From assembly GCA_002753135.1 (NCBI GenBank), contig PDZV01000032.1:1-46104 (forward strand): a DNA stretch of 46,104 bases, in the 5' to 3' direction. The stretch comes from Magnetococcales bacterium WMHbinv6 (GTDB taxonomy: Bacteria > Pseudomonadota > Magnetococcia > Magnetococcales > Magnetaquicoccaceae). This document shows positions 1-46,104 of the stretch, in pieces. Made by a program: the position numbers and the translations under genes. Under the pieces are notes generated by a model. That model made no database searches. It saw only the letters and a list, made by a program, of their open reading frames with translations, and was not told where the DNA came from. Numbering within the stretch: the stretch's first letter is position 1; each line of letters begins with the position of its first letter.

Positions 1-14
1 TCGGGGGTGGGGGG

Positions 15-2738
15 ATGTCGGCATTTATTCGACTTAAATTAAGAACAAAATTTTTGATCATGTTGCTGGTCCCTCTCTGGGGCCTGATCTGGTTCGGCGG
101 CTGGCGTATTTGGGATGGCTACAATACCAATGTACGCATGATCCAGGTGCGCGACATTGCCGAGTTGGCAGCTCATGTGGGTGCGTTGGTGCATGAGGTG
201 CAAAAAGAGCGCGGCATGAGTGTGGGCTTTGTTGGCAGCAAAGGCAGCAAATTTCGTGACAACCTGCAGCCGCAACGCAAAGAGAGTGATCGTCGTCTGA
301 CCGTACTGCAAGAACGGTGGCAGGGTTTTGATCGTGCTTTGTTCGACGACGAATCGCGCCGCAACATGGAAAAGGCTCTGCAGCAGTTGCGTCAACTGGC
401 CAATACCCGGCAGGAGGTTGATGGTCTGCATATCGATTGGCAAGCGGTGTTTGGCTATTACACGCTGATCAATCAAAGCCTGTTGCAGGCGATGGATGGC
501 GTGGCCAAGCTGGCGCAGGGCAATGTCCGTTTTCTGGCTGAGGGGTATGTGCATCTGGTGGTCGGCAAGGAACAGGCTGGGCAGGAACGGGCCCTGTTGT
601 CGAACACCTTTGCCCGCAACGCTTTTGCATCGGGAGTCTATCGACAGCTGTCGGTATTGGCGGCACGGCAGGAAGAGTCGTTGCATCGTTTCTTGCTCAT
701 GGTGCCGGAAGAGCGGGAGAATGTACAGCGGCGGATGAAAGAGGAGGCCTTTGTTCAGGTGGAAAACCTGCGGGAGAAGGCGCTTTCGACCAACGGCGTA
801 TTGAACAGCGGCGACAAATTGGGTGTGGAGGCAACGGAATGGTTTCAGACTTCCACCCGTCGGATCGATCTGTTGCGTGAGATAGAGGAGAGGGTCACTG
901 ACTCCTTGATGCAACGGGCCGAAGGGATGGCGAGGGATGCGCAATTTGATTTTTGGCTTTATATGGGGGTGACGCTGCTGATGACCCTGGGTGCCTCCTG
1001 GCTGGGTATCGTGATCTCCCGCGAGGTACTGGGGCAGGTTGGTGGCGAACCGGCAACGGTGATGAGCCTGGTGCAGGAGGTGGCGCAAGGCAACCTGTTG
1101 CTGGGCAGTCAGCGGCAGGCGGGTGAGGGTATTTATGGTGCCATGCTGGGTATGGCGCGTGATTTGGCGTCAATCATGCGGGGTATTGCCCGTGAAGGGG
1201 CCACGCTGCTGGCGGTGGTGGAGACCTCGTCGGCGATCAAGGAACGTTTGAACAGTGATGCCAAAGGAATTCGCGACACGGTCAATCAGGTCTCTGCCGC
1301 CAATAATCGGGTGGATGAACGCATCACCGAGATGCGCGGCGGTTTGGATCAGGTCGGCGAGGCCCTGGAAGAGATTCGGCAACGGGGTGAGCAGCTTTCC
1401 AATAATATGAGTACGATTGCTGCTGCGACCGATCAGACTTCGCAGAATGTGGTGACCGTGGCCTCGGCTGCAACCGAAATGACCGCATTGATCGAAGGGG
1501 TGAATCGCAACTTGGGGCAGATGCGCGATGCGGTGCAAGATGTTTCGGATAATATGCGACAGATGTTGAAGTCGCAGGAGGATGTGCGCCACTGCAGTGA
1601 AAATGCCCGTCAGGAGTCGGAACGGGCGGGCAAACAGGCCATGGGTACGCGGGAGGTGATGAAGCAGTTGGCACACGCCACGCGGGAGATTGGCAAGGTG
1701 ATCACGGTGATTCGCAGCATTGCCGATCAGACCAATTTATTGGCCTTGAATGCCTCGATTGAAGCGGCGGGTGCCGGGGCGGCGGGCAAAGGGTTTGCGG
1801 TGGTGGCCAACGAGGTGAAGGCGCTGGCGCGGCAATCTTCCGAGGCGACCCGTTTGATTCAACAGCGGGTGGAGGAGATTCAACGCAGTTCCGGTGCGGT
1901 GGAGGCGGTGGTCGGCGAGGTGGTTGCCATCATCGGTGGGGTATCGCGCCTGAATGACGAAATTTTATCGGCAGTGCAGGGACAGGATACGCTGGTTCGC
2001 AATATCTCCTCGGCCATGGAAGGGGTGTCGGGAGCAGCACAAGAGGTGACGCGCAGTGCCGATGAAATGGAGTTTGCGGCCCAGGAGGTGGCCCGTTCCA
2101 CCCATGAGGTCTCTTCGGGCAGCGTGGAGATTGCCCGCTCGGTGAGCGATGTGGCGCAGGCGGCCAAGGATACGGAACGGGCCATTCGGGCAGCCAGTCA
2201 GGGAGCCGTCTCTGCCCGCCATTTGGGCGAAAAACTCTATCAGGAGACGGTACGGGTCAAGCAGTTGGGGGAAGAGTCGTTGATGCTGGTCACCATGATG
2301 GATGATTCGGTACACATGGATAAGCAGATGAACAGCATGGTCATGGCCGCCAGTCATGCCCTGGAAAAGGCCCGTTCCGGCTTGACCATTGAAACGGCGG
2401 CCTTTGATTTGGCCAAAGTGAAAAAGGCCCATTTGGATTGGTTGCTGCGTCTGCATCAAATTATCGGTGGCCGGATGACCATGAAGCCGGAAGAGGTGAG
2501 CAGTGGCCGCGATTGTGCCTTGGGGAAATGGTATTATTCGGAAGGAGAACAGCGTTTCGGCCATCTGCCGATGTTTGTTGAAATGGGGCGGGTCCATCTG
2601 CAGGTACATGAAACCGCACGGCATATTGTGACCTTGATGCAATCCGGCCAAGCGGAGGAGGCCATCAACCGTTTGCACGAGTTTGATCGCCTGCGCGAAG
2701 AGCTGTTCCGCTTGTTGGATCAACTGTTTATGGTGTAA
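15..2738 (+). CDS. Methyl-accepting chemotaxis protein with NIT and CZB domains
   Basis: Inner-membrane chemoreceptor that would signal to CheA/CheW. Residues about 10-33 form the first membrane segment. Residues about 50-295 match a NIT (nitrate/nitrite sensing) domain, with the typical [10 protein letters not shown] start. A second membrane segment (about 311-333) is followed by a HAMP-like stretch with GGEPA. The cytoplasmic signalling hairpin near residues 570-600 contains [15 protein letters not shown] and [13 protein letters not shown]. The C-terminus (about 800-907) is a chemoreceptor zinc-binding (CZB) domain, with a His in AHLDW, Cys in DCALGKW, and later His residues. The ATG at 15 directly precedes the first membrane segment. 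The 3' end overlaps nfo on the other strand by 11 bp. Nitrate or nitrite as ligand is inferred from the NIT family only. Confidence 0.93.
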
Positions 2739-3603
2739 CAGCGGGGGGTGTCTCTTCTTTGTTTTCGATCAGGCTGTAGAGCAGGCGAATCTCTTCTGGC
2801 CAGAGGGTTTCGTCGATGGTTTCCAGAATCAGGGGAATCTCCTCCAGGTGCGGATCGTTGACGATGCAGCGGAAGGGAGAGAGGCCCAATTTGCCTTTAC
2901 CTAAACTTTCGTGGCGATCAACCCGACTGCCCAAATCCGGTTTGGAGTCGTTGAGGTGCATCCCTTTGAGGTGGCGATAGCCGACGATACGCTCAAATTG
3001 GGCAAAAAAGTGCTGATAGCCTTCCGGGGTGCGCAGATCATAGCCGGCGGTGAAGGCGTGGCAGGTGTCGATGCAGACGCCGATGCGCGTTTGATCTTCA
3101 ACCCGGTCGATCAGTTCGGCCAGATGTTCCAGTTTGTAGCCCAGGTTGGAACCCTGTCCGGCGGTATTTTCAATGACGGCGGTGACTCCTTCGGTGGCGT
3201 CGAGGGCGCGGTTGAGGGCTTCGCCGATGCGGTCAAGGCAGGTTTCTTCTGAGATAAGGCGCAGATGGCTGCCAGGATGAAAATTGAGCAGCGGCAGGCC
3301 CAGTTGCTGGCAGCGGCGCATTTCATCGATAAAAGCGTGCAGGGATTTTTGCCAGGCATCCGGGTCGGGATTGCCAAGATTGATCAGGTAGCCGTCGTGC
3401 GGCAGCAGGTGTTGCGGCTGGAAAGCGTGCGCCTCCATATTGGCACGAAATCGTTCCACCTGAGCCGAAGACAAAGGAGCGGCTTGCCATTGCCGTTGAT
3501 TTTTGGTGAACAGGGCAAAGGCTCTGGCACCGATAGCGGCGGCGTTGAGTGGCGCATTTTCGATACCGCCGGCGATGCTGACATGGGCACCGATACGTTT
3601 CAT
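2728..3603 (-). CDS. nfo: Endonuclease IV (AP endonuclease)
   Basis: Zn-dependent AP endonuclease of base excision repair, which cuts 5' of abasic sites. The 291-residue protein is close to the family norm (about 280-300). It shows the family signatures: GAHVSIAGG at the N-terminus, [39 protein letters not shown] and DRHESLGKG, which together supply the metal-binding His, Glu and Asp residues. It is last in a minus-strand gene group and starts 10 bp after the Lys-rich ORF ends. The SD sequence before its ATG is weak, so coupling to the upstream gene is likely. Its 3' end overlaps the convergent chemoreceptor gene. Confidence 0.96.
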
Positions 3604-3613
3604 CGCTGGTGCA

Positions 3614-4003
3614 TTATCTCTTTTTGCCGGATGATTTTTTCGGATCCGGTTTTTTTTTGTTTGCGGTTGCTTTTTTCTCCGTTATCGCATGTTGGCAGGC
3701 GGCTTTTTCCTGTTTGACGGTGGGCAGCATGCTGTCGATCATGCTTTCAAACTCATCCACAATGTTGCTGGTGGTTTGTGCGATGCGGGCAGCCGCCAGT
3801 TTGGCCGACTTTTTTGTCGAGGCCCGTTTGGCTTTCACCGGTTGTTCCTGTTCCAGCGAGACGGCCAGATGGTCCTGGAAGAGCTGTTCTTCCACTTTCG
3901 CCGCTTTGCTGAGAGAGGGAGCGCTTTTTGTGGGCCGTGCGGCAGAGGTGGCCGAATCGGAGGCGGTGGCAAACGGATTGGGATGGGCTTTTTGTTTTTT
4001 CAC
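3614..4003 (-). CDS. Lys/Ala-rich small protein of unknown function
   Basis: I do not recognise a family. The 129-residue product is strongly basic at both ends. A middle stretch of about 50 residues looks helical ([17 protein letters not shown] and [14 protein letters not shown]), and the C-terminal tail is Lys-rich ([14 protein letters not shown]), which suggests nucleic-acid or polyphosphate binding. The start is GTG, with AAGGA about 9 bp upstream. The gene sits 16 bp after the coiled-coil membrane protein gene and 10 bp before nfo, so it is probably cotranscribed with both. Function is unknown. Confidence 0.6.
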
Positions 4004-4019
4004 GGAGAGGATTCCTTAA

Positions 4020-4394
4020 TCAACGCAGGAACAGAGAGAGGATAACCAGAAACGAAAAGGCAATGACGCTGATCACGACACTGGAAAAAGCATCTTTTTT
4101 GACGTTGTCCATGCGTTTTTCCAGGGTATTGACCATGCGTCCCGATTCGGTGGCGGTATGGACGACCTCTTTGACTTTGCCCTGCAAACCCTCGAATTCG
4201 GCCAGCTTTCTCTTCATGCTGTCCTTTTCTTCTTTCTGGCCATCCAGCAGTTTATGGATGGTTTCCAGCAATTCATGCACATCGTTTTCCAACTGTTGGA
4301 TACGTTGTTCATGTTGGGTCAGGACATCGTGGGTTTGGCCGACATAGTGTTGCAAATGATCGACCTGTTCATAAACGGAGACTTCTTCTTCCAT
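4020..4394 (-). CDS. Coiled-coil protein with C-terminal membrane anchor
   Basis: Unknown family, 124 residues. Residues about 5-95 are heptad-rich coiled coil (for example HEQRIQQLENDVHELLETI). The last about 24 residues form one hydrophobic helix (SSVVISVIAFSFLVILSLF) ending in LR, so it looks like a tail-anchored inner-membrane protein with a cytoplasmic coiled coil. I chose the ATG at 4394 because AAAGGTG lies about 7 bp upstream; an open frame extends 11 codons further. It lies between mobA (36-bp gap) and the Lys-rich gene (16-bp gap), in the same minus-strand group. Confidence 0.65.
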   Translation of the reverse strand: MEEEVSVYEQVDHLQHYVGQTHDVLTQHEQRIQQLENDVHELLETIHKLLDGQKEEKDSMKRKLAEFEGLQGKVKEVVHTATESGRMVNTLEKRMDNVKKDAFSSVVISVIAFSFLVILSLFLR

Positions 4395-4430
4395 GGTTGA
4401 ACACCTTTGCTGACGGGAAAACGGCACAGT

Positions 4431-5081
4431 TCAAGGGGGATCATTGCCCTGAAGTTGCGCATACAAAGCCTCAGCGAGTTGCAAATCGGAAGGCTGGTTG
4501 ATATTAAAGAAAGGGTCTGTCCACCCATCCTGTCGACTGAAGGATACCCGATGATGGGGGTGTTGTGCAAACCAGTCGCGCAAAGAACGGATACCTTGTT
4601 GCAAGGCAGTACGCAAGGGTTGTACCAGGGAACGATGCCAGAGTGCCACGACATAGTGACATTGTCCGGCGCTGCAGGCAACGGCGAGGGCCGGAGGTGG
4701 TTGTTCAGGCAGGGGTTGGCGCAGTTGCCGGAGCAGATCCCGGGGTAAAAACGGGAGGTCAACGGCCACGGAGAGAATCCAGTTGGCGTTGCTGTGCTGG
4801 AAGGCGGCTTCAATCCCGGCCAGTGGTCCCGAATAATCGGATTGCAGATCGGCGATTACCGGCAGACCGAAGGTGGCAAAACGTTGCGGATCACCATTGG
4901 CGCTGAGCAAAATGTGCGGCACCTGGGGGGTGAGACGTTCCAGAACATGGCACAACAGGGGGCGTCCGGCCAAAGGCAACAGGGCCTTGTCGGCATATCC
5001 CATGCGTCGACCCTGACCGCCGGCCAGCACCAGACCGATGAGGGAACCCTGGGTGAATGGATCGGGAGCGTGCGTAGTCAT
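4431..5081 (-). CDS. mobA: Molybdenum cofactor guanylyltransferase MobA
   Basis: Transfers GMP from GTP to molybdopterin-Mo to make the MGD cofactor used by enzymes such as nitrate reductase and formate dehydrogenase. The N-terminus has the nucleotidyltransferase signature LVLAGGQGRRMG followed by DKAL. ADLQSDYSGPLAGIEAA and VDLPFLP (metal-binding Asp) also match the family, and FFNINQPSDL closes the fold. From the ATG at 5081 the protein is 216 residues, typical for MobA (about 190-215). The open frame runs 57 codons further upstream, but that stretch has no family similarity. It is first of a minus-strand group leading to nfo, and no MobB is adjacent. Confidence 0.92.
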   Translation of the reverse strand: MTTHAPDPFTQGSLIGLVLAGGQGRRMGYADKALLPLAGRPLLCHVLERLTPQVPHILLSANGDPQRFATFGLPVIADLQSDYSGPLAGIEAAFQHSNANWILSVAVDLPFLPRDLLRQLRQPLPEQPPPALAVACSAGQCHYVVALWHRSLVQPLRTALQQGIRSLRDWFAQHPHHRVSFSRQDGWTDPFFNINQPSDLQLAEALYAQLQGNDPP

Positions 5082-5272
5082 AGCACACCAAAAAGCACAT
5101 TTTGCTCGGAAAAGCAAGCCGCTGTACGGTGTGAGAAGAGGGCGAAAAGCGCAATTGGCCAGATGGCAGATCATCTCTCTACCTGCTGCGGGTGGCTGGC
5201 TTTTTTCCCAGAGGAAAATAAACCATATTGCCCAGGACTTTTGCACAGACAATAGGAGGTATAATAAGGATT

Positions 5273-5374
5273 ATGGAGTCGTTAAACACATTCTGGATTG
5301 TCGGTATCATCCTCAACGTGGTATTGACCGGGTTGGCGATTTTATGGCTTATCAAACAGAAGGGTAAAGAGTGA
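5273..5374 (+). CDS. 33-residue single-pass membrane peptide
   Basis: A very short ORF, MESLNTFWIVGI then a hydrophobic run and a basic KQKGKE tail. It would be a single membrane helix with an N-out/C-in bias from the C-terminal lysines. AGGAGGT lies at 5254-5260 (about 12 bp before the ATG) and a closer AAGGA at 5266-5270. A TATAAT at 5260-5265 overlaps this region, so if it is a -10 element the message would be nearly leaderless. It is divergent from mobA with 191 bp between starts. No family recognised. Confidence 0.5.
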   Translation: MESLNTFWIVGIILNVVLTGLAILWLIKQKGKE

Positions 5375-5683
5375 CTGGCGTTGATTCGTTTTCTTGCGAT
5401 TGTGGATTTTTTTTTCAAGAAAATGAAATTTAATTTACTTATGATTCGGGATGTGTATTATGTTGCTTGGGGTTGGTTGATGGCGATTCATGGGCGGCAA
5501 GTTTTTCATAGCATGAATAGCAGTCACCCCGGACAGTTGGGTGCGTAATGGTAGGAGATTGAGCCGTTTCCATTGCCGATTGATTCATCGCTTATTATAC
5601 CTGCTGAGGTGAGGGCAAGCGGATTCCCACCAGAGCAATCAGGATTCTTTTCTTAGATCACATCATCAAGTGGAGGGTGTTGC
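5375..5683. other. AT-rich intergenic region upstream of the H-NS gene
   Basis: 309 bp without a supported gene. It contains long T and A tracts near 5405-5440 and presumably the promoter of the H-NS family gene. A 41-codon open frame (5423-5548) is present but lacks a convincing ribosome binding site and family similarity. Confidence 0.4.
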
Positions 5684-6055
5684 ATGGCCAAGGAGAAAAA
5701 AACAGGGACGGAACAGCAGAAGCTAGAGACAGCGATTGCCGAGTTATCTCTGGAAGAATTGGTGGCATTAAAGGCCAATGTGGAAGCGCTGATCAAACAG
5801 CGGCAACGGGAATACAAAAAAGAACTCTACAACCAGATGTTATCGATTGCACAGGTGGCGGGATTCGATTCGGTGGAGGCTTTTGTCTCCTCGCAAGGGC
5901 GCAGTCCGCGCAGTGACAAAGGGGTCCGCCTGCCGCCGAAATATTGTAACCCGGCGGATAACAAGCAGACCTGGTCCGGCAAAGGTCGCAAACCGGCCTG
6001 GGTGGTCTCGCATCTGCAACAGGGTGGCAAAATCGAGGAGCTGGAAATCGCTTGA
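5684..6055 (+). CDS. H-NS family histone-like nucleoid-structuring protein
   Basis: DNA-binding and bridging protein that typically silences AT-rich, horizontally acquired DNA. The 123-residue protein has an N-terminal helical oligomerisation part (about 1-60) and the H-NS C-terminal DNA-binding motif around residues 85-110: PPKYCNPADNKQTWSGKGRKP. Its WSGKGRKPAW corresponds to the family's (T/S)W-(T/S)-G-(R/K)-G-R-x-P core. A GGAGG lies 7 bp before the ATG. It is followed about 200 bp later by a strong intrinsic terminator. The AT-rich accessory arm of this window would be a natural target; that is inference. Confidence 0.9.
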   Translation: MAKEKKTGTEQQKLETAIAELSLEELVALKANVEALIKQRQREYKKELYNQMLSIAQVAGFDSVEAFVSSQGRSPRSDKGVRLPPKYCNPADNKQTWSGKGRKPAWVVSHLQQGGKIEELEIA

Positions 6056-6252
6056 TCGAGTAGACGGCAGACCGCCATGAGCGGTTCAAGTTGCCAGGAA
6101 GTGGGCAATTTGTCCCGGTATTGATATTGAAGGCTGCCTGTGGCAGCGCCTGGTCTCTGACTGACCGCTTGCAGCGAGGTTGGACCGGGAGATTGCGCAC
6201 GGACAGGAGAGGTATTTTTGCCAAGTTGGTAATATTTTCTGGAAATATTGCG

Positions 6253-6290
6253 GTGAGGAAGAGTATCATACCTCTTCCTCACTTTTTTTT
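6253..6290 (+). terminator. Rho-independent terminator after the H-NS gene
   Basis: Perfect 11-bp stem (GTGAGGAAGAG at 6253-6263 with CTCTTCCTCAC at 6272-6282), 8-nt loop, followed by eight T residues (6283-6290). It ends transcription from the H-NS gene before the diguanylate cyclase gene. The long 3' untranslated stretch (6056-6252) holds a smaller 6-bp hairpin near 6131-6146 and nothing else I can identify. Confidence 0.93.
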
Positions 6291-6400
6291 GTGGGGAAGG
6301 GACTCCGCTCTGCCTGTTGTCCCAGGATGGTTCGTGTAGCCGGGTACCGCTGGTGAATACGCTGGCACAACAGGTGGATAACGCATGACAGGAGCGCACG

Positions 6401-7294
6401 GTGGCGCATTTTGACAGTCACATTTCTACCGGAGAGGCCAGAGAGCTTCTTAATCGTTTGGAATTACTTACCCTTTACCATGACGATTGGTTGTCAGCCT
6501 TCATTCGGGCCATTGTCTGTGATGAGCCGTTGGATGCCGACTATTTTTCGGAAGATGCCCACCTGACCTGTCGCTTTGGTCAATGGTTGGATCAGGAAAT
6601 TCATGAATCATTACGACAGACAGCGATTGTCAGTGATATTCGTTTGATTCATCGCAGCATGCACCGTGCTTATCGTAACCTGTTTCTGGTCTGGCAACAA
6701 AATCGGCGTCTTTCTGCCCTCGAATACGATGAAGCCAATGTAAAAAAGACTGCGTTTCAGTTGTCGGTCAGCACCTTGCAATTCATGATCTATGATTATC
6801 TGTTTCAGGTGGATCCGCTGACCAAAACCTTGAACCGGACCAAATTGCTTTCCACTTTGGAACGGGAACGGAATCGCATTTCCGAGACCGGAGAGCAGAG
6901 CGTGATCGTGATGGTGGATATTGATTATTTCAAAAAGATCAATGATACCTATGGTCATGTGGTCGGGGATACGGTATTGGTGCAGGTGGCGTTGTTTTTA
7001 TCCTCTTCGTTGCGTCCGATGGATATTACCTTTCGTTACGGCGGCGAAGAGTTTCTCGTTTATCTCCCCGGAGCCGGAGAAAAAGAGGCAGTTGCCATAT
7101 TGGAACGGATTCGCACCAGTCTGGTGGAAAACCGCATCATGATCGATGCCGGACGGGAGATTCATATCAGCGCCTCCTTTGGTGCCACGTTATTGGATCC
7201 GACGGCAGAGATTGCCTTTTCCATCGAAAAGGCCGATCGGGCGCTCTATAAAGCCAAACAGATGGGACGCAATCGGGTGGTTTGGCTGGATTAG
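6401..7294 (+). CDS. dgcZ: Zinc-sensing diguanylate cyclase (CZB-GGDEF, DgcZ-like)
   Basis: Makes cyclic di-GMP from two GTP. The N-terminal CZB domain has His27, Cys57 (in CRFGQW), His84 and His88. This spacing is identical to the zinc ligands His22, Cys52, His79 and His83 of E. coli DgcZ, and the length (297 residues) is also the same class. The C-terminal GGDEF domain has the active-site signature GGEEF near residues 211-215, with an RPMD (RxxD) inhibitory site five residues upstream, so product feedback is expected. The start is GTG with AGGAG 6 bp upstream. In DgcZ, bound zinc inhibits the enzyme, so zinc- or redox-dependent c-di-GMP control is the likely role here. Confidence 0.93.
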   Translation: MAHFDSHISTGEARELLNRLELLTLYHDDWLSAFIRAIVCDEPLDADYFSEDAHLTCRFGQWLDQEIHESLRQTAIVSDIRLIHRSMHRAYRNLFLVWQQNRRLSALEYDEANVKKTAFQLSVSTLQFMIYDYLFQVDPLTKTLNRTKLLSTLERERNRISETGEQSVIVMVDIDYFKKINDTYGHVVGDTVLVQVALFLSSSLRPMDITFRYGGEEFLVYLPGAGEKEAVAILERIRTSLVENRIMIDAGREIHISASFGATLLDPTAEIAFSIEKADRALYKAKQMGRNRVVWLD

Positions 7295-7349
7295 GGGGGG
7301 TGGGGTACTCCCCTGGTTGCCAGCGGATCCATGCAACGTTTTATAACGA

Positions 7350-7394
7350 TTCTGCCATCGGAAGCCAGTTCTTCCGATGGCAGAAAAATTTTCA
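7350..7394 (+). terminator. Probable terminator after the diguanylate cyclase gene
   Basis: Perfect 15-bp stem (7350-7364 with 7371-7385) with a 6-nt CCAGTT loop, followed by a short AAATTTT tract. The weak T-run makes it a less typical terminator than the one at 6253, but the stem is very stable and placed 55 bp after the stop codon. Confidence 0.65.
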
Positions 7395-7426
7395 GGGTAT
7401 ACAGCACACGATGGTTGACCAACCGA

Positions 7427-7740
7427 CGCTTAGGAGTCTGGCAAAAATAACTTGGGCATCTTGCTTGTCTTTTTCTCCTCCTGCGTCGTTGCAAAAACGT
7501 TTACATACTAGGGCGTGTTGACATTTGAGGCTCGGTGGCCTTCAGACAAGGCGCGGGGAGGCGAGCAGCGCAGCATACACGGTCGTATGTGAGCAGCGGA
7601 GCCTCCCCGCAACGCAGGATCAAGGCCTCCGAGGCCAAATGTCAACACGCCCTAAAAGTATGCGCACGTTTTTGCGTCTGGCAGGAGGAGCAAAATCCGG
7701 CGCAATCTGCACAAGTTATTTTCGCCAGGCTCCTTAAGCG
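7427..7740. repeat. Snap-back inverted repeat element (about 314 bp)
   Basis: The two halves are imperfect reverse complements over the whole length. The outer ends pair CGCTTAGGAGTCTGGC (from 7427) with the complement of GCCAGGCTCCTTAAGCG (ending 7740). Inner shared blocks include AAAATAACTTG, CTCCTCCTGC and GCAAAAACGT. The central 146 bp (7509-7654) is bounded by TAGGGCGTGTTGACATTTG and its exact complement. No transposase is encoded. This is the layout of a non-autonomous MITE-like or foldback element. Its right end supplies the last codons and stop of the metallophosphoesterase gene at 7734. Copy number elsewhere cannot be judged from one window. Confidence 0.75.
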
Positions 7741-8897
7741 GCGATCGGCATGGACTTCCCTTTACCCGTGCGGGATGTCTCTGGATATAGATCCTTGTTT
7801 CGTGTACCGATTTGTTTGCGGAGTTGTTTGCGCAAGGCTTTGACGCTGCCAGCCTGTCGCAAAATGTGCGGATTGATGAAGAGAGTATCGCCCTGCTGAC
7901 CCAGCAACATGCCGCCCCAACCGCATTGCCGGATGCGGTTGTCGTTGTTGACAAAACGGATTCCGGGAACTTCTTCAGGGAGTTCCTGATCATTTTGTAC
8001 GTCAGCGATGGGTTTGTGACCATGGATGACGGTACGAATACCCAACTCACGGAGAATGGCGGCAGTTTGCGCACCGCGCAGCTGACCGTTATAGGATTTC
8101 AGGGAATAATAATATTTCGGGCTTTTTATGTCGCCGATCAGGCGCATGCTGTGCGTTTCCCGAAACAGGGGAAAGTTGCCTGCAAAGAGCAGTTTATGTA
8201 ATCGGCTGTTCAGTTCGTGGCGCGGAATGCGTTCCCGTTGCAGCTGTTTGAGGATCATCAGCAGATCCAGGGTCGGATAGCCATGCAGGAACAGATACTC
8301 CTGGTCGATATGCAGCAGGGACTGGCGACGGATGAACGCCAGATCATCCGGGGTCAGTGCGGTACGCAATCCCTTGTCAGCCATCTGTAAAATCGCTAAT
8401 TCATGATTGCCGTTGAGCAGGAGCAGGCGGCAGGTGGGTGGTGCGGTCTCCTGCAGGCGTTTGAACCCGTCCAGAATGTAGGGGTTGGGATCCCATTTGT
8501 TGAGCCAGTCGCCGGTATGGATGACCTGGATATGGCGCAGTTCTGGAATCCAGGTGCCGTTCTGGTCGCAGAGACCGGCCAGCCAGAGGGTTTGCATGAC
8601 GGTACGCAGATCGTTATCGGTATCGGAGAGTATCAGTGTCCAGCGGTACGATTCTGGCATGGATTCTGCTTGCGCGACGATCTCTTCCGTGACAACGGGC
8701 AATGCCTCGGTCGCAAGGGGTGCGCTTGGTGCTGGTGGGGGTTGCTCCTCATCTTGCGGCGGGGAAGGTTTCTGCCAGAGTTGCTGCAGGGCGTCCTGAA
8801 AGCCCATTCGGATTCGTTCCCAGATGGTGCTGTTGTGCCATTCACCCTGCCAGGGCAGGGTAAAATCCGTTAATCCGGGTGCCATTGAAGCCAGCAT
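7734..8897 (-). CDS. PPP-type metallophosphoesterase, paralog 1
   Basis: Calcineurin-like phosphoesterase, probably a protein or nucleotide phosphatase. Motifs in order: SDTDND (about residue 90, in place of GDxHG), HTGDWLN (about 128, for GDxxDRG), NGNHE (about 160), LHGYP (about 204) and IHGHKP (about 291). The start is set to the ATG at 8897 because a perfect AAGGAGGT lies 5 bp upstream; the frame stays open 28 codons further but without a good SD. The N-terminal about 80 residues are Pro/Gln-rich and acidic, unlike the neighbour paralog. It is divergent from paralog 2 (9098). Its C-terminal codons lie in the inverted repeat element. Metal ligand His in motif I is replaced by Asp. Substrate is unknown. 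Confidence 0.82.
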   Translation of the reverse strand: MLASMAPGLTDFTLPWQGEWHNSTIWERIRMGFQDALQQLWQKPSPPQDEEQPPPAPSAPLATEALPVVTEEIVAQAESMPESYRWTLILSDTDNDLRTVMQTLWLAGLCDQNGTWIPELRHIQVIHTGDWLNKWDPNPYILDGFKRLQETAPPTCRLLLLNGNHELAILQMADKGLRTALTPDDLAFIRRQSLLHIDQEYLFLHGYPTLDLLMILKQLQRERIPRHELNSRLHKLLFAGNFPLFRETHSMRLIGDIKSPKYYYSLKSYNGQLRGAQTAAILRELGIRTVIHGHKPIADVQNDQELPEEVPGIRFVNNDNRIRQCGWGGMLLGQQGDTLFINPHILRQAGSVKALRKQLRKQIGTRNKDLYPETSRTGKGKSMPIAA

Positions 8898-9097
8898 GGT
8901 AACCTCCTTCGTTTTGACGCCTGGCGACGCAGCGTGGGATTCCATAACAGGAATGACCGACGCAACGTAATTGTGCATCATGTTGATTTTTCTTTTTTAA
9001 TTTTTTTGTATTGTCACGTTTGGCGTGTTCGCCTTGTGTCTGTTGCAGCAAGTTGCGTGCCGTCAACGGTTGTGATCAGCAAATGGGAAGCGCGCTT
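8898..9097. promoter_or_regulatory. Divergent control region between the two phosphoesterase genes
   Basis: 200-bp spacer between divergent paralogs with an AT-rich core (8980-9015, mostly T runs). Promoters for both genes must lie here, but I cannot assign -35/-10 pairs with confidence. Confidence 0.4.
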
Positions 9098-10069
9098 ATG
9101 ATGGAGCAGATAGAGGTAAATGTGGCGGAAAAAGGGTCGGCAACCCGGACCCATACGGTCATTTTGTCGGATACCGACAATGATTTGCATGCCATTCAGT
9201 ATGTTTTATGGTTGACCGGGTTATGTAACCGGAAAGGAGAGTGGCGCAAAGGGGTGCAGGGATTTCGCGTGATTCACACCGGGGATTGGTTGAACAAATT
9301 TAATCCGAATCCGGAGGTGTTGGACTATTTGCGCACCTTGCAGCAGACGGCACCGCCCGGTTGTTCGGTCATTTTGCTGGTGGGCAACCATGAAGTTGAG
9401 GTGTTGCAACGCGCCGCCCAGGGCATTCGCAGCCGTTTGAGCGAAGAGCAGTTGGCCTTTATTCGCCAGCAGGATGTGTTGTTTGTCGCCGATCGCATTC
9501 TCTATCTGCACGGTTATCCGACGGTCAATCTGCTGACGTTGTTGTGGCAGATTCAGCAGGAAGGGGATGATCCTGGATTGTTTAATGATCGTTTTCGCAA
9601 GGCTTTTTATGAAGGTCGCCATGCCCTGTTCCGCGAAAAAGAGGGGTTGGAACTGGTGGGGGACATTCGCCATGTCAAGCAATACTATCTGCGCAGCGGG
9701 GCAGGTGAGGAGCGCTATGGCCATCATGTCAGCCGTCTGCTGCAAGAGTTGGGGATTGATACCGTGATCCATGGCCATCGCCCCAATGTCTTGATTCAAT
9801 TGGATTATGAATTGCAGGAAGAGATTCCCCATATTCGTATCATCAACAACGACAACAAAGCCAGTCTGACCGGTTTTGGTGCTGCCATTGTCGACGCCTG
9901 GGGTAATGTCCGTTTCATCAATCCCAAAGCGATGTTTGTCCTTGGGGGGGAGGCGGCTTTTCGCAAAAAAATCAGTCGTGTGTTGGGCATCGGCAAGCAG
10001 CGCAAGAGCAATCGTTTGGCAGAGGGGCAGGAGACAGTTTTGGGTACTGTCTCGCGCATAGAGTGTTGA
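9098..10069 (+). CDS. PPP-type metallophosphoesterase, paralog 2
   Basis: 323-residue paralog of the divergent gene at 7734-8897. It shares the same motif series: SDTDND (about 24-29), HTGDWLNK (about 62), VGNHE (about 95), LHGYP (about 138) and VIHGHRP (about 225), plus NNDN near residue 250. It lacks the Pro-rich N-terminal extension. The start at 9098 is supported by GGGAAG 8 bp upstream; the frame is open further upstream in an AT-rich spacer. uvrB begins 12 bp after its stop with no strong SD of its own, so the two are likely cotranscribed. Protein phosphatase activity is a family-level guess. Confidence 0.8.
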   Translation: MMEQIEVNVAEKGSATRTHTVILSDTDNDLHAIQYVLWLTGLCNRKGEWRKGVQGFRVIHTGDWLNKFNPNPEVLDYLRTLQQTAPPGCSVILLVGNHEVEVLQRAAQGIRSRLSEEQLAFIRQQDVLFVADRILYLHGYPTVNLLTLLWQIQQEGDDPGLFNDRFRKAFYEGRHALFREKEGLELVGDIRHVKQYYLRSGAGEERYGHHVSRLLQELGIDTVIHGHRPNVLIQLDYELQEEIPHIRIINNDNKASLTGFGAAIVDAWGNVRFINPKAMFVLGGEAAFRKKISRVLGIGKQRKSNRLAEGQETVLGTVSRIEC

Positions 10070-10081
10070 TGGACTCATAGA

Positions 10082-12091
10082 ATGGCTTTATATCAATTGC
10101 AGTCACCCTTTGCCCCGTGTGGTGATCAACCACGGGCGATTGCCGAACTGGTGGCCGGCATTCGCCAGGGAGAGCGGAATCAGGTGTTGTTGGGGGTGAC
10201 CGGATCGGGCAAAACCTTCACCATGGCCCATGTCATCGCCGAGATGGAGCGTCCGGCGCTCATTCTGGCCCACAACAAAACCTTGGCCGGTCAGCTGTAT
10301 ACGGAGATGAAAGGCTTTTTTCCCCACAATGCGGTGGAATATTTTGTCTCCTATTATGATTATTATCAGCCTGAAGCCTACATTCCACGCACCGACACCT
10401 TTATCGAAAAAGACTCTTCCACCAACGAACAGATTGAACGGTTGCGTCATGCCGCGACCCGATCCTTGCTCTCCCGACGGGATGTCATCATTGTGGCGTC
10501 GGTCTCTTGTATTTATGGTTTGGGTGCGCCGGAGTCCTATCTGGAGATGGCGGTGCCGTTGCGGGTGGGGCAGGAGATTGAGCAGCGCCAGTTGTTGAAA
10601 AAATTGGTGGAAATTCAATACAAACGTAACGATGTAGAGTTTCAGCGCGGCACCTTTCGGGTGCGCGGCGATACGGTGGAAATTTTTCCTCCGCATGAGG
10701 AGGATCGGGCGGTGCGGTTGGAACTGTTTGGTGACTGGATCGACCGCATGAGCTGGGTGGATCCATTGACCGGCAAAACGATGGGGGAGGTGACGCAATT
10801 TACCGTTTTTCCTGCCAGCCATTATGTGACCAAACGGGCCACCTTGTTGCGAGCCATGGAGTTGATCAAGGAGGAGTTGCGGCAGCGGTTGGCGCAATTT
10901 CAGGGGGATGGGCGCTTGCTGGAGGCGCAGCGGCTGGAGAGTCGCACCTTTTTTGACCTGGAAATGATGCAGGAGTTGGGTTTTTGTACCGGGATCGAAA
11001 ACTACAGCCGCTTTTTGAGCGGGCGGCAGGCCGGAGAGCCGCCCCCCACCTTGATCGATTATCTGCCGGAGGATGCGTTGCTGTTTATCGACGAGAGCCA
11101 CGTTACCCTGCCGCAATTGCGTGGCATGTATCGTGGCGATCGTTCGCGCAAGGAGACGCTGGTCGAATATGGTTTCCGCCTGCCGTCGGCGTTGGATAAC
11201 CGTCCGTTGCAGTTGGAAGAGTTTGACCGTTTGCGCGGCAAGACGGTCTATGTCTCCGCTACGCCGGCTGCCGAGGAGTTGCAGCGCAGCGGGGCACGGG
11301 TGATCGAACAGATCGTGCGCCCGACCGGCTTGCTGGAGCCCCGCTGCGAGGTGCGTCCTGCCGAGGGTCAGGTGGATGATTTGTTGGCAGAAATTCGCCA
11401 GGTGACCGCCAAGGGGTTGCGTATTCTGGTCACCACCCTGACCAAGCGGATGGCGGAAGATTTGACCGAATATTGGCGTGGCATCGGCGTTCGGGTCCGT
11501 TATCTCCATTCGGACGTGACCACTCTGGAACGCATGGAGTTGATTCGTACCCTGCGCCTGGGTGAGTATGATGTGCTGGTAGGCATCAATTTGCTGCGCG
11601 AGGGGTTGGATATTCCAGAGGTGGGGTTGGTGGCCATTTTCGATGCCGACAAGGAAGGTTTTTTACGTTCCGAGACCTCCTTGATCCAGACCATCGGTCG
11701 GGCGGCCCGTCATGTGCAAGGACGGGTGATTTTGTATGCCGACCGGATGACCGGTTCCATGGTGAAGGCGTTGCAGGAGACGGTACGGCGGCGCAGTTTG
11801 CAGGAGGCTTATAATCGACAACATGGCATCACGCCCCGTTCGATCCGCAAAGAGGTGGCCTTGATTGGTGAATTGACCGTTGCCGCAACCCCCGCCCCGG
11901 TCTCTGCCTGGCGGGTGGCCGAAGAGGGGGAAGGGTATCAGGTGGTGTTGAGTACAGAGGAGCGCAGCAAACGGATCAAGACGCTGGAACGGGAGATGAA
12001 GAAAGCGGCCAAAGAGATGGCGTTTGAACAGGCGGCCTTTTATCGTGATCAGTTGCTGGCCCTGGAAAAAGAGGAACTCCTGCACAACTGA
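10082..12091 (+). CDS. uvrB: Excinuclease ABC subunit B
   Basis: Damage-verification helicase-like subunit of nucleotide excision repair. It is loaded by UvrA and recruits UvrC. The 669-residue length is normal. The Walker A motif GVTGSGKT is near residues 38-45. The beta-hairpin region [12 protein letters not shown] is present and contains the conserved tyrosines. [13 protein letters not shown] carries the DEAD-like box, and [17 protein letters not shown] and [13 protein letters not shown] mark the second helicase domain. The C-terminal UVR domain ([17 protein letters not shown]) binds UvrC. It lies 12 bp after phosphoesterase paralog 2. Confidence 0.98.
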
Positions 12092-12136
12092 ATCGGGGAA
12101 AAGTGACGATACAAGGGGGAAGAGTGCGGCTTTTCT

Positions 12137-13543
<1,407 letters not shown>

Positions 13544-13582
13544 GTCCGCGCAGCCGTTGCCAGCCTGATCCGGTTGTCGCCG

Positions 13583-14653
13583 ATGGCGGCCTGGTGGCGC
13601 AAGAGTGGGGCCGATTGGCTGGCCTGGATCCGGCGGCCTTCCGGCCTGGCGGTGGCCCAAGTGGCCAGAAAAACAGTGGATGGGCTGCCGTTGTTGCGCA
13701 GCTGTCGCTTTTTTCCCCAGCCACTGGATGAAAAAGCACTCGCCGACTGGCTGCGGCAGCGGGGCGTGCGTGCGGCTCCGGCGGTTGGGGTGCTGGATCG
13801 GGACGCCTATCTGCTCTTGCCAGCCGACGAGCCGACTCTGCCACGGGCAGAATGGTCTTTGAATCTGCGCTGGAAAATTGCCGACCGTTTGAGCTATCCG
13901 GCAGAACAGGCGGTGGTGGAGACCTTTGCCATGCCGGAATTGGCGAAAGCCGAGAGTCGAAAAATTTATCTGGCCGTGGCCCGCGAAGCACGCCTGCAAC
14001 AGGAGATCGCCCTGTTTCACCGCCTTGGCCTGTCGTTACAGCGCCTGGATATTATCGACCTGGCCTTGGGTCGTCTGGCCGACGCCCTGCCGCAGGCAGA
14101 GGAGGGGATGGCCCTGCTCTACTGGAGCGGCGAGGGGTTGGTGGTTGGCGTGCGCAAAAAACATATATTTTATTTGGCCCGTCAATTGGAGGGGCATTAT
14201 TTGCCTCTCTGGCCGTCGCTTGCCGACTCCTCTGCTCACCCTGCTGTTGTTCCCCCTTCCCTGTTCTGGGATGAACTGGCTCTCGAACTGCGCCGCACCT
14301 TTCACTATTACGAAAACAATTTTGCCCAAGAGGCACTGCGCATGCTGTGGTTGGTTCCGTTTGATCCTCTCTGCCAACGGTTGGAGGGGGAAGGATTGCC
14401 GGCACGGGGCGGGCAGGGGCTGGCCGCCGTGAAAGTGACAGGGTCGGGGGGGCGAGCAGGGCAGGAGGAGGGAGATCTGTCGGCGTCGCTCGTGGGCGAT
14501 GCGCTGTGTGCGGCGCTGGCCACTCGATTGGGCATCTCGGTGCAATGGTTGTCGTGGCAGTCGTTGTTGCACGGGTTGGTGGATGTGGAGGAAGAGGCGT
14601 TGTCTGCCTGTTTGCCAGCCATTGGTGCCCTGTTGGGGCAGGAGGGTGGCTGA
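13583..14653 (+). CDS. mshI: MSHA biogenesis protein MshI (PilM-like)
   Basis: Cytoplasmic actin-like (PilM-fold) protein of the type IV/MSHA pilus inner-membrane assembly platform. The 356-residue sequence has the MshI-like stretch LRWKIADRLSYPAEQAVVETF (about residues 93-113). Its C-terminal half holds the ALELRRTFHYYENNF motif typical of PilM/MshI proteins. No membrane segment is seen. I favour the ATG at 13583 over a TTG three codons upstream; neither has a clear SD. Its stop overlaps the next start by one base (TGATG), as expected for a translationally coupled pilM-pilN-pilO series. Confidence 0.78.
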   Translation: MAAWWRKSGADWLAWIRRPSGLAVAQVARKTVDGLPLLRSCRFFPQPLDEKALADWLRQRGVRAAPAVGVLDRDAYLLLPADEPTLPRAEWSLNLRWKIADRLSYPAEQAVVETFAMPELAKAESRKIYLAVAREARLQQEIALFHRLGLSLQRLDIIDLALGRLADALPQAEEGMALLYWSGEGLVVGVRKKHIFYLARQLEGHYLPLWPSLADSSAHPAVVPPSLFWDELALELRRTFHYYENNFAQEALRMLWLVPFDPLCQRLEGEGLPARGGQGLAAVKVTGSGGRAGQEEGDLSASLVGDALCAALATRLGISVQWLSWQSLLHGLVDVEEEALSACLPAIGALLGQEGG

Positions 14654-15264
14654 TGGAGGCGCAACACGTTAATTTTTATCAGGATCGTTTGCGCCCGCGC
14701 ACCCCGTTTTTACCATGGCAGTGGGTAGTGGCCTGTTGGTTGTTGTTGGCGGGAGTGTTGCTGTTGGGCAGTTATGGTTTGCAGACGCGCCTGGAGGAGG
14801 GCAAGCAGGCTGTGCTGGCGAGGCAAAGTGGGGTGGTCATCACCCCTGCGACGCAGTCCCCGGAGTCGGCGGCAGAGGCTGCCTGTCGCAGCCAGTGGCA
14901 GCAGGTGGCGGGGCAGGAGTATGGCAGCGAGGGTATGGTGGTGACGGCTTTGTTGGAGCAGTTGGCGGCGGCCCATACACCCGGTGTCTGGCTGACCCGC
15001 GTGCAGCGTGTTGGCGGTCAGGGGGCAGAAGAGCGTTTGGAGTTGTCGGGGCTGATTGAAGGCAGCGATGAGGCCCGCTGGCAGAATTTTGTGCAGCGTC
15101 TGCTGGCGCAACCGGTGTTGGCGGCTTATGTGTTGCGTGAGGTGCAGCGGGATAGCGCTTATGCGCCGGGTGTGGCGGGGCACAAGGCGAAGACGGAGCG
15201 CCGCCATGCCTTTCGTTTGCGCCTGGAGGCTGGGCAGGCGCTGGAACGGCAGGGGCAGCGCTGA
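14653..15264 (+). CDS. PilN-like pilus assembly protein
   Basis: 203 residues with a short cytoplasmic N-terminus (MEAQHVNFYQDRLRP), one membrane helix (about residues 22-44), and a periplasmic ferredoxin-like domain. This is the PilN pattern, including an N-terminal NFYQ-like motif that PilM proteins bind. The region LLEQLAAAHTPGVWLTRVQ (about 97-115) is typical of PilN-family proteins. It starts one base inside the mshI stop codon and overlaps the next start in the same way. It likely forms the MshI-PilN-MshJ complex. Confidence 0.78.
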   Translation: MEAQHVNFYQDRLRPRTPFLPWQWVVACWLLLAGVLLLGSYGLQTRLEEGKQAVLARQSGVVITPATQSPESAAEAACRSQWQQVAGQEYGSEGMVVTALLEQLAAAHTPGVWLTRVQRVGGQGAEERLELSGLIEGSDEARWQNFVQRLLAQPVLAAYVLREVQRDSAYAPGVAGHKAKTERRHAFRLRLEAGQALERQGQR

Positions 15265-15821
15265 TGGCGGCGGGCATGATGCGCTGGTATGAACGGTTGA
15301 GCCGCCGTGAACGTGTGGGGCTGTTGTTGGTGGGGTGTGCGTTGTTGTTGGCCATCTGGTATCGCTGGCAATGGTTGCCGTGGCAAGAGGCGTGGCAGCG
15401 TTTGCAGGCGGTTCCCCCTTCGCTTCCGCTCACCCACCCGTCGGTGGCGGCGGCCACGGAGGCGACCGCCACCCCCTGGCAGTCGCAGGCCGCCGGTTGG
15501 GTGCCGCTGTCCGAGGTGAACGGCCTGCTGGAGCGCCTTGGCACATCCGGGCCACGGGTTCGTTTATTGGGCAAAGTGGTGCTGCCGCCCAAAGAGATTT
15601 TTACCTGCCCGCACACCCCGCAAGGGCCGTTGACCTTGCACCGGCATGTGTTGCAGTTGACCTGGGAGGCGGAATACGGCGACACGCTGGCCCTCTTGCA
15701 CCAATGGCAGCATTTGCCCTGGCGGTTGCTGGTCGATCAACTGGAATACACCGCCCCCTCCGGCGCAAGCGGCCCCCTCTGGCGCCTGCAGGTGCATCTG
15801 GTGAGCGTGCGCCCGGGATGA
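15264..15821 (+). CDS. mshJ: MshJ (PilO-like) pilus assembly protein
   Basis: 185 residues. A basic N-terminus (RWYERLSRRERVG) is followed by a membrane helix (about 19-34) and a periplasmic domain, the PilO/MshJ layout. Overlap with the PilN-like gene by one base shows coupling. It is the last gene of this half of the pilus locus. The expected next genes (mshK and mshL) do not follow; a minus-strand higBA module begins about 50 bp later, and mshL resumes at 25706. Confidence 0.72.
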   Translation: MAAGMMRWYERLSRRERVGLLLVGCALLLAIWYRWQWLPWQEAWQRLQAVPPSLPLTHPSVAAATEATATPWQSQAAGWVPLSEVNGLLERLGTSGPRVRLLGKVVLPPKEIFTCPHTPQGPLTLHRHVLQLTWEAEYGDTLALLHQWQHLPWRLLVDQLEYTAPSGASGPLWRLQVHLVSVRPG

Positions 15822-15843
15822 CAGCTCTTTTTTTACCGCTACG

Positions 15844-15873
15844 GTGACGCCACAAAATGGTGCGGAGAAGCTT
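15844..15873. repeat. Direct repeat flanking higBA, left copy
   Basis: About 30 bp that match 16668-16698 at all but three or four positions (GTGACGCCAC, AAATGGTGC, GAGAA, CTT shared). It lies between the mshJ stop and the higA stop. Confidence 0.6.
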
Positions 15874-16231
15874 AGGGGGACTGAATGAGGATGTTGGCTG
15901 GAATTTTCAATCCTCTGTGCAGGCGGCGAATCATTGCCAACGAAAGATGGCGTTTGCGATTCAGAACTTCTGCTACTCTGGCCCGACTGCCGATAAACGC
16001 TTCCAACTCCTTGCGGCTTAACCCCATTTGTTCCATCTGAAACTTGATGGCTTCAATGGGGTCTGGCATGTTGACGGCATAATGTTTGGCTTCATATGCC
16101 TCAATCAGGGTTGTGAGAACATCAAGACGGTCACCTTCTGGTGTATCAGGCTCGGCATCCATCAACCTATCAACCTCAGCCAAAGCCATGTCGTAATCCT
16201 GTTCACACTTGATCGGATGAATGTCCATCAT
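15872..16231 (-). CDS. higA: HigA antitoxin (HTH)
   Basis: Antitoxin and probable autorepressor of the HigBA module. 119 residues. The C-terminal half is a Xre-type helix-turn-helix (GLSRKELEAFIGSRARVAE then VLNRKRHLSLAMIRRLHRGL), typical of HigA. The start overlaps the higB stop by 4 bp (ATGA). In this toxin-first order the antitoxin is downstream, as in other higBA operons. Confidence 0.9.
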   Translation of the reverse strand: MMDIHPIKCEQDYDMALAEVDRLMDAEPDTPEGDRLDVLTTLIEAYEAKHYAVNMPDPIEAIKFQMEQMGLSRKELEAFIGSRARVAEVLNRKRHLSLAMIRRLHRGLKIPANILIQSP

Positions 16232-16530
16232 ATGCTCTCCGCATTGATTTGATCATATTGGTCGTGGGTTCCAATAAAACGGATATAGACGACGCCGCAT
16301 GGATAGTTGATTTTGACCACCAGTCGATACTTGTTGCCCATAATGTTAAATACCACTCGGTTTCCTGTAAGGAAACTGGCATGGCGGAACTGGGCTTTGA
16401 TATCGGCAGGCGTTTTCCAGTCTGCCTGTGCCACAATGGAGTGCCAGATTTCAAGAGCACTTTTGCAATCCAAATTGGCCGGGTCTCGTTGCCAAAATTC
16501 CCGAAGTGTGCGTTTTGCGATGATCCTCAT
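16228..16530 (-). CDS. higB: HigB toxin (mRNA interferase)
   Basis: Ribosome-dependent mRNA-cleaving toxin of the RelE superfamily. From the ATG at 16530 it has 100 residues, the family length. The N-terminus MRIIAKRTLREFWQ and the segments YRLVVKINYPCGVVYIRFIGTHDQYD are characteristic of the HigB_toxin family. An alternative start 12 codons upstream lacks family similarity. It is coupled to higA by a 4-bp overlap. The pair sits where the MSHA locus is interrupted. Confidence 0.9.
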   Translation of the reverse strand: MRIIAKRTLREFWQRDPANLDCKSALEIWHSIVAQADWKTPADIKAQFRHASFLTGNRVVFNIMGNKYRLVVKINYPCGVVYIRFIGTHDQYDQINAESI

Positions 16531-16667
16531 TGCACTGACAGTACCATGCTCCCGATATGGGAACAAGAAAAAAGGTTATCTGCTGTAATCAGAAATGTAT
16601 GATCCTCCTGTTCCGCCGGAATGGGCTTCCGCTGGCATCAGGTCGTTATGCTTCAATCGCACCGTGC

Positions 16668-16698
16668 GTGACGCCACGCAAATGGTGCAGAGAACCTT
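16668..16698. repeat. Direct repeat flanking higBA, right copy
   Basis: Partner of 15844-15873 in direct orientation, 138 bp upstream of the higB start. A looser version (TCACCAAAATGGT) is found at 43669-43681, also just downstream of a DUF1640 gene, so this may be the 3' flank that belongs to DUF1640 units. Confidence 0.6.
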
Positions 16699-16705
16699 GT
16701 ACCCG

Positions 16706-16995
16706 TCAGTGCGGGAAGAAGGATTTGAGAATCAAGGCGACGACACCAGCCATCTGAACGCCCAACATCCACTTAATAACGGCTAACTCGGTGCGCATGG
16801 GAGCAAGCTCTTTCTCCAGTTTGCTTTCAAGCGTTTTGATGTCTTCCTTGGTTGCCAAACCGTGCGTCATTTCCCCTTCCGCTTGTTTCATCACCGATGT
16901 CAGTGCTTTGCATGTCCTTTGGCTTGCTCTTCGGGGACGCCGGCGGCCTTGAGTTGTTCGGTAAACTCCAGTGTATCAAAAGAAACAGCAATCAC
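16706..16995 (-). pseudogene. DUF1640-type coiled-coil gene, frameshifted
   Basis: A degenerate copy of the intact gene at 43694-44074. The C-terminal part (VVALILKSFFPH) and the N-terminal part (IAVSFDTLEF and AAGVPEEQA) both match, but they are in different frames. Reading from the GTG at 16995 reaches a stop after HAKH. Adding one base near 16908-16916 joins it to ALTSVMKQAEGEMTHG and the rest. The coiled coil and C-terminal membrane anchor are retained in the 62-codon distal frame (16706-16894). The upstream SD-like GGGAGAGG and promoter-proximal sequence also match the intact copy. Confidence 0.7.
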
Positions 16996-17091
16996 GGCGG
17001 CCTCTCCCGGCTGAATGTGGACTCTTCAGAGTCAGATTACCAGCACTCTCCTGCCAACATCAACAACAATCCCTCATCTCTTGTCATGCAG
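16996..17091 (-). promoter_or_regulatory. Upstream region shared by both DUF1640 genes
   Basis: The sequence upstream of the frameshifted copy resembles that upstream of the intact copy (44075-44150): CTTCAGAGT, TACCAGCA, TGCC and ACATCAACAA occur in the same order and spacing. This suggests a conserved promoter/leader that moved together with the gene. Confidence 0.5.
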
Positions 17092-17495
17092 CCGGTTTTC
17101 GATTGGATCAGGCCAAAGGGACTGTCAATAGAGAGGCGCAGGATCTGATTCAGCACCGTCAGGCAGAAGAGATTCCGATCAAGGATGCTGACACTTTTTT
17201 TGCTCGGTTGAGCGAGTTGCTGCACGCATTGGAGGCCTATAATCGCCCGCATCCATTATCCAAAGAGTTGGCCGTTGCCACCATGAAACGGTATCTTTCC
17301 AAACCCGAATACCGTATTCAACTGTCCGATTTGATTGAAGAGGAAGTGCAACGGGTTTTGCAGGCTATCGAAAAGGCGAATTTGTTGGATTGCAATGCCC
17401 CTGTGACACAGGAAGAGGCAAACCGGAGGATGCGGGTAGTGATGGTGTGCAGATCGATGAGAGAGATGGGCATGGCAGCCTCCTCATTGGGTTAG
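17092..17495 (+). CDS. Partial ORF of unknown function, probably 5'-truncated
   Basis: About 130 residues with normal-looking composition (for example FFARLSELLHALEAYNRPHP and LIEEEVQRVLQAIEKANLL), mostly helical. No start codon with an SD is found. Upstream, the frame runs into the control region of the frameshifted DUF1640 gene, so the 5' end was probably removed when that unit arrived. It ends 49 bp before the 3' end of the convergent GGDEF-EAL gene. No family recognised. Confidence 0.4.
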
Positions 17496-17543
17496 CCAGA
17501 CTGTCTCACTATAAACCTGTGCTGGTTCGTATTTCAACAACTC

Positions 17544-20500
17544 TCACTGTTGCAGCAGTGCCTCCACCTCTGCGGCAGGCATCGGGGGGGCAAAATAGTA
17601 GCCTTGTACCAGTTCTGCCGACAGGCCTCGGAAAAATGAGGCCTCTTCTTCCAGTTCCAGCCCTTCCACCACCACATGAATGCCCAACTCACCGGCCATC
17701 GCCATCATTGCCCAGGCGACGCTGGCCCGGAAGGGGTTGTTGGTGCAGTCGGCGGAATATTCCCGGGGCAGTTTGATGCCGTCAATCGGAATGTGTTTGA
17801 TGTAGCCGAAAGAGGAGTATTCGGTGCCGAAATCATCCAGGACAATGCGTACCCCCAAGCGGCGCAACGCTTCAATCACCTTATGGGCGCTGTTGATTTC
17901 GCGAATCAGGTAGCTTTCCGTCAACTCCAGCTCCAGTTTGTGGGCCGGAAAAGCGGATTGCTGCAAAATGTCGGCAACCGTGTCAGGAAAATTTTTGTGG
18001 TCGAACTGCCGACCGGAAACGTTGACCGCCAGTTTGCTCAAATACATGCCGGCATCAAGCCAGGCTTTGCCTTGACGGCAGGCGGTCTGCAACACCCACT
18101 CGCCCAGGGGGATGATCAAACCGCTCTCTTCGGCAACGGCGATAAACTGGCTTGGCAAAGCCAGTGAGCCGTCCGACAGACGACGGCGCAACAGCGCTTC
18201 CACCCCTTCGATACGTTGGTTGGCCGGGTTGACCTGCGGTTGATAATAGAGTTCAAATTGTCCATCCTGCAGATCCTGCAACAGAGCCAACTCCAGTTGT
18301 GCCCGTTGGGCCACACCCTGTTCCATCTCCGGGGAAAAAAAGTGAAAGCTGTTGCCACCCCGTTGCTTGGCATGATAGGAGGCGGTATCCGCCTTGCGGA
18401 GCAACTCCCGATCGTCGGCGGCATCGGTGGGATAAAAGGCGATACCGACGCTGGCGGCAATTCGTGCCTGTTCGCCGGAGAGATCAAACGGTTTGGCCAG
18501 TTGATCGACAATTTTCTGTGCGATATTGGCGGTTTCCCGCCATCCCGCCTGTTGTTCGGCGATGACGGCAAATTCGTCTCCACCCAAACGGGCGACCATA
18601 TCCGATTGGCGCAGGCAGCTGCGCACCCGTTGGGCAACCTGCTGCAACAGCAGGTCGCCTGCCGGATGGCCCAGGGTATCGTTGACCTTTTTGAAGCGAT
18701 CCAGGTCAAACATCAGCAGCGCCAGGGGACGATTGTTGCGGCTGGCATTTTTGACCGCCTGTTCCAGGACCGGGAGAAAATGGTTGCGGTTGGGTAAGCC
18801 GGTCAGGGTGTCGGTCATGGCCATCTGGCGCAGTTGATCTTCGGCCAGTTTGCGTTCGCTGATGTCGTTAAAAATGCCGATGCAGTGGGAAATTTCCCCT
18901 TTGTCGTCGCGGATGGTATCGATGGTCAACCATTTGGGATAAAAAGTGCCATCTTTGCGCCGGTCCCAGATCTCCCCCTGCCAATTGCCTTTTTTGAGCA
19001 GAGAGAGCCACATGTGCGAATAAAAGCCGCGATCGTGCCGATCCGACTTGACAAAACCGGGATCCTGGCCCAAAGCCTCTTGCCGGGAATAGAGGGTGAT
19101 GTGGCTGAAGGCCGGATTGACATCGATGATCTTGTTGTGCCGGTCGGTGATCAAAATTGCCTCTTGGGTGTTGGCGAACACTTTGGCAGCCAGTCGGTTG
19201 CGTTCTTCGGTGCGGTTGCGGCTGACGATGCCAGCCAGAATGCGTGCCATATCGGTCAAAAGGGAGAGTTCATGCTCCCCGACCTGCTTGCCTGCCAGTG
19301 GAAACAGCTTGATTACCCCCAACAACTCCTCCTGGAAAAGAAGCGGCAAGAGCAGATGGGTCGGCACATGAATGGTTGCACAGGGTGAGGCGCTGCATAA
19401 CACCTCGGCGCGAAAAAATTGATACGCCATCGTGGCGTTGCTGAACTGAAAAGGACAGGATTGTTGTTGGCACTGGTTGCAAGCATTTTCCGACCACTCG
19501 GCTATTTCCCAGGTGACAAACGGACGTAACGATTGCCCTCTCTCGTTTGCCAGCAGAATGATCCCTTTGTCGAGCAGATTGAGCCAGGGCAGGGAGAGCA
19601 TGATCTGCAGGGCAGTTTGCAACTGGTTGTGCAGGGTGTGCGATTCGAGGGCAACACGCAGCAGGTTGCTCATCGCCACCTGTTCTTGATAGGCGCGGGT
19701 TGCTTTTTCTTCCAGGCGCAGACGTTCCTGCATCTCTTCCTGCAGTTGTTGCAGGCTGTGGCTCAGTTCGCCGGTGCGCAAGGCAACGGTTTGTTCCAGA
19801 AGCAGTTTACTCTCCAGCAGACTTTCTTCCAGATGCTTGCGGGAGGAAATATCCAGCACCATGACCAGACAACAGGGCTCATCTTCAACGGTAATCGGAT
19901 CGGCAGACCAGAGACAGGCGAGGGGTTCCCCATTGGCCGGGTGTAACGGGCTTTCCCAATGGGGGACAGGTTTTCCGGCGCCCAGGGGCAGAAAAAGATG
20001 GGTCTGCGCCTCTTTTTCCGGCCAAATGGCCAGATCGCCCAACGATTGGCCGAGCAGGGTCTGACGCGAATAACCGGCAAAGTTGGCCAGGGCATCATTG
20101 ATTTCGATGAGCCTGTGGTCACGCAGGCTGATGATGGCAATGCCGATCGGACTGCTGCGAAAAATGGTTGCCAGACGTGCCTCACTGCTTTGCAGGGCTT
20201 GGGCGTCTTGTTGCTGTTGACGGCGCATCATCAGACGGGCCAAAGCGAAAATGGCAATCAGCAAGCCAAGCGCCTGGCTTAAAGCAAACCAGAAAAGCCG
20301 TTCCCGTGCCATGCTTTGTACTTTGGCAACCGGTTTGATCACGGTCAGCGTCAACTCTTTTGCCGGCAGGGAGGCGCTTTGCCACAGGAAGGGGGGCGAG
20401 TCGTTGAGGGCCAGTTTGTGCAGACCAGTTGCGACAGTGCCGGGCCAGGGGGCAATGGCCAGAAGAGGAATGTTTGCCTGTTTGTAGCGCTTCAGGCGTG

Positions 20501-21296
20501 CCTCTTCGCTGAGCAGTTCCAGCTTGTTGTCTGGCAAGGCGTGCATTTCCAGTCGTTTATCTTTGGCGAAAAAAATGACGCCATAACGGTCGCTGAACAG
20601 TGCTTCGCTTTGATCGATCCAGGAGCCGACAAAGGAGAGATCGACTTTGACCGCAATCACCCCAAGAAAACGTTCCCCCTCTTTGACGGATACGGAAAAA
20701 TAGAGTCCGGGCAGATTTGAGACCCGACCAACCGCATATTGACTGCCTCTGCCACCGGTTTTGGCGGCTTGAAAATATTCCCGATCAACAAAATTGGTGC
20801 CGATGAAGCTCTCTATTTTATCGCTGTTGCTGGCGGCGATGGTATCACCGACCGTATTCATCACCCACAACACGCTGGTGGCACCCAGCGTGTTGTTGAC
20901 GGCAGCCAGCCAGCGATTGATCTCCTGCAACTGTTCGTCTTGATGCCAGCGTCGTTGTATCTCCTCTTTTGGACCTCGTTCCGCTTGACTGGCATCAACA
21001 AAACGATGCAGAGCCTGACGCAATTTTTCCTCTTTGCCGGCGATGGTGGGAATGCCGTAGAGCAGATTGACAATGCGATGGATGTTGCCGACCAGTTGTT
21101 GACTGGTGGCAGAGAGATCCTCTTGGGCATGCTGAACCACCTTTCCAGCCGAAAACTTGACGATGGCCCCGGTCAATCCCCAGGCCAGCAAGGCCCAGAG
21201 CAGCAGTGCCATGCCGGTGACCCGCCACATTTTGCCAGTGAGTGATTGCCGAAGCCATGAGGCAGATAACTGGTGATTGAGCAAGGTCATAGCCAT
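17544..21296 (-). CDS. Membrane dCache-PAS-GAF-PAS-GGDEF-EAL signalling protein
   Basis: 1250-residue c-di-GMP turnover protein. A first membrane helix (about 27-48), a periplasmic Cache-like sensor (about 55-330, with NFVDREYFQAAK and GLYFSVSVK), and a second helix (about 340-362) are followed by PAS, coiled coil, GAF with a Cys-rich insert (CNQCQQQSCPF), and a second PAS. The GGDEF domain has an intact GGDEF near residue 904 and an RxxD (RQSD) I-site upstream. The EAL domain (EALLR near 1033) keeps the metal-binding segments (NVSGRQF, ELELTES, LDDFG) and a VEGLE and QGYYFA end. Loop 6 reads FGTEYSSF and the following motif KLPRE instead of K-I-D. It lies 195 bp downstream of the hybrid kinase, on the same strand. 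Confidence 0.92.
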   Translation of the reverse strand: MAMTLLNHQLSASWLRQSLTGKMWRVTGMALLLWALLAWGLTGAIVKFSAGKVVQHAQEDLSATSQQLVGNIHRIVNLLYGIPTIAGKEEKLRQALHRFVDASQAERGPKEEIQRRWHQDEQLQEINRWLAAVNNTLGATSVLWVMNTVGDTIAASNSDKIESFIGTNFVDREYFQAAKTGGRGSQYAVGRVSNLPGLYFSVSVKEGERFLGVIAVKVDLSFVGSWIDQSEALFSDRYGVIFFAKDKRLEMHALPDNKLELLSEEARLKRYKQANIPLLAIAPWPGTVATGLHKLALNDSPPFLWQSASLPAKELTLTVIKPVAKVQSMARERLFWFALSQALGLLIAIFALARLMMRRQQQQDAQALQSSEARLATIFRSSPIGIAIISLRDHRLIEINDALANFAGYSRQTLLGQSLGDLAIWPEKEAQTHLFLPLGAGKPVPHWESPLHPANGEPLACLWSADPITVEDEPCCLVMVLDISSRKHLEESLLESKLLLEQTVALRTGELSHSLQQLQEEMQERLRLEEKATRAYQEQVAMSNLLRVALESHTLHNQLQTALQIMLSLPWLNLLDKGIILLANERGQSLRPFVTWEIAEWSENACNQCQQQSCPFQFSNATMAYQFFRAEVLCSASPCATIHVPTHLLLPLLFQEELLGVIKLFPLAGKQVGEHELSLLTDMARILAGIVSRNRTEERNRLAAKVFANTQEAILITDRHNKIIDVNPAFSHITLYSRQEALGQDPGFVKSDRHDRGFYSHMWLSLLKKGNWQGEIWDRRKDGTFYPKWLTIDTIRDDKGEISHCIGIFNDISERKLAEDQLRQMAMTDTLTGLPNRNHFLPVLEQAVKNASRNNRPLALLMFDLDRFKKVNDTLGHPAGDLLLQQVAQRVRSCLRQSDMVARLGGDEFAVIAEQQAGWRETANIAQKIVDQLAKPFDLSGEQARIAASVGIAFYPTDAADDRELLRKADTASYHAKQRGGNSFHFFSPEMEQGVAQRAQLELALLQDLQDGQFELYYQPQVNPANQRIEGVEALLRRRLSDGSLALPSQFIAVAEESGLIIPLGEWVLQTACRQGKAWLDAGMYLSKLAVNVSGRQFDHKNFPDTVADILQQSAFPAHKLELELTESYLIREINSAHKVIEALRRLGVRIVLDDFGTEYSSFGYIKHIPIDGIKLPREYSADCTNNPFRASVAWAMMAMAGELGIHVVVEGLELEEEASFFRGLSAELVQGYYFAPPMPAAEVEALLQQ

Positions 21297-21447
21297 TCCA
21301 TTTGGCTGCTGGGATGCGTTGATTCGCTGACAGGATGCCGCCAGAGCAGATCGTGTTGTCGAAAGGTGGAGACCAGACTAACAGACGATCCGTGTAAATG
21401 TACAGCAAATTATAGAATAGAATTGAATAGATAAACTGACAAACATC

Positions 21448-21479
21448 AAAAAAAATGCTCTTCTGTTTTGTGAAAAAGC
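21448..21479 (-). terminator. Possible terminator after the hybrid kinase gene
   Basis: On the minus strand a GCTTTT/AAGAGC stem (one G-T pair) with an 11-nt loop is followed by A and eight T residues. It lies 13 bp downstream of the kinase stop codon. The stem is short, so confidence is moderate. Confidence 0.5.
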
Positions 21480-21491
21480 ATAATAAAGCGG

Positions 21492-24400
21492 TTATTTTGT
21501 CAATTGTTGCAACCACTCTTGCAAAGCAGCGTGGATCGGTGCAAAGGCCTGGCGCAGAGTGCGCAATTGTTGTTCGGCTTCCCTCCAGTTGTGTGCCCGC
21601 ACCGCTTCGTGCATCGTTTTGGCGGCCTGCTGCATCTCCGGGAAAATGGTATGCAGCATGGAACCCCGGATCACATGCGACAGGGCATGCAGTTGTTCTG
21701 TTTCATTGTTTTGCAGATGGTTGTCCATGCTGGCCAGTAAATCGGGCAACTGGTCGATGATCATGCGGGCGACGGAGGGAATATCCTCTTCCGCCAGTCC
21801 AAGGGTTTGCAGGGCCTGCAGCGTGTTTTGAATGGTGGGGGGCAGTGTTGCTTCGGGTTGTGCCGGCAAGGGGGAATCGTTGGGGGGTGCCGGCAGATAG
21901 TTGTCCAATACCTGCTGCAGCGCCTGCAAGGAGAGGGGTTTGGTCAAAACCTCGTTCATGCCCGCTTCCAGGCAGGTTTGTCGATTGCCGGGGGTGGCAT
22001 CGGCGGTGATGGCGATGATCGGGATGGCCGGGCAGGCTTGTTGTTGTTCCTGCTGGCGAATGCGACGGGTGACTTGATACCCATCCATGACCGGCATTTG
22101 ACAATCGAGCAGCAGCAAATCGATATAGCCGGTTTGCAGCAGTTGCAACGCCTCTTCGCCGTTGCTGGCAGAGAGACAACGGGCGCGGTCGCAGCCCAGT
22201 TTGGCCAGCATGCCGAGCAGAATCGTGCGATTTGCCGACTGGTCGTCGGCGAGCAGAATGGTTGCCTGTCGCCAGGGGAGACTGGCAGAGGGGGCGGCGC
22301 AGACGGCGTATTCGCTCACTGTTTCTGGATGACATTTCAACAGGCGCGACAATTTATCGTGCAGCTGTTCGGCGCGAAACGGTTTGCGCAGGCAAAGGGC
22401 TTCGCCGGGCAGGGACATGGCCTGATCCACGCCCTGATCCGGTCGATCGAGCAGCAGCAGAAAGGCACAAGTCCATTCCGGGCCATGGCAGTGCATCAGT
22501 TCGGCAGGTTGGTTGGGAGTCAGCCACTGGTTGACGATGACCACCTGATACGGTTGCTGGCGGCGGTGGGCCTGTTGCAACGTTTCGCAGGCGGTGCGCC
22601 ATTCGCTGACATCTTCGCTATGCACTCCCCATCCCTGCAGCAGGTTGCGCAACATGGCCAGTTGCAGCCCATGGCTGCCGACGATCAGCATGCGGTAGCC
22701 GTTCAACGAGTCGGGACGATACAGGGTGGCGTGGCTGGCTGCTTCCTGCAATTGCACGGTAAAATAAAAAATGGAGCCGTTGGGGGCAAACGGATTGTCA
22801 TCGATACCGATTTCGCCATCCATCAAAGAGACCAGACGGCGGCAGATGGCCAGGCCCAGCCCGGTGCCACCATAGTGGTTGGCCGAACCGTGATGGGCTT
22901 GCACAAAACGTTCAAAAATCATCTCCCGATCTTTGGGCGCAATGCCGATGCCGGTGTCACGAATTTCAAACAAAAACTCGATCCGTCCCTGGCTGCGATT
23001 GACCGGTCCGCCATGAAACTCAACCAGGCCGCCCGCCGGGGTGAATTTGATGGCGTTGCCGACCAAATTGATCAAGATCTGACGCAAGCGGTTGGGGTCG
23101 CCGAGAACATCGACCGGCAACTCCTGTGGGAAAAAGCCGGTCAGCTCCACCCCTTTGGCATGGGCCAGGGGTGCCATGCTCTGGGCAATGTCGTCGAGCA
23201 ACTCGCGCAGGTTGAACTGGATGGTGTCGAGCGCCAACTGGTTGGCTTCAATTTTGGAATAGTCCAGCAGATCGTTGATCAGATAGAGCAGAATGCGACC
23301 GGCCCCCAGAGCCAGCTGTACCTGATCCAGACAGCTTTGTTCGATGGCAGAGTCGCGCAGCAACTCGAGGATACCCAACACCACGTTGAGCGGGGTGCGG
23401 ATTTCGTGGCTCATGGTGGCGAGAAAATCGCTTTTGGCCTGATTGGCGGCTTCGGCCCGCTGGCGGGCGATCTGCAGTTGGCTGATCTGGGAATGTTCGA
23501 TCAGCAGGGCCAAAACCTGGCTGACCGTATCGAGAAAATGGCTTTCAAAGCTATCGAAGGGCTCTTGCTGGTTGAGATAGAGGGTCAACACGCCCAGCGT
23601 GTGCTGTTCGCTGCGGATGGGCAGGGCATATTGTCCGATCGGGGCTGGCAGAACCATCTCCTGCAAGGGATGACAGGGTTCCGGTGCTTCGGCATAAAGC
23701 GGTTGTTGACAGGAGGCGACGCGACCACACAGACAGTGATCATAGGGTACGGTGCTGCACTCCTGGCGATGGGTTGCCGACAGGTTGGTCGAAGCGACCA
23801 GTTGCAGGGTGCGCGTGCGCGGATCCACGAAATAAATGGCCCCCTGACGCACCAGATTGAGCCAAGGCAGATCGACCAGATATTGCAACCCTCTCTGTAA
23901 CTGATCCAGCAGCGGTGCCCCTTGCAGGGCAAGATGGAGCAGACGGTTGATCGCCTGTTGTGCCTGATTGGCGCGTCGTTCCATCATCTCCGCCTGTCGC
24001 CGTTCCTGAACCTCTTTCTGCAGTTCGGCAGTGCGTCGCTGTACCTGTTGTTCCAGGGAAAAGTTGACCTGGTGAATGCGACTTTCCAGCAATTTTCGTT
24101 CGGTGATATCGGTGCAGCTGCCGGAAAAACCCATAAACAGATTGTTGCCAGCAAAACGTGGCAAGGCTGTCTCATAGATCCAGCGATATTGACCCAGTTG
24201 ATCGAGCAGACGAAACTCGATGGCGTAGGCATGTTTATGTCGAAAGGCATTGCCGGCATCGTAGAGGTATCTCTCCTGATCATCCGGGTGAATCCCCTGC
24301 AACCAGCCGTTTTCGATCTCCTCTTCCAGCAGTTTGCCGCGAAAGGAGAGCCAGGCCTTGTTGAAAAAAATACGATTATTATTCTGATTGGAAAGCCAGA

Positions 24401-25241
24401 GCAGGCCGGGGACGGAGTCGGCAATAAAGCGGAATTCATTCTTGAGAATCTCAAAATATTCCAGATTGAGTTTGCTCAAGTTGAGAAAGGTAAACACGGC
24501 CACCGCTTGTCGGCCCAGCATCTGGTTGCTGGAGGTGACGCAGAAACGGGTGTAAAGCGGGCCGTGCAACAGCGTCAACAGATAAATTTCATGGATGCGG
24601 TGGTCGGTTTTCGGGATCCAGTCCAAGGCTTTAAGCATGTCCGGGCGATTTTCTTCGTCGACAAAATCGAGAGGCGATTTGTGTAACAGCACCTCGCGGG
24701 AAAAACCGAGCATGACGCACAGGGTATCGTTGACATCGATGATCCGGCGCGTCTCCACGTCGATAATCCAGAACCCTTTCAAATCGGAGTGGATAATGTC
24801 AGAGCAGATCTCTTTGTTGCCCAGTTGCCGGGTGGCGGTAAAAAAACTGTGCGCATGGTGTTGCAGGCGGGCAATCATCTCCACTTCGTTAGGCAGTTTG
24901 ACCAGATAGTCGCTGGCTCCGGCGGCAAAGGCTTGCGCTTTGATGAATGGATCATCTTCTGCGGAAAGCATCAATATGGGAACCTGGCTGAAGGCGCGGC
25001 GACTGCGCAGTTGGCGCACCAGCGAAATGCCATCCAGATGGGGCATCATCAGATCGGTAAGAATGACGGCAGGACGAATGGTGGCAGCCAGTTTCAGAGC
25101 CTGTAACGGATCCTGGCAATAGAAAAGGTTCAGAGAAGGGGTGGATTCGACCATGCGGCGCAGGAGTCGTTCCGTGATCACTTCATCATCAATCAGCAGA
25201 ATGCGGGCAACGGGCGTGAAGGGTTTGACAGGCTCTCCCAC
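21492..25241 (-). CDS. Hybrid sensor histidine kinase (REC-PAS-GAF-HisKA-HATPase-REC-HPt)
   Basis: 1249-residue soluble phosphorelay protein. An N-terminal receiver domain has its phospho-acceptor Asp near 63 (ILTDLMMPHLDG). PAS segments and a GAF domain with Cys/His residues (YDHCLCGRVASCQQP) follow. The H-box (FLATMSHEIRTPLN) His is near 611. The ATPase has N (NLVGNAIKF), G1 (DTGIGIAP) and G2 (GGTGLGLAI) boxes. A degenerate receiver lacking the acceptor Asp precedes an intact one (Asp near 1045 in LLDCQMPVMDGY). The C-terminal HPt has SHVIRGS (His near 1189). The start is GTG at 25241, with GAGGAG 6 bp upstream; the frame is open 51 codons more. No output DNA-binding domain is present. Confidence 0.93.
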   Translation of the reverse strand: MGEPVKPFTPVARILLIDDEVITERLLRRMVESTPSLNLFYCQDPLQALKLAATIRPAVILTDLMMPHLDGISLVRQLRSRRAFSQVPILMLSAEDDPFIKAQAFAAGASDYLVKLPNEVEMIARLQHHAHSFFTATRQLGNKEICSDIIHSDLKGFWIIDVETRRIIDVNDTLCVMLGFSREVLLHKSPLDFVDEENRPDMLKALDWIPKTDHRIHEIYLLTLLHGPLYTRFCVTSSNQMLGRQAVAVFTFLNLSKLNLEYFEILKNEFRFIADSVPGLLWLSNQNNNRIFFNKAWLSFRGKLLEEEIENGWLQGIHPDDQERYLYDAGNAFRHKHAYAIEFRLLDQLGQYRWIYETALPRFAGNNLFMGFSGSCTDITERKLLESRIHQVNFSLEQQVQRRTAELQKEVQERRQAEMMERRANQAQQAINRLLHLALQGAPLLDQLQRGLQYLVDLPWLNLVRQGAIYFVDPRTRTLQLVASTNLSATHRQECSTVPYDHCLCGRVASCQQPLYAEAPEPCHPLQEMVLPAPIGQYALPIRSEQHTLGVLTLYLNQQEPFDSFESHFLDTVSQVLALLIEHSQISQLQIARQRAEAANQAKSDFLATMSHEIRTPLNVVLGILELLRDSAIEQSCLDQVQLALGAGRILLYLINDLLDYSKIEANQLALDTIQFNLRELLDDIAQSMAPLAHAKGVELTGFFPQELPVDVLGDPNRLRQILINLVGNAIKFTPAGGLVEFHGGPVNRSQGRIEFLFEIRDTGIGIAPKDREMIFERFVQAHHGSANHYGGTGLGLAICRRLVSLMDGEIGIDDNPFAPNGSIFYFTVQLQEAASHATLYRPDSLNGYRMLIVGSHGLQLAMLRNLLQGWGVHSEDVSEWRTACETLQQAHRRQQPYQVVIVNQWLTPNQPAELMHCHGPEWTCAFLLLLDRPDQGVDQAMSLPGEALCLRKPFRAEQLHDKLSRLLKCHPETVSEYAVCAAPSASLPWRQATILLADDQSANRTILLGMLAKLGCDRARCLSASNGEEALQLLQTGYIDLLLLDCQMPVMDGYQVTRRIRQQEQQQACPAIPIIAITADATPGNRQTCLEAGMNEVLTKPLSLQALQQVLDNYLPAPPNDSPLPAQPEATLPPTIQNTLQALQTLGLAEEDIPSVARMIIDQLPDLLASMDNHLQNNETEQLHALSHVIRGSMLHTIFPEMQQAAKTMHEAVRAHNWREAEQQLRTLRQAFAPIHAALQEWLQQLTK

Positions 25242-25705
25242 AGCACTCTCCTCAATAATAGACAGCCGATTGACACAATAAAGCCGGTTGTCCTGGCAGT
25301 ATATCCCTTTTGTCGCTGCATGGCAATGATTTGTTAGGGATTTTTTTAATCTATAGTTATATGCGCATATTATTTTTAATATATTTGCTGGCAAACCTCG
25401 CTAAAACAATAAATGATAATTGCGGTGTGTATACAGGTAATGGCAAAGGGTGTAAAGCCCCATGAGAATGAGTTGGAGTATGGGATATTGGACCGGAGAT
25501 TGCAGACGGAAGCACGAACACACTTTTTCGTTGACTAAGGCTGCTGGACGGCAAGGGAAGGAGAGGTCAAACCGGTGATGAGAGAGGACTGAAGCTGAGT
25601 TGTTTCCGTTATCACAAGGAGTGGTGGTGCGGAGGGGCCATATTTTTGACGTTTGCCGAAAGCATGGCAGGGCATGGAGTGGGCATTGCACGGAACAGGT
25701 GCGGG
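25242..25705. promoter_or_regulatory. Divergent control region: hybrid kinase / mshL
   Basis: 464 bp between divergent starts. The part near 25335-25420 is AT-rich and holds a perfect 12-bp palindrome, ATATGCGCATAT (25359-25370), a possible operator about 120 bp upstream of the kinase start. Nearer mshL the sequence is GC-richer and without a clear structure. I could not assign promoters. Confidence 0.4.
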
Positions 25706-27718
25706 ATGGAGATGACAGGAGGCAGCAAGCAGGCGCAAGGCGCATGGACGATCATCGGCGGAGTGATTCTGCTGTTGAGTGGTTGCGTGCTGCAACCGGG
25801 GGTGGAGAGTGGCGATCAGGTTGGGTTGGCCGCCCTGCCGGAGGCAAGCGGGCAACGACCTCTCCCTCGTGCGCAGGAGTATCGGGATGGTCATCGGGCC
25901 GAGTTGGGAACACAGGGGCGGATGAGTTCCCGGCTGCATTCGTTGCCGCGCCCGGAAGCCGTCGAGGAAACGGCTGTGGCTGCCGTGCCGAGTGGGCGGG
26001 GACGGTGGATGCCGCAGCGCATTGCCGTGCATGTGGTCCGCATGCCGGCGCGGGAATTTTTTGAAAGTCTGGTCAGTCAGGATCCCGATCTCAACATGGT
26101 GGTGCATCCGGATGTAACCGATACCATTTCGGTGGATCTGAAAAATGTGACGGTGGATGAGGTGGTGGCCTTGGTTTGCGAGATGCACCAACTGGATTGT
26201 CAACCGTTTGCCGCCCGCAGTCGCGAGGGGGTGCGGGGCTACAAAATTTTTCCCTGGCAGTTGAGTACCCGCACATATCATGTTGATTTTTTATCCGTTG
26301 TTCGTGACGGCTATTCGATGACCAGTTCTACCACCGGTAACAAAAGCGAAATTTCCATTACCAAAAACAGCAAAGAGCAAATCAGTACAACGGTGACCCC
26401 CTCGGCAGCGGGCAGCAGCATGCGCACCGAATACAAATCCGATTTTTGGAGCGATCTGGAAAACACCATTGTGGCCATTTTGCAGCTGGGGCTGGTGGTG
26501 GCCCAGGTGACCGAGGAGACCAACGAACAGGGGCGCACCAGCAAAAAAGTGATCCGCGAACGCAAAGGCCTGATCAAACCGGACAACAAGGAAAAGCAGA
26601 TCTATTTCAAAAAAAATGTCATGTATGTCAAAGAGGAAAAACATCCGGCCAGCAGCGACAAGGTGGTGGAGGGTGGAGGTATGGTCGGAGAGGCGCTGAC
26701 TGGGGAACAGAGCCTCATGCCCAATGAAAAAGGGGTGATGATCAACCGGTTGGCCGGTTTGATCACCGTACGGGCCTATCCGCGAGAACATCAGGATATT
26801 ACAGAATTTTTGCAGCAACTGCGACAACGCAGTCAACGGCAGGTGATTCTGGAGGCAAAAATTCTGGAGGTGACCCTCAATGACGGGTCTCAGTTCGGTA
26901 TCGATTGGTTGGCGATCAATCGGGGTATCGGTGGCCGCAGCACGCTCAGTTATACGGCAGCGGATGCAAGCGGATTATCGGTGTCCACCGGGTCGGGCAA
27001 TGAGGGCAGTGCCAACCGTCTGCTGCTGGCCCATCCTCCCGGATGGGGACAACCGATCAATCTGGCCTTGCGCGCCCATGACTTTATCGGGTTGGTGCGG
27101 CTATTGCAACAGCAGGGCAGAGTTCAGGTTTTATCCAGCCCGCGGGTGGCGACCGTCAATAATCAAAAGGCGGTCATCAAGGTGGGCAGCGATGAATATT
27201 TTATCACCGGCATGCACCCGGGCAGTGTCACCGGATCGGGCTCGGATCGCATTTATAATCCACCCACGCTGACCATGGAGAGCATGTTTACCGGCATCTC
27301 GCTGGATGTGACGCCGCAGGTGGGGGAAGGGGAGATGGTGACCCTGCATGTGCATCCGCTGGTAACCGAGGTGCAGGATAAAAACAAGTCATTCATTATC
27401 GACGATCGACCGCAAAATTTACCGTTGGCCTACGCCCAGATGCGTGAAGCCGACAGCATTATTCGGGTGCGCAACGGTGAGATGGCGGTGATCGGCGGTC
27501 TGATGAAAGAGCGTACCCTCAAGCGTGAAGATCGTTTGCCGCTGGTCGGGCAGTTGCCGCTGGTTGGTGGTCTGTTTGGTCGTGAAGAGAAGAGTGTGGA
27601 AAAGAGTGAACTGGTCATTTTGTTGCGCCCGATCGTGGTAGAGGGTGACGGGGATTGGCAGGAACAGGCGGAGCGGGGTCAGCAACGGGTGCAAAGCGCC
27701 TGGCAGGGCAACAGGTGA
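25706..27718 (+). CDS. mshL: MSHA outer-membrane secretin MshL
   Basis: Forms the outer-membrane pore through which the pilus passes. From the ATG at 25706, 670 residues. A lipoprotein signal peptide ends in LLLSGC (Cys near 27). N-terminal domains follow, with FFESLVSQDPDLNMVVHPDV (STN-like). The C-terminal secretin domain (about 400-655) includes VQVLSSPRVATVNNQKAVIKVG, ISLDVTPQVGEGEMVTLHVHP and the MKERTLKREDRLPLVGQLP motif. The Ser/Thr-rich stretch around 205-240 is unusual in length. It restarts the pilus locus after the 10-kb interruption. The MSHA order mshL-mshN-mshE is kept, but mshK and mshM are absent. Confidence 0.9.
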   Translation: MEMTGGSKQAQGAWTIIGGVILLLSGCVLQPGVESGDQVGLAALPEASGQRPLPRAQEYRDGHRAELGTQGRMSSRLHSLPRPEAVEETAVAAVPSGRGRWMPQRIAVHVVRMPAREFFESLVSQDPDLNMVVHPDVTDTISVDLKNVTVDEVVALVCEMHQLDCQPFAARSREGVRGYKIFPWQLSTRTYHVDFLSVVRDGYSMTSSTTGNKSEISITKNSKEQISTTVTPSAAGSSMRTEYKSDFWSDLENTIVAILQLGLVVAQVTEETNEQGRTSKKVIRERKGLIKPDNKEKQIYFKKNVMYVKEEKHPASSDKVVEGGGMVGEALTGEQSLMPNEKGVMINRLAGLITVRAYPREHQDITEFLQQLRQRSQRQVILEAKILEVTLNDGSQFGIDWLAINRGIGGRSTLSYTAADASGLSVSTGSGNEGSANRLLLAHPPGWGQPINLALRAHDFIGLVRLLQQQGRVQVLSSPRVATVNNQKAVIKVGSDEYFITGMHPGSVTGSGSDRIYNPPTLTMESMFTGISLDVTPQVGEGEMVTLHVHPLVTEVQDKNKSFIIDDRPQNLPLAYAQMREADSIIRVRNGEMAVIGGLMKERTLKREDRLPLVGQLPLVGGLFGREEKSVEKSELVILLRPIVVEGDGDWQEQAERGQQRVQSAWQGNR

Positions 27719-27767
27719 CCCCTGTTGCTGGTGCCGGATGGCAAGGAGAAGAGTGGGAGGCGTGACG

Positions 27768-29672
27768 GTGCAGAGCAGCAGCGGAAGCGAAAAAGCACAA
27801 CAGGTGACCAGGGAGAACGAACCGGTAGCGGAGGTGAGTGGCAACCGCTTGCCCCGTTCCTGGCCCTGTTTGAGTGGCTGGGGAGTGGCGTTGACGGTAT
27901 CGCTGCTCTCGATTCCGGCATGGCGGGATTATTGGCATCCGGAACAGAGTTCCTTGACGGTGCGCATGGATTTGCCCAGCAGGCCGGAAGGGAACGGGGC
28001 TGCCCTGCCAGTGGTGGTGTCGGCAAACCAGGAGGTGGCAAAAGAGCAAACCGTTGCCGGACAAGAGCCGACAAATAAGTCAGCAGCTGTTGCACCGCTG
28101 TCTGGTACAGCAGTTGCGGTACCGGCGGCGATCAGCGCGGCGCAGGCAGAGGAAAAACCTGTCAAAGCACCTGCTGCTGCAGAGGAACGTCAGGAGATAA
28201 AAGCGGTTGTTGTCGCCGCAGCGACGAGCGAAGCGACAGATGTCTTTGAACCAGCCCGCCGCTCCACTTCGGTGCAGGTGGTCGATCCCTCCATGCTGAT
28301 GGAGAGCAGCAGTGATTTGGGGGTGGTGCAAAAGAGCGAACAGACGCCGGAGCCGGTCAAGGCAGCCGAAACGGTCAAAGAGCCGGAGCCGGTCAAGGCA
28401 GCCGAAACGGTCAAAGAGCCGGAGCCGGTCAAGGTTGAAGCAGTCAAAGCGCCAGAGTCGGTGAAAGCAGCCGAAACAGTCAAAGCACCAGAAGCGGTCA
28501 CGGCGACGGAAGAGAGAGAGGAAGCAGAGGCGACTGAGACGGCGACACCGGAGGCACAGTCGTCCCGTTCGGCGCAGACGGAAAAAGGGATGGATTCCGT
28601 CTTCCATGCCGGACGCAAGGCAGAGCCGATACCGTTGGATTTTCATTTTGCCATTCAAGTCGGTTCGTTTCAGGAGCGACACGGGGCGTTGCAACGGGCG
28701 GCAGAGCTGCGCCGCAAGGGCTATGACGCCTACGTTCAGGAGTCACTGGACAAGCGCAACAACAAGCAGGTTTGGCAGAGTGTGCGCATCGGTCGTTTTC
28801 AGGATCGCAAAACGGCTCAGAATGCCATGGAGATGTTGCGACGCAAGGAGCCATCCATGGCGGCCTTCATTGCCAGCAACGACTCTTATGTCGCGGACGG
28901 GGGTAAAGACAAAGGGGGGAGCGGGGCGGAATCCCTGTTGATCAGCCGCACGGCGGCGCAGCAGGCAAAAGAGGGAACGGCAGTCGGGGCGAGTCGCCAG
29001 GTGGTGGAGGAAAACAAGGTTTCAGGCGGACAGGAGGCGGCTTCGGCGGAGGAAAAAGCCAATCCGACGGTGGCTGTGGCAACTCCTGAGATTACACCGA
29101 CCGTCGCCGAGCGCAAGCAGACCGTTCGCCCGGAAGTGACCGAGGCTGTACCGACCCGTAAAGCTGCCGAGAGAGGGATGAACGGGGAGAAAGAGGCGGC
29201 GGAACATCTGTTTCAGCAATCCCTGGCCTTTCGCAACAACCGGGATCTGGAGCAGGAGGAGCAGTTGTTGCGGCATGCCTTGCAGAAAGATGGCACCCAT
29301 ACCCTGGCACGCAACCGTTTGGCGCGCATTCTGGTCGAGAGCAAACGGGTAGAAGAGGGGTTGCGCCTGTTACAGTTGGCGGTGCAGGGACGTTCGCCGA
29401 CCGTATTGGCCAGCGAAGATGCCAATCTGGCCGCTTTTCTGGCGGCCTTGTACCAGAGGCAGGAGGCGCATCAACAAGCGGTGGATCTGTATGAATCTTT
29501 GTTGCGGCACCATCCGGATAAAGGCATTTGGCGCATGGGGCTGGCCATCTCCCTGGAGAAGATGGGGCGCAAAGATCCCGCCTTGGCGGCCTATCGGCAA
29601 GCATTGGCTGACAGCGATTTAAGTGCCAATTTGCGCCGTTTTGTACAAGGCCGTATTGAACAGTTGCCGTAA
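27768..29672 (+). CDS. mshN: MshN-like protein with SPOR domain and TPRs
   Basis: About 634 residues from a GTG at 27768, preceded by GGGAGG 7 bp upstream (start uncertain; other in-frame starts lie up to 41 codons upstream). One membrane helix lies near residues 35-50. A long Ala/Glu/Val/Lys-rich periplasmic linker contains 12-residue repeats of the type PEPVKAAETVKE. A SPOR-like peptidoglycan-binding domain follows (about 294-370, HFAIQVGSFQERHGALQRA and VRIGRFQDRKTAQNAM). C-terminal TPR helices (about 480-630) match the MshN type. Position between mshL and mshE supports the call; the SPOR domain is unusual for MshN. Confidence 0.75.
   Translation: MQSSSGSEKAQQVTRENEPVAEVSGNRLPRSWPCLSGWGVALTVSLLSIPAWRDYWHPEQSSLTVRMDLPSRPEGNGAALPVVVSANQEVAKEQTVAGQEPTNKSAAVAPLSGTAVAVPAAISAAQAEEKPVKAPAAAEERQEIKAVVVAAATSEATDVFEPARRSTSVQVVDPSMLMESSSDLGVVQKSEQTPEPVKAAETVKEPEPVKAAETVKEPEPVKVEAVKAPESVKAAETVKAPEAVTATEEREEAEATETATPEAQSSRSAQTEKGMDSVFHAGRKAEPIPLDFHFAIQVGSFQERHGALQRAAELRRKGYDAYVQESLDKRNNKQVWQSVRIGRFQDRKTAQNAMEMLRRKEPSMAAFIASNDSYVADGGKDKGGSGAESLLISRTAAQQAKEGTAVGASRQVVEENKVSGGQEAASAEEKANPTVAVATPEITPTVAERKQTVRPEVTEAVPTRKAAERGMNGEKEAAEHLFQQSLAFRNNRDLEQEEQLLRHALQKDGTHTLARNRLARILVESKRVEEGLRLLQLAVQGRSPTVLASEDANLAAFLAALYQRQEAHQQAVDLYESLLRHHPDKGIWRMGLAISLEKMGRKDPALAAYRQALADSDLSANLRRFVQGRIEQLP
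28350..28502. repeat. 36-bp tandem repeats inside mshN
   Basis: Two perfect 36-bp copies (28350-28385 and 28386-28421) starting GAGCCGGTCAAGGCAGCC, followed by degenerate copies to about 28502. They encode EPVKAAETVKEP-type repeats in the periplasmic linker and could vary in number by slippage. Confidence 0.85.
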
Positions 29673-29778
29673 GGTGGTGCGGTGCGTTACCCTCGTTGAG
29701 GGGGTGTGAAGCAATAATCTGCAACGGGGTTGCACACGCTCTGCGTCTTGGGGGGTGTGTTTGCAGAAGGGGGATTCA

Positions 29779-31491
29779 ATGATGGTATCCCGGCACCGGG
29801 TTGGGGAGCATTTGCTGGCGATGGGAGAGATCAGCGCCGCGCAGTTGCAGACCGCCCTGCAGGCCCAGGCAGAGACCGGAGCCAGGCTGGGTGAAATATT
29901 GGTTCGCCTGCAGATCATGGATGAGGCCCGTTTTTTGGATCGGTTGGCGGCCATGCTGCATGTGCCATTGATTGATCTGCAGGCGGTCCGCCTGGAGAGT
30001 GAGCTGGTGCGCCTGTTGCCGGAGCCGGCAGCTCGACGGTTGCAGGCGGTGGTGCTGTCGCGCACGGCGGAGGGGTTGTTGGTGGGGATGGTCGATCCCA
30101 CCGATATTCTGGCCTGTGATGAGTTGCAGCGCCTGCTCGGCGGTCGCTTGCGTTGGGCGCTGGTGGCTCCCTCTTTGTTGGCCAAGCTGTTTGATCGCCA
30201 CTATCAAGGGGTGGAGCGGGTGCAGGAACAGGTTACCGTACTCGACGAGGCCTTGGGACGTTCACTCTTTCAGCGACAGGGCAAGGGGCAGAACGAACGA
30301 AACGATGATGCCCCGGTGGCGCAGATTTTACAGGCATTGTTTGAAGATGCCGTCCGCCTGAATGCCTCGGACATTCATATTGAGCCCGACCAGGAGGTGT
30401 TGCGTTTGCGGCGGCGTATCGACGGGGTGTTGCAGGAGCAGGTTATTCCGGAACACCGTATCGCCTCTGCCCTGGTTTCCAAGCTCAAATTGATGGCCGG
30501 TCTGGAAATTGCGGAACGGCGTCTGCCTCAGGATGGCCGTTTTGAAATCACGGTGCGCGGCCATACCATCGATGTCCGTCTCTCCACGCTGCCGGTTTCC
30601 CATGGGGAGTCGGTTGTCTTGCGCCTGCTGGATCGCAGCAAGGAGCATGCCTCTCTGGAGACAGTGCTGGAAGCAGAGTTGTTGCACCGCTTGCAGGCGG
30701 TGCTGCAGCGTTTGCACGGGTTGGTGCTGGTGACTGGCCCGACCGGCAGCGGCAAGACCACAACCCTGTATGGTGCGCTGCACCGCCTCAACACCTCGGA
30801 TCGCAAGATTATCACCGTCGAAGATCCGGTCGAATATCGACTGCCACGGATCAGCCAGGTGGCCATTCAACCCCGTATCGGTTTGACCTTCTCTTCCATT
30901 TTGCGCACGGTGTTGCGCCAGGATCCAGATGTGATTCTGGTTGGCGAAATGCGCGACCGGGAGACGGCGGAACTGGCGGTACGGGCCGCCTTGACCGGAC
31001 ATCTGGTTTTTTCCACCCTGCACACCAACAGTGCGGTGGGTGCGGCGGTGCGTTTGCTGGAGATGGGCTTGCAGGGTTATGCAGTGGCTGCTGCCCTGCG
31101 CTGTATTCTGGCGCAACGGTTGGTGCGCCGCAACTGCCCGGTGTGTGCCGAACCGTTGCCCTTGACCGCTGCCGAACAGGCCATTTTGAGCCATCTGTTG
31201 CCCAATCCGCAGGGAACACCGAGGCGCGGGCGTGGTTGTGGTCACTGCCATTTTACCGGCTATGCCGGTCGGATGGCGGTGGTGGAGATGCTGGAGGTGG
31301 AACCGGAGTTGGCCGATGCCTTGCGGCGGCAGGATTTGTCCGCCGTGGTGCGCATTGCCCGGCAGCAGGCGGGCTATGTACCGTTGCACCAGGTGGCCTT
31401 GCGCTTTGCCATGCAGGGCCAGACCACTCTGGAAGAGGCTTTGCGTCTGGTGGAAAGTGAGGAGTATCTGCCTGGTTGGGAAACGGAGTGA
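29779..31491 (+). CDS. mshE: MSHA pilus assembly ATPase MshE (GspE/PilB family)
   Basis: Hexameric cytoplasmic ATPase that powers pilus extension. 570 residues from the ATG at 29779, with AAGGGGG upstream. The N-terminal MshEN domain has two RxG-type c-di-GMP-binding motifs in series: RVGEHLLAMG and RLGEILVRLQ, each followed by the spaced leucines of the family. The ATPase core has Walker A GPTGSGKTTT (about 319-328), an Asp box, Walker B PDVILVGEMRD and a His box (TLHTN). A Cys4 zinc site (CPVC near 452, CGHC near 486) is intact. It ends 2 bp before the DnaJ-Sel1 gene. No mshG platform gene follows. Confidence 0.93.
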   Translation: MMVSRHRVGEHLLAMGEISAAQLQTALQAQAETGARLGEILVRLQIMDEARFLDRLAAMLHVPLIDLQAVRLESELVRLLPEPAARRLQAVVLSRTAEGLLVGMVDPTDILACDELQRLLGGRLRWALVAPSLLAKLFDRHYQGVERVQEQVTVLDEALGRSLFQRQGKGQNERNDDAPVAQILQALFEDAVRLNASDIHIEPDQEVLRLRRRIDGVLQEQVIPEHRIASALVSKLKLMAGLEIAERRLPQDGRFEITVRGHTIDVRLSTLPVSHGESVVLRLLDRSKEHASLETVLEAELLHRLQAVLQRLHGLVLVTGPTGSGKTTTLYGALHRLNTSDRKIITVEDPVEYRLPRISQVAIQPRIGLTFSSILRTVLRQDPDVILVGEMRDRETAELAVRAALTGHLVFSTLHTNSAVGAAVRLLEMGLQGYAVAAALRCILAQRLVRRNCPVCAEPLPLTAAEQAILSHLLPNPQGTPRRGRGCGHCHFTGYAGRMAVVEMLEVEPELADALRRQDLSAVVRIARQQAGYVPLHQVALRFAMQGQTTLEEALRLVESEEYLPGWETE

Positions 31492-31493
31492 TC

Positions 31494-34145
31494 ATGTTTG
31501 AACCACGCCCCGTGCCCTGGTATGTCATTCTGCAATTGCCCCCCGATGCCTCCGCCGAAGAGATCAAAAAAGCCTACCGACGTCTGATGAACCAGTATCA
31601 TCCCGACCGGGTGGTCGGCTTGGGGGATGATCTGGTTGCCTTGGCCGAACATAAGGCCAAACAGTTGAACCTGGCGTATGATGAGGCTTTACGGCGTTTA
31701 AAACAACAAGAAAAAATTGTTCATAAAAAACCGGAAGCACCACCCGAGCCGGAGCGTTACCATGCGACATGGCGGGCAGAGGCCAGACAGGAGTCCCCTC
31801 CGGCAGGCAGCAGGCCGCCCCCGCCGCCACGAGAGCCGGAGGTTCGTTACACGACGCTGTTGGGCGATTGGTTTCACAACGCCGAAGAGATATTCCGTCC
31901 GTTGAGTGCCATCGTGATCTATGGGGTTGTGCTGCTGATCGGGGGGGTTGTACTGAAATTTGTTTATGAGAGCGGCTACATGTCGGTAGGTGGTCTCTTG
32001 GACCGTCTGGCCCGGGAGCAGGTTGGTGTGGCGGGTACCGGGGAGGGAGTGACTGGCGAAGGGCTGGGTCGTGTGGGGGAAAAAGGGCGCAGCAAGGCGC
32101 GGCAGGCCGAGAGTGGAGAGGTATGGGAACGTACGGTGCTGGCTGGCCTGGCAGCCAGTGATCGGGAGCGGATCCGTCGCTTGTATCAGAGTGCGCTGGA
32201 GGGGGATGTCTTGGCGCAGGATCAGTTGGGTTGGCTGTTTCAGTATGGTCGCAACGGGCTGGAGCGTTCTTACGAGCAGGCGGTGCGTTGGTATCGCAAG
32301 GCGGCGGCGCAGGGATATGCCACGGCACAGAGCCATTTGGGTTATCTGTATGGTACGGGCGAGGGGGTGGCGCAGGATGACCAGGAGGCCATTCGCTGGT
32401 TTCGCCAGGCTGCGCAGCAGGGAGATGCGGCAGCTGTTGCCTTTTTGCAGGGGATCGATGCCGGGGAGTTGCGGGCAGTTGCCGATCACAAAGAGGCGGT
32501 GAAGTGGTATCGCAAGGCGGCAGAACAGGGCAATGCCGAGGCGCAGAATGATCTGGGTTTCATGTACAGTGCTGGAGACGGGGTGGAGCGGGATGACCGG
32601 GAAGCGCAGCGTTGGTATCGCCAGGCGGCGGCGCAGGGACATGCGGAGGCACAGTTTGCCCTGGCGGGCATGCTCAAGGAGGGACGAGGTGGTGAGGCGA
32701 ATCTGCCGGAGTCGTTACGTTGGTATCGGCAGGCCGCCGGTCGTGGGCATCTGCGGGCGCAGTTTACCTTGGGGATGATCTATCACAATGGTGATGGGGT
32801 GGTGCGTCAGAGTGGTGACGCGGTGCATTGGTTGCGGGCTGCGGCGGATCGGGGTCATGTGCGGGCGCAATTTCAGCTGGCGCTGCTGCTGGAAGATGAG
32901 CCAGGTGCAGATCGTCATGAGGCGGTGCAGTGGTACCGGCGGGCGGCAGAGCATGGCCATATGGGGGCGCAACACCATTTGGGAGAGATTTATCGTCTGG
33001 GCAAAGGGGTGAGCCGTGACACTCGGGAAGCCACCCTGTGGTATCGCAAGGCGGCGGAGCAGGGCAGTGTCGAGGCGCAAACCGTTTTGGCCGGCATGTA
33101 TGGGCGCGGCGAGGGGGTTGCGCTCGATTTTCGCGAGGCGGTCAAATGGTATCGCAAGGCGGCAGAACAGGGTGAAGCGGAGGCGCAGGCCGGATTGGCC
33201 GCCTTGTACCGGGAGGGCAAAGGGGTGGCGGTGGATGGGCGGGAGGCGGTCCGCTGGTATCGCAAAGCGGCAGAGCAGGGCCATGCGGAGGCCGCCTGTC
33301 AGTTGGGAACGCTTTATGAGCGGGGTTCCGGAGTGGTCCAGGATTATCTGGAGGCGGTCAAATGGTTGCGGCGGGCGGCAGAGCGGGGCCATGCCGAGGC
33401 GCAGACCCGTTTAGGCATGTTGTATGCGGCGGGCAACGGGGTCAGCCGCGATGACGGGGAGGCGTTACGTTGGTATCGCAAGGCGGACGAACAGGGGTAT
33501 GCCCTGGCCAGTTATGCCGTCGGTACGATGTATGAGCAGGGTCGTGGAATGGAGGTTGATCGCAGCGAGGCGTTGCGTTGGTATCGCAAGGCGGCAGAAC
33601 AGGGGTTGGAACGGGCGCAGGTGAGTTTGGCCATGTTGTATGAGCGTGGCGAGGGGGTGACGCGCAACCGGCGTGAAGCGGCGCAGTGGTATCGGCGTGC
33701 GGCAGAGCAGGGAAACGCCCAGGCCCAATCCCGTCTGGCGATGCTGCATCGTTTGGGCGAGGGGGTGGCGCAGAACGATGCCGAGGCCATCCGCTGGTAT
33801 CGTCTGGCCGGGGATCAGGGCGAGGTGGAGGCGCAGTTTCAGTTGGGTCTGATGTATGGCAACGGCTACGGGGTGGTGCGGGATTATCGGGAGGCGGCAA
33901 TCTGGTTTCACAAGGCGGCGGGGCAGGGGTTGGATCGGGCGCAATCGATGCTGGGCTTGATGTATTACGAAGGGGATGGGGTGCCGCGCGATTATGTGCA
34001 GGCACACATGTGGCTGGAGCTGGCAGCACAACAGGGCAACGACGAGGCAACCCGCTACCGGGAGCAGGTAGCCAAACGGATGACCGCCGCCCAGTTGACC
34101 CAGGCCCGCGAACTGGTGCGTGGCTGGAAGGTGGAGAAGATGTAA
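31494..34145 (+). CDS. DnaJ-domain / transmembrane / 17 Sel1-repeat protein
   Basis: 883 residues. An N-terminal J domain (about 6-75) carries the HPD motif (YHPDR, near 35) needed to stimulate DnaK. A Pro-rich linker leads to one membrane helix (about 134-158, IVIYGVVLLIGGVVLKFVY). From about residue 230 to 860 there are 17 consecutive 36-residue Sel1-like repeats of the type EAVRWYRKAAEQG, ending in a capping helix. The J domain would be cytoplasmic and the repeats periplasmic if N-in, which is inferred. GGAG precedes the ATG and the gene begins 2 bp after mshE, so it is part of the pilus operon here. It may act as an assembly scaffold; no known MSHA locus role is claimed. Confidence 0.88.
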   Translation: MFEPRPVPWYVILQLPPDASAEEIKKAYRRLMNQYHPDRVVGLGDDLVALAEHKAKQLNLAYDEALRRLKQQEKIVHKKPEAPPEPERYHATWRAEARQESPPAGSRPPPPPREPEVRYTTLLGDWFHNAEEIFRPLSAIVIYGVVLLIGGVVLKFVYESGYMSVGGLLDRLAREQVGVAGTGEGVTGEGLGRVGEKGRSKARQAESGEVWERTVLAGLAASDRERIRRLYQSALEGDVLAQDQLGWLFQYGRNGLERSYEQAVRWYRKAAAQGYATAQSHLGYLYGTGEGVAQDDQEAIRWFRQAAQQGDAAAVAFLQGIDAGELRAVADHKEAVKWYRKAAEQGNAEAQNDLGFMYSAGDGVERDDREAQRWYRQAAAQGHAEAQFALAGMLKEGRGGEANLPESLRWYRQAAGRGHLRAQFTLGMIYHNGDGVVRQSGDAVHWLRAAADRGHVRAQFQLALLLEDEPGADRHEAVQWYRRAAEHGHMGAQHHLGEIYRLGKGVSRDTREATLWYRKAAEQGSVEAQTVLAGMYGRGEGVALDFREAVKWYRKAAEQGEAEAQAGLAALYREGKGVAVDGREAVRWYRKAAEQGHAEAACQLGTLYERGSGVVQDYLEAVKWLRRAAERGHAEAQTRLGMLYAAGNGVSRDDGEALRWYRKADEQGYALASYAVGTMYEQGRGMEVDRSEALRWYRKAAEQGLERAQVSLAMLYERGEGVTRNRREAAQWYRRAAEQGNAQAQSRLAMLHRLGEGVAQNDAEAIRWYRLAGDQGEVEAQFQLGLMYGNGYGVVRDYREAAIWFHKAAGQGLDRAQSMLGLMYYEGDGVPRDYVQAHMWLELAAQQGNDEATRYREQVAKRMTAAQLTQARELVRGWKVEKM

Positions 34146-34371
34146 CGGTACGGGTCATGCCGCCGACCCGGCTGCCGCATGTTCATCTCCCGGTGGTGGA
34201 TCCGGGCATGATGCCGAACCAGCGTGATCGGCCAGGAAAGCGAACAGAGTGTCCAGTACGGGGGGATGTCGGCATCTGTGGGGTGCTGCACGAATCTGGT
34301 GGAATTGTGTACATCAAAGCAATACACAGGCCCCGTAGTCTGCTGTTTTCCCATCGACTGGTGGCTTGACC
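34146..34371. other. Intergenic region after the pilus locus
   Basis: 226 bp marking the junction between the pilus operon and the accessory arm. No gene, convincing terminator or repeat was recognised. Confidence 0.4.
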
Positions 34372-34608
34372 ATGAAATTCATCGACCCACATATCGATTT
34401 CGCCTTCAAGAAGATTTTTGGCAGCGGGGGCGCCAAAGATGTTCTGTTCGGTCTCCTGAAGAGTTTTCTGGGGTTGGAGGGAGATCGGTGTATTGCCGAG
34501 TTGACCAAGATACAGTCAGGCCGTTCTCTAATTGCGCTGCAACAAACGGGTGGGGCTTTTCCGTTTTTCTATTTGTTGCATGAATCTTTTGGAACGCCAG
34601 CCAGTTGA
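34372..34608 (+). pseudogene. Truncated PD-(D/E)XK nuclease family transposase (Rpn/PDDEXK_2 type)
   Basis: The first about 48 residues (MKFIDPHIDFAFKKIFGS then LLKSFLGLEGD) match the N-terminus of the large PDDEXK_2 'transposase' family, whose full members are roughly 300 residues. After residue about 49 (near 34515) the similarity stops and an unrelated tail runs to a stop at 34608, so the catalytic region is lost. ATG at 34372; an in-frame TTG lies two codons upstream. Confidence 0.7.
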
Positions 34609-34904
34609 CCAAGACGCGGGTTTCGATCTCCCAAATATCGATATCGCATTCGTAACTGGAGGAAGTACAACGCCGCCTTGGACAAGCGACCTAACCTTCT
34701 GGTTCGACGAGGAGGTAATCAACCAGCGGTTTGTGCAAGAAAAGACCGGTAAACGAGGGATACCCCAGACCTGCACGGAAAATGGTTAATCAGTGGACGC
34801 TATTTCATAATTCCGTTCTTTACGCTTAAAACACCTATACAGTTAAATATATAGTGTTTCTCGATTCGCAGCTCGGGTTTGGGAACGGGAATAGTTCCTC
34901 AAAT
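34609..34904. other. Gene-free remnant region
   Basis: Several short frames overlap on both strands, none with an SD or recognisable family. On the minus strand a segment translating as LRMRYRYLGDRNPRLGQLAG (about 34590-34655) looks protein-like and may be the tail of a decayed mobile-element gene. AT-rich near 34800-34860, in front of the 3' end of the PIN gene. Confidence 0.35.
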
Positions 34905-35399
34905 TTACCCCTCCTCATCGGCCTTGCAGGCTGCCGTAATGACAGCGTCCGACAGATAGTAGCCCGATCTCCGCAGATCCAGCAGCGTTGTGTGCAGGTT
35001 GCCCAGCAAACCTCGACGCCTGGCTTCCACCAATAGACCAGCCGTTCCCTTGACCGGTAACCCATACACATGCCGGGCAATTCGGCGGCCTCGTTTTTCA
35101 TCGATGATCGTCAGGCATGGCATCCGTAGGCGCGCCAGGCTGATCACTGCTGCCTCGCCAAGATCCAGTTCCGCGACCAGCAAGGGATCTGGTTCCGGTG
35201 CGAGGCAGACATGCTCTGCCCACCACAGATCGGTAAACGTGTCTGTACCGGACCGTCCAAGACCAACGGCGGTCACTTCCCGATACACCGCGTCGGGAAT
35301 CCAGAATTCACGGAATAATGCAGGTAAAAGGTCAAGCATCCCAACCAGGGACAAGGCGACCGGCGGACCTGAATTGATGACAGCACGACTCAAGATCAT
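34905..35399 (-). CDS. PIN-like (DUF3368 type) toxin
   Basis: 164 residues. The sequence follows the DUF3368 branch of PIN-domain nucleases: VINSGPPVALSLVGMLDLLP at the N-terminus, WIPDAVYREV, LDLGEAAVISLA (conserved Glu), LTIIDEKRGRRIA (conserved Asp), and GTAGLLVEARRRGLL. The first acidic residue of the PIN site is Asn here, which is common in this branch. It starts inside the stop of the UPF0175 gene (4-bp ATGA overlap), the usual antitoxin-toxin order. Likely an RNase toxin. Confidence 0.85.
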   Translation of the reverse strand: MILSRAVINSGPPVALSLVGMLDLLPALFREFWIPDAVYREVTAVGLGRSGTDTFTDLWWAEHVCLAPEPDPLLVAELDLGEAAVISLARLRMPCLTIIDEKRGRRIARHVYGLPVKGTAGLLVEARRRGLLGNLHTTLLDLRRSGYYLSDAVITAACKADEEG

Positions 35400-35644
35400 C
35401 GTGCAAACTCTTCATCCATTTCGTCCTGGCTTAACGCCACCACCGGCACACCTGCACGACTTGCCGCCAACAGAAACTCGACCCGACCCTTGCCAGAGAG
35501 ACGACCGGCCTTGCCTGAGGTGATACGGCCCTGTTCAAAAAGTTTGAGGGCCAACAAAAACCGTACCTCGTCGGCAAAATTGTCCGGTAATTCGGCAGGC
35601 AGAGGCAACCCTTCCATGGGCAGCTCAATCGTCAACGTGTTCAT
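35396..35644 (-). CDS. UPF0175 family antitoxin
   Basis: 82 residues with the family core ADEVRFLLALKLFEQGRITS, GKAGRLSGKGRVEFLL and a C-terminal acidic DEMDEEFAR tail. UPF0175 proteins are commonly paired with DUF3368 PIN toxins and carry a winged-helix-like DNA-binding fold. A perfect AAGGAGGA lies 5-6 bp before the ATG at 35644. Overlaps the toxin gene by 4 bp. Confidence 0.87.
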   Translation of the reverse strand: MNTLTIELPMEGLPLPAELPDNFADEVRFLLALKLFEQGRITSGKAGRLSGKGRVEFLLAASRAGVPVVALSQDEMDEEFAR

Positions 35645-35881
35645 CCCATCCTCCTTGTCAACAACGATTTGTACCCACGACGAAAACCATTCCGATGGGA
35701 TCGGCTGCTACCCCTTTTTCAGGATGTCCCCCTATGGCAACACGCCACTTCCTGCCCCAAAAGGTCATCTTCAGCATGACAAAACTGCTGAACTGTTTCA
35801 AGAGAAATAGTTGGCCATGGTAAATTTGTTCTCGACTGCTGAGGCCGCAAAACCATTGCTCTGACATCGACCACGCAGGGG

Positions 35882-36271
35882 TCAGGCGGAAGGGGCGTGT
35901 GGCAGAAGCAGACAATGGGCCAGAATTGAATGGCGGAAACTATCCGGTAACTGTGCCCAATCGTGCAGATCGACCAGAAAGGGCAGCTGATTCTCTGACA
36001 AGGCGCTGCGCAGAGTCAGAAAAGCGACGGGTTGTGGCAGATCAGGCTGCTTGGGATTGCGGACGACCAGATCCAAGTCGCTTGCCGGGTGGGCTGTGCC
36101 GTTGACCCGGCTGCCGAAAGCGAGAATTTCACACTCAGGCAAGGTTTGACCGACCAGGCGCAACAATGTGGGGTGATGGTTGATCTGAGAATCGGAACGT
36201 GGCGAATCGGAACCGTGAAGTTGAGCCGAATCGGGTGGTTGCGCGTTGTCGATTATCAAATGAACCGTCAC
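35882..36271 (-). CDS. MNT-domain nucleotidyltransferase (orphan)
   Basis: 129 residues with the minimal nucleotidyltransferase signature FGSRVNGTAHPASDLDLVV near residues 52-70 (GS, then DxD metal site), as in MntA antitoxins that AMPylate HEPN toxins. No HEPN gene lies on either side, so it is an orphan or remnant. The GTG start at 36271 lacks an SD. The first about 28 residues, including SDSPRSDSQ, come from AATCGGAA repeat units, so the true 5' end may have been altered. Confidence 0.7.
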   Translation of the reverse strand: MTVHLIIDNAQPPDSAQLHGSDSPRSDSQINHHPTLLRLVGQTLPECEILAFGSRVNGTAHPASDLDLVVRNPKQPDLPQPVAFLTLRSALSENQLPFLVDLHDWAQLPDSFRHSILAHCLLLPHAPSA

Positions 36272-36550
36272 TTTTTTTGGATGATTTCAGTGGATTTTGC
36301 ACGGAACAACACCTCTATTGACAATAAATTGATTGGAAATAGCGCAAAAAGCAAGCAATTTTCCGGTACAGACCAAGATAACGTTAGAAAAAATATGATA
36401 TTGTGCTGGTGTAGGTGTGTGTAGCGTCCAAAATGAGAATCGGAAGAGAATCGGAACCAAATCGGAAGAGAATCGGAACTGAACCAGGATTGGATAGCGG
36501 TTTGAACCGGATCCGAATCGGAACGGAGAAAAGGAAGAGAATCGGAACTG
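36190..36550. repeat. Cluster of AATCGGAA motifs
   Basis: AATCGGAA occurs at 36190, 36205, 36438, 36449, 36460, 36471, 36516 and 36540 (start positions), with a near match at 36229 and an inverted copy in the hairpin at 36553-36574. Most copies are part of a GAGAATCGGAA(C/G) unit spaced by 11 bp in the 36438-36478 block. They cover the 5' end of the MNT gene and the spacer to the methylase gene. Spacing is too irregular for CRISPR. Confidence 0.8.
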
Positions 36551-36575
36551 GGCAGTTCCGATTCTCTTCCTTTTC
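36528..36575 (-). terminator. Perfect 23-bp stem hairpin after the methylase gene
   Basis: GAAAAGGAAGAGAATCGGAA with CTG at 36528-36550 is the exact complement of 36553-36575, with only GG between the arms. The A-run and T-run at the base give bidirectional terminator character. It lies 5 bp beyond the methylase stop. The arms contain one AATCGGAA unit in each orientation. Confidence 0.75.
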
Positions 36576-36579
36576 GTTT

Positions 36580-37377
36580 TTAATAGTTCCGGATCAGCAC
36601 CTCCTTTGCCAACGGATGGGCAGCGGTGGTGCAGGAGTACCTGACTGTTGCACCTTCAATATGGAACCCGCCAAAAATATCCCGCACCTCTGGCGTATCG
36701 TTGAGGCTTAACAGGAACATTCCTTTGATTCCTGCCAGCTGATCAGCAAGTTTGGCAAAGTCTCTTTTATCGAAGATTCCTTTCCCGTAGTACTGTTCGC
36801 AATCCCAGTACGGCGGGTCGATATAGAAGAAGGTGCCAGCCCGATCATAGATACGGATCAGCTCTGCATATGGTAGATGCTCGATTGTCACACGCGCCAG
36901 TCGGCGGTGGGTCATCTCCATCTCTCGCCGCAGGGTCATCGGGTTGAAGCTGGTCGGCGAAGTTGCGGAAATGGCAAACGACCGCCTGCCTGCCACGCGT
37001 CCCCCGAAACAAAGCCTGTGTAGGTAATAATATCGTGCAGCTCTCTGAATGTCAGTCATCGATTCGGCAGGCATGTCGAGCAGTCGATCAAACTCCTCCC
37101 GACTTGATAACGACCATTGCAGCGCATTCGCAAAGGCCTCCCAATGATGCTGCACGACGCGGTAGATGTTGACCACATCCCTGTTGATGTCGTTCAAAAT
37201 CTCGCATTTTGACGGAGGCTTGCGGAACAGCACCCAGGCCGCCCCGGCAAACGGTTCAGCGTAGCATTGGTGTTCCGGTATCAGCGGAACAATGGTACGG
37301 GAGAGCAGATATTTACCGCCCATCCAGCTCGACAGTGGGCTTCTGATTTTCTCATTGTTTACTTCCATCATGTTCAC
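36580..37377 (-). CDS. Phage-type DNA adenine methylase (D12 class)
   Basis: 265-residue N6-adenine DNA methyltransferase of the Dam/D12 class. The SAM-binding FxGxx motif appears as AEPFAGAAWVLF, the N-terminal WMGGKYLL matches the family's (W)GGK motif, and the catalytic motif IV is DPPYW. It overlaps the com-like gene by 26 bp. In Mu-like phages Com activates translation of the downstream modification gene, so this arrangement suggests the same control. Likely modifies phage DNA against host restriction. Confidence 0.92.
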   Translation of the reverse strand: MNMMEVNNEKIRSPLSSWMGGKYLLSRTIVPLIPEHQCYAEPFAGAAWVLFRKPPSKCEILNDINRDVVNIYRVVQHHWEAFANALQWSLSSREEFDRLLDMPAESMTDIQRAARYYYLHRLCFGGRVAGRRSFAISATSPTSFNPMTLRREMEMTHRRLARVTIEHLPYAELIRIYDRAGTFFYIDPPYWDCEQYYGKGIFDKRDFAKLADQLAGIKGMFLLSLNDTPEVRDIFGGFHIEGATVRYSCTTAAHPLAKEVLIRNY

Positions 37378-37537
37378 CTTCTGCTGGCGCTCTGTGGCGC
37401 TCTTGGTGGTGCGACTCTTGGTCGTGGTTGAAATAATTCATTGTTTTACACCTCGTACACCTGATCGTTATCTTGCCAGTGCCTTTGGCAAGTACACGAT
37501 TGCATCTTCCACATCTTAATACCGTTTCTATTTCCAT
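37352..37537 (-). CDS. com: Mu Com-like translational regulator (zinc finger)
   Basis: 61 residues from the ATG at 37537, nearly the length of Mu Com. Four cysteines in two CxxC pairs (LRCGRCNRVL and IRCTRCKTMN) match the Com zinc finger, which binds mom mRNA and opens its start site. The gene overlaps the start of the methylase gene by 26 bp. The frame is open 20 codons further upstream, without family similarity. Confidence 0.85.
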   Translation of the reverse strand: MEIETVLRCGRCNRVLAKGTGKITIRCTRCKTMNYFNHDQESHHQERHRAPAEGEHDGSKQ

Positions 37538-37657
37538 TTTTTTGCTCTTATACTGCTCCCACCACAAGCAGTGGTGCGGGACGGCCAACTTGGCCAATTG
37601 GTCTGTGCAAGGTCGGTTCTTGCGGTTCGGGGTGTTGGCGCACCCCGACCCCCGCTT

Positions 37658-38059
37658 TTACGGGGGATTCTTGATCATCTGCTGTACCAGCAGGCGAATT
37701 GTTTCCAGGTCGGTTATATCCAGTTTCAGATAGGGGCGGGCAGGTATATTGATCTGGCCGCCAGGATGGTCTGCCGTCTGCGCAAAGTTTGATTTGCGTT
37801 TGGATACAAAGCGGTTGCCGACCTCTCCTGTTCGTTTATCATGATGGAAATACAATGTACGGCGGTGGGGTGGTATGGTGATGTCGCCGCCGAACTGGTG
37901 AATGGCGGCATATTCCTTCATGGTGCCAACCAGGGCAAAGTCAGGGCCGTGCTGTTGCGTGATTGATGTGCGCAGCCTGCCGGTTCTGACCAGAATTTTA
38001 TCGCCAAACCCCTTTTTTTTCTTGTGGTTGACCTTTTCATCAGGGTCGATGGTTGGCAT
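37658..38059 (-). CDS. Phage virion morphogenesis protein (Mu gpG-like tail completion)
   Basis: 133 residues. The core ILVRTGRLRTSITQQ, VGTMKEYAAIHQFGGDITIPPHRR, and INIPARPYLKLDITDLETI is typical of the gpG/phage tail S family. Full members have about 40-60 more N-terminal residues. Here a short Lys-rich start (MPTIDPDEKVNHKKKKGFG) with a good AAAGGA SD replaces them, so an internal deletion is likely. Lies 33 bp after the interrupted lysozyme gene, same strand. Confidence 0.85.
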   Translation of the reverse strand: MPTIDPDEKVNHKKKKGFGDKILVRTGRLRTSITQQHGPDFALVGTMKEYAAIHQFGGDITIPPHRRTLYFHHDKRTGEVGNRFVSKRKSNFAQTADHPGGQINIPARPYLKLDITDLETIRLLVQQMIKNPP

Positions 38060-38512
38060 GGTAAAATCCTTTGGATGGCGGGTGATGAGGGATCAACCTT
38101 GCCGTATCATCTCGGCCAGGCGGTGTGAACGCATGCCGACCTGTCGCGCCCAGAGGCTGTTCAACATGGCTTCGGCGGCGCGATCGTATTGGGCTTGCGC
38201 GAGCTGCCCCAAGAATTGTTTGAAACCCTTCAGACCGGGAACGCCGAGATTGAAAGCCATGTTGACCAACACCATCTGGCGGTTGGCCGACAGGGTGTCG
38301 AACAACGGTCCCAGGGTTTGGTCTCGTTGAATTTCGGCGATGGTTTGCAGTACGTCATCTTCCAGGATGGTGTCTGCAGCCCGTGGGGAGATGGGGCGGG
38401 CGTCCAGATTGTGACCGACGCCGATGGTGCGGTGGCCGGTGCTGTCGGTGTACATTTGCAACTTGCAGCCCTCGTCAATCTTGAGTGTAAGCGGTGAATT
38501 ACCCGCGTATCT

Positions 38513-40141
38513 TCAGTTCGTTGACAAGCTGGCTTTATCGACGTTCCACGGGAGGAGATTTTCGTAGTCATCCACCGTTGCTGCAGTGGGCAACTGGGTG
38601 AACAGATAGCGCAGGTAGGCAAACGGCTCCAGGCCGTTGGTCTTGGCGGTTTCGATCAGGCTGTACAAGTTGGCGGAGGATTTTACGCCGCGCACGGAAT
38701 CGGAGAAGAGCCAGCCCTTGCGCCCGATCACGAAGGGGCGGATGGCGTTTTCAACGGCGTTGTTATCAATTTCCAGCCGACCGTCGTTCAGATAGCGGAT
38801 CAATCGCGGCCAGTGACCGAGCAGGTAGCCCAAAGCGACCCCCAACGCTGTTTTGGGTGGAACAGTCGGGACGGTTTTATTGGCCCAGGTTTTCAATTCA
38901 TCCAGGATTGGTTTGGCATGCTCTTGCCGCCTTGCGTGCCGTGTCTCAGGTGACGCCTGCTTTTCTCGCAGATCCTTTTCGATGGCATACAATCGTCCGA
39001 TCAAAGCCAATGCCTCACCGGCTTTGCCAGGTTTTTTCCAACCACCTGTGCCAAGAGCCTTGATGGACTCATCAAATTTGCGTCGTGCATGGGCCATGCA
39101 GCCGACATGAACGATGTCTGGATTGGACGCGACGGAGTGATACCCCGTATAACCATCCGTTTGCAGGTAGCCTTTGAAACCCAGCAGCAATTCTTTTGGA
39201 ACGACTCCAGCCCGACTGGCATTGTAATCAAAAAGGATGATCGGTTTATCCGGTGGTCCCCCCTTTTGCACCCACATGTAGGATTTGCTGGTCGCCAATC
39301 TGTCAGGTTCTTTCAATACCTGTACAGTCGTTTCATCCATTTGGACAACGCCGTAATCCAACAGATGATCCCGAAGCAGATTGACAAGCGGTTGTACTGC
39401 TTGACCGGCCTTGATCATCCAGTTGGCCAGGGTACTGCGAGGCAGGTCAATGCCAGCCCGTACCAACATTCCGCTCTGCCGATACAGTGGCAAACCATCG
39501 GCATATTTGGCAACCACGATATGCGCCAACGTGGACGCCGATGCCATCGCCTTCGGAATAATGCGCGGTGGCATGGGGGTGGTCTTGACCCCTTGATGGC
39601 AATGGGGACAACCATATTTGACCTGCACATTCCGGATTACCTGCACCTTAGCCGGAATGATGTCCAACTGCTCGCTGTACTCCCGACCGATTTCGACCAG
39701 GGTTGATCCATCCAAGGCACAGACCTTCTCTGCATCGGTCAGATCGTGAACAATATCGATTCTTGGCAAATCGGATGGCAAAGGCTTGCGACCAGGTTTT
39801 TTCTTTCTTGGTTTGGTGCGTTGCGCAGGGGCCTCTTCTTCTGCTTCGTCCGCGTCAGATGATGTCGCTGCAGTGGTCTCTGCTTCATCAAACAGAGACG
39901 GTTGCCACATACCCATGCAATCCACCTCAGGAGTCTGCCTTCCGCTCTTCTCGCTGGATCGACCAAACCGTTTCGCGGTCAGAATATTCAGTTGACCTCG
40001 CAAATACGCCGCAATGTGTTCGAGCTGGACGTATCTTCTTTCCAGCTCTTTATTATCGTTCGACAAGGAAACGACCATCTCCCGCAGGATGATGGGGTCA
40101 TTTGGCAACTCAGAAGGGAGGAGGTTTGTGCGCGTATCCAT
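38513..40141 (-). CDS. tnpC: IS66 transposase TnpC
   Basis: 542-residue DDE transposase. An N-terminal leucine-rich helix precedes a basic region (RKKKPGRKPLP). A Cys2-type zinc motif (YGCPHC) follows. Catalytic Asp residues lie in VVQMDETTVQVL and LQTDGYTGYH, and the Glu in EIDNNAVENAIRPFVIGRK, followed by the IS66 C-terminal domain. It starts 33 bp after the tnpB stop. Confidence 0.97.
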   Translation of the reverse strand: MDTRTNLLPSELPNDPIILREMVVSLSNDNKELERRYVQLEHIAAYLRGQLNILTAKRFGRSSEKSGRQTPEVDCMGMWQPSLFDEAETTAATSSDADEAEEEAPAQRTKPRKKKPGRKPLPSDLPRIDIVHDLTDAEKVCALDGSTLVEIGREYSEQLDIIPAKVQVIRNVQVKYGCPHCHQGVKTTPMPPRIIPKAMASASTLAHIVVAKYADGLPLYRQSGMLVRAGIDLPRSTLANWMIKAGQAVQPLVNLLRDHLLDYGVVQMDETTVQVLKEPDRLATSKSYMWVQKGGPPDKPIILFDYNASRAGVVPKELLLGFKGYLQTDGYTGYHSVASNPDIVHVGCMAHARRKFDESIKALGTGGWKKPGKAGEALALIGRLYAIEKDLREKQASPETRHARRQEHAKPILDELKTWANKTVPTVPPKTALGVALGYLLGHWPRLIRYLNDGRLEIDNNAVENAIRPFVIGRKGWLFSDSVRGVKSSANLYSLIETAKTNGLEPFAYLRYLFTQLPTAATVDDYENLLPWNVDKASLSTN

Positions 40142-40174
40142 GGTTTGTAATATACCATAACCATGCGGTAATTG

Positions 40175-40534
40175 CTAGGAAATACAAGAATATTGCAGCG
40201 TTTTATGCGGTTTGAAACGGGCAATATCATAGCCGTCCAGCAACCAGTTGAGCTGTTGTCCGCTGATCATTTCCACCTTGCTGTCCGTGCGTCGCAGCCA
40301 GTGAAAACGCTCCTGCTCCAGTCGCTTTTGCCAGAGACAAAAACCATTGCGTTCCCAATAGAGGATTTTGACTTGATTCCGGCGCTGGTTGCTGAACACA
40401 TATAAGGCTGCAGCAAAAGGAGACAATCCCAAACCAGCCTCAATCAGCGCGGCCAGTCCGTTGATCCCTTTGCGAAAGTCAATCGGTTCCAAACAAACGT
40501 ACACTTCCAGTAGATTGTTGGCAGGCCTCATCAT
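40175..40534 (-). CDS. tnpB: IS66 accessory protein TnpB
   Basis: 119 residues from the ATG at 40534, which overlaps the tnpA stop (ATGA). It has the family core VYVCLEPIDFRKGINGLAAL, ALYVFSNQRRNQVKILYWERNGF and a C-terminal DGYDI-like end. Required for efficient IS66 transposition. Confidence 0.96.
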   Translation of the reverse strand: MMRPANNLLEVYVCLEPIDFRKGINGLAALIEAGLGLSPFAAALYVFSNQRRNQVKILYWERNGFCLWQKRLEQERFHWLRRTDSKVEMISGQQLNWLLDGYDIARFKPHKTLQYSCIS

Positions 40535-40872
40535 GGCAAGGATGCCACCAGGCGAAGCAACGTTTCCACCTGTTCCAACCGACCATCCATCCATTCCACG
40601 ACCGCACCATTCGGAAACAAAATTCGGAACGGAGTTGGTGTGGAACCGGGCAACACAACCAGCTTCCTGAACCGAACTCGCCTTGAACTGCCTTCCAGCA
40701 TCCCTCGATCAATCAACTCCCGACGCCACCAATACATGGCGGCCAGACTCAACCCCTGTGCTTCAGCATACGACTTGATCGTACCGGATGTTGTCTGGCA
40801 TCGCTGCCAGTGCTCAAGCCAAAATTGTTGCCTCTCGCTCACCCCTGCTTTGTCGATGACTTTTGCGACCAT
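40531..40872 (-). CDS. tnpA: IS66 accessory protein TnpA
   Basis: 113 residues from the ATG at 40872, with GGGAGG 5 bp upstream. N-terminal helix-turn-helix-like part (FWLEHWQRCQTTSGTIKSYA, AQGLSLAAMYWWRREL) and a C-terminal strand-rich part (RILFPNGAVVEWMDG) typical of IS66 TnpA. Overlaps tnpB by 4 bp. Confidence 0.94.
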   Translation of the reverse strand: MVAKVIDKAGVSERQQFWLEHWQRCQTTSGTIKSYAEAQGLSLAAMYWWRRELIDRGMLEGSSRRVRFRKLVVLPGSTPTPFRILFPNGAVVEWMDGRLEQVETLLRLVASLP

Positions 40873-41093
40873 TCCAACCTCCCAAAAAAGTGTTTTCCGG
40901 GATGGTCTCATCATTATGAATATATGGGTACCCTGGGGAGAAATGGACGCTTACTCTTGAGTTGGGCTTTGAGGGTACCGAGTACGAATTTGTAGCCGGG
41001 CATGGGTGACTCCTGTCGACAGGGGTTGATCCTGCCGACAGGATAGAGGGGGTGGTTTGCGGATGTGTAGCTAACGGATGTTAGCAGGTGGGG

Positions 41094-42338
41094 TCAAGGC
41101 AATAAAAACTGGCTTGTGGTGGGAAAATCAGCAATATATTCCGATAAAGTACAATAAAGTGATTTTAACTGTACACTGGCTTGGAATGTCAGGTCCGAAA
41201 ATACCCATGCTGTAAGAGTCATTCCCAACCATGTGCTGAATATAAGATATTTTAATATGCGCAAGTTGCTGTTATACCTTTTTTCAAGGCCGGAAAAAAT
41301 GTCTTCTACCTTCTCAAAAAGGGTGGGGTGTTGATTTTTGTACCTGTCACGTCTCTGCCGCATTTCTTCCCATACAGAGTGCAGGGTATGACGCTGATTG
41401 TATACCAGAACCAGCATCATGCAGCCAAAAATAAGCGATCCAACCATTATTGAACAGTTTTTCCATGTAAACCCGTTTTTATCTTCCAGTTGTCCACCCG
41501 CCAGTAACAGAGCAAGAGGAACAGCGAGAAACTTATTCTGAATATCTGACAAGACTCCATTGAGTTTAACCATATATTCCATTTTTCTTTCTTCTAACTC
41601 TTCTCGCGCTTTCTCAAACGAAAAACCACTAATAAATACTTGGTAATTATTGTTAACTTTATCAAGTATTTCATCAGATAGATCCGACATGCGGACAAAG
41701 CGTTCTTCAGGCAATATGTTTTGTAAAGTTTCGCTCAATACCGTCTTCAAGATGGTAAGAATTTGTTTACGATGACGCGAAGTGTCATGATCATGATTAA
41801 GTGAAGTGTCGAGTAATTTGCGTAAGGCTTGAGCAGCTGGAAGAGGTCGTAAATTTGTTACCTCGTATTTTATCACAATTTCTGTCTTAGCTGGTTGAAA
41901 AAAGATGAATTTCTGATTCTTCCCTTGAGGTTGGGTATGGTCTGCTACTTCTCTCAGAACAGAAACCAAGGATAAAATATCAAGATAGTGTTGCGCTGTC
42001 TCACAACTGCTGCCAGCATGATCTGAATACAGATAACAATCACTTTATATATAGAAATCAGCAGGTTTTTCAGTTTGATGGGGGGAGTAACTAAAAAATT
42101 CTTCCCAATCTTTTGCGATGAAGCCATGAAGGATAGATCTCGGCACCTCCAGTAATATTTTATCGTTTTCACAAGGAGTCTTAAGAACATCAAGTTCTTG
42201 GAGTTGTGTTAGGAGGTTGTAATATTCTGTATACTTTTTGTTGATGCGGCCAGAAATAGTTTCTCCTTCCCACTGTATGTCTTCAAGCAGTCGGATCATA
42301 TCGGCGCAAACAGGTACCTTGCGCGTATTATCGTTCAA
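41094..42338 (-). pseudogene. Membrane protein partner of NA37, interrupted by one TAA codon
   Basis: A single frame of 415 codons from the TTG at 42338 (overlapping the NA37 stop, with GGGGA upstream) to the TGA at 41094. One TAA at codon 98 (42045-42047) interrupts it. The 97-residue first part is helical (LLEDIQWEGETISGRINKKY). After the stop the same frame is open without a break, and 25 codons later has a possible TTG at 41969. The second part has a helical region (about residues 200-270) and three hydrophobic segments (FLAVPLALLLAGG, CSIMVGSLIFGCMMLVLVY, YLIFSTWLGMTLTAWVF). It may be a nonsense mutant, two cotranslated genes, or a readthrough product. No family recognised. Confidence 0.6.
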
Positions 42339-43342
42339 CTTTCATTCCCCAATTGCTGGATCCATTTTTCCGGGAGATTGGTAAAGACAAGCACTGTTTC
42401 ATTTCCTTCTTCCCTTAAAAATACATCTTTGTTCAGAAGAGTTCTATCAAAAGACAGAGCCACCCCATTTTTTTCTAATTTGAAAACTTTAAACCGTCGA
42501 AGCGCTTCCCTGTCGGGATCGAAACTGCTGTTCAGTCCAATCTCGTCGGAATTGGCAAAAACAAAAAATGCCGTCGGTTTTTCTTCACTTACCAGTGACG
42601 ATAGAGTTTCCAGGTAAACTGGTTGCTTTTCTCTGCGCTTGTCCTCGCAATAAGAGTATATCTTTCTAATGACTTCGCCTGTCTTTTCCTTGCTCATCTC
42701 TTCCTGAGCGCAGAAATCTATAATTGCTTGTCGTAACTTATTGGTTTGGTCACGGGAGTCGCTGTACCCATCACAACCAATGAATTCAAGAAAATAATCC
42801 GAAATATCACTGGTTCCCCTCCCTTTAACGAAAGAGAGATACTGTTTGTCGGTGTGTTTCGTCCAGAATGTAATATTTAATCTTGCAGCAAAGTGCAAAT
42901 GTTTGGTGTCCAGATGGTGGATGTTATTGATTGTTAGGTCACTCTCGTTTACCGCTGTACCTGTCACATCCTTCAGCGCGACAACCATGAGAAACTGGTT
43001 GGGTTCTTCCTGGTACAGAACAAACAAAACATAGCCGCCGGTTGCCAGATGCTCTTTGTTGATGATGCCTTCAAAATGCTCCATCGCATCAGTTGTAAAC
43101 TTCACAAAATCGTGTTCGTTTTTCAGGAACTTTTCGACCATCCCTTGGAAAGGGTAACTGGCTTTTTTCTTATTGAATGTCCCACGGGATTTGCCTGTTT
43201 GCTCGTAGGCTTTCCGCAAGTCGTTCATCAGAAGCTCCAGCGCATCGGAACTGACAGCCAACTCTTTGTCTCGTAACTGCAACTTGGCTGGTTGGTATCT
43301 TTCTTTTTTGATGCGGTGGATGATGGCGTGTTCCAGTTTCAA
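42335..43342 (-). CDS. NA37/YejK family nucleoid-associated protein
   Basis: 335 residues from a TTG at 43342, with AGGAGG 8 bp upstream; this equals the length of E. coli YejK (NdpA). Family segments seen: LKLEHAIIHRIKKE at the N-terminus, GGYVLFVLYQEEPNQFLMVVAL, INNIHHLDTKHLHFAARLNI, YLSFVKGRGTSDISDYFLEFIGC, and VIRKIYSYCED. The frame is open 46 codons upstream, with no family similarity there. The base composition is visibly AT-richer than the pilus region, suggesting transfer. It overlaps the start of the membrane-protein gene by 4 bp (TTGA). DNA binding is a family-level inference. Confidence 0.88.
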   Translation of the reverse strand: MKLEHAIIHRIKKERYQPAKLQLRDKELAVSSDALELLMNDLRKAYEQTGKSRGTFNKKKASYPFQGMVEKFLKNEHDFVKFTTDAMEHFEGIINKEHLATGGYVLFVLYQEEPNQFLMVVALKDVTGTAVNESDLTINNIHHLDTKHLHFAARLNITFWTKHTDKQYLSFVKGRGTSDISDYFLEFIGCDGYSDSRDQTNKLRQAIIDFCAQEEMSKEKTGEVIRKIYSYCEDKRREKQPVYLETLSSLVSEEKPTAFFVFANSDEIGLNSSFDPDREALRRFKVFKLEKNGVALSFDRTLLNKDVFLREEGNETVLVFTNLPEKWIQQLGNES

Positions 43343-43693
43343 CGTATGATCCTCCTCTGATGATGAGAGGCGATCTCTATTGCCTCCCAGTTTAACCCCT
43401 CTGCACCCTTCTGTCAGCAATATATTACGGCGACAAGCAAGAAACTCCCATGACACAACACCGCCATACGTGATGACCAAAGATCTTGATTCAACGTTTG
43501 TAGCAGTAGATCTGTTGGTGTGTCAAAATCTTTTTGTCGGGATTTTTGGTGTGATAGATCTGGGTGATGGGGTTGGCTGATTAATGACAACTGGCGGGAT
43601 GATCTGGCAGCGCAGGAAAGACAGGCGAAAAGAAAGGGGGTGGGGAGAGTATTTGACACCATTCTGGTGGTGTCACCAAAATGGTTTGTCTGC
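43343..43693. other. Intergenic stretch with a small repeat
   Basis: 351 bp without a supported gene, upstream of the NA37 gene. It holds the NA37 SD and, presumably, its promoter. TGTCAAAATCTTTTTGT at 43521-43537 is an exact copy of 44262-44278 (the KDFD codons of the 112-aa protein), so a decayed copy of that gene's tail may lie here. Confidence 0.45.
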
Positions 43694-44074
43694 TCAATGC
43701 GGGAAGAAGGATTTGAGAATCAGGGCGATGACGCCGCCGACACAAACGGCCATACCCCACTTGAGAGGGGCGATTTCGGCGGTCATGCGCAGCTCAAGCT
43801 CTTTGATATCGCGCTTCAGTTCGGATTTTGCTTCTTTGGCATCCTGTTTCAGTTCCAGGATGTGCATATCTATTTTGTGAAGGTCGGCCACGTCGGCCTT
43901 GGTGGAAAGCTGCCCTTCCAACTCCTTCAGATCCCGCTTTGCCGCCATCTCTTCAAACTGATTGGCGTGGGTCTCCTTGATGGCTTCAGAAATGGCCTCG
44001 GCCTGATTCTCCGGGATGCCTGCCTCCTTGAGACGGCGAACAAACTTGAATGTGTCAAAGGTAACAGCAATCAT
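43694..44074 (-). CDS. DUF1640-type coiled-coil membrane-anchored protein
   Basis: 126 residues. An N-terminal helix (IAVTFDTFKFVRRLKEAGIP, then ENQAEAISEAI) is followed by a long coiled coil (about 45-100) and one C-terminal membrane helix (GMAVCVGGVIALILKSFFPH). This is the CCDC90/DUF1640 layout. GGAGAG lies 8 bp before the ATG. A frameshifted paralog with matching upstream and downstream flanks is at 16706-16995. Function unknown. Confidence 0.82.
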   Translation of the reverse strand: MIAVTFDTFKFVRRLKEAGIPENQAEAISEAIKETHANQFEEMAAKRDLKELEGQLSTKADVADLHKIDMHILELKQDAKEAKSELKRDIKELELRMTAEIAPLKWGMAVCVGGVIALILKSFFPH

Positions 44075-44226
44075 GGTGGTCTCTCCAGAAGGAACATTGA
44101 CTGGCTTCAGAGTACCAGCAATCTGCCTGCAACATCAACAAGAAAAGGTCACCTCACCTTTTGCCTCCCGATTATCGCCAGTGCGAAAGCCTGACAGCCT
44201 CCTGCCGTCAGGCTGCTTCCCCGATT

Positions 44227-44565
44227 TTATTTCGCTTCCTGTAACAGCCACTCCGTTGCTCTGTCAAAATCTTTTTGTGTGATGTCCTGAATGCGACGGA
44301 TGTTCAGGGTAATTTTCAGCTCGGACCAGACTTTTTGCCGGGTTTTGCCACTGCGTTCGGCGGCGCTGTCGGCCAGGAGGGTGAGTTGTTGGCGTTGCTC
44401 GGTGGTGATGGGTTGGGATCGGTGCATCTGCCATACGACTCCTGCCAACACCAGCACCATTCCGGCCAGAGTGATGAGCAGAAAAGTGTTGGTGCGGACA
44501 GTGCGGTGCAGGTGTTTGTTTTGAATGTGGTCCGAAACGTGGGCAGATTCAACAAGACTGGGCAT
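44227..44565 (-). CDS. Small membrane protein with ORF6C-like C-terminus
   Basis: 112 residues. A polar N-terminus is followed by one membrane helix (about 29-50, LLITLAGMVLVLAGVVW). The C-terminal about 40 residues (KTRQKVWSELKITLNIRRIQ, then DITQKDFDRATEWL) resemble the ORF6C/phage antirepressor tail pattern (WxxLxxxFGVxxYxDIxxxxFxxAxxYL). A GGAGTC-like SD precedes the ATG at 44565. Family resemblance is by eye only. It is 153 bp upstream of the DUF1640 gene on the same strand. Confidence 0.55.
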   Translation of the reverse strand: MPSLVESAHVSDHIQNKHLHRTVRTNTFLLITLAGMVLVLAGVVWQMHRSQPITTEQRQQLTLLADSAAERSGKTRQKVWSELKITLNIRRIQDITQKDFDRATEWLLQEAK

Positions 44566-44652
44566 GGTTGACTCCTCTGGTACGGGTTTAAGGTACTCTA
44601 TTTATCGTCAGAGGAGGTAATATTGTTAAATTTTGTCAAATGTTATCGATAG

Positions 44653-44925
44653 TTATCTGTTGTTGGCGCTCATCCCGAACAGTTTGGCGACTGTGTACGG
44701 GATGGTAAACACTCCCTCATCCAGGGCACGCAGCATGGCCTGGCGCTCTTCGGGTGTACTCTTCATGAAAGCCGAATAAACAATATCCGCCTTCATCTTG
44801 AGCGACACATCCTTCCTTTCCCGCTCCAGAATGGTTTCCACAACATACATCGCTCCCACCACCTCCTGGGCGACTTTGTCAGGGTTGCAGCCAGAGGATC
44901 TGTTGCCGGTCAGGATGTACTGCAC
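44653..44925 (-). CDS. 90-residue protein of unknown function
   Basis: Starts at a GTG with a perfect AGGAG 5 bp upstream, which supports translation. The sequence is mostly helical (ADIVYSAFMKSTPEERQAML, RALDEGVFTIPYTVAKLFG) and has no membrane segment. No family recognised. The IS630 element begins about 40 bp upstream of the start, so its native promoter may have been displaced. Confidence 0.6.
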   Translation of the reverse strand: MQYILTGNRSSGCNPDKVAQEVVGAMYVVETILERERKDVSLKMKADIVYSAFMKSTPEERQAMLRALDEGVFTIPYTVAKLFGMSANNR

Positions 44926-44965
44926 GTCAACTCCTGCATCAGATATTCCAGAAAGATACGCACTA

Positions 44966-46103
44966 CTTATTCCATTTCTAAATCATTAATGCTATAATGT
45001 GCGCATCATTCATCTGCTGCTATAGGTGCGCACATGGCGAGAACCGCAAGTGGAATCAAGGTATTGGAGCAGGCCAAAACGTGTTTGGCCAAGGCCAAGA
45101 CGGTGGGAGAATTGCGACAGGCCCAGGCTGTTGTCTTGCCGCTTGAATTTGGCTTGTCGATACCGCAAACGGCACAAGCTTTGGGGGTTTCAACGAGATG
45201 GGCGTGCCAATTACGGACACGATTCATCAAGGAAGGTGGGGTACCGTCGCCGGTCGGTGAAGGACGTGGCGGCAGACGACGAGAAAACATGACTCGCGAG
45301 GCAGAAGCGGAATTTCTGTTGCCATTTTTTGAAAAAGCAAAGGACGGCGGTATCTTGGTCGTTGGGGAAATCAAATTGGCCTTGGATGAACGTCTCGGCC
45401 GCAAGGTTGCCCTGGCTTCTGCGTATAACCTGCTGCACCGTCATGGGTGGCGCAAACTCGCCCCTGACAAACGTCACCCACAGTCCGACCCCGTGGCGCA
45501 AGAGGAGTGGAAAAAAACTACCAAGAAACCATTGCCCGCATTGATCAGGAGTGGTCGGGAGAAGGAACCATCCGACTGATGTTCATGGATGAAGCACGTT
45601 TTGGGCGCATTTCCGACACCCGATCTTGCTGGTGTCCAAAACCGTTCCGGCCTGTTTGCCAAGCTATGCTGACACATCAGTACACCTATGCCTATGGCGC
45701 AGTATCGATCAAGGACGGCGAGTTTGACAGCCTCATGCTTCCATACGTCAATGGAGCGTGTACGCAACTCTTCCTTGACGAGGTGGCTCGACGACACCCG
45801 ATGGATCGGATTGTCATGGTCATGGATGGTGCAGGATGGCATAAGAATCAATCGCTTGTTCCTCCAGATAACATGCGCTTGTTGTTTCTCCCGCCCTATG
45901 CTCCTGAGCTCAACCCGGTTGAGCATGTGTGGGATGAACTGCGTGAGAAATGGTTCCATAACAGGGTTTTTGAGAGTCTCGAAGCACTTGAGAGACACCT
46001 GGAATCAGCACTCCTTGCCCTGGAAAATGATCGTGACCGTATCAGATCAATCACGGCATGGCCGTGGATAGTTAATGCACTTTTGATTTAGAAATGGAAT
46101 AAG
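44966..46103 (+). mobile_element. IS630-family (Tc1/mariner-like) element
   Basis: Terminal inverted repeats CTTATTCCATTTCTAAATCA are identical at both ends (from 44966, and as complement ending 46103). A TA precedes the left end (44964-44965), as expected for TA-targeting IS630 elements. The last base of the window (46104) is the T of the presumed second TA. About 1138 bp, with one transposase read through a frameshift. Confidence 0.9.
45034..46091 (+). CDS. IS630 transposase, two frames joined by a -1 shift
   Basis: Frame 1 (45034-45579) has the N-terminal HTH part (LSIPQTAQALGVSTRWACQL). Frame 2 (from about 45507 to 46091) has the DDE catalytic part: LMFMDEARFGR, VMVMDGAGWHKN and LPPYAPELNPVEHVWDEL. 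A run of seven A residues at 45511-45517 lets the ribosome slip back one base, joining WKK to NYQETIARIDQEW. The joined protein would be about 350 residues, normal for IS630. AGGTG lies 5 bp before the ATG. Programmed frameshifting is known in IS630 elements; decay by mutation is the alternative. Confidence 0.85.
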
Positions 46104-46104
46104 T

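Follow-up and report, generated by a model that had tools for sequence, protein, structure and literature searches.

Two nested foldback elements, rather than one palindrome, occupy positions 7430-7736 of the window (the whole 46,104-nucleotide stretch of contig PDZV01000032.1 that was analysed), between a GGDEF diguanylate cyclase gene (6401-7294, plus strand) and a calcineurin-like phosphoesterase gene (7734-8981, minus strand) of the host. We put the probability of the whole explanation at about 85%: the two would be nested non-autonomous foldback transposons that have a structured core in common, with the inner one moved by an IS5-family transposase and with insertion at a stop codon.

The outer element, which was delimited by its genomic copies and whose core was located with a covariance model, extends from 7433 to 7733 on the minus strand with ends GGAGTC...GGCTCC. 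A TTA stands on either side of it (7430-7432 on the left and 7734-7736 on the right), a TNA-type target duplication. The inner element (7511-7652, plus strand) is 142 bp long, carries the ends GGGCGTGTTGACATTTG, referred to as type A, and is located in the loop of the outer element with a TA on either side (7509-7510 and 7653-7654), at a point where empty outer copies have a single TA. Its structured core spans 7541-7625 on the plus strand and corresponds to positions 1-85 of the covariance models R1 and R2 described below, while the core of the outer element runs 5' to 3' on the minus strand and is interrupted by the inner insert. The outer arms comprise 33 nt and are 85% complementary, the inner arms 19 nt (TA included) and are 100% complementary. 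Subtracting the inner element and one TA from the outer element leaves 157 bp, the length of most other outer copies.

An earlier note on this DNA had described a single imperfect palindrome of 314 bp. The palindrome is real, in that its arms are complementary, and it resolves into these two elements; the RNA folding that was proposed as a check yielded -187.5 kcal/mol, compared with -104.1 ± 5.6 kcal/mol for 100 dinucleotide shuffles (z = -14.9). The palindrome was also said to carry no gene, and according to the list of open reading frames no frame of at least 120 aa lies wholly within it; a 140-aa frame (7652-8074, minus strand) overlaps both the right-hand part of the palindrome and the phosphoesterase gene. 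Just 3' of the cyclase gene, at 7350-7385, a perfect 15-bp inverted repeat with a 6-nt loop is a likely terminator.

The organism's own genome (G000, a 3.84-Mb draft of 80 contigs) was searched with the 314-bp palindrome, and two distinct sets of matches were obtained, namely outer copies and, elsewhere, inner-type copies. There are about 16 other outer copies, and none of the 16 listed contains the inner element, so that they represent paralogous empty sites. Their left and right halves meet, overlapping by about 3 bp, at the insertion point of the window copy. Across this point the sequence of many of the empty copies is CATACTAAAAGTATG or a variant close to it, where the window reads CATAC, TA, the inner element, TA and AAAGTATG. 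The inner-type matches amount to 27 rows, one being the element of the window, one a bare end in contig C12 and 25 further copies, of which some are fragmentary; they fall into two subtypes with the ends GGGCGTGTTGACATTTG (A) and GGGCCTGTTCTCATTCG (B). No match to the inner element was found in plasmid and phage collections, nor was its two-ended pattern found in viral contigs. The bare end in C12 is 16 bases long, lies between hscA-like (DnaK-type) and ferredoxin genes at contig position 7210-7225 (L077, G000:C12:5210-9225) and forms the TAG stop codon of the hscA-like gene. It was considered as an insertion sequence and rejected; it may be what is left of a lost element.

The cyclase and phosphoesterase genes are also adjacent in the congeners G006, G005, G002 and G001, while no syntenic match was found in G003 and G004. 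Both elements are absent from the orthologous site in all four congeners with the gene pair, the interval in G002 including a run of N, and the distance between the two stop codons is about 100 bp or less in G006 compared with 439 bp in the window. The right TTA of the outer element is the TAA stop codon of the phosphoesterase gene (7734-7736, minus strand), as is evident from the open reading frame list and the congener comparison. The phosphoesterase ends in IAA, MAA or LAA in the window and the four congeners. Since this C-terminus is conserved in the four element-free congeners, the element sits at the native gene end and no codons were gained or lost. As for the proposal that the palindrome donates the stop codon of the phosphoesterase, the stop codon is the flanking TTA of the outer element, and the element adds no codons to the gene. 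In the earlier note a MITE-like mobile element had been suspected, and a single-copy sequence lacking empty sites was named as evidence against mobility. We found many copies, paralogous as well as syntenic empty sites, and an IS5 partner with the ends of the inner element, all of which argue for mobility; in its essentials the earlier reading is borne out.

Target duplications, another check proposed in that note, were found only in part. The outer element reads TTA/TTA in the window, and identical TNA triplets are present on both sides of 10 of the 20 outer copies (listed in 21 rows, with a second reading of L054 left uncounted). Among the 64 inner-type copies for which both ends were found, 33 are flanked by TA/TA, 17 by TA together with CA (or TG), 3 by CA/TG on both sides and 11 by other bases, so that many inner flanks are imperfect. 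Of the 33 TA/TA copies, 30 are in a YTAR target, and 20 of the 64 copies depart from TA/TA by T to C only (e.g., L005, L067 and L244). This excess of T-to-C differences may reflect a change that removes a TAG stop codon, or else the element may have entered between Y and R with no duplication. The sole empty allele available at base level is the nested site, where the two readings, TA duplication and no duplication, coincide; in the one orthologous pair aligned for a CA..TG copy, the intergenic sequences have diverged too far to show whether there was a duplication.

A scan of 84,980 genomes with TAGGGCGTGTTGACATTTG returned 55 stretches from Magnetococcales, Thiosymbion, Fluoribacter, Alishewanella, Poribacteria and others, many of which are foldbacks of 145-270 bp. 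In two of the 55 contigs with the 19-base end (L191 and L208, both Poribacteria), an 812-bp insertion sequence encloses an IS5-family transposase that matches NF033580 at 1e-77 and 3e-77, respectively. Matches to the Poribacteria transposase are present in 26 of 61 relatives. Terminal repeats of the type GGGC(G/C)TGTT were present in 7 of the 30 transposase loci fetched from relatives, and they match the inner types A (L213, L215, L216, L239 and L240), B (L241) and C (L226). The type C end, GGGCCTGTTCACAAATG, is also found on foldbacks in the genomes G030 and G025. No IS5 transposase match was obtained in the organism's own draft genome or in G018, despite 32 exact copies of the inner end in the latter; draft assemblies can lose multicopy insertion sequences. 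Searches with PF13358 and PF01609 in four genomes yielded few transposases, none with matching ends, and no insertion sequence with the GGAGCC-type ends of the outer element was found in 17 transposase loci or in the 30 IS5 loci.

The inner element is short and non-coding and has terminal inverted repeats, dispersed copies and empty sites; judged by its sequence, its assignment as an IS5-family MITE is well supported, with ends that are the same as those of IS5 copies in Magnetococcales relatives and Poribacteria. The outer element has copies, empty sites and TNA flanks and is a MITE by anatomy. We agree with the previous statement that the palindrome is not tied to any insertion sequence in the window, where only an IS630 copy is seen, at the window's end, with ends unlike those of either foldback. 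This IS630-family copy (44965-46104) has a transposase domain in a 194-aa frame and 21-bp terminal repeats, ACTTATTCCATTTCTAAATCA, which also flank a fragment in contig C26 of the same genome.

Inner-type elements are enriched at gene ends. Twelve of 24 lie in the TA of a TAA or TAG that terminates an open reading frame of at least 120 codons, compared with 51 of 1516 TA sites (P = 1e-11). For this comparison empty sites were rebuilt by joining the flanks, and the TA sites of the same flanks served as controls. The sample consisted of the 24 TA/TA copies with at least 600 bp of flank on each side, 40 of the 64 copies having been excluded for flank length or letters. When the controls were limited to TA sites outside long frames or at stop codons, the excess persisted (12 of 19 vs. 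51 of 270, P = 6e-5). The frames in both counts are open frames rather than called genes, among which a few spurious ones are expected, and the controls are equally affected. Outer copies likewise abut the stop codon of a frame of more than 200 codons in the window and at four other loci (L010, L018, L152 and L153). Since inner-type ends all begin with GGG, insertion at TA in a TAA or TAG codon rebuilds TAG, and gene-end insertion therefore costs little; the first bases of the element itself thus provide a simple route of harmless insertion. The excess could be due either to a preference of the transposase or to selection sparing such copies.

One structured core is common to the inner element, the outer element and other foldbacks, which between them have at least six kinds of ends; in it the motifs follow in the order CAAGGCG, a variable stem, GCATAC..GTATGTGAGC, a second variable stem and CAACGCC. 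When 25 of the 35 inner-type elements found, representing types A, B and C, are aligned, the unpaired motifs prove to be conserved and the paired parts variable. Between types A and B, motifs 1 and 2 are 98 and 93% identical, compared with 53 and 64% for the stems, 49 and 31% for the inner arms, and 63 and 70% for the end arms. On the minus strand, the outer family has its motifs in the same order as the inner-type elements. A sequence-only profile of the inner cores missed the outer family at E 0.01, while the outer-family profile finds two inner-type foldbacks of G018 (L091, 9e-5; L078, 5e-4). Covariance model R1, built from 26 inner cores alone, matches 9 of 13 outer elements and 8 foldbacks of G018; all of its 18 matches in 170 kb fall within elements, and one complete G018 foldback, in L099, was missed.

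The stems covary strongly. In the outer alignment, which was made with MAFFT and whose structure was predicted from the same alignment, 71 changes on both sides of a pair were counted, compared with 25 ± 3.7 after shuffling. The mixed alignment of 29 cores (A4), which was fitted to the structure and is favoured in such a count, displays 163 both-side changes vs. 48 ± 5.8, with none of 500 shuffles reaching 163 and all slid controls far lower.

The core is widespread. Matches to R1 are present in 15 of 48 genomes of the order Magnetococcales, at up to 59 places in one of them, and the core carries further end types in these relatives (GAGCCTGTTGCAGA, AACCTCTCACAAAATGA, AGCCTGTTGAAAAAATCGAT and AGGGTCTGTCAC). 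With the broadened model R2, at E 1e-6 or better (the E-values of both models are rough), 90 of 398 Pseudomonadota genomes and 41 of 212 genera were positive; 17 of the 90 genomes belong to the order itself and 73 lie outside it. Reading 59 loci by eye revealed many more end types, e.g., TAGGCTCTGTACGAAAA, GAACCTGTTTACGATCT, GAGGGTGTTTACAAAC and GCAGGC(C/T)GTTGAAAAA; automatic arm extension over-ran the ends in many distant rows, and the end types there are those read by eye. The core was also found in Alishewanella agri, one of eight genomes reached through the loci, and on plasmids of Pseudomonas amygdali, P. veronii and a Halomonas sp., with no annotated feature under the match. As a measure of specificity, R2 gave four matches at E up to 10 in 427 kb of 55 contigs, namely two Alishewanella foldbacks and matches at 0.01 and 3.1.

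No Rfam family matched the window above its gathering score, and none matched positions 7380-7780 at E up to 1 or the loci L006, L018, L288, L290 and L291. In one locus, a match to Rfam RF02228 (sX9; L324 479-554) overlaps a weak R2 match (L324 444-529, E 1e-3). Since a scan of 19 other loci at E up to 0.5 gave no sX9 match on the core, the core is not filed under sX9. The overlap suggests that some of the sequences annotated as sX9 may be related to the core, and a review lists sX9 as one of the sRNAs annotated most frequently (PMC9029176).

We infer that the outer element arrived first, by insertion at TTA, which on the opposite strand is the TAA stop codon of the phosphoesterase gene, with duplication of a TNA triplet, and that the inner element would have inserted later at the TA in the apical loop of the outer one (CATACTA...). 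In both cases a transposase acting in trans would bind the ends. For the inner element an IS5-family enzyme is well supported by the common ends, while the outer element was probably moved by another DDE transposase. Insertion at a gene end would put the hairpin onto the 3' end of the message. The core is kept while ends and stems change, most likely, in our view, because of the hairpin as such, which would serve either mobilisation or a harmless or more stable transcript. Function in mobilisation, function in transcripts and absence of any role are nevertheless weighted about equally. The model strand folds better than its complement in all 22 outer and in 20 of 25 inner sequences, and the mixed alignment has 49 G-U pairs vs. 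17 A-C mismatches. Both the strand bias and the excess of G-U pairs would suit an RNA, although RNA energy rules had been used to choose the structure. With respect to the gene that it abuts, the core is in the same orientation in four cases, opposite in four and undetermined in eight, and this even split gives no sign of a strand-specific RNA role.

As for why one core is found between so many ends, a module that rides on any available transposase, with its ends exchanged and the core selected, be it selfish or host-serving, comes close to an even bet in our estimate. In some cases bulged core hairpins with different terminal repeats lie side by side or nested within one genome. A second explanation invokes shared ancestry only, the core being the functionless middle of an old IS5-derived MITE whose ends drifted with the transposases and whose arms were homogenised. 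Ends A, B and C indeed track three IS5 lineages, and palindrome arms can be homogenised by gene conversion or hairpin repair, which itself yields covariation. However, arm homogenisation leaves the conserved bulges and loops unexplained, as well as the motifs in the 73 genomes outside the order, and the unpaired motifs of types A and B (93-98% identical) are far better conserved than the stems (53-64%) and inner arms (31-49%). We regard ancestry alone as rather unlikely.

Equally doubtful is a hairpin that serves the host, as an RNA or DNA structure, in the 3' untranslated region, as a message stabiliser, an RNase III site or a terminator, and that was spread by transposases and kept by the host. 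The precise placement at stop codons and the better folding of the model strand (22/22 outer, 20/25 inner) would fit such a function, for which YPAL/RU-2 of Yersinia offers a precedent (PMC2229807), but an orientation bias is absent in the eight scorable cases and the congeners do without the element at the orthologous site. Mobilisation of the HUH type (REP/RAYT or IS200/IS605-like) through the hairpin and without target duplication appears very improbable. The hairpin anatomy and the copies without a perfect duplication are compatible with it, and in TA/TA copies a no-duplication Y|R reading is indistinguishable from a TA duplication. The terminal repeats, however, are those of DDE-type IS5 elements, 33 of 64 copies read TA/TA, and the size and ends of the elements are unlike those of REP/BIME, with a REP of 20-40 nt and a tyrosine transposase.

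The usual definition of a MITE relies on its ends, which are borrowed from a single insertion sequence and enclose an arbitrary middle. The mode of life of the present elements is that of bacterial MITEs, and nested insertion itself is ordinary. A core conserved independently of the transposase ends is unusual: here it is the middle, with its covarying stems, that is conserved, in elements with many end types from across a phylum. The literature searched, which was partial and included few subscription journals, contained no description of a core common to foldbacks with different ends. If confirmed, the core would allow a direct test of whether bacterial foldbacks persist because of their ends or because of their hairpin, and intergenic DNA of this abundant class could be annotated with a covariance model.

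Known systems are compared here as described in the cited papers. The nearest by mechanism is MITEPsy1 / ISPsy2 (given as 'IS5?') of Pseudomonas syringae, a short foldback with IS5-type ends that was moved in vivo in trans and targets CTAG or YTAA; it is 100 bp long, has a reported 4-bp duplication and has reported homologues in P. stutzeri and Marinobacter (PMC3189936). By description, its ends differ from those of the inner element, and the P. amygdali plasmid element that carries the core has other ends. Nearest by placement and hairpin, again by description only, are the YPAL/RU-2 elements of Yersinia, intergenic palindromes of about 168 bp with empty sites and a proposed effect on upstream transcripts (PMC2229807, PMC2267715). 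Unlike the inner element, they have no terminal TA, and their duplications measure 3-26 bp (PMC2229807, PMC2267715). ERIC, NEMIS/Correia and RUP are small foldbacks with terminal TA, and RUP is tied to an IS630 transposase through common ends (PMC2229807); these are other families, the ends of the present inner element being of the IS5 type. In Coxiella, QMITE2 is a palindromic MITE whose stem is conserved across alpha- and gammaproteobacteria and which inserts near gene ends (PMC5896051), but it differs from the elements described here in its direct repeats of 7-9 bp and in its ends (PMC10969869).

Two minor observations concern the arrangement of other copies. One outer copy (L022/L107, G000:C33:31288) is without its left end and lies beside an IS630 transposase fragment. 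Foldbacks of differing end types or kinds also stand end to end, with the TA at the junction common to both or nearly so, in L099 and L097 of G018 and in L062 (G000:C39) and L006 (G000:C22) of the organism's own genome.

Follow-up and report, generated by a model that had tools for sequence, protein, structure and literature searches.

A divergent NA37 and membrane protein gene pair with an interrupted partner in a Magnetococcales genome, a candidate relative of the anti-phage system DS-1

Why a gene of the NA37/YejK family should be joined to a gene for a membrane protein, and whether the two form a phage defence unit, is the question raised by one locus of the window, as we call the whole stretch of 46,104 nucleotides analysed here. 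Its elements are the following:

42335..43342, minus strand: NA37/YejK-family gene, the first gene of the pair (335 aa, PF04245 match)
41094..42338, minus strand: partner gene, coding for a membrane protein distantly related to DS1_2, with an in-frame stop (NF053869 match, intact homologues)
42335..42338, minus strand: TTGA overlap between the TGA stop of the NA37 gene and the TTG start of the partner gene (from the sequence)
42045..42047, minus strand: TAA that interrupts the partner gene in frame at its codon 98 (from the list of open reading frames and the translation)

The assignment of the first gene to the YejK/NA37 family and its translational coupling to the second, both proposed in a sequence-only reading of this DNA, were borne out. 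The NA37 protein matches Pfam PF04245 above the gathering score (E 4.4e-69; 233.8 bits for a cut-off of 24.6), and its gene has a TTG start preceded by an AGGAGG-like site. Its structural model (pLDDT 85.5) adopts the YejK fold, the match to E. coli YejK (PDB 9be2) having a Foldseek E value of 2.7e-22 and a Z score of 25 over 315 residues. With NF001557, the equivalog model of the housekeeping YejK, it scores 251.8 bits, below the curated cut-off of 341. The genome to which the window belongs has one NA37 gene in total, namely the paired copy. As to the junction, TTGA includes the TGA with which the NA37 gene ends, and the partner starts with the TTG; an in-frame ATG is found as well 35 bp downstream.

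The same reading had given the partner three membrane segments, which agrees with our analyses: hydropathy detects two in the window copy, with a third slightly below the threshold, and two or three in most homologues, with a fourth in some. A model was built on the intact homologue of the closest relative, L006, together with twelve relatives (pLDDT 84.3, pTM 0.57). In that model, an alpha/beta N-terminal domain extends up to approximately residue 200 and is followed by a helix at 215-264, and the membrane segments fall within long helices at 286-330 and 338-379. The polar residues P268, N308 and Q309 (L006 numbering) are conserved at the membrane end of the long helix. The partner is thus predicted to begin with a soluble domain, to continue with a long helix and to end with three membrane helices. 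No convincing match to it was found among solved structures, by Foldseek against the PDB (best E 0.055) or by sequence against the PDB, and neither Pfam, NCBIfam nor PADLOC yielded a toxin or channel family, '2TM' (E 0.016-0.03) being its sole effector match in PADLOC. We rejected a CorA/Mrs2-like channel for residues 235-381: VIA-align gave Z scores of 8-11, but the aligned stretch consists of the long helices, for which, as the tool warns, a Z below about 13 may reflect merely a common arrangement. Searches of Pfam, NCBIfam and PADLOC revealed a recognised enzymatic domain in neither the NA37 protein nor the partner.

The pair had been put forward as an undescribed two-gene system, and this is where the sequence-only reading failed. 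Release 20 of NCBIfam (June 2026) contains two models named anti-phage, DS1_1 and DS1_2, which match the two window genes and so rule out that reading. The NA37 protein matches NF053868 (DS1_1_antiphage; E 3e-24, 85.7 bits) without reaching its cut-off of 330, and the partner matches NF053869 (DS1_2_antiphage; E 3.5e-27, 95.5 bits) over residues 73-335, without reaching its cut-off of 315. Neither gene convincingly matches any PADLOC family, and we therefore discarded the idea of a system already known to that database. According to the DefensePredictor paper (Science 2026; PMC13092281), a YejK nucleoid-associated domain is among the newly validated defence domains, and 'DS' systems are cloned units that lower plaque size or plating efficiency in E. 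coli MG1655 with a panel of 24 phages. From the names and the domain, we infer that the DS1 models of NCBIfam probably represent the system DS-1 of that paper, the text of which does not list the genes of this system.

Among the family members compared with these models, NF053869 was matched by all 11 partners and NF053868 by 10 of the 11 NA37 proteins. Partners above the NF053869 cut-off occurred in 2 of 246 genomes of one enterobacterial family, both with NA37 upstream. True DS1_2 members (L062 and L063) are placed on a long branch, and a direct DNA match to L062, a DS-1-type pair of Enterobacteriaceae, was sought in E. coli genomes and not found. The range of the anti-phage NA37 pair thus extends far beyond what the two curated models cover. 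Because most pairs fall below the curated cut-offs, current annotation misses them and labels the first gene as a plain nucleoid protein.

The queries for collecting homologues were the sequence of the partner, an alignment of it or the DS1_2 model, never NA37, and the collections covered were relatives, PLSDB plasmids, GTDB contigs, 398 genomes of the phylum, the 246 enterobacterial genomes and IMG/VR contigs; closer subsets of the alignments were used for the profile scans of these viral contigs. The sequence-only reading had held that the pairing would be accidental if homologues of the two genes almost never co-occurred in other genomes. An NA37 gene was found directly upstream and on the same strand in 34 of 34 non-truncated partners, a count that includes the window copy, interrupted but of full length. 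Chance pairing is thus excluded, since the pair recurs. The two genes overlap in 19 of 32 pairs and lie within 35 bp of each other in the remaining 13. Five partners have no NA37 (L013, L015, L016, L061 and L065), and each of them lacks the N-terminal part or carries a stop. In these five, the loss seems to strike the N-terminal half of the partner along with NA37.

The pairs are hosted by plasmids, prophages and chromosomes of Magnetococcales-type bacteria and of alpha- and gammaproteobacteria, and Sinorhizobium phage phi2LM21 carries one. L006, the nearest relative, belongs to a Magnetococcales metagenome-assembled genome of the same family as the genome of the window. The partner gene is absent from six genomes of the same genus, indicating that it is accessory. 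In the phylum sample (398 genomes), 88 genomes harbour NA37 and 9 the partner, with pairing in 8 of the 9, and the difference between these numbers sets the paired NA37 proteins apart as a special subset.

The gene trees bear on the descent of this subset. For 31 pairs, the distance matrices of the two trees correlate with a Mantel r of 0.93, a value attained in none of 2000 permutations; shared descent along the host tree may add to it, but the members come from plasmids, from prophages and from different classes. A single clade, free of paired members, unites the solitary YejK proteins of chromosomes with the solitary NA37 proteins of phages, and in genomes that have both YejK and the pair, the paired NA37 is the second, more divergent copy. 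The pair is an obligate, co-inherited and mobile unit, distinct from the housekeeping YejK. On the IMG/VR contigs, we also noted 74 phage-contig NA37 loci without a membrane partner (within L081-L159), and those included in the tree group with the housekeeping YejK.

The earlier proposal to test whether such pairs recur in defence islands was taken up with a PADLOC scan of the 113 ORFs that flank 20 pairs, at most three per side, with 113 ORFs beside solitary YejK genes as the control. At a threshold of E 1e-10, the neighbours of the pairs matched 214 PADLOC families and those of solitary YejK 11; PADLOC families overlap, so that these are not independent counts, but the contrast in the best scores is plain (9e-292 for the pairs and 2.6e-24 for solitary YejK). 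The pair is often found near known defence genes, with the following examples:

L007, pair on a Methylobacter plasmid: full-length GajA and GajB (Gabija)
L017, pair on an Acinetobacter plasmid: QatA (Qat)
L010, pair on a Pseudomonas plasmid: PDC-S06
L059, chromosomal pair: PDC-S01

In the window itself, the pair has a GC content of 43% (NA37) and 39% (partner), compared with 54.8% for the window. Its surroundings comprise:

34905-35399, minus strand: DUF3368 gene
35882-36271, minus strand: polymerase-beta-type nucleotidyltransferase gene
36580-38461: phage genes
within 36580-37597, minus strand: D12-class adenine methyltransferase gene (PF02086, 9.8e-29)
38513-40914: IS66 element, downstream of the pair
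43694-44074, minus strand: gene for a short protein with a CCDC90-like coiled coil (PF07798, 3.6e-10)
45034-46091: IS630-type transposase gene, to the right of the pair

The picture of an AT-rich, apparently laterally acquired pair between a prophage remnant, an insertion sequence and toxin-antitoxin modules is in keeping with these data and with the occurrence of the pair on plasmids and prophages; the DUF3368 gene and the nucleotidyltransferase gene are probably the toxin-antitoxin modules in question. Genes for virion morphogenesis and for a lysozyme also belong to the phage remnant, and its methyltransferase gene overlaps a small zinc-ribbon-like ORF, whose product we take to resemble the Com protein of Mu-like phages. 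The CCDC90-like protein, encoded just upstream of the pair, has a hydrophobic C-terminal end. Farther away, 31476-34145 (plus strand) codes for a single protein in which a DnaJ domain precedes at least 13 Sel1 repeats, and adjoins a type II/IV secretion ATPase gene.

The partner frame of the window comprises 414 codons, and its single in-frame TAA splits it into an ORF of 97 aa and an open stretch of 316 codons. As sequenced, the window thus yields no full-length partner, and the local copy is probably inactive or yields a truncated protein. In 30 of 30 other aligned members, the alignment column of this TAA is occupied by a sense codon. We discarded programmed read-through as a general feature, as the other in-frame stops belong to the decayed, NA37-less partner L065 or lie outside the profile-matched ORF (L057).

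The window pair could be a dead remnant, in which a nonsense mutation inactivated the partner and NA37 persists by chance. The interrupting TAA and the IS66 element directly downstream of the pair speak for it, as do the 97 codons at the start of the partner (42048-42338, minus strand), where changes specific to the window are in excess, with p values between 0.01 and 0.5 depending on the outgroup. The frame behind the stop argues in the other direction. It has 31% identity to L055, the same value for the window copy and its nearest relative, and shows no acceleration in the comparison with L055 (23 versus 22 lineage-specific changes); its divergence remains mainly at third positions (0.40, 0.25, 0.65). 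The NA37 gene of the window is likewise not accelerated. The conserved frame without acceleration implies that the stop is recent, that it is an assembly error or that a shortened protein is still made. We consider the chances of the dead-remnant reading to be even; it concerns the local copy alone and is compatible with the explanation of the family as a defence pair. The pattern in the first 97 codons resembles a relaxation of selection on the N-terminal domain with the membrane half kept, the significance being outgroup-dependent.

For the family as a whole, the mechanism that we deem most likely, at a level of confidence near the midpoint, is that of a membrane-anchored, DNA-binding, non-nuclease complex that would engage phage DNA in the manner of Kiwa. 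Judging from hydropathy, the partner would be inserted in the inner membrane, its N-terminal domain facing the cytoplasm. There it would hold NA37 dimers, which may bind DNA as other members of their family, in a stoichiometric complex. On infection, the complex might engage incoming or replicating phage DNA and block its use without cutting it, like KwaA-KwaB. Kiwa is the closest model; its mechanism needs no enzymatic domain, and none was found in the pair. If this reading is true, DNA traps tethered to the membrane would exist within a family that has long been regarded as housekeeping.

The main rival of the Kiwa-like reading is abortive infection by membrane disruption, the role suggested in the sequence-only reading, which we hold to be possible though clearly less probable. 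NA37 would sense phage DNA or an altered nucleoid structure and activate the partner, which would make the membrane permeable or depolarise it; the cell would then die or cease its activity before phages are released. A long helix that has conserved polar residues and leads into C-terminal membrane helices would suit such an effector, and the five truncated or interrupted partners without NA37 are to be expected if the partner alone is harmful. The database searches argue against it, as the marginal '2TM' match is all that they returned by way of an effector, and a stoichiometric complex would explain just as well why the NA37 gene precedes the partner and is never lost. An unlikely alternative is a cassette for the maintenance or regulation of mobile elements, in which NA37 would organise or silence the DNA of the element or, by way of the partner, anchor it to the membrane for segregation: carriage on plasmids and prophages is consistent with it, as is the control of transfer of the integrative and conjugative element PAPI-1 by its YejK-family protein NdpA2 (PMC8565334), but the enrichment of defence genes over the YejK control, the anti-phage names of both NCBIfam families, the experimental validation of a YejK domain in defence (PMC13092281) and the existence of chromosomal pairs all weigh against it.

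Compared with known systems, the window NA37 shares family and fold with the housekeeping YejK/NdpA (NF001557; PDB 9be2; Z 25). The latter, however, is solitary, usually present once per genome and confined to its own clade, whereas the window NA37 is accompanied by a membrane protein and lies outside the YejK clade. With DS-1, the window pair has in common the families, the gene order, the coupling and the general length, with homology in both genes, and it conforms to a broad definition of DS-1-like pairs, as NA37 is followed at once by a DS1_2 homologue on the same strand. It differs from DS-1 in the strict sense in that it is far below the equivalog cut-offs, belongs to another clade and has an interrupted partner. 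We regard it with medium confidence as a divergent member of the anti-phage pairs of NA37 and a membrane partner that DS-1 represents.

In Kiwa, the membrane protein KwaA recruits KwaB dimers to the injection site, where KwaB binds DNA without cutting it (PMC12904381). The likeness is one of layout, a membrane protein with a putatively DNA-binding, non-cutting protein, this activity of the window pair being suggested by its family; what differs from Kiwa is the build of the window partner, with its N-terminal domain and three predicted membrane helices. The window NA37 does not match the KwaB Pfam family PF16162, and we rejected sequence homology between NA37 and KwaB, as hhalign gave a probability of 0.1% over 24 columns for the NA37 profile against nine KwaB sequences. 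In structural comparisons, the NA37 model matches KwaB weakly, in a range where chance matches are common (Foldseek E 0.76, TM 0.24; Z 4.3 with an rmsd of 4.7 over 128 residues), and KwaB entries recur several times among its weak matches. It is conceivable, if rather improbable, that NA37 comprises, besides its housekeeping branch, a large and old branch devoted to defence, in which a membrane platform is a constant companion, with NA37 and KwaB perhaps remotely related; DS-1-like pairs and Kiwa would then be two lineages, or convergent inventions, of a membrane-lattice DNA trap at the injection site.
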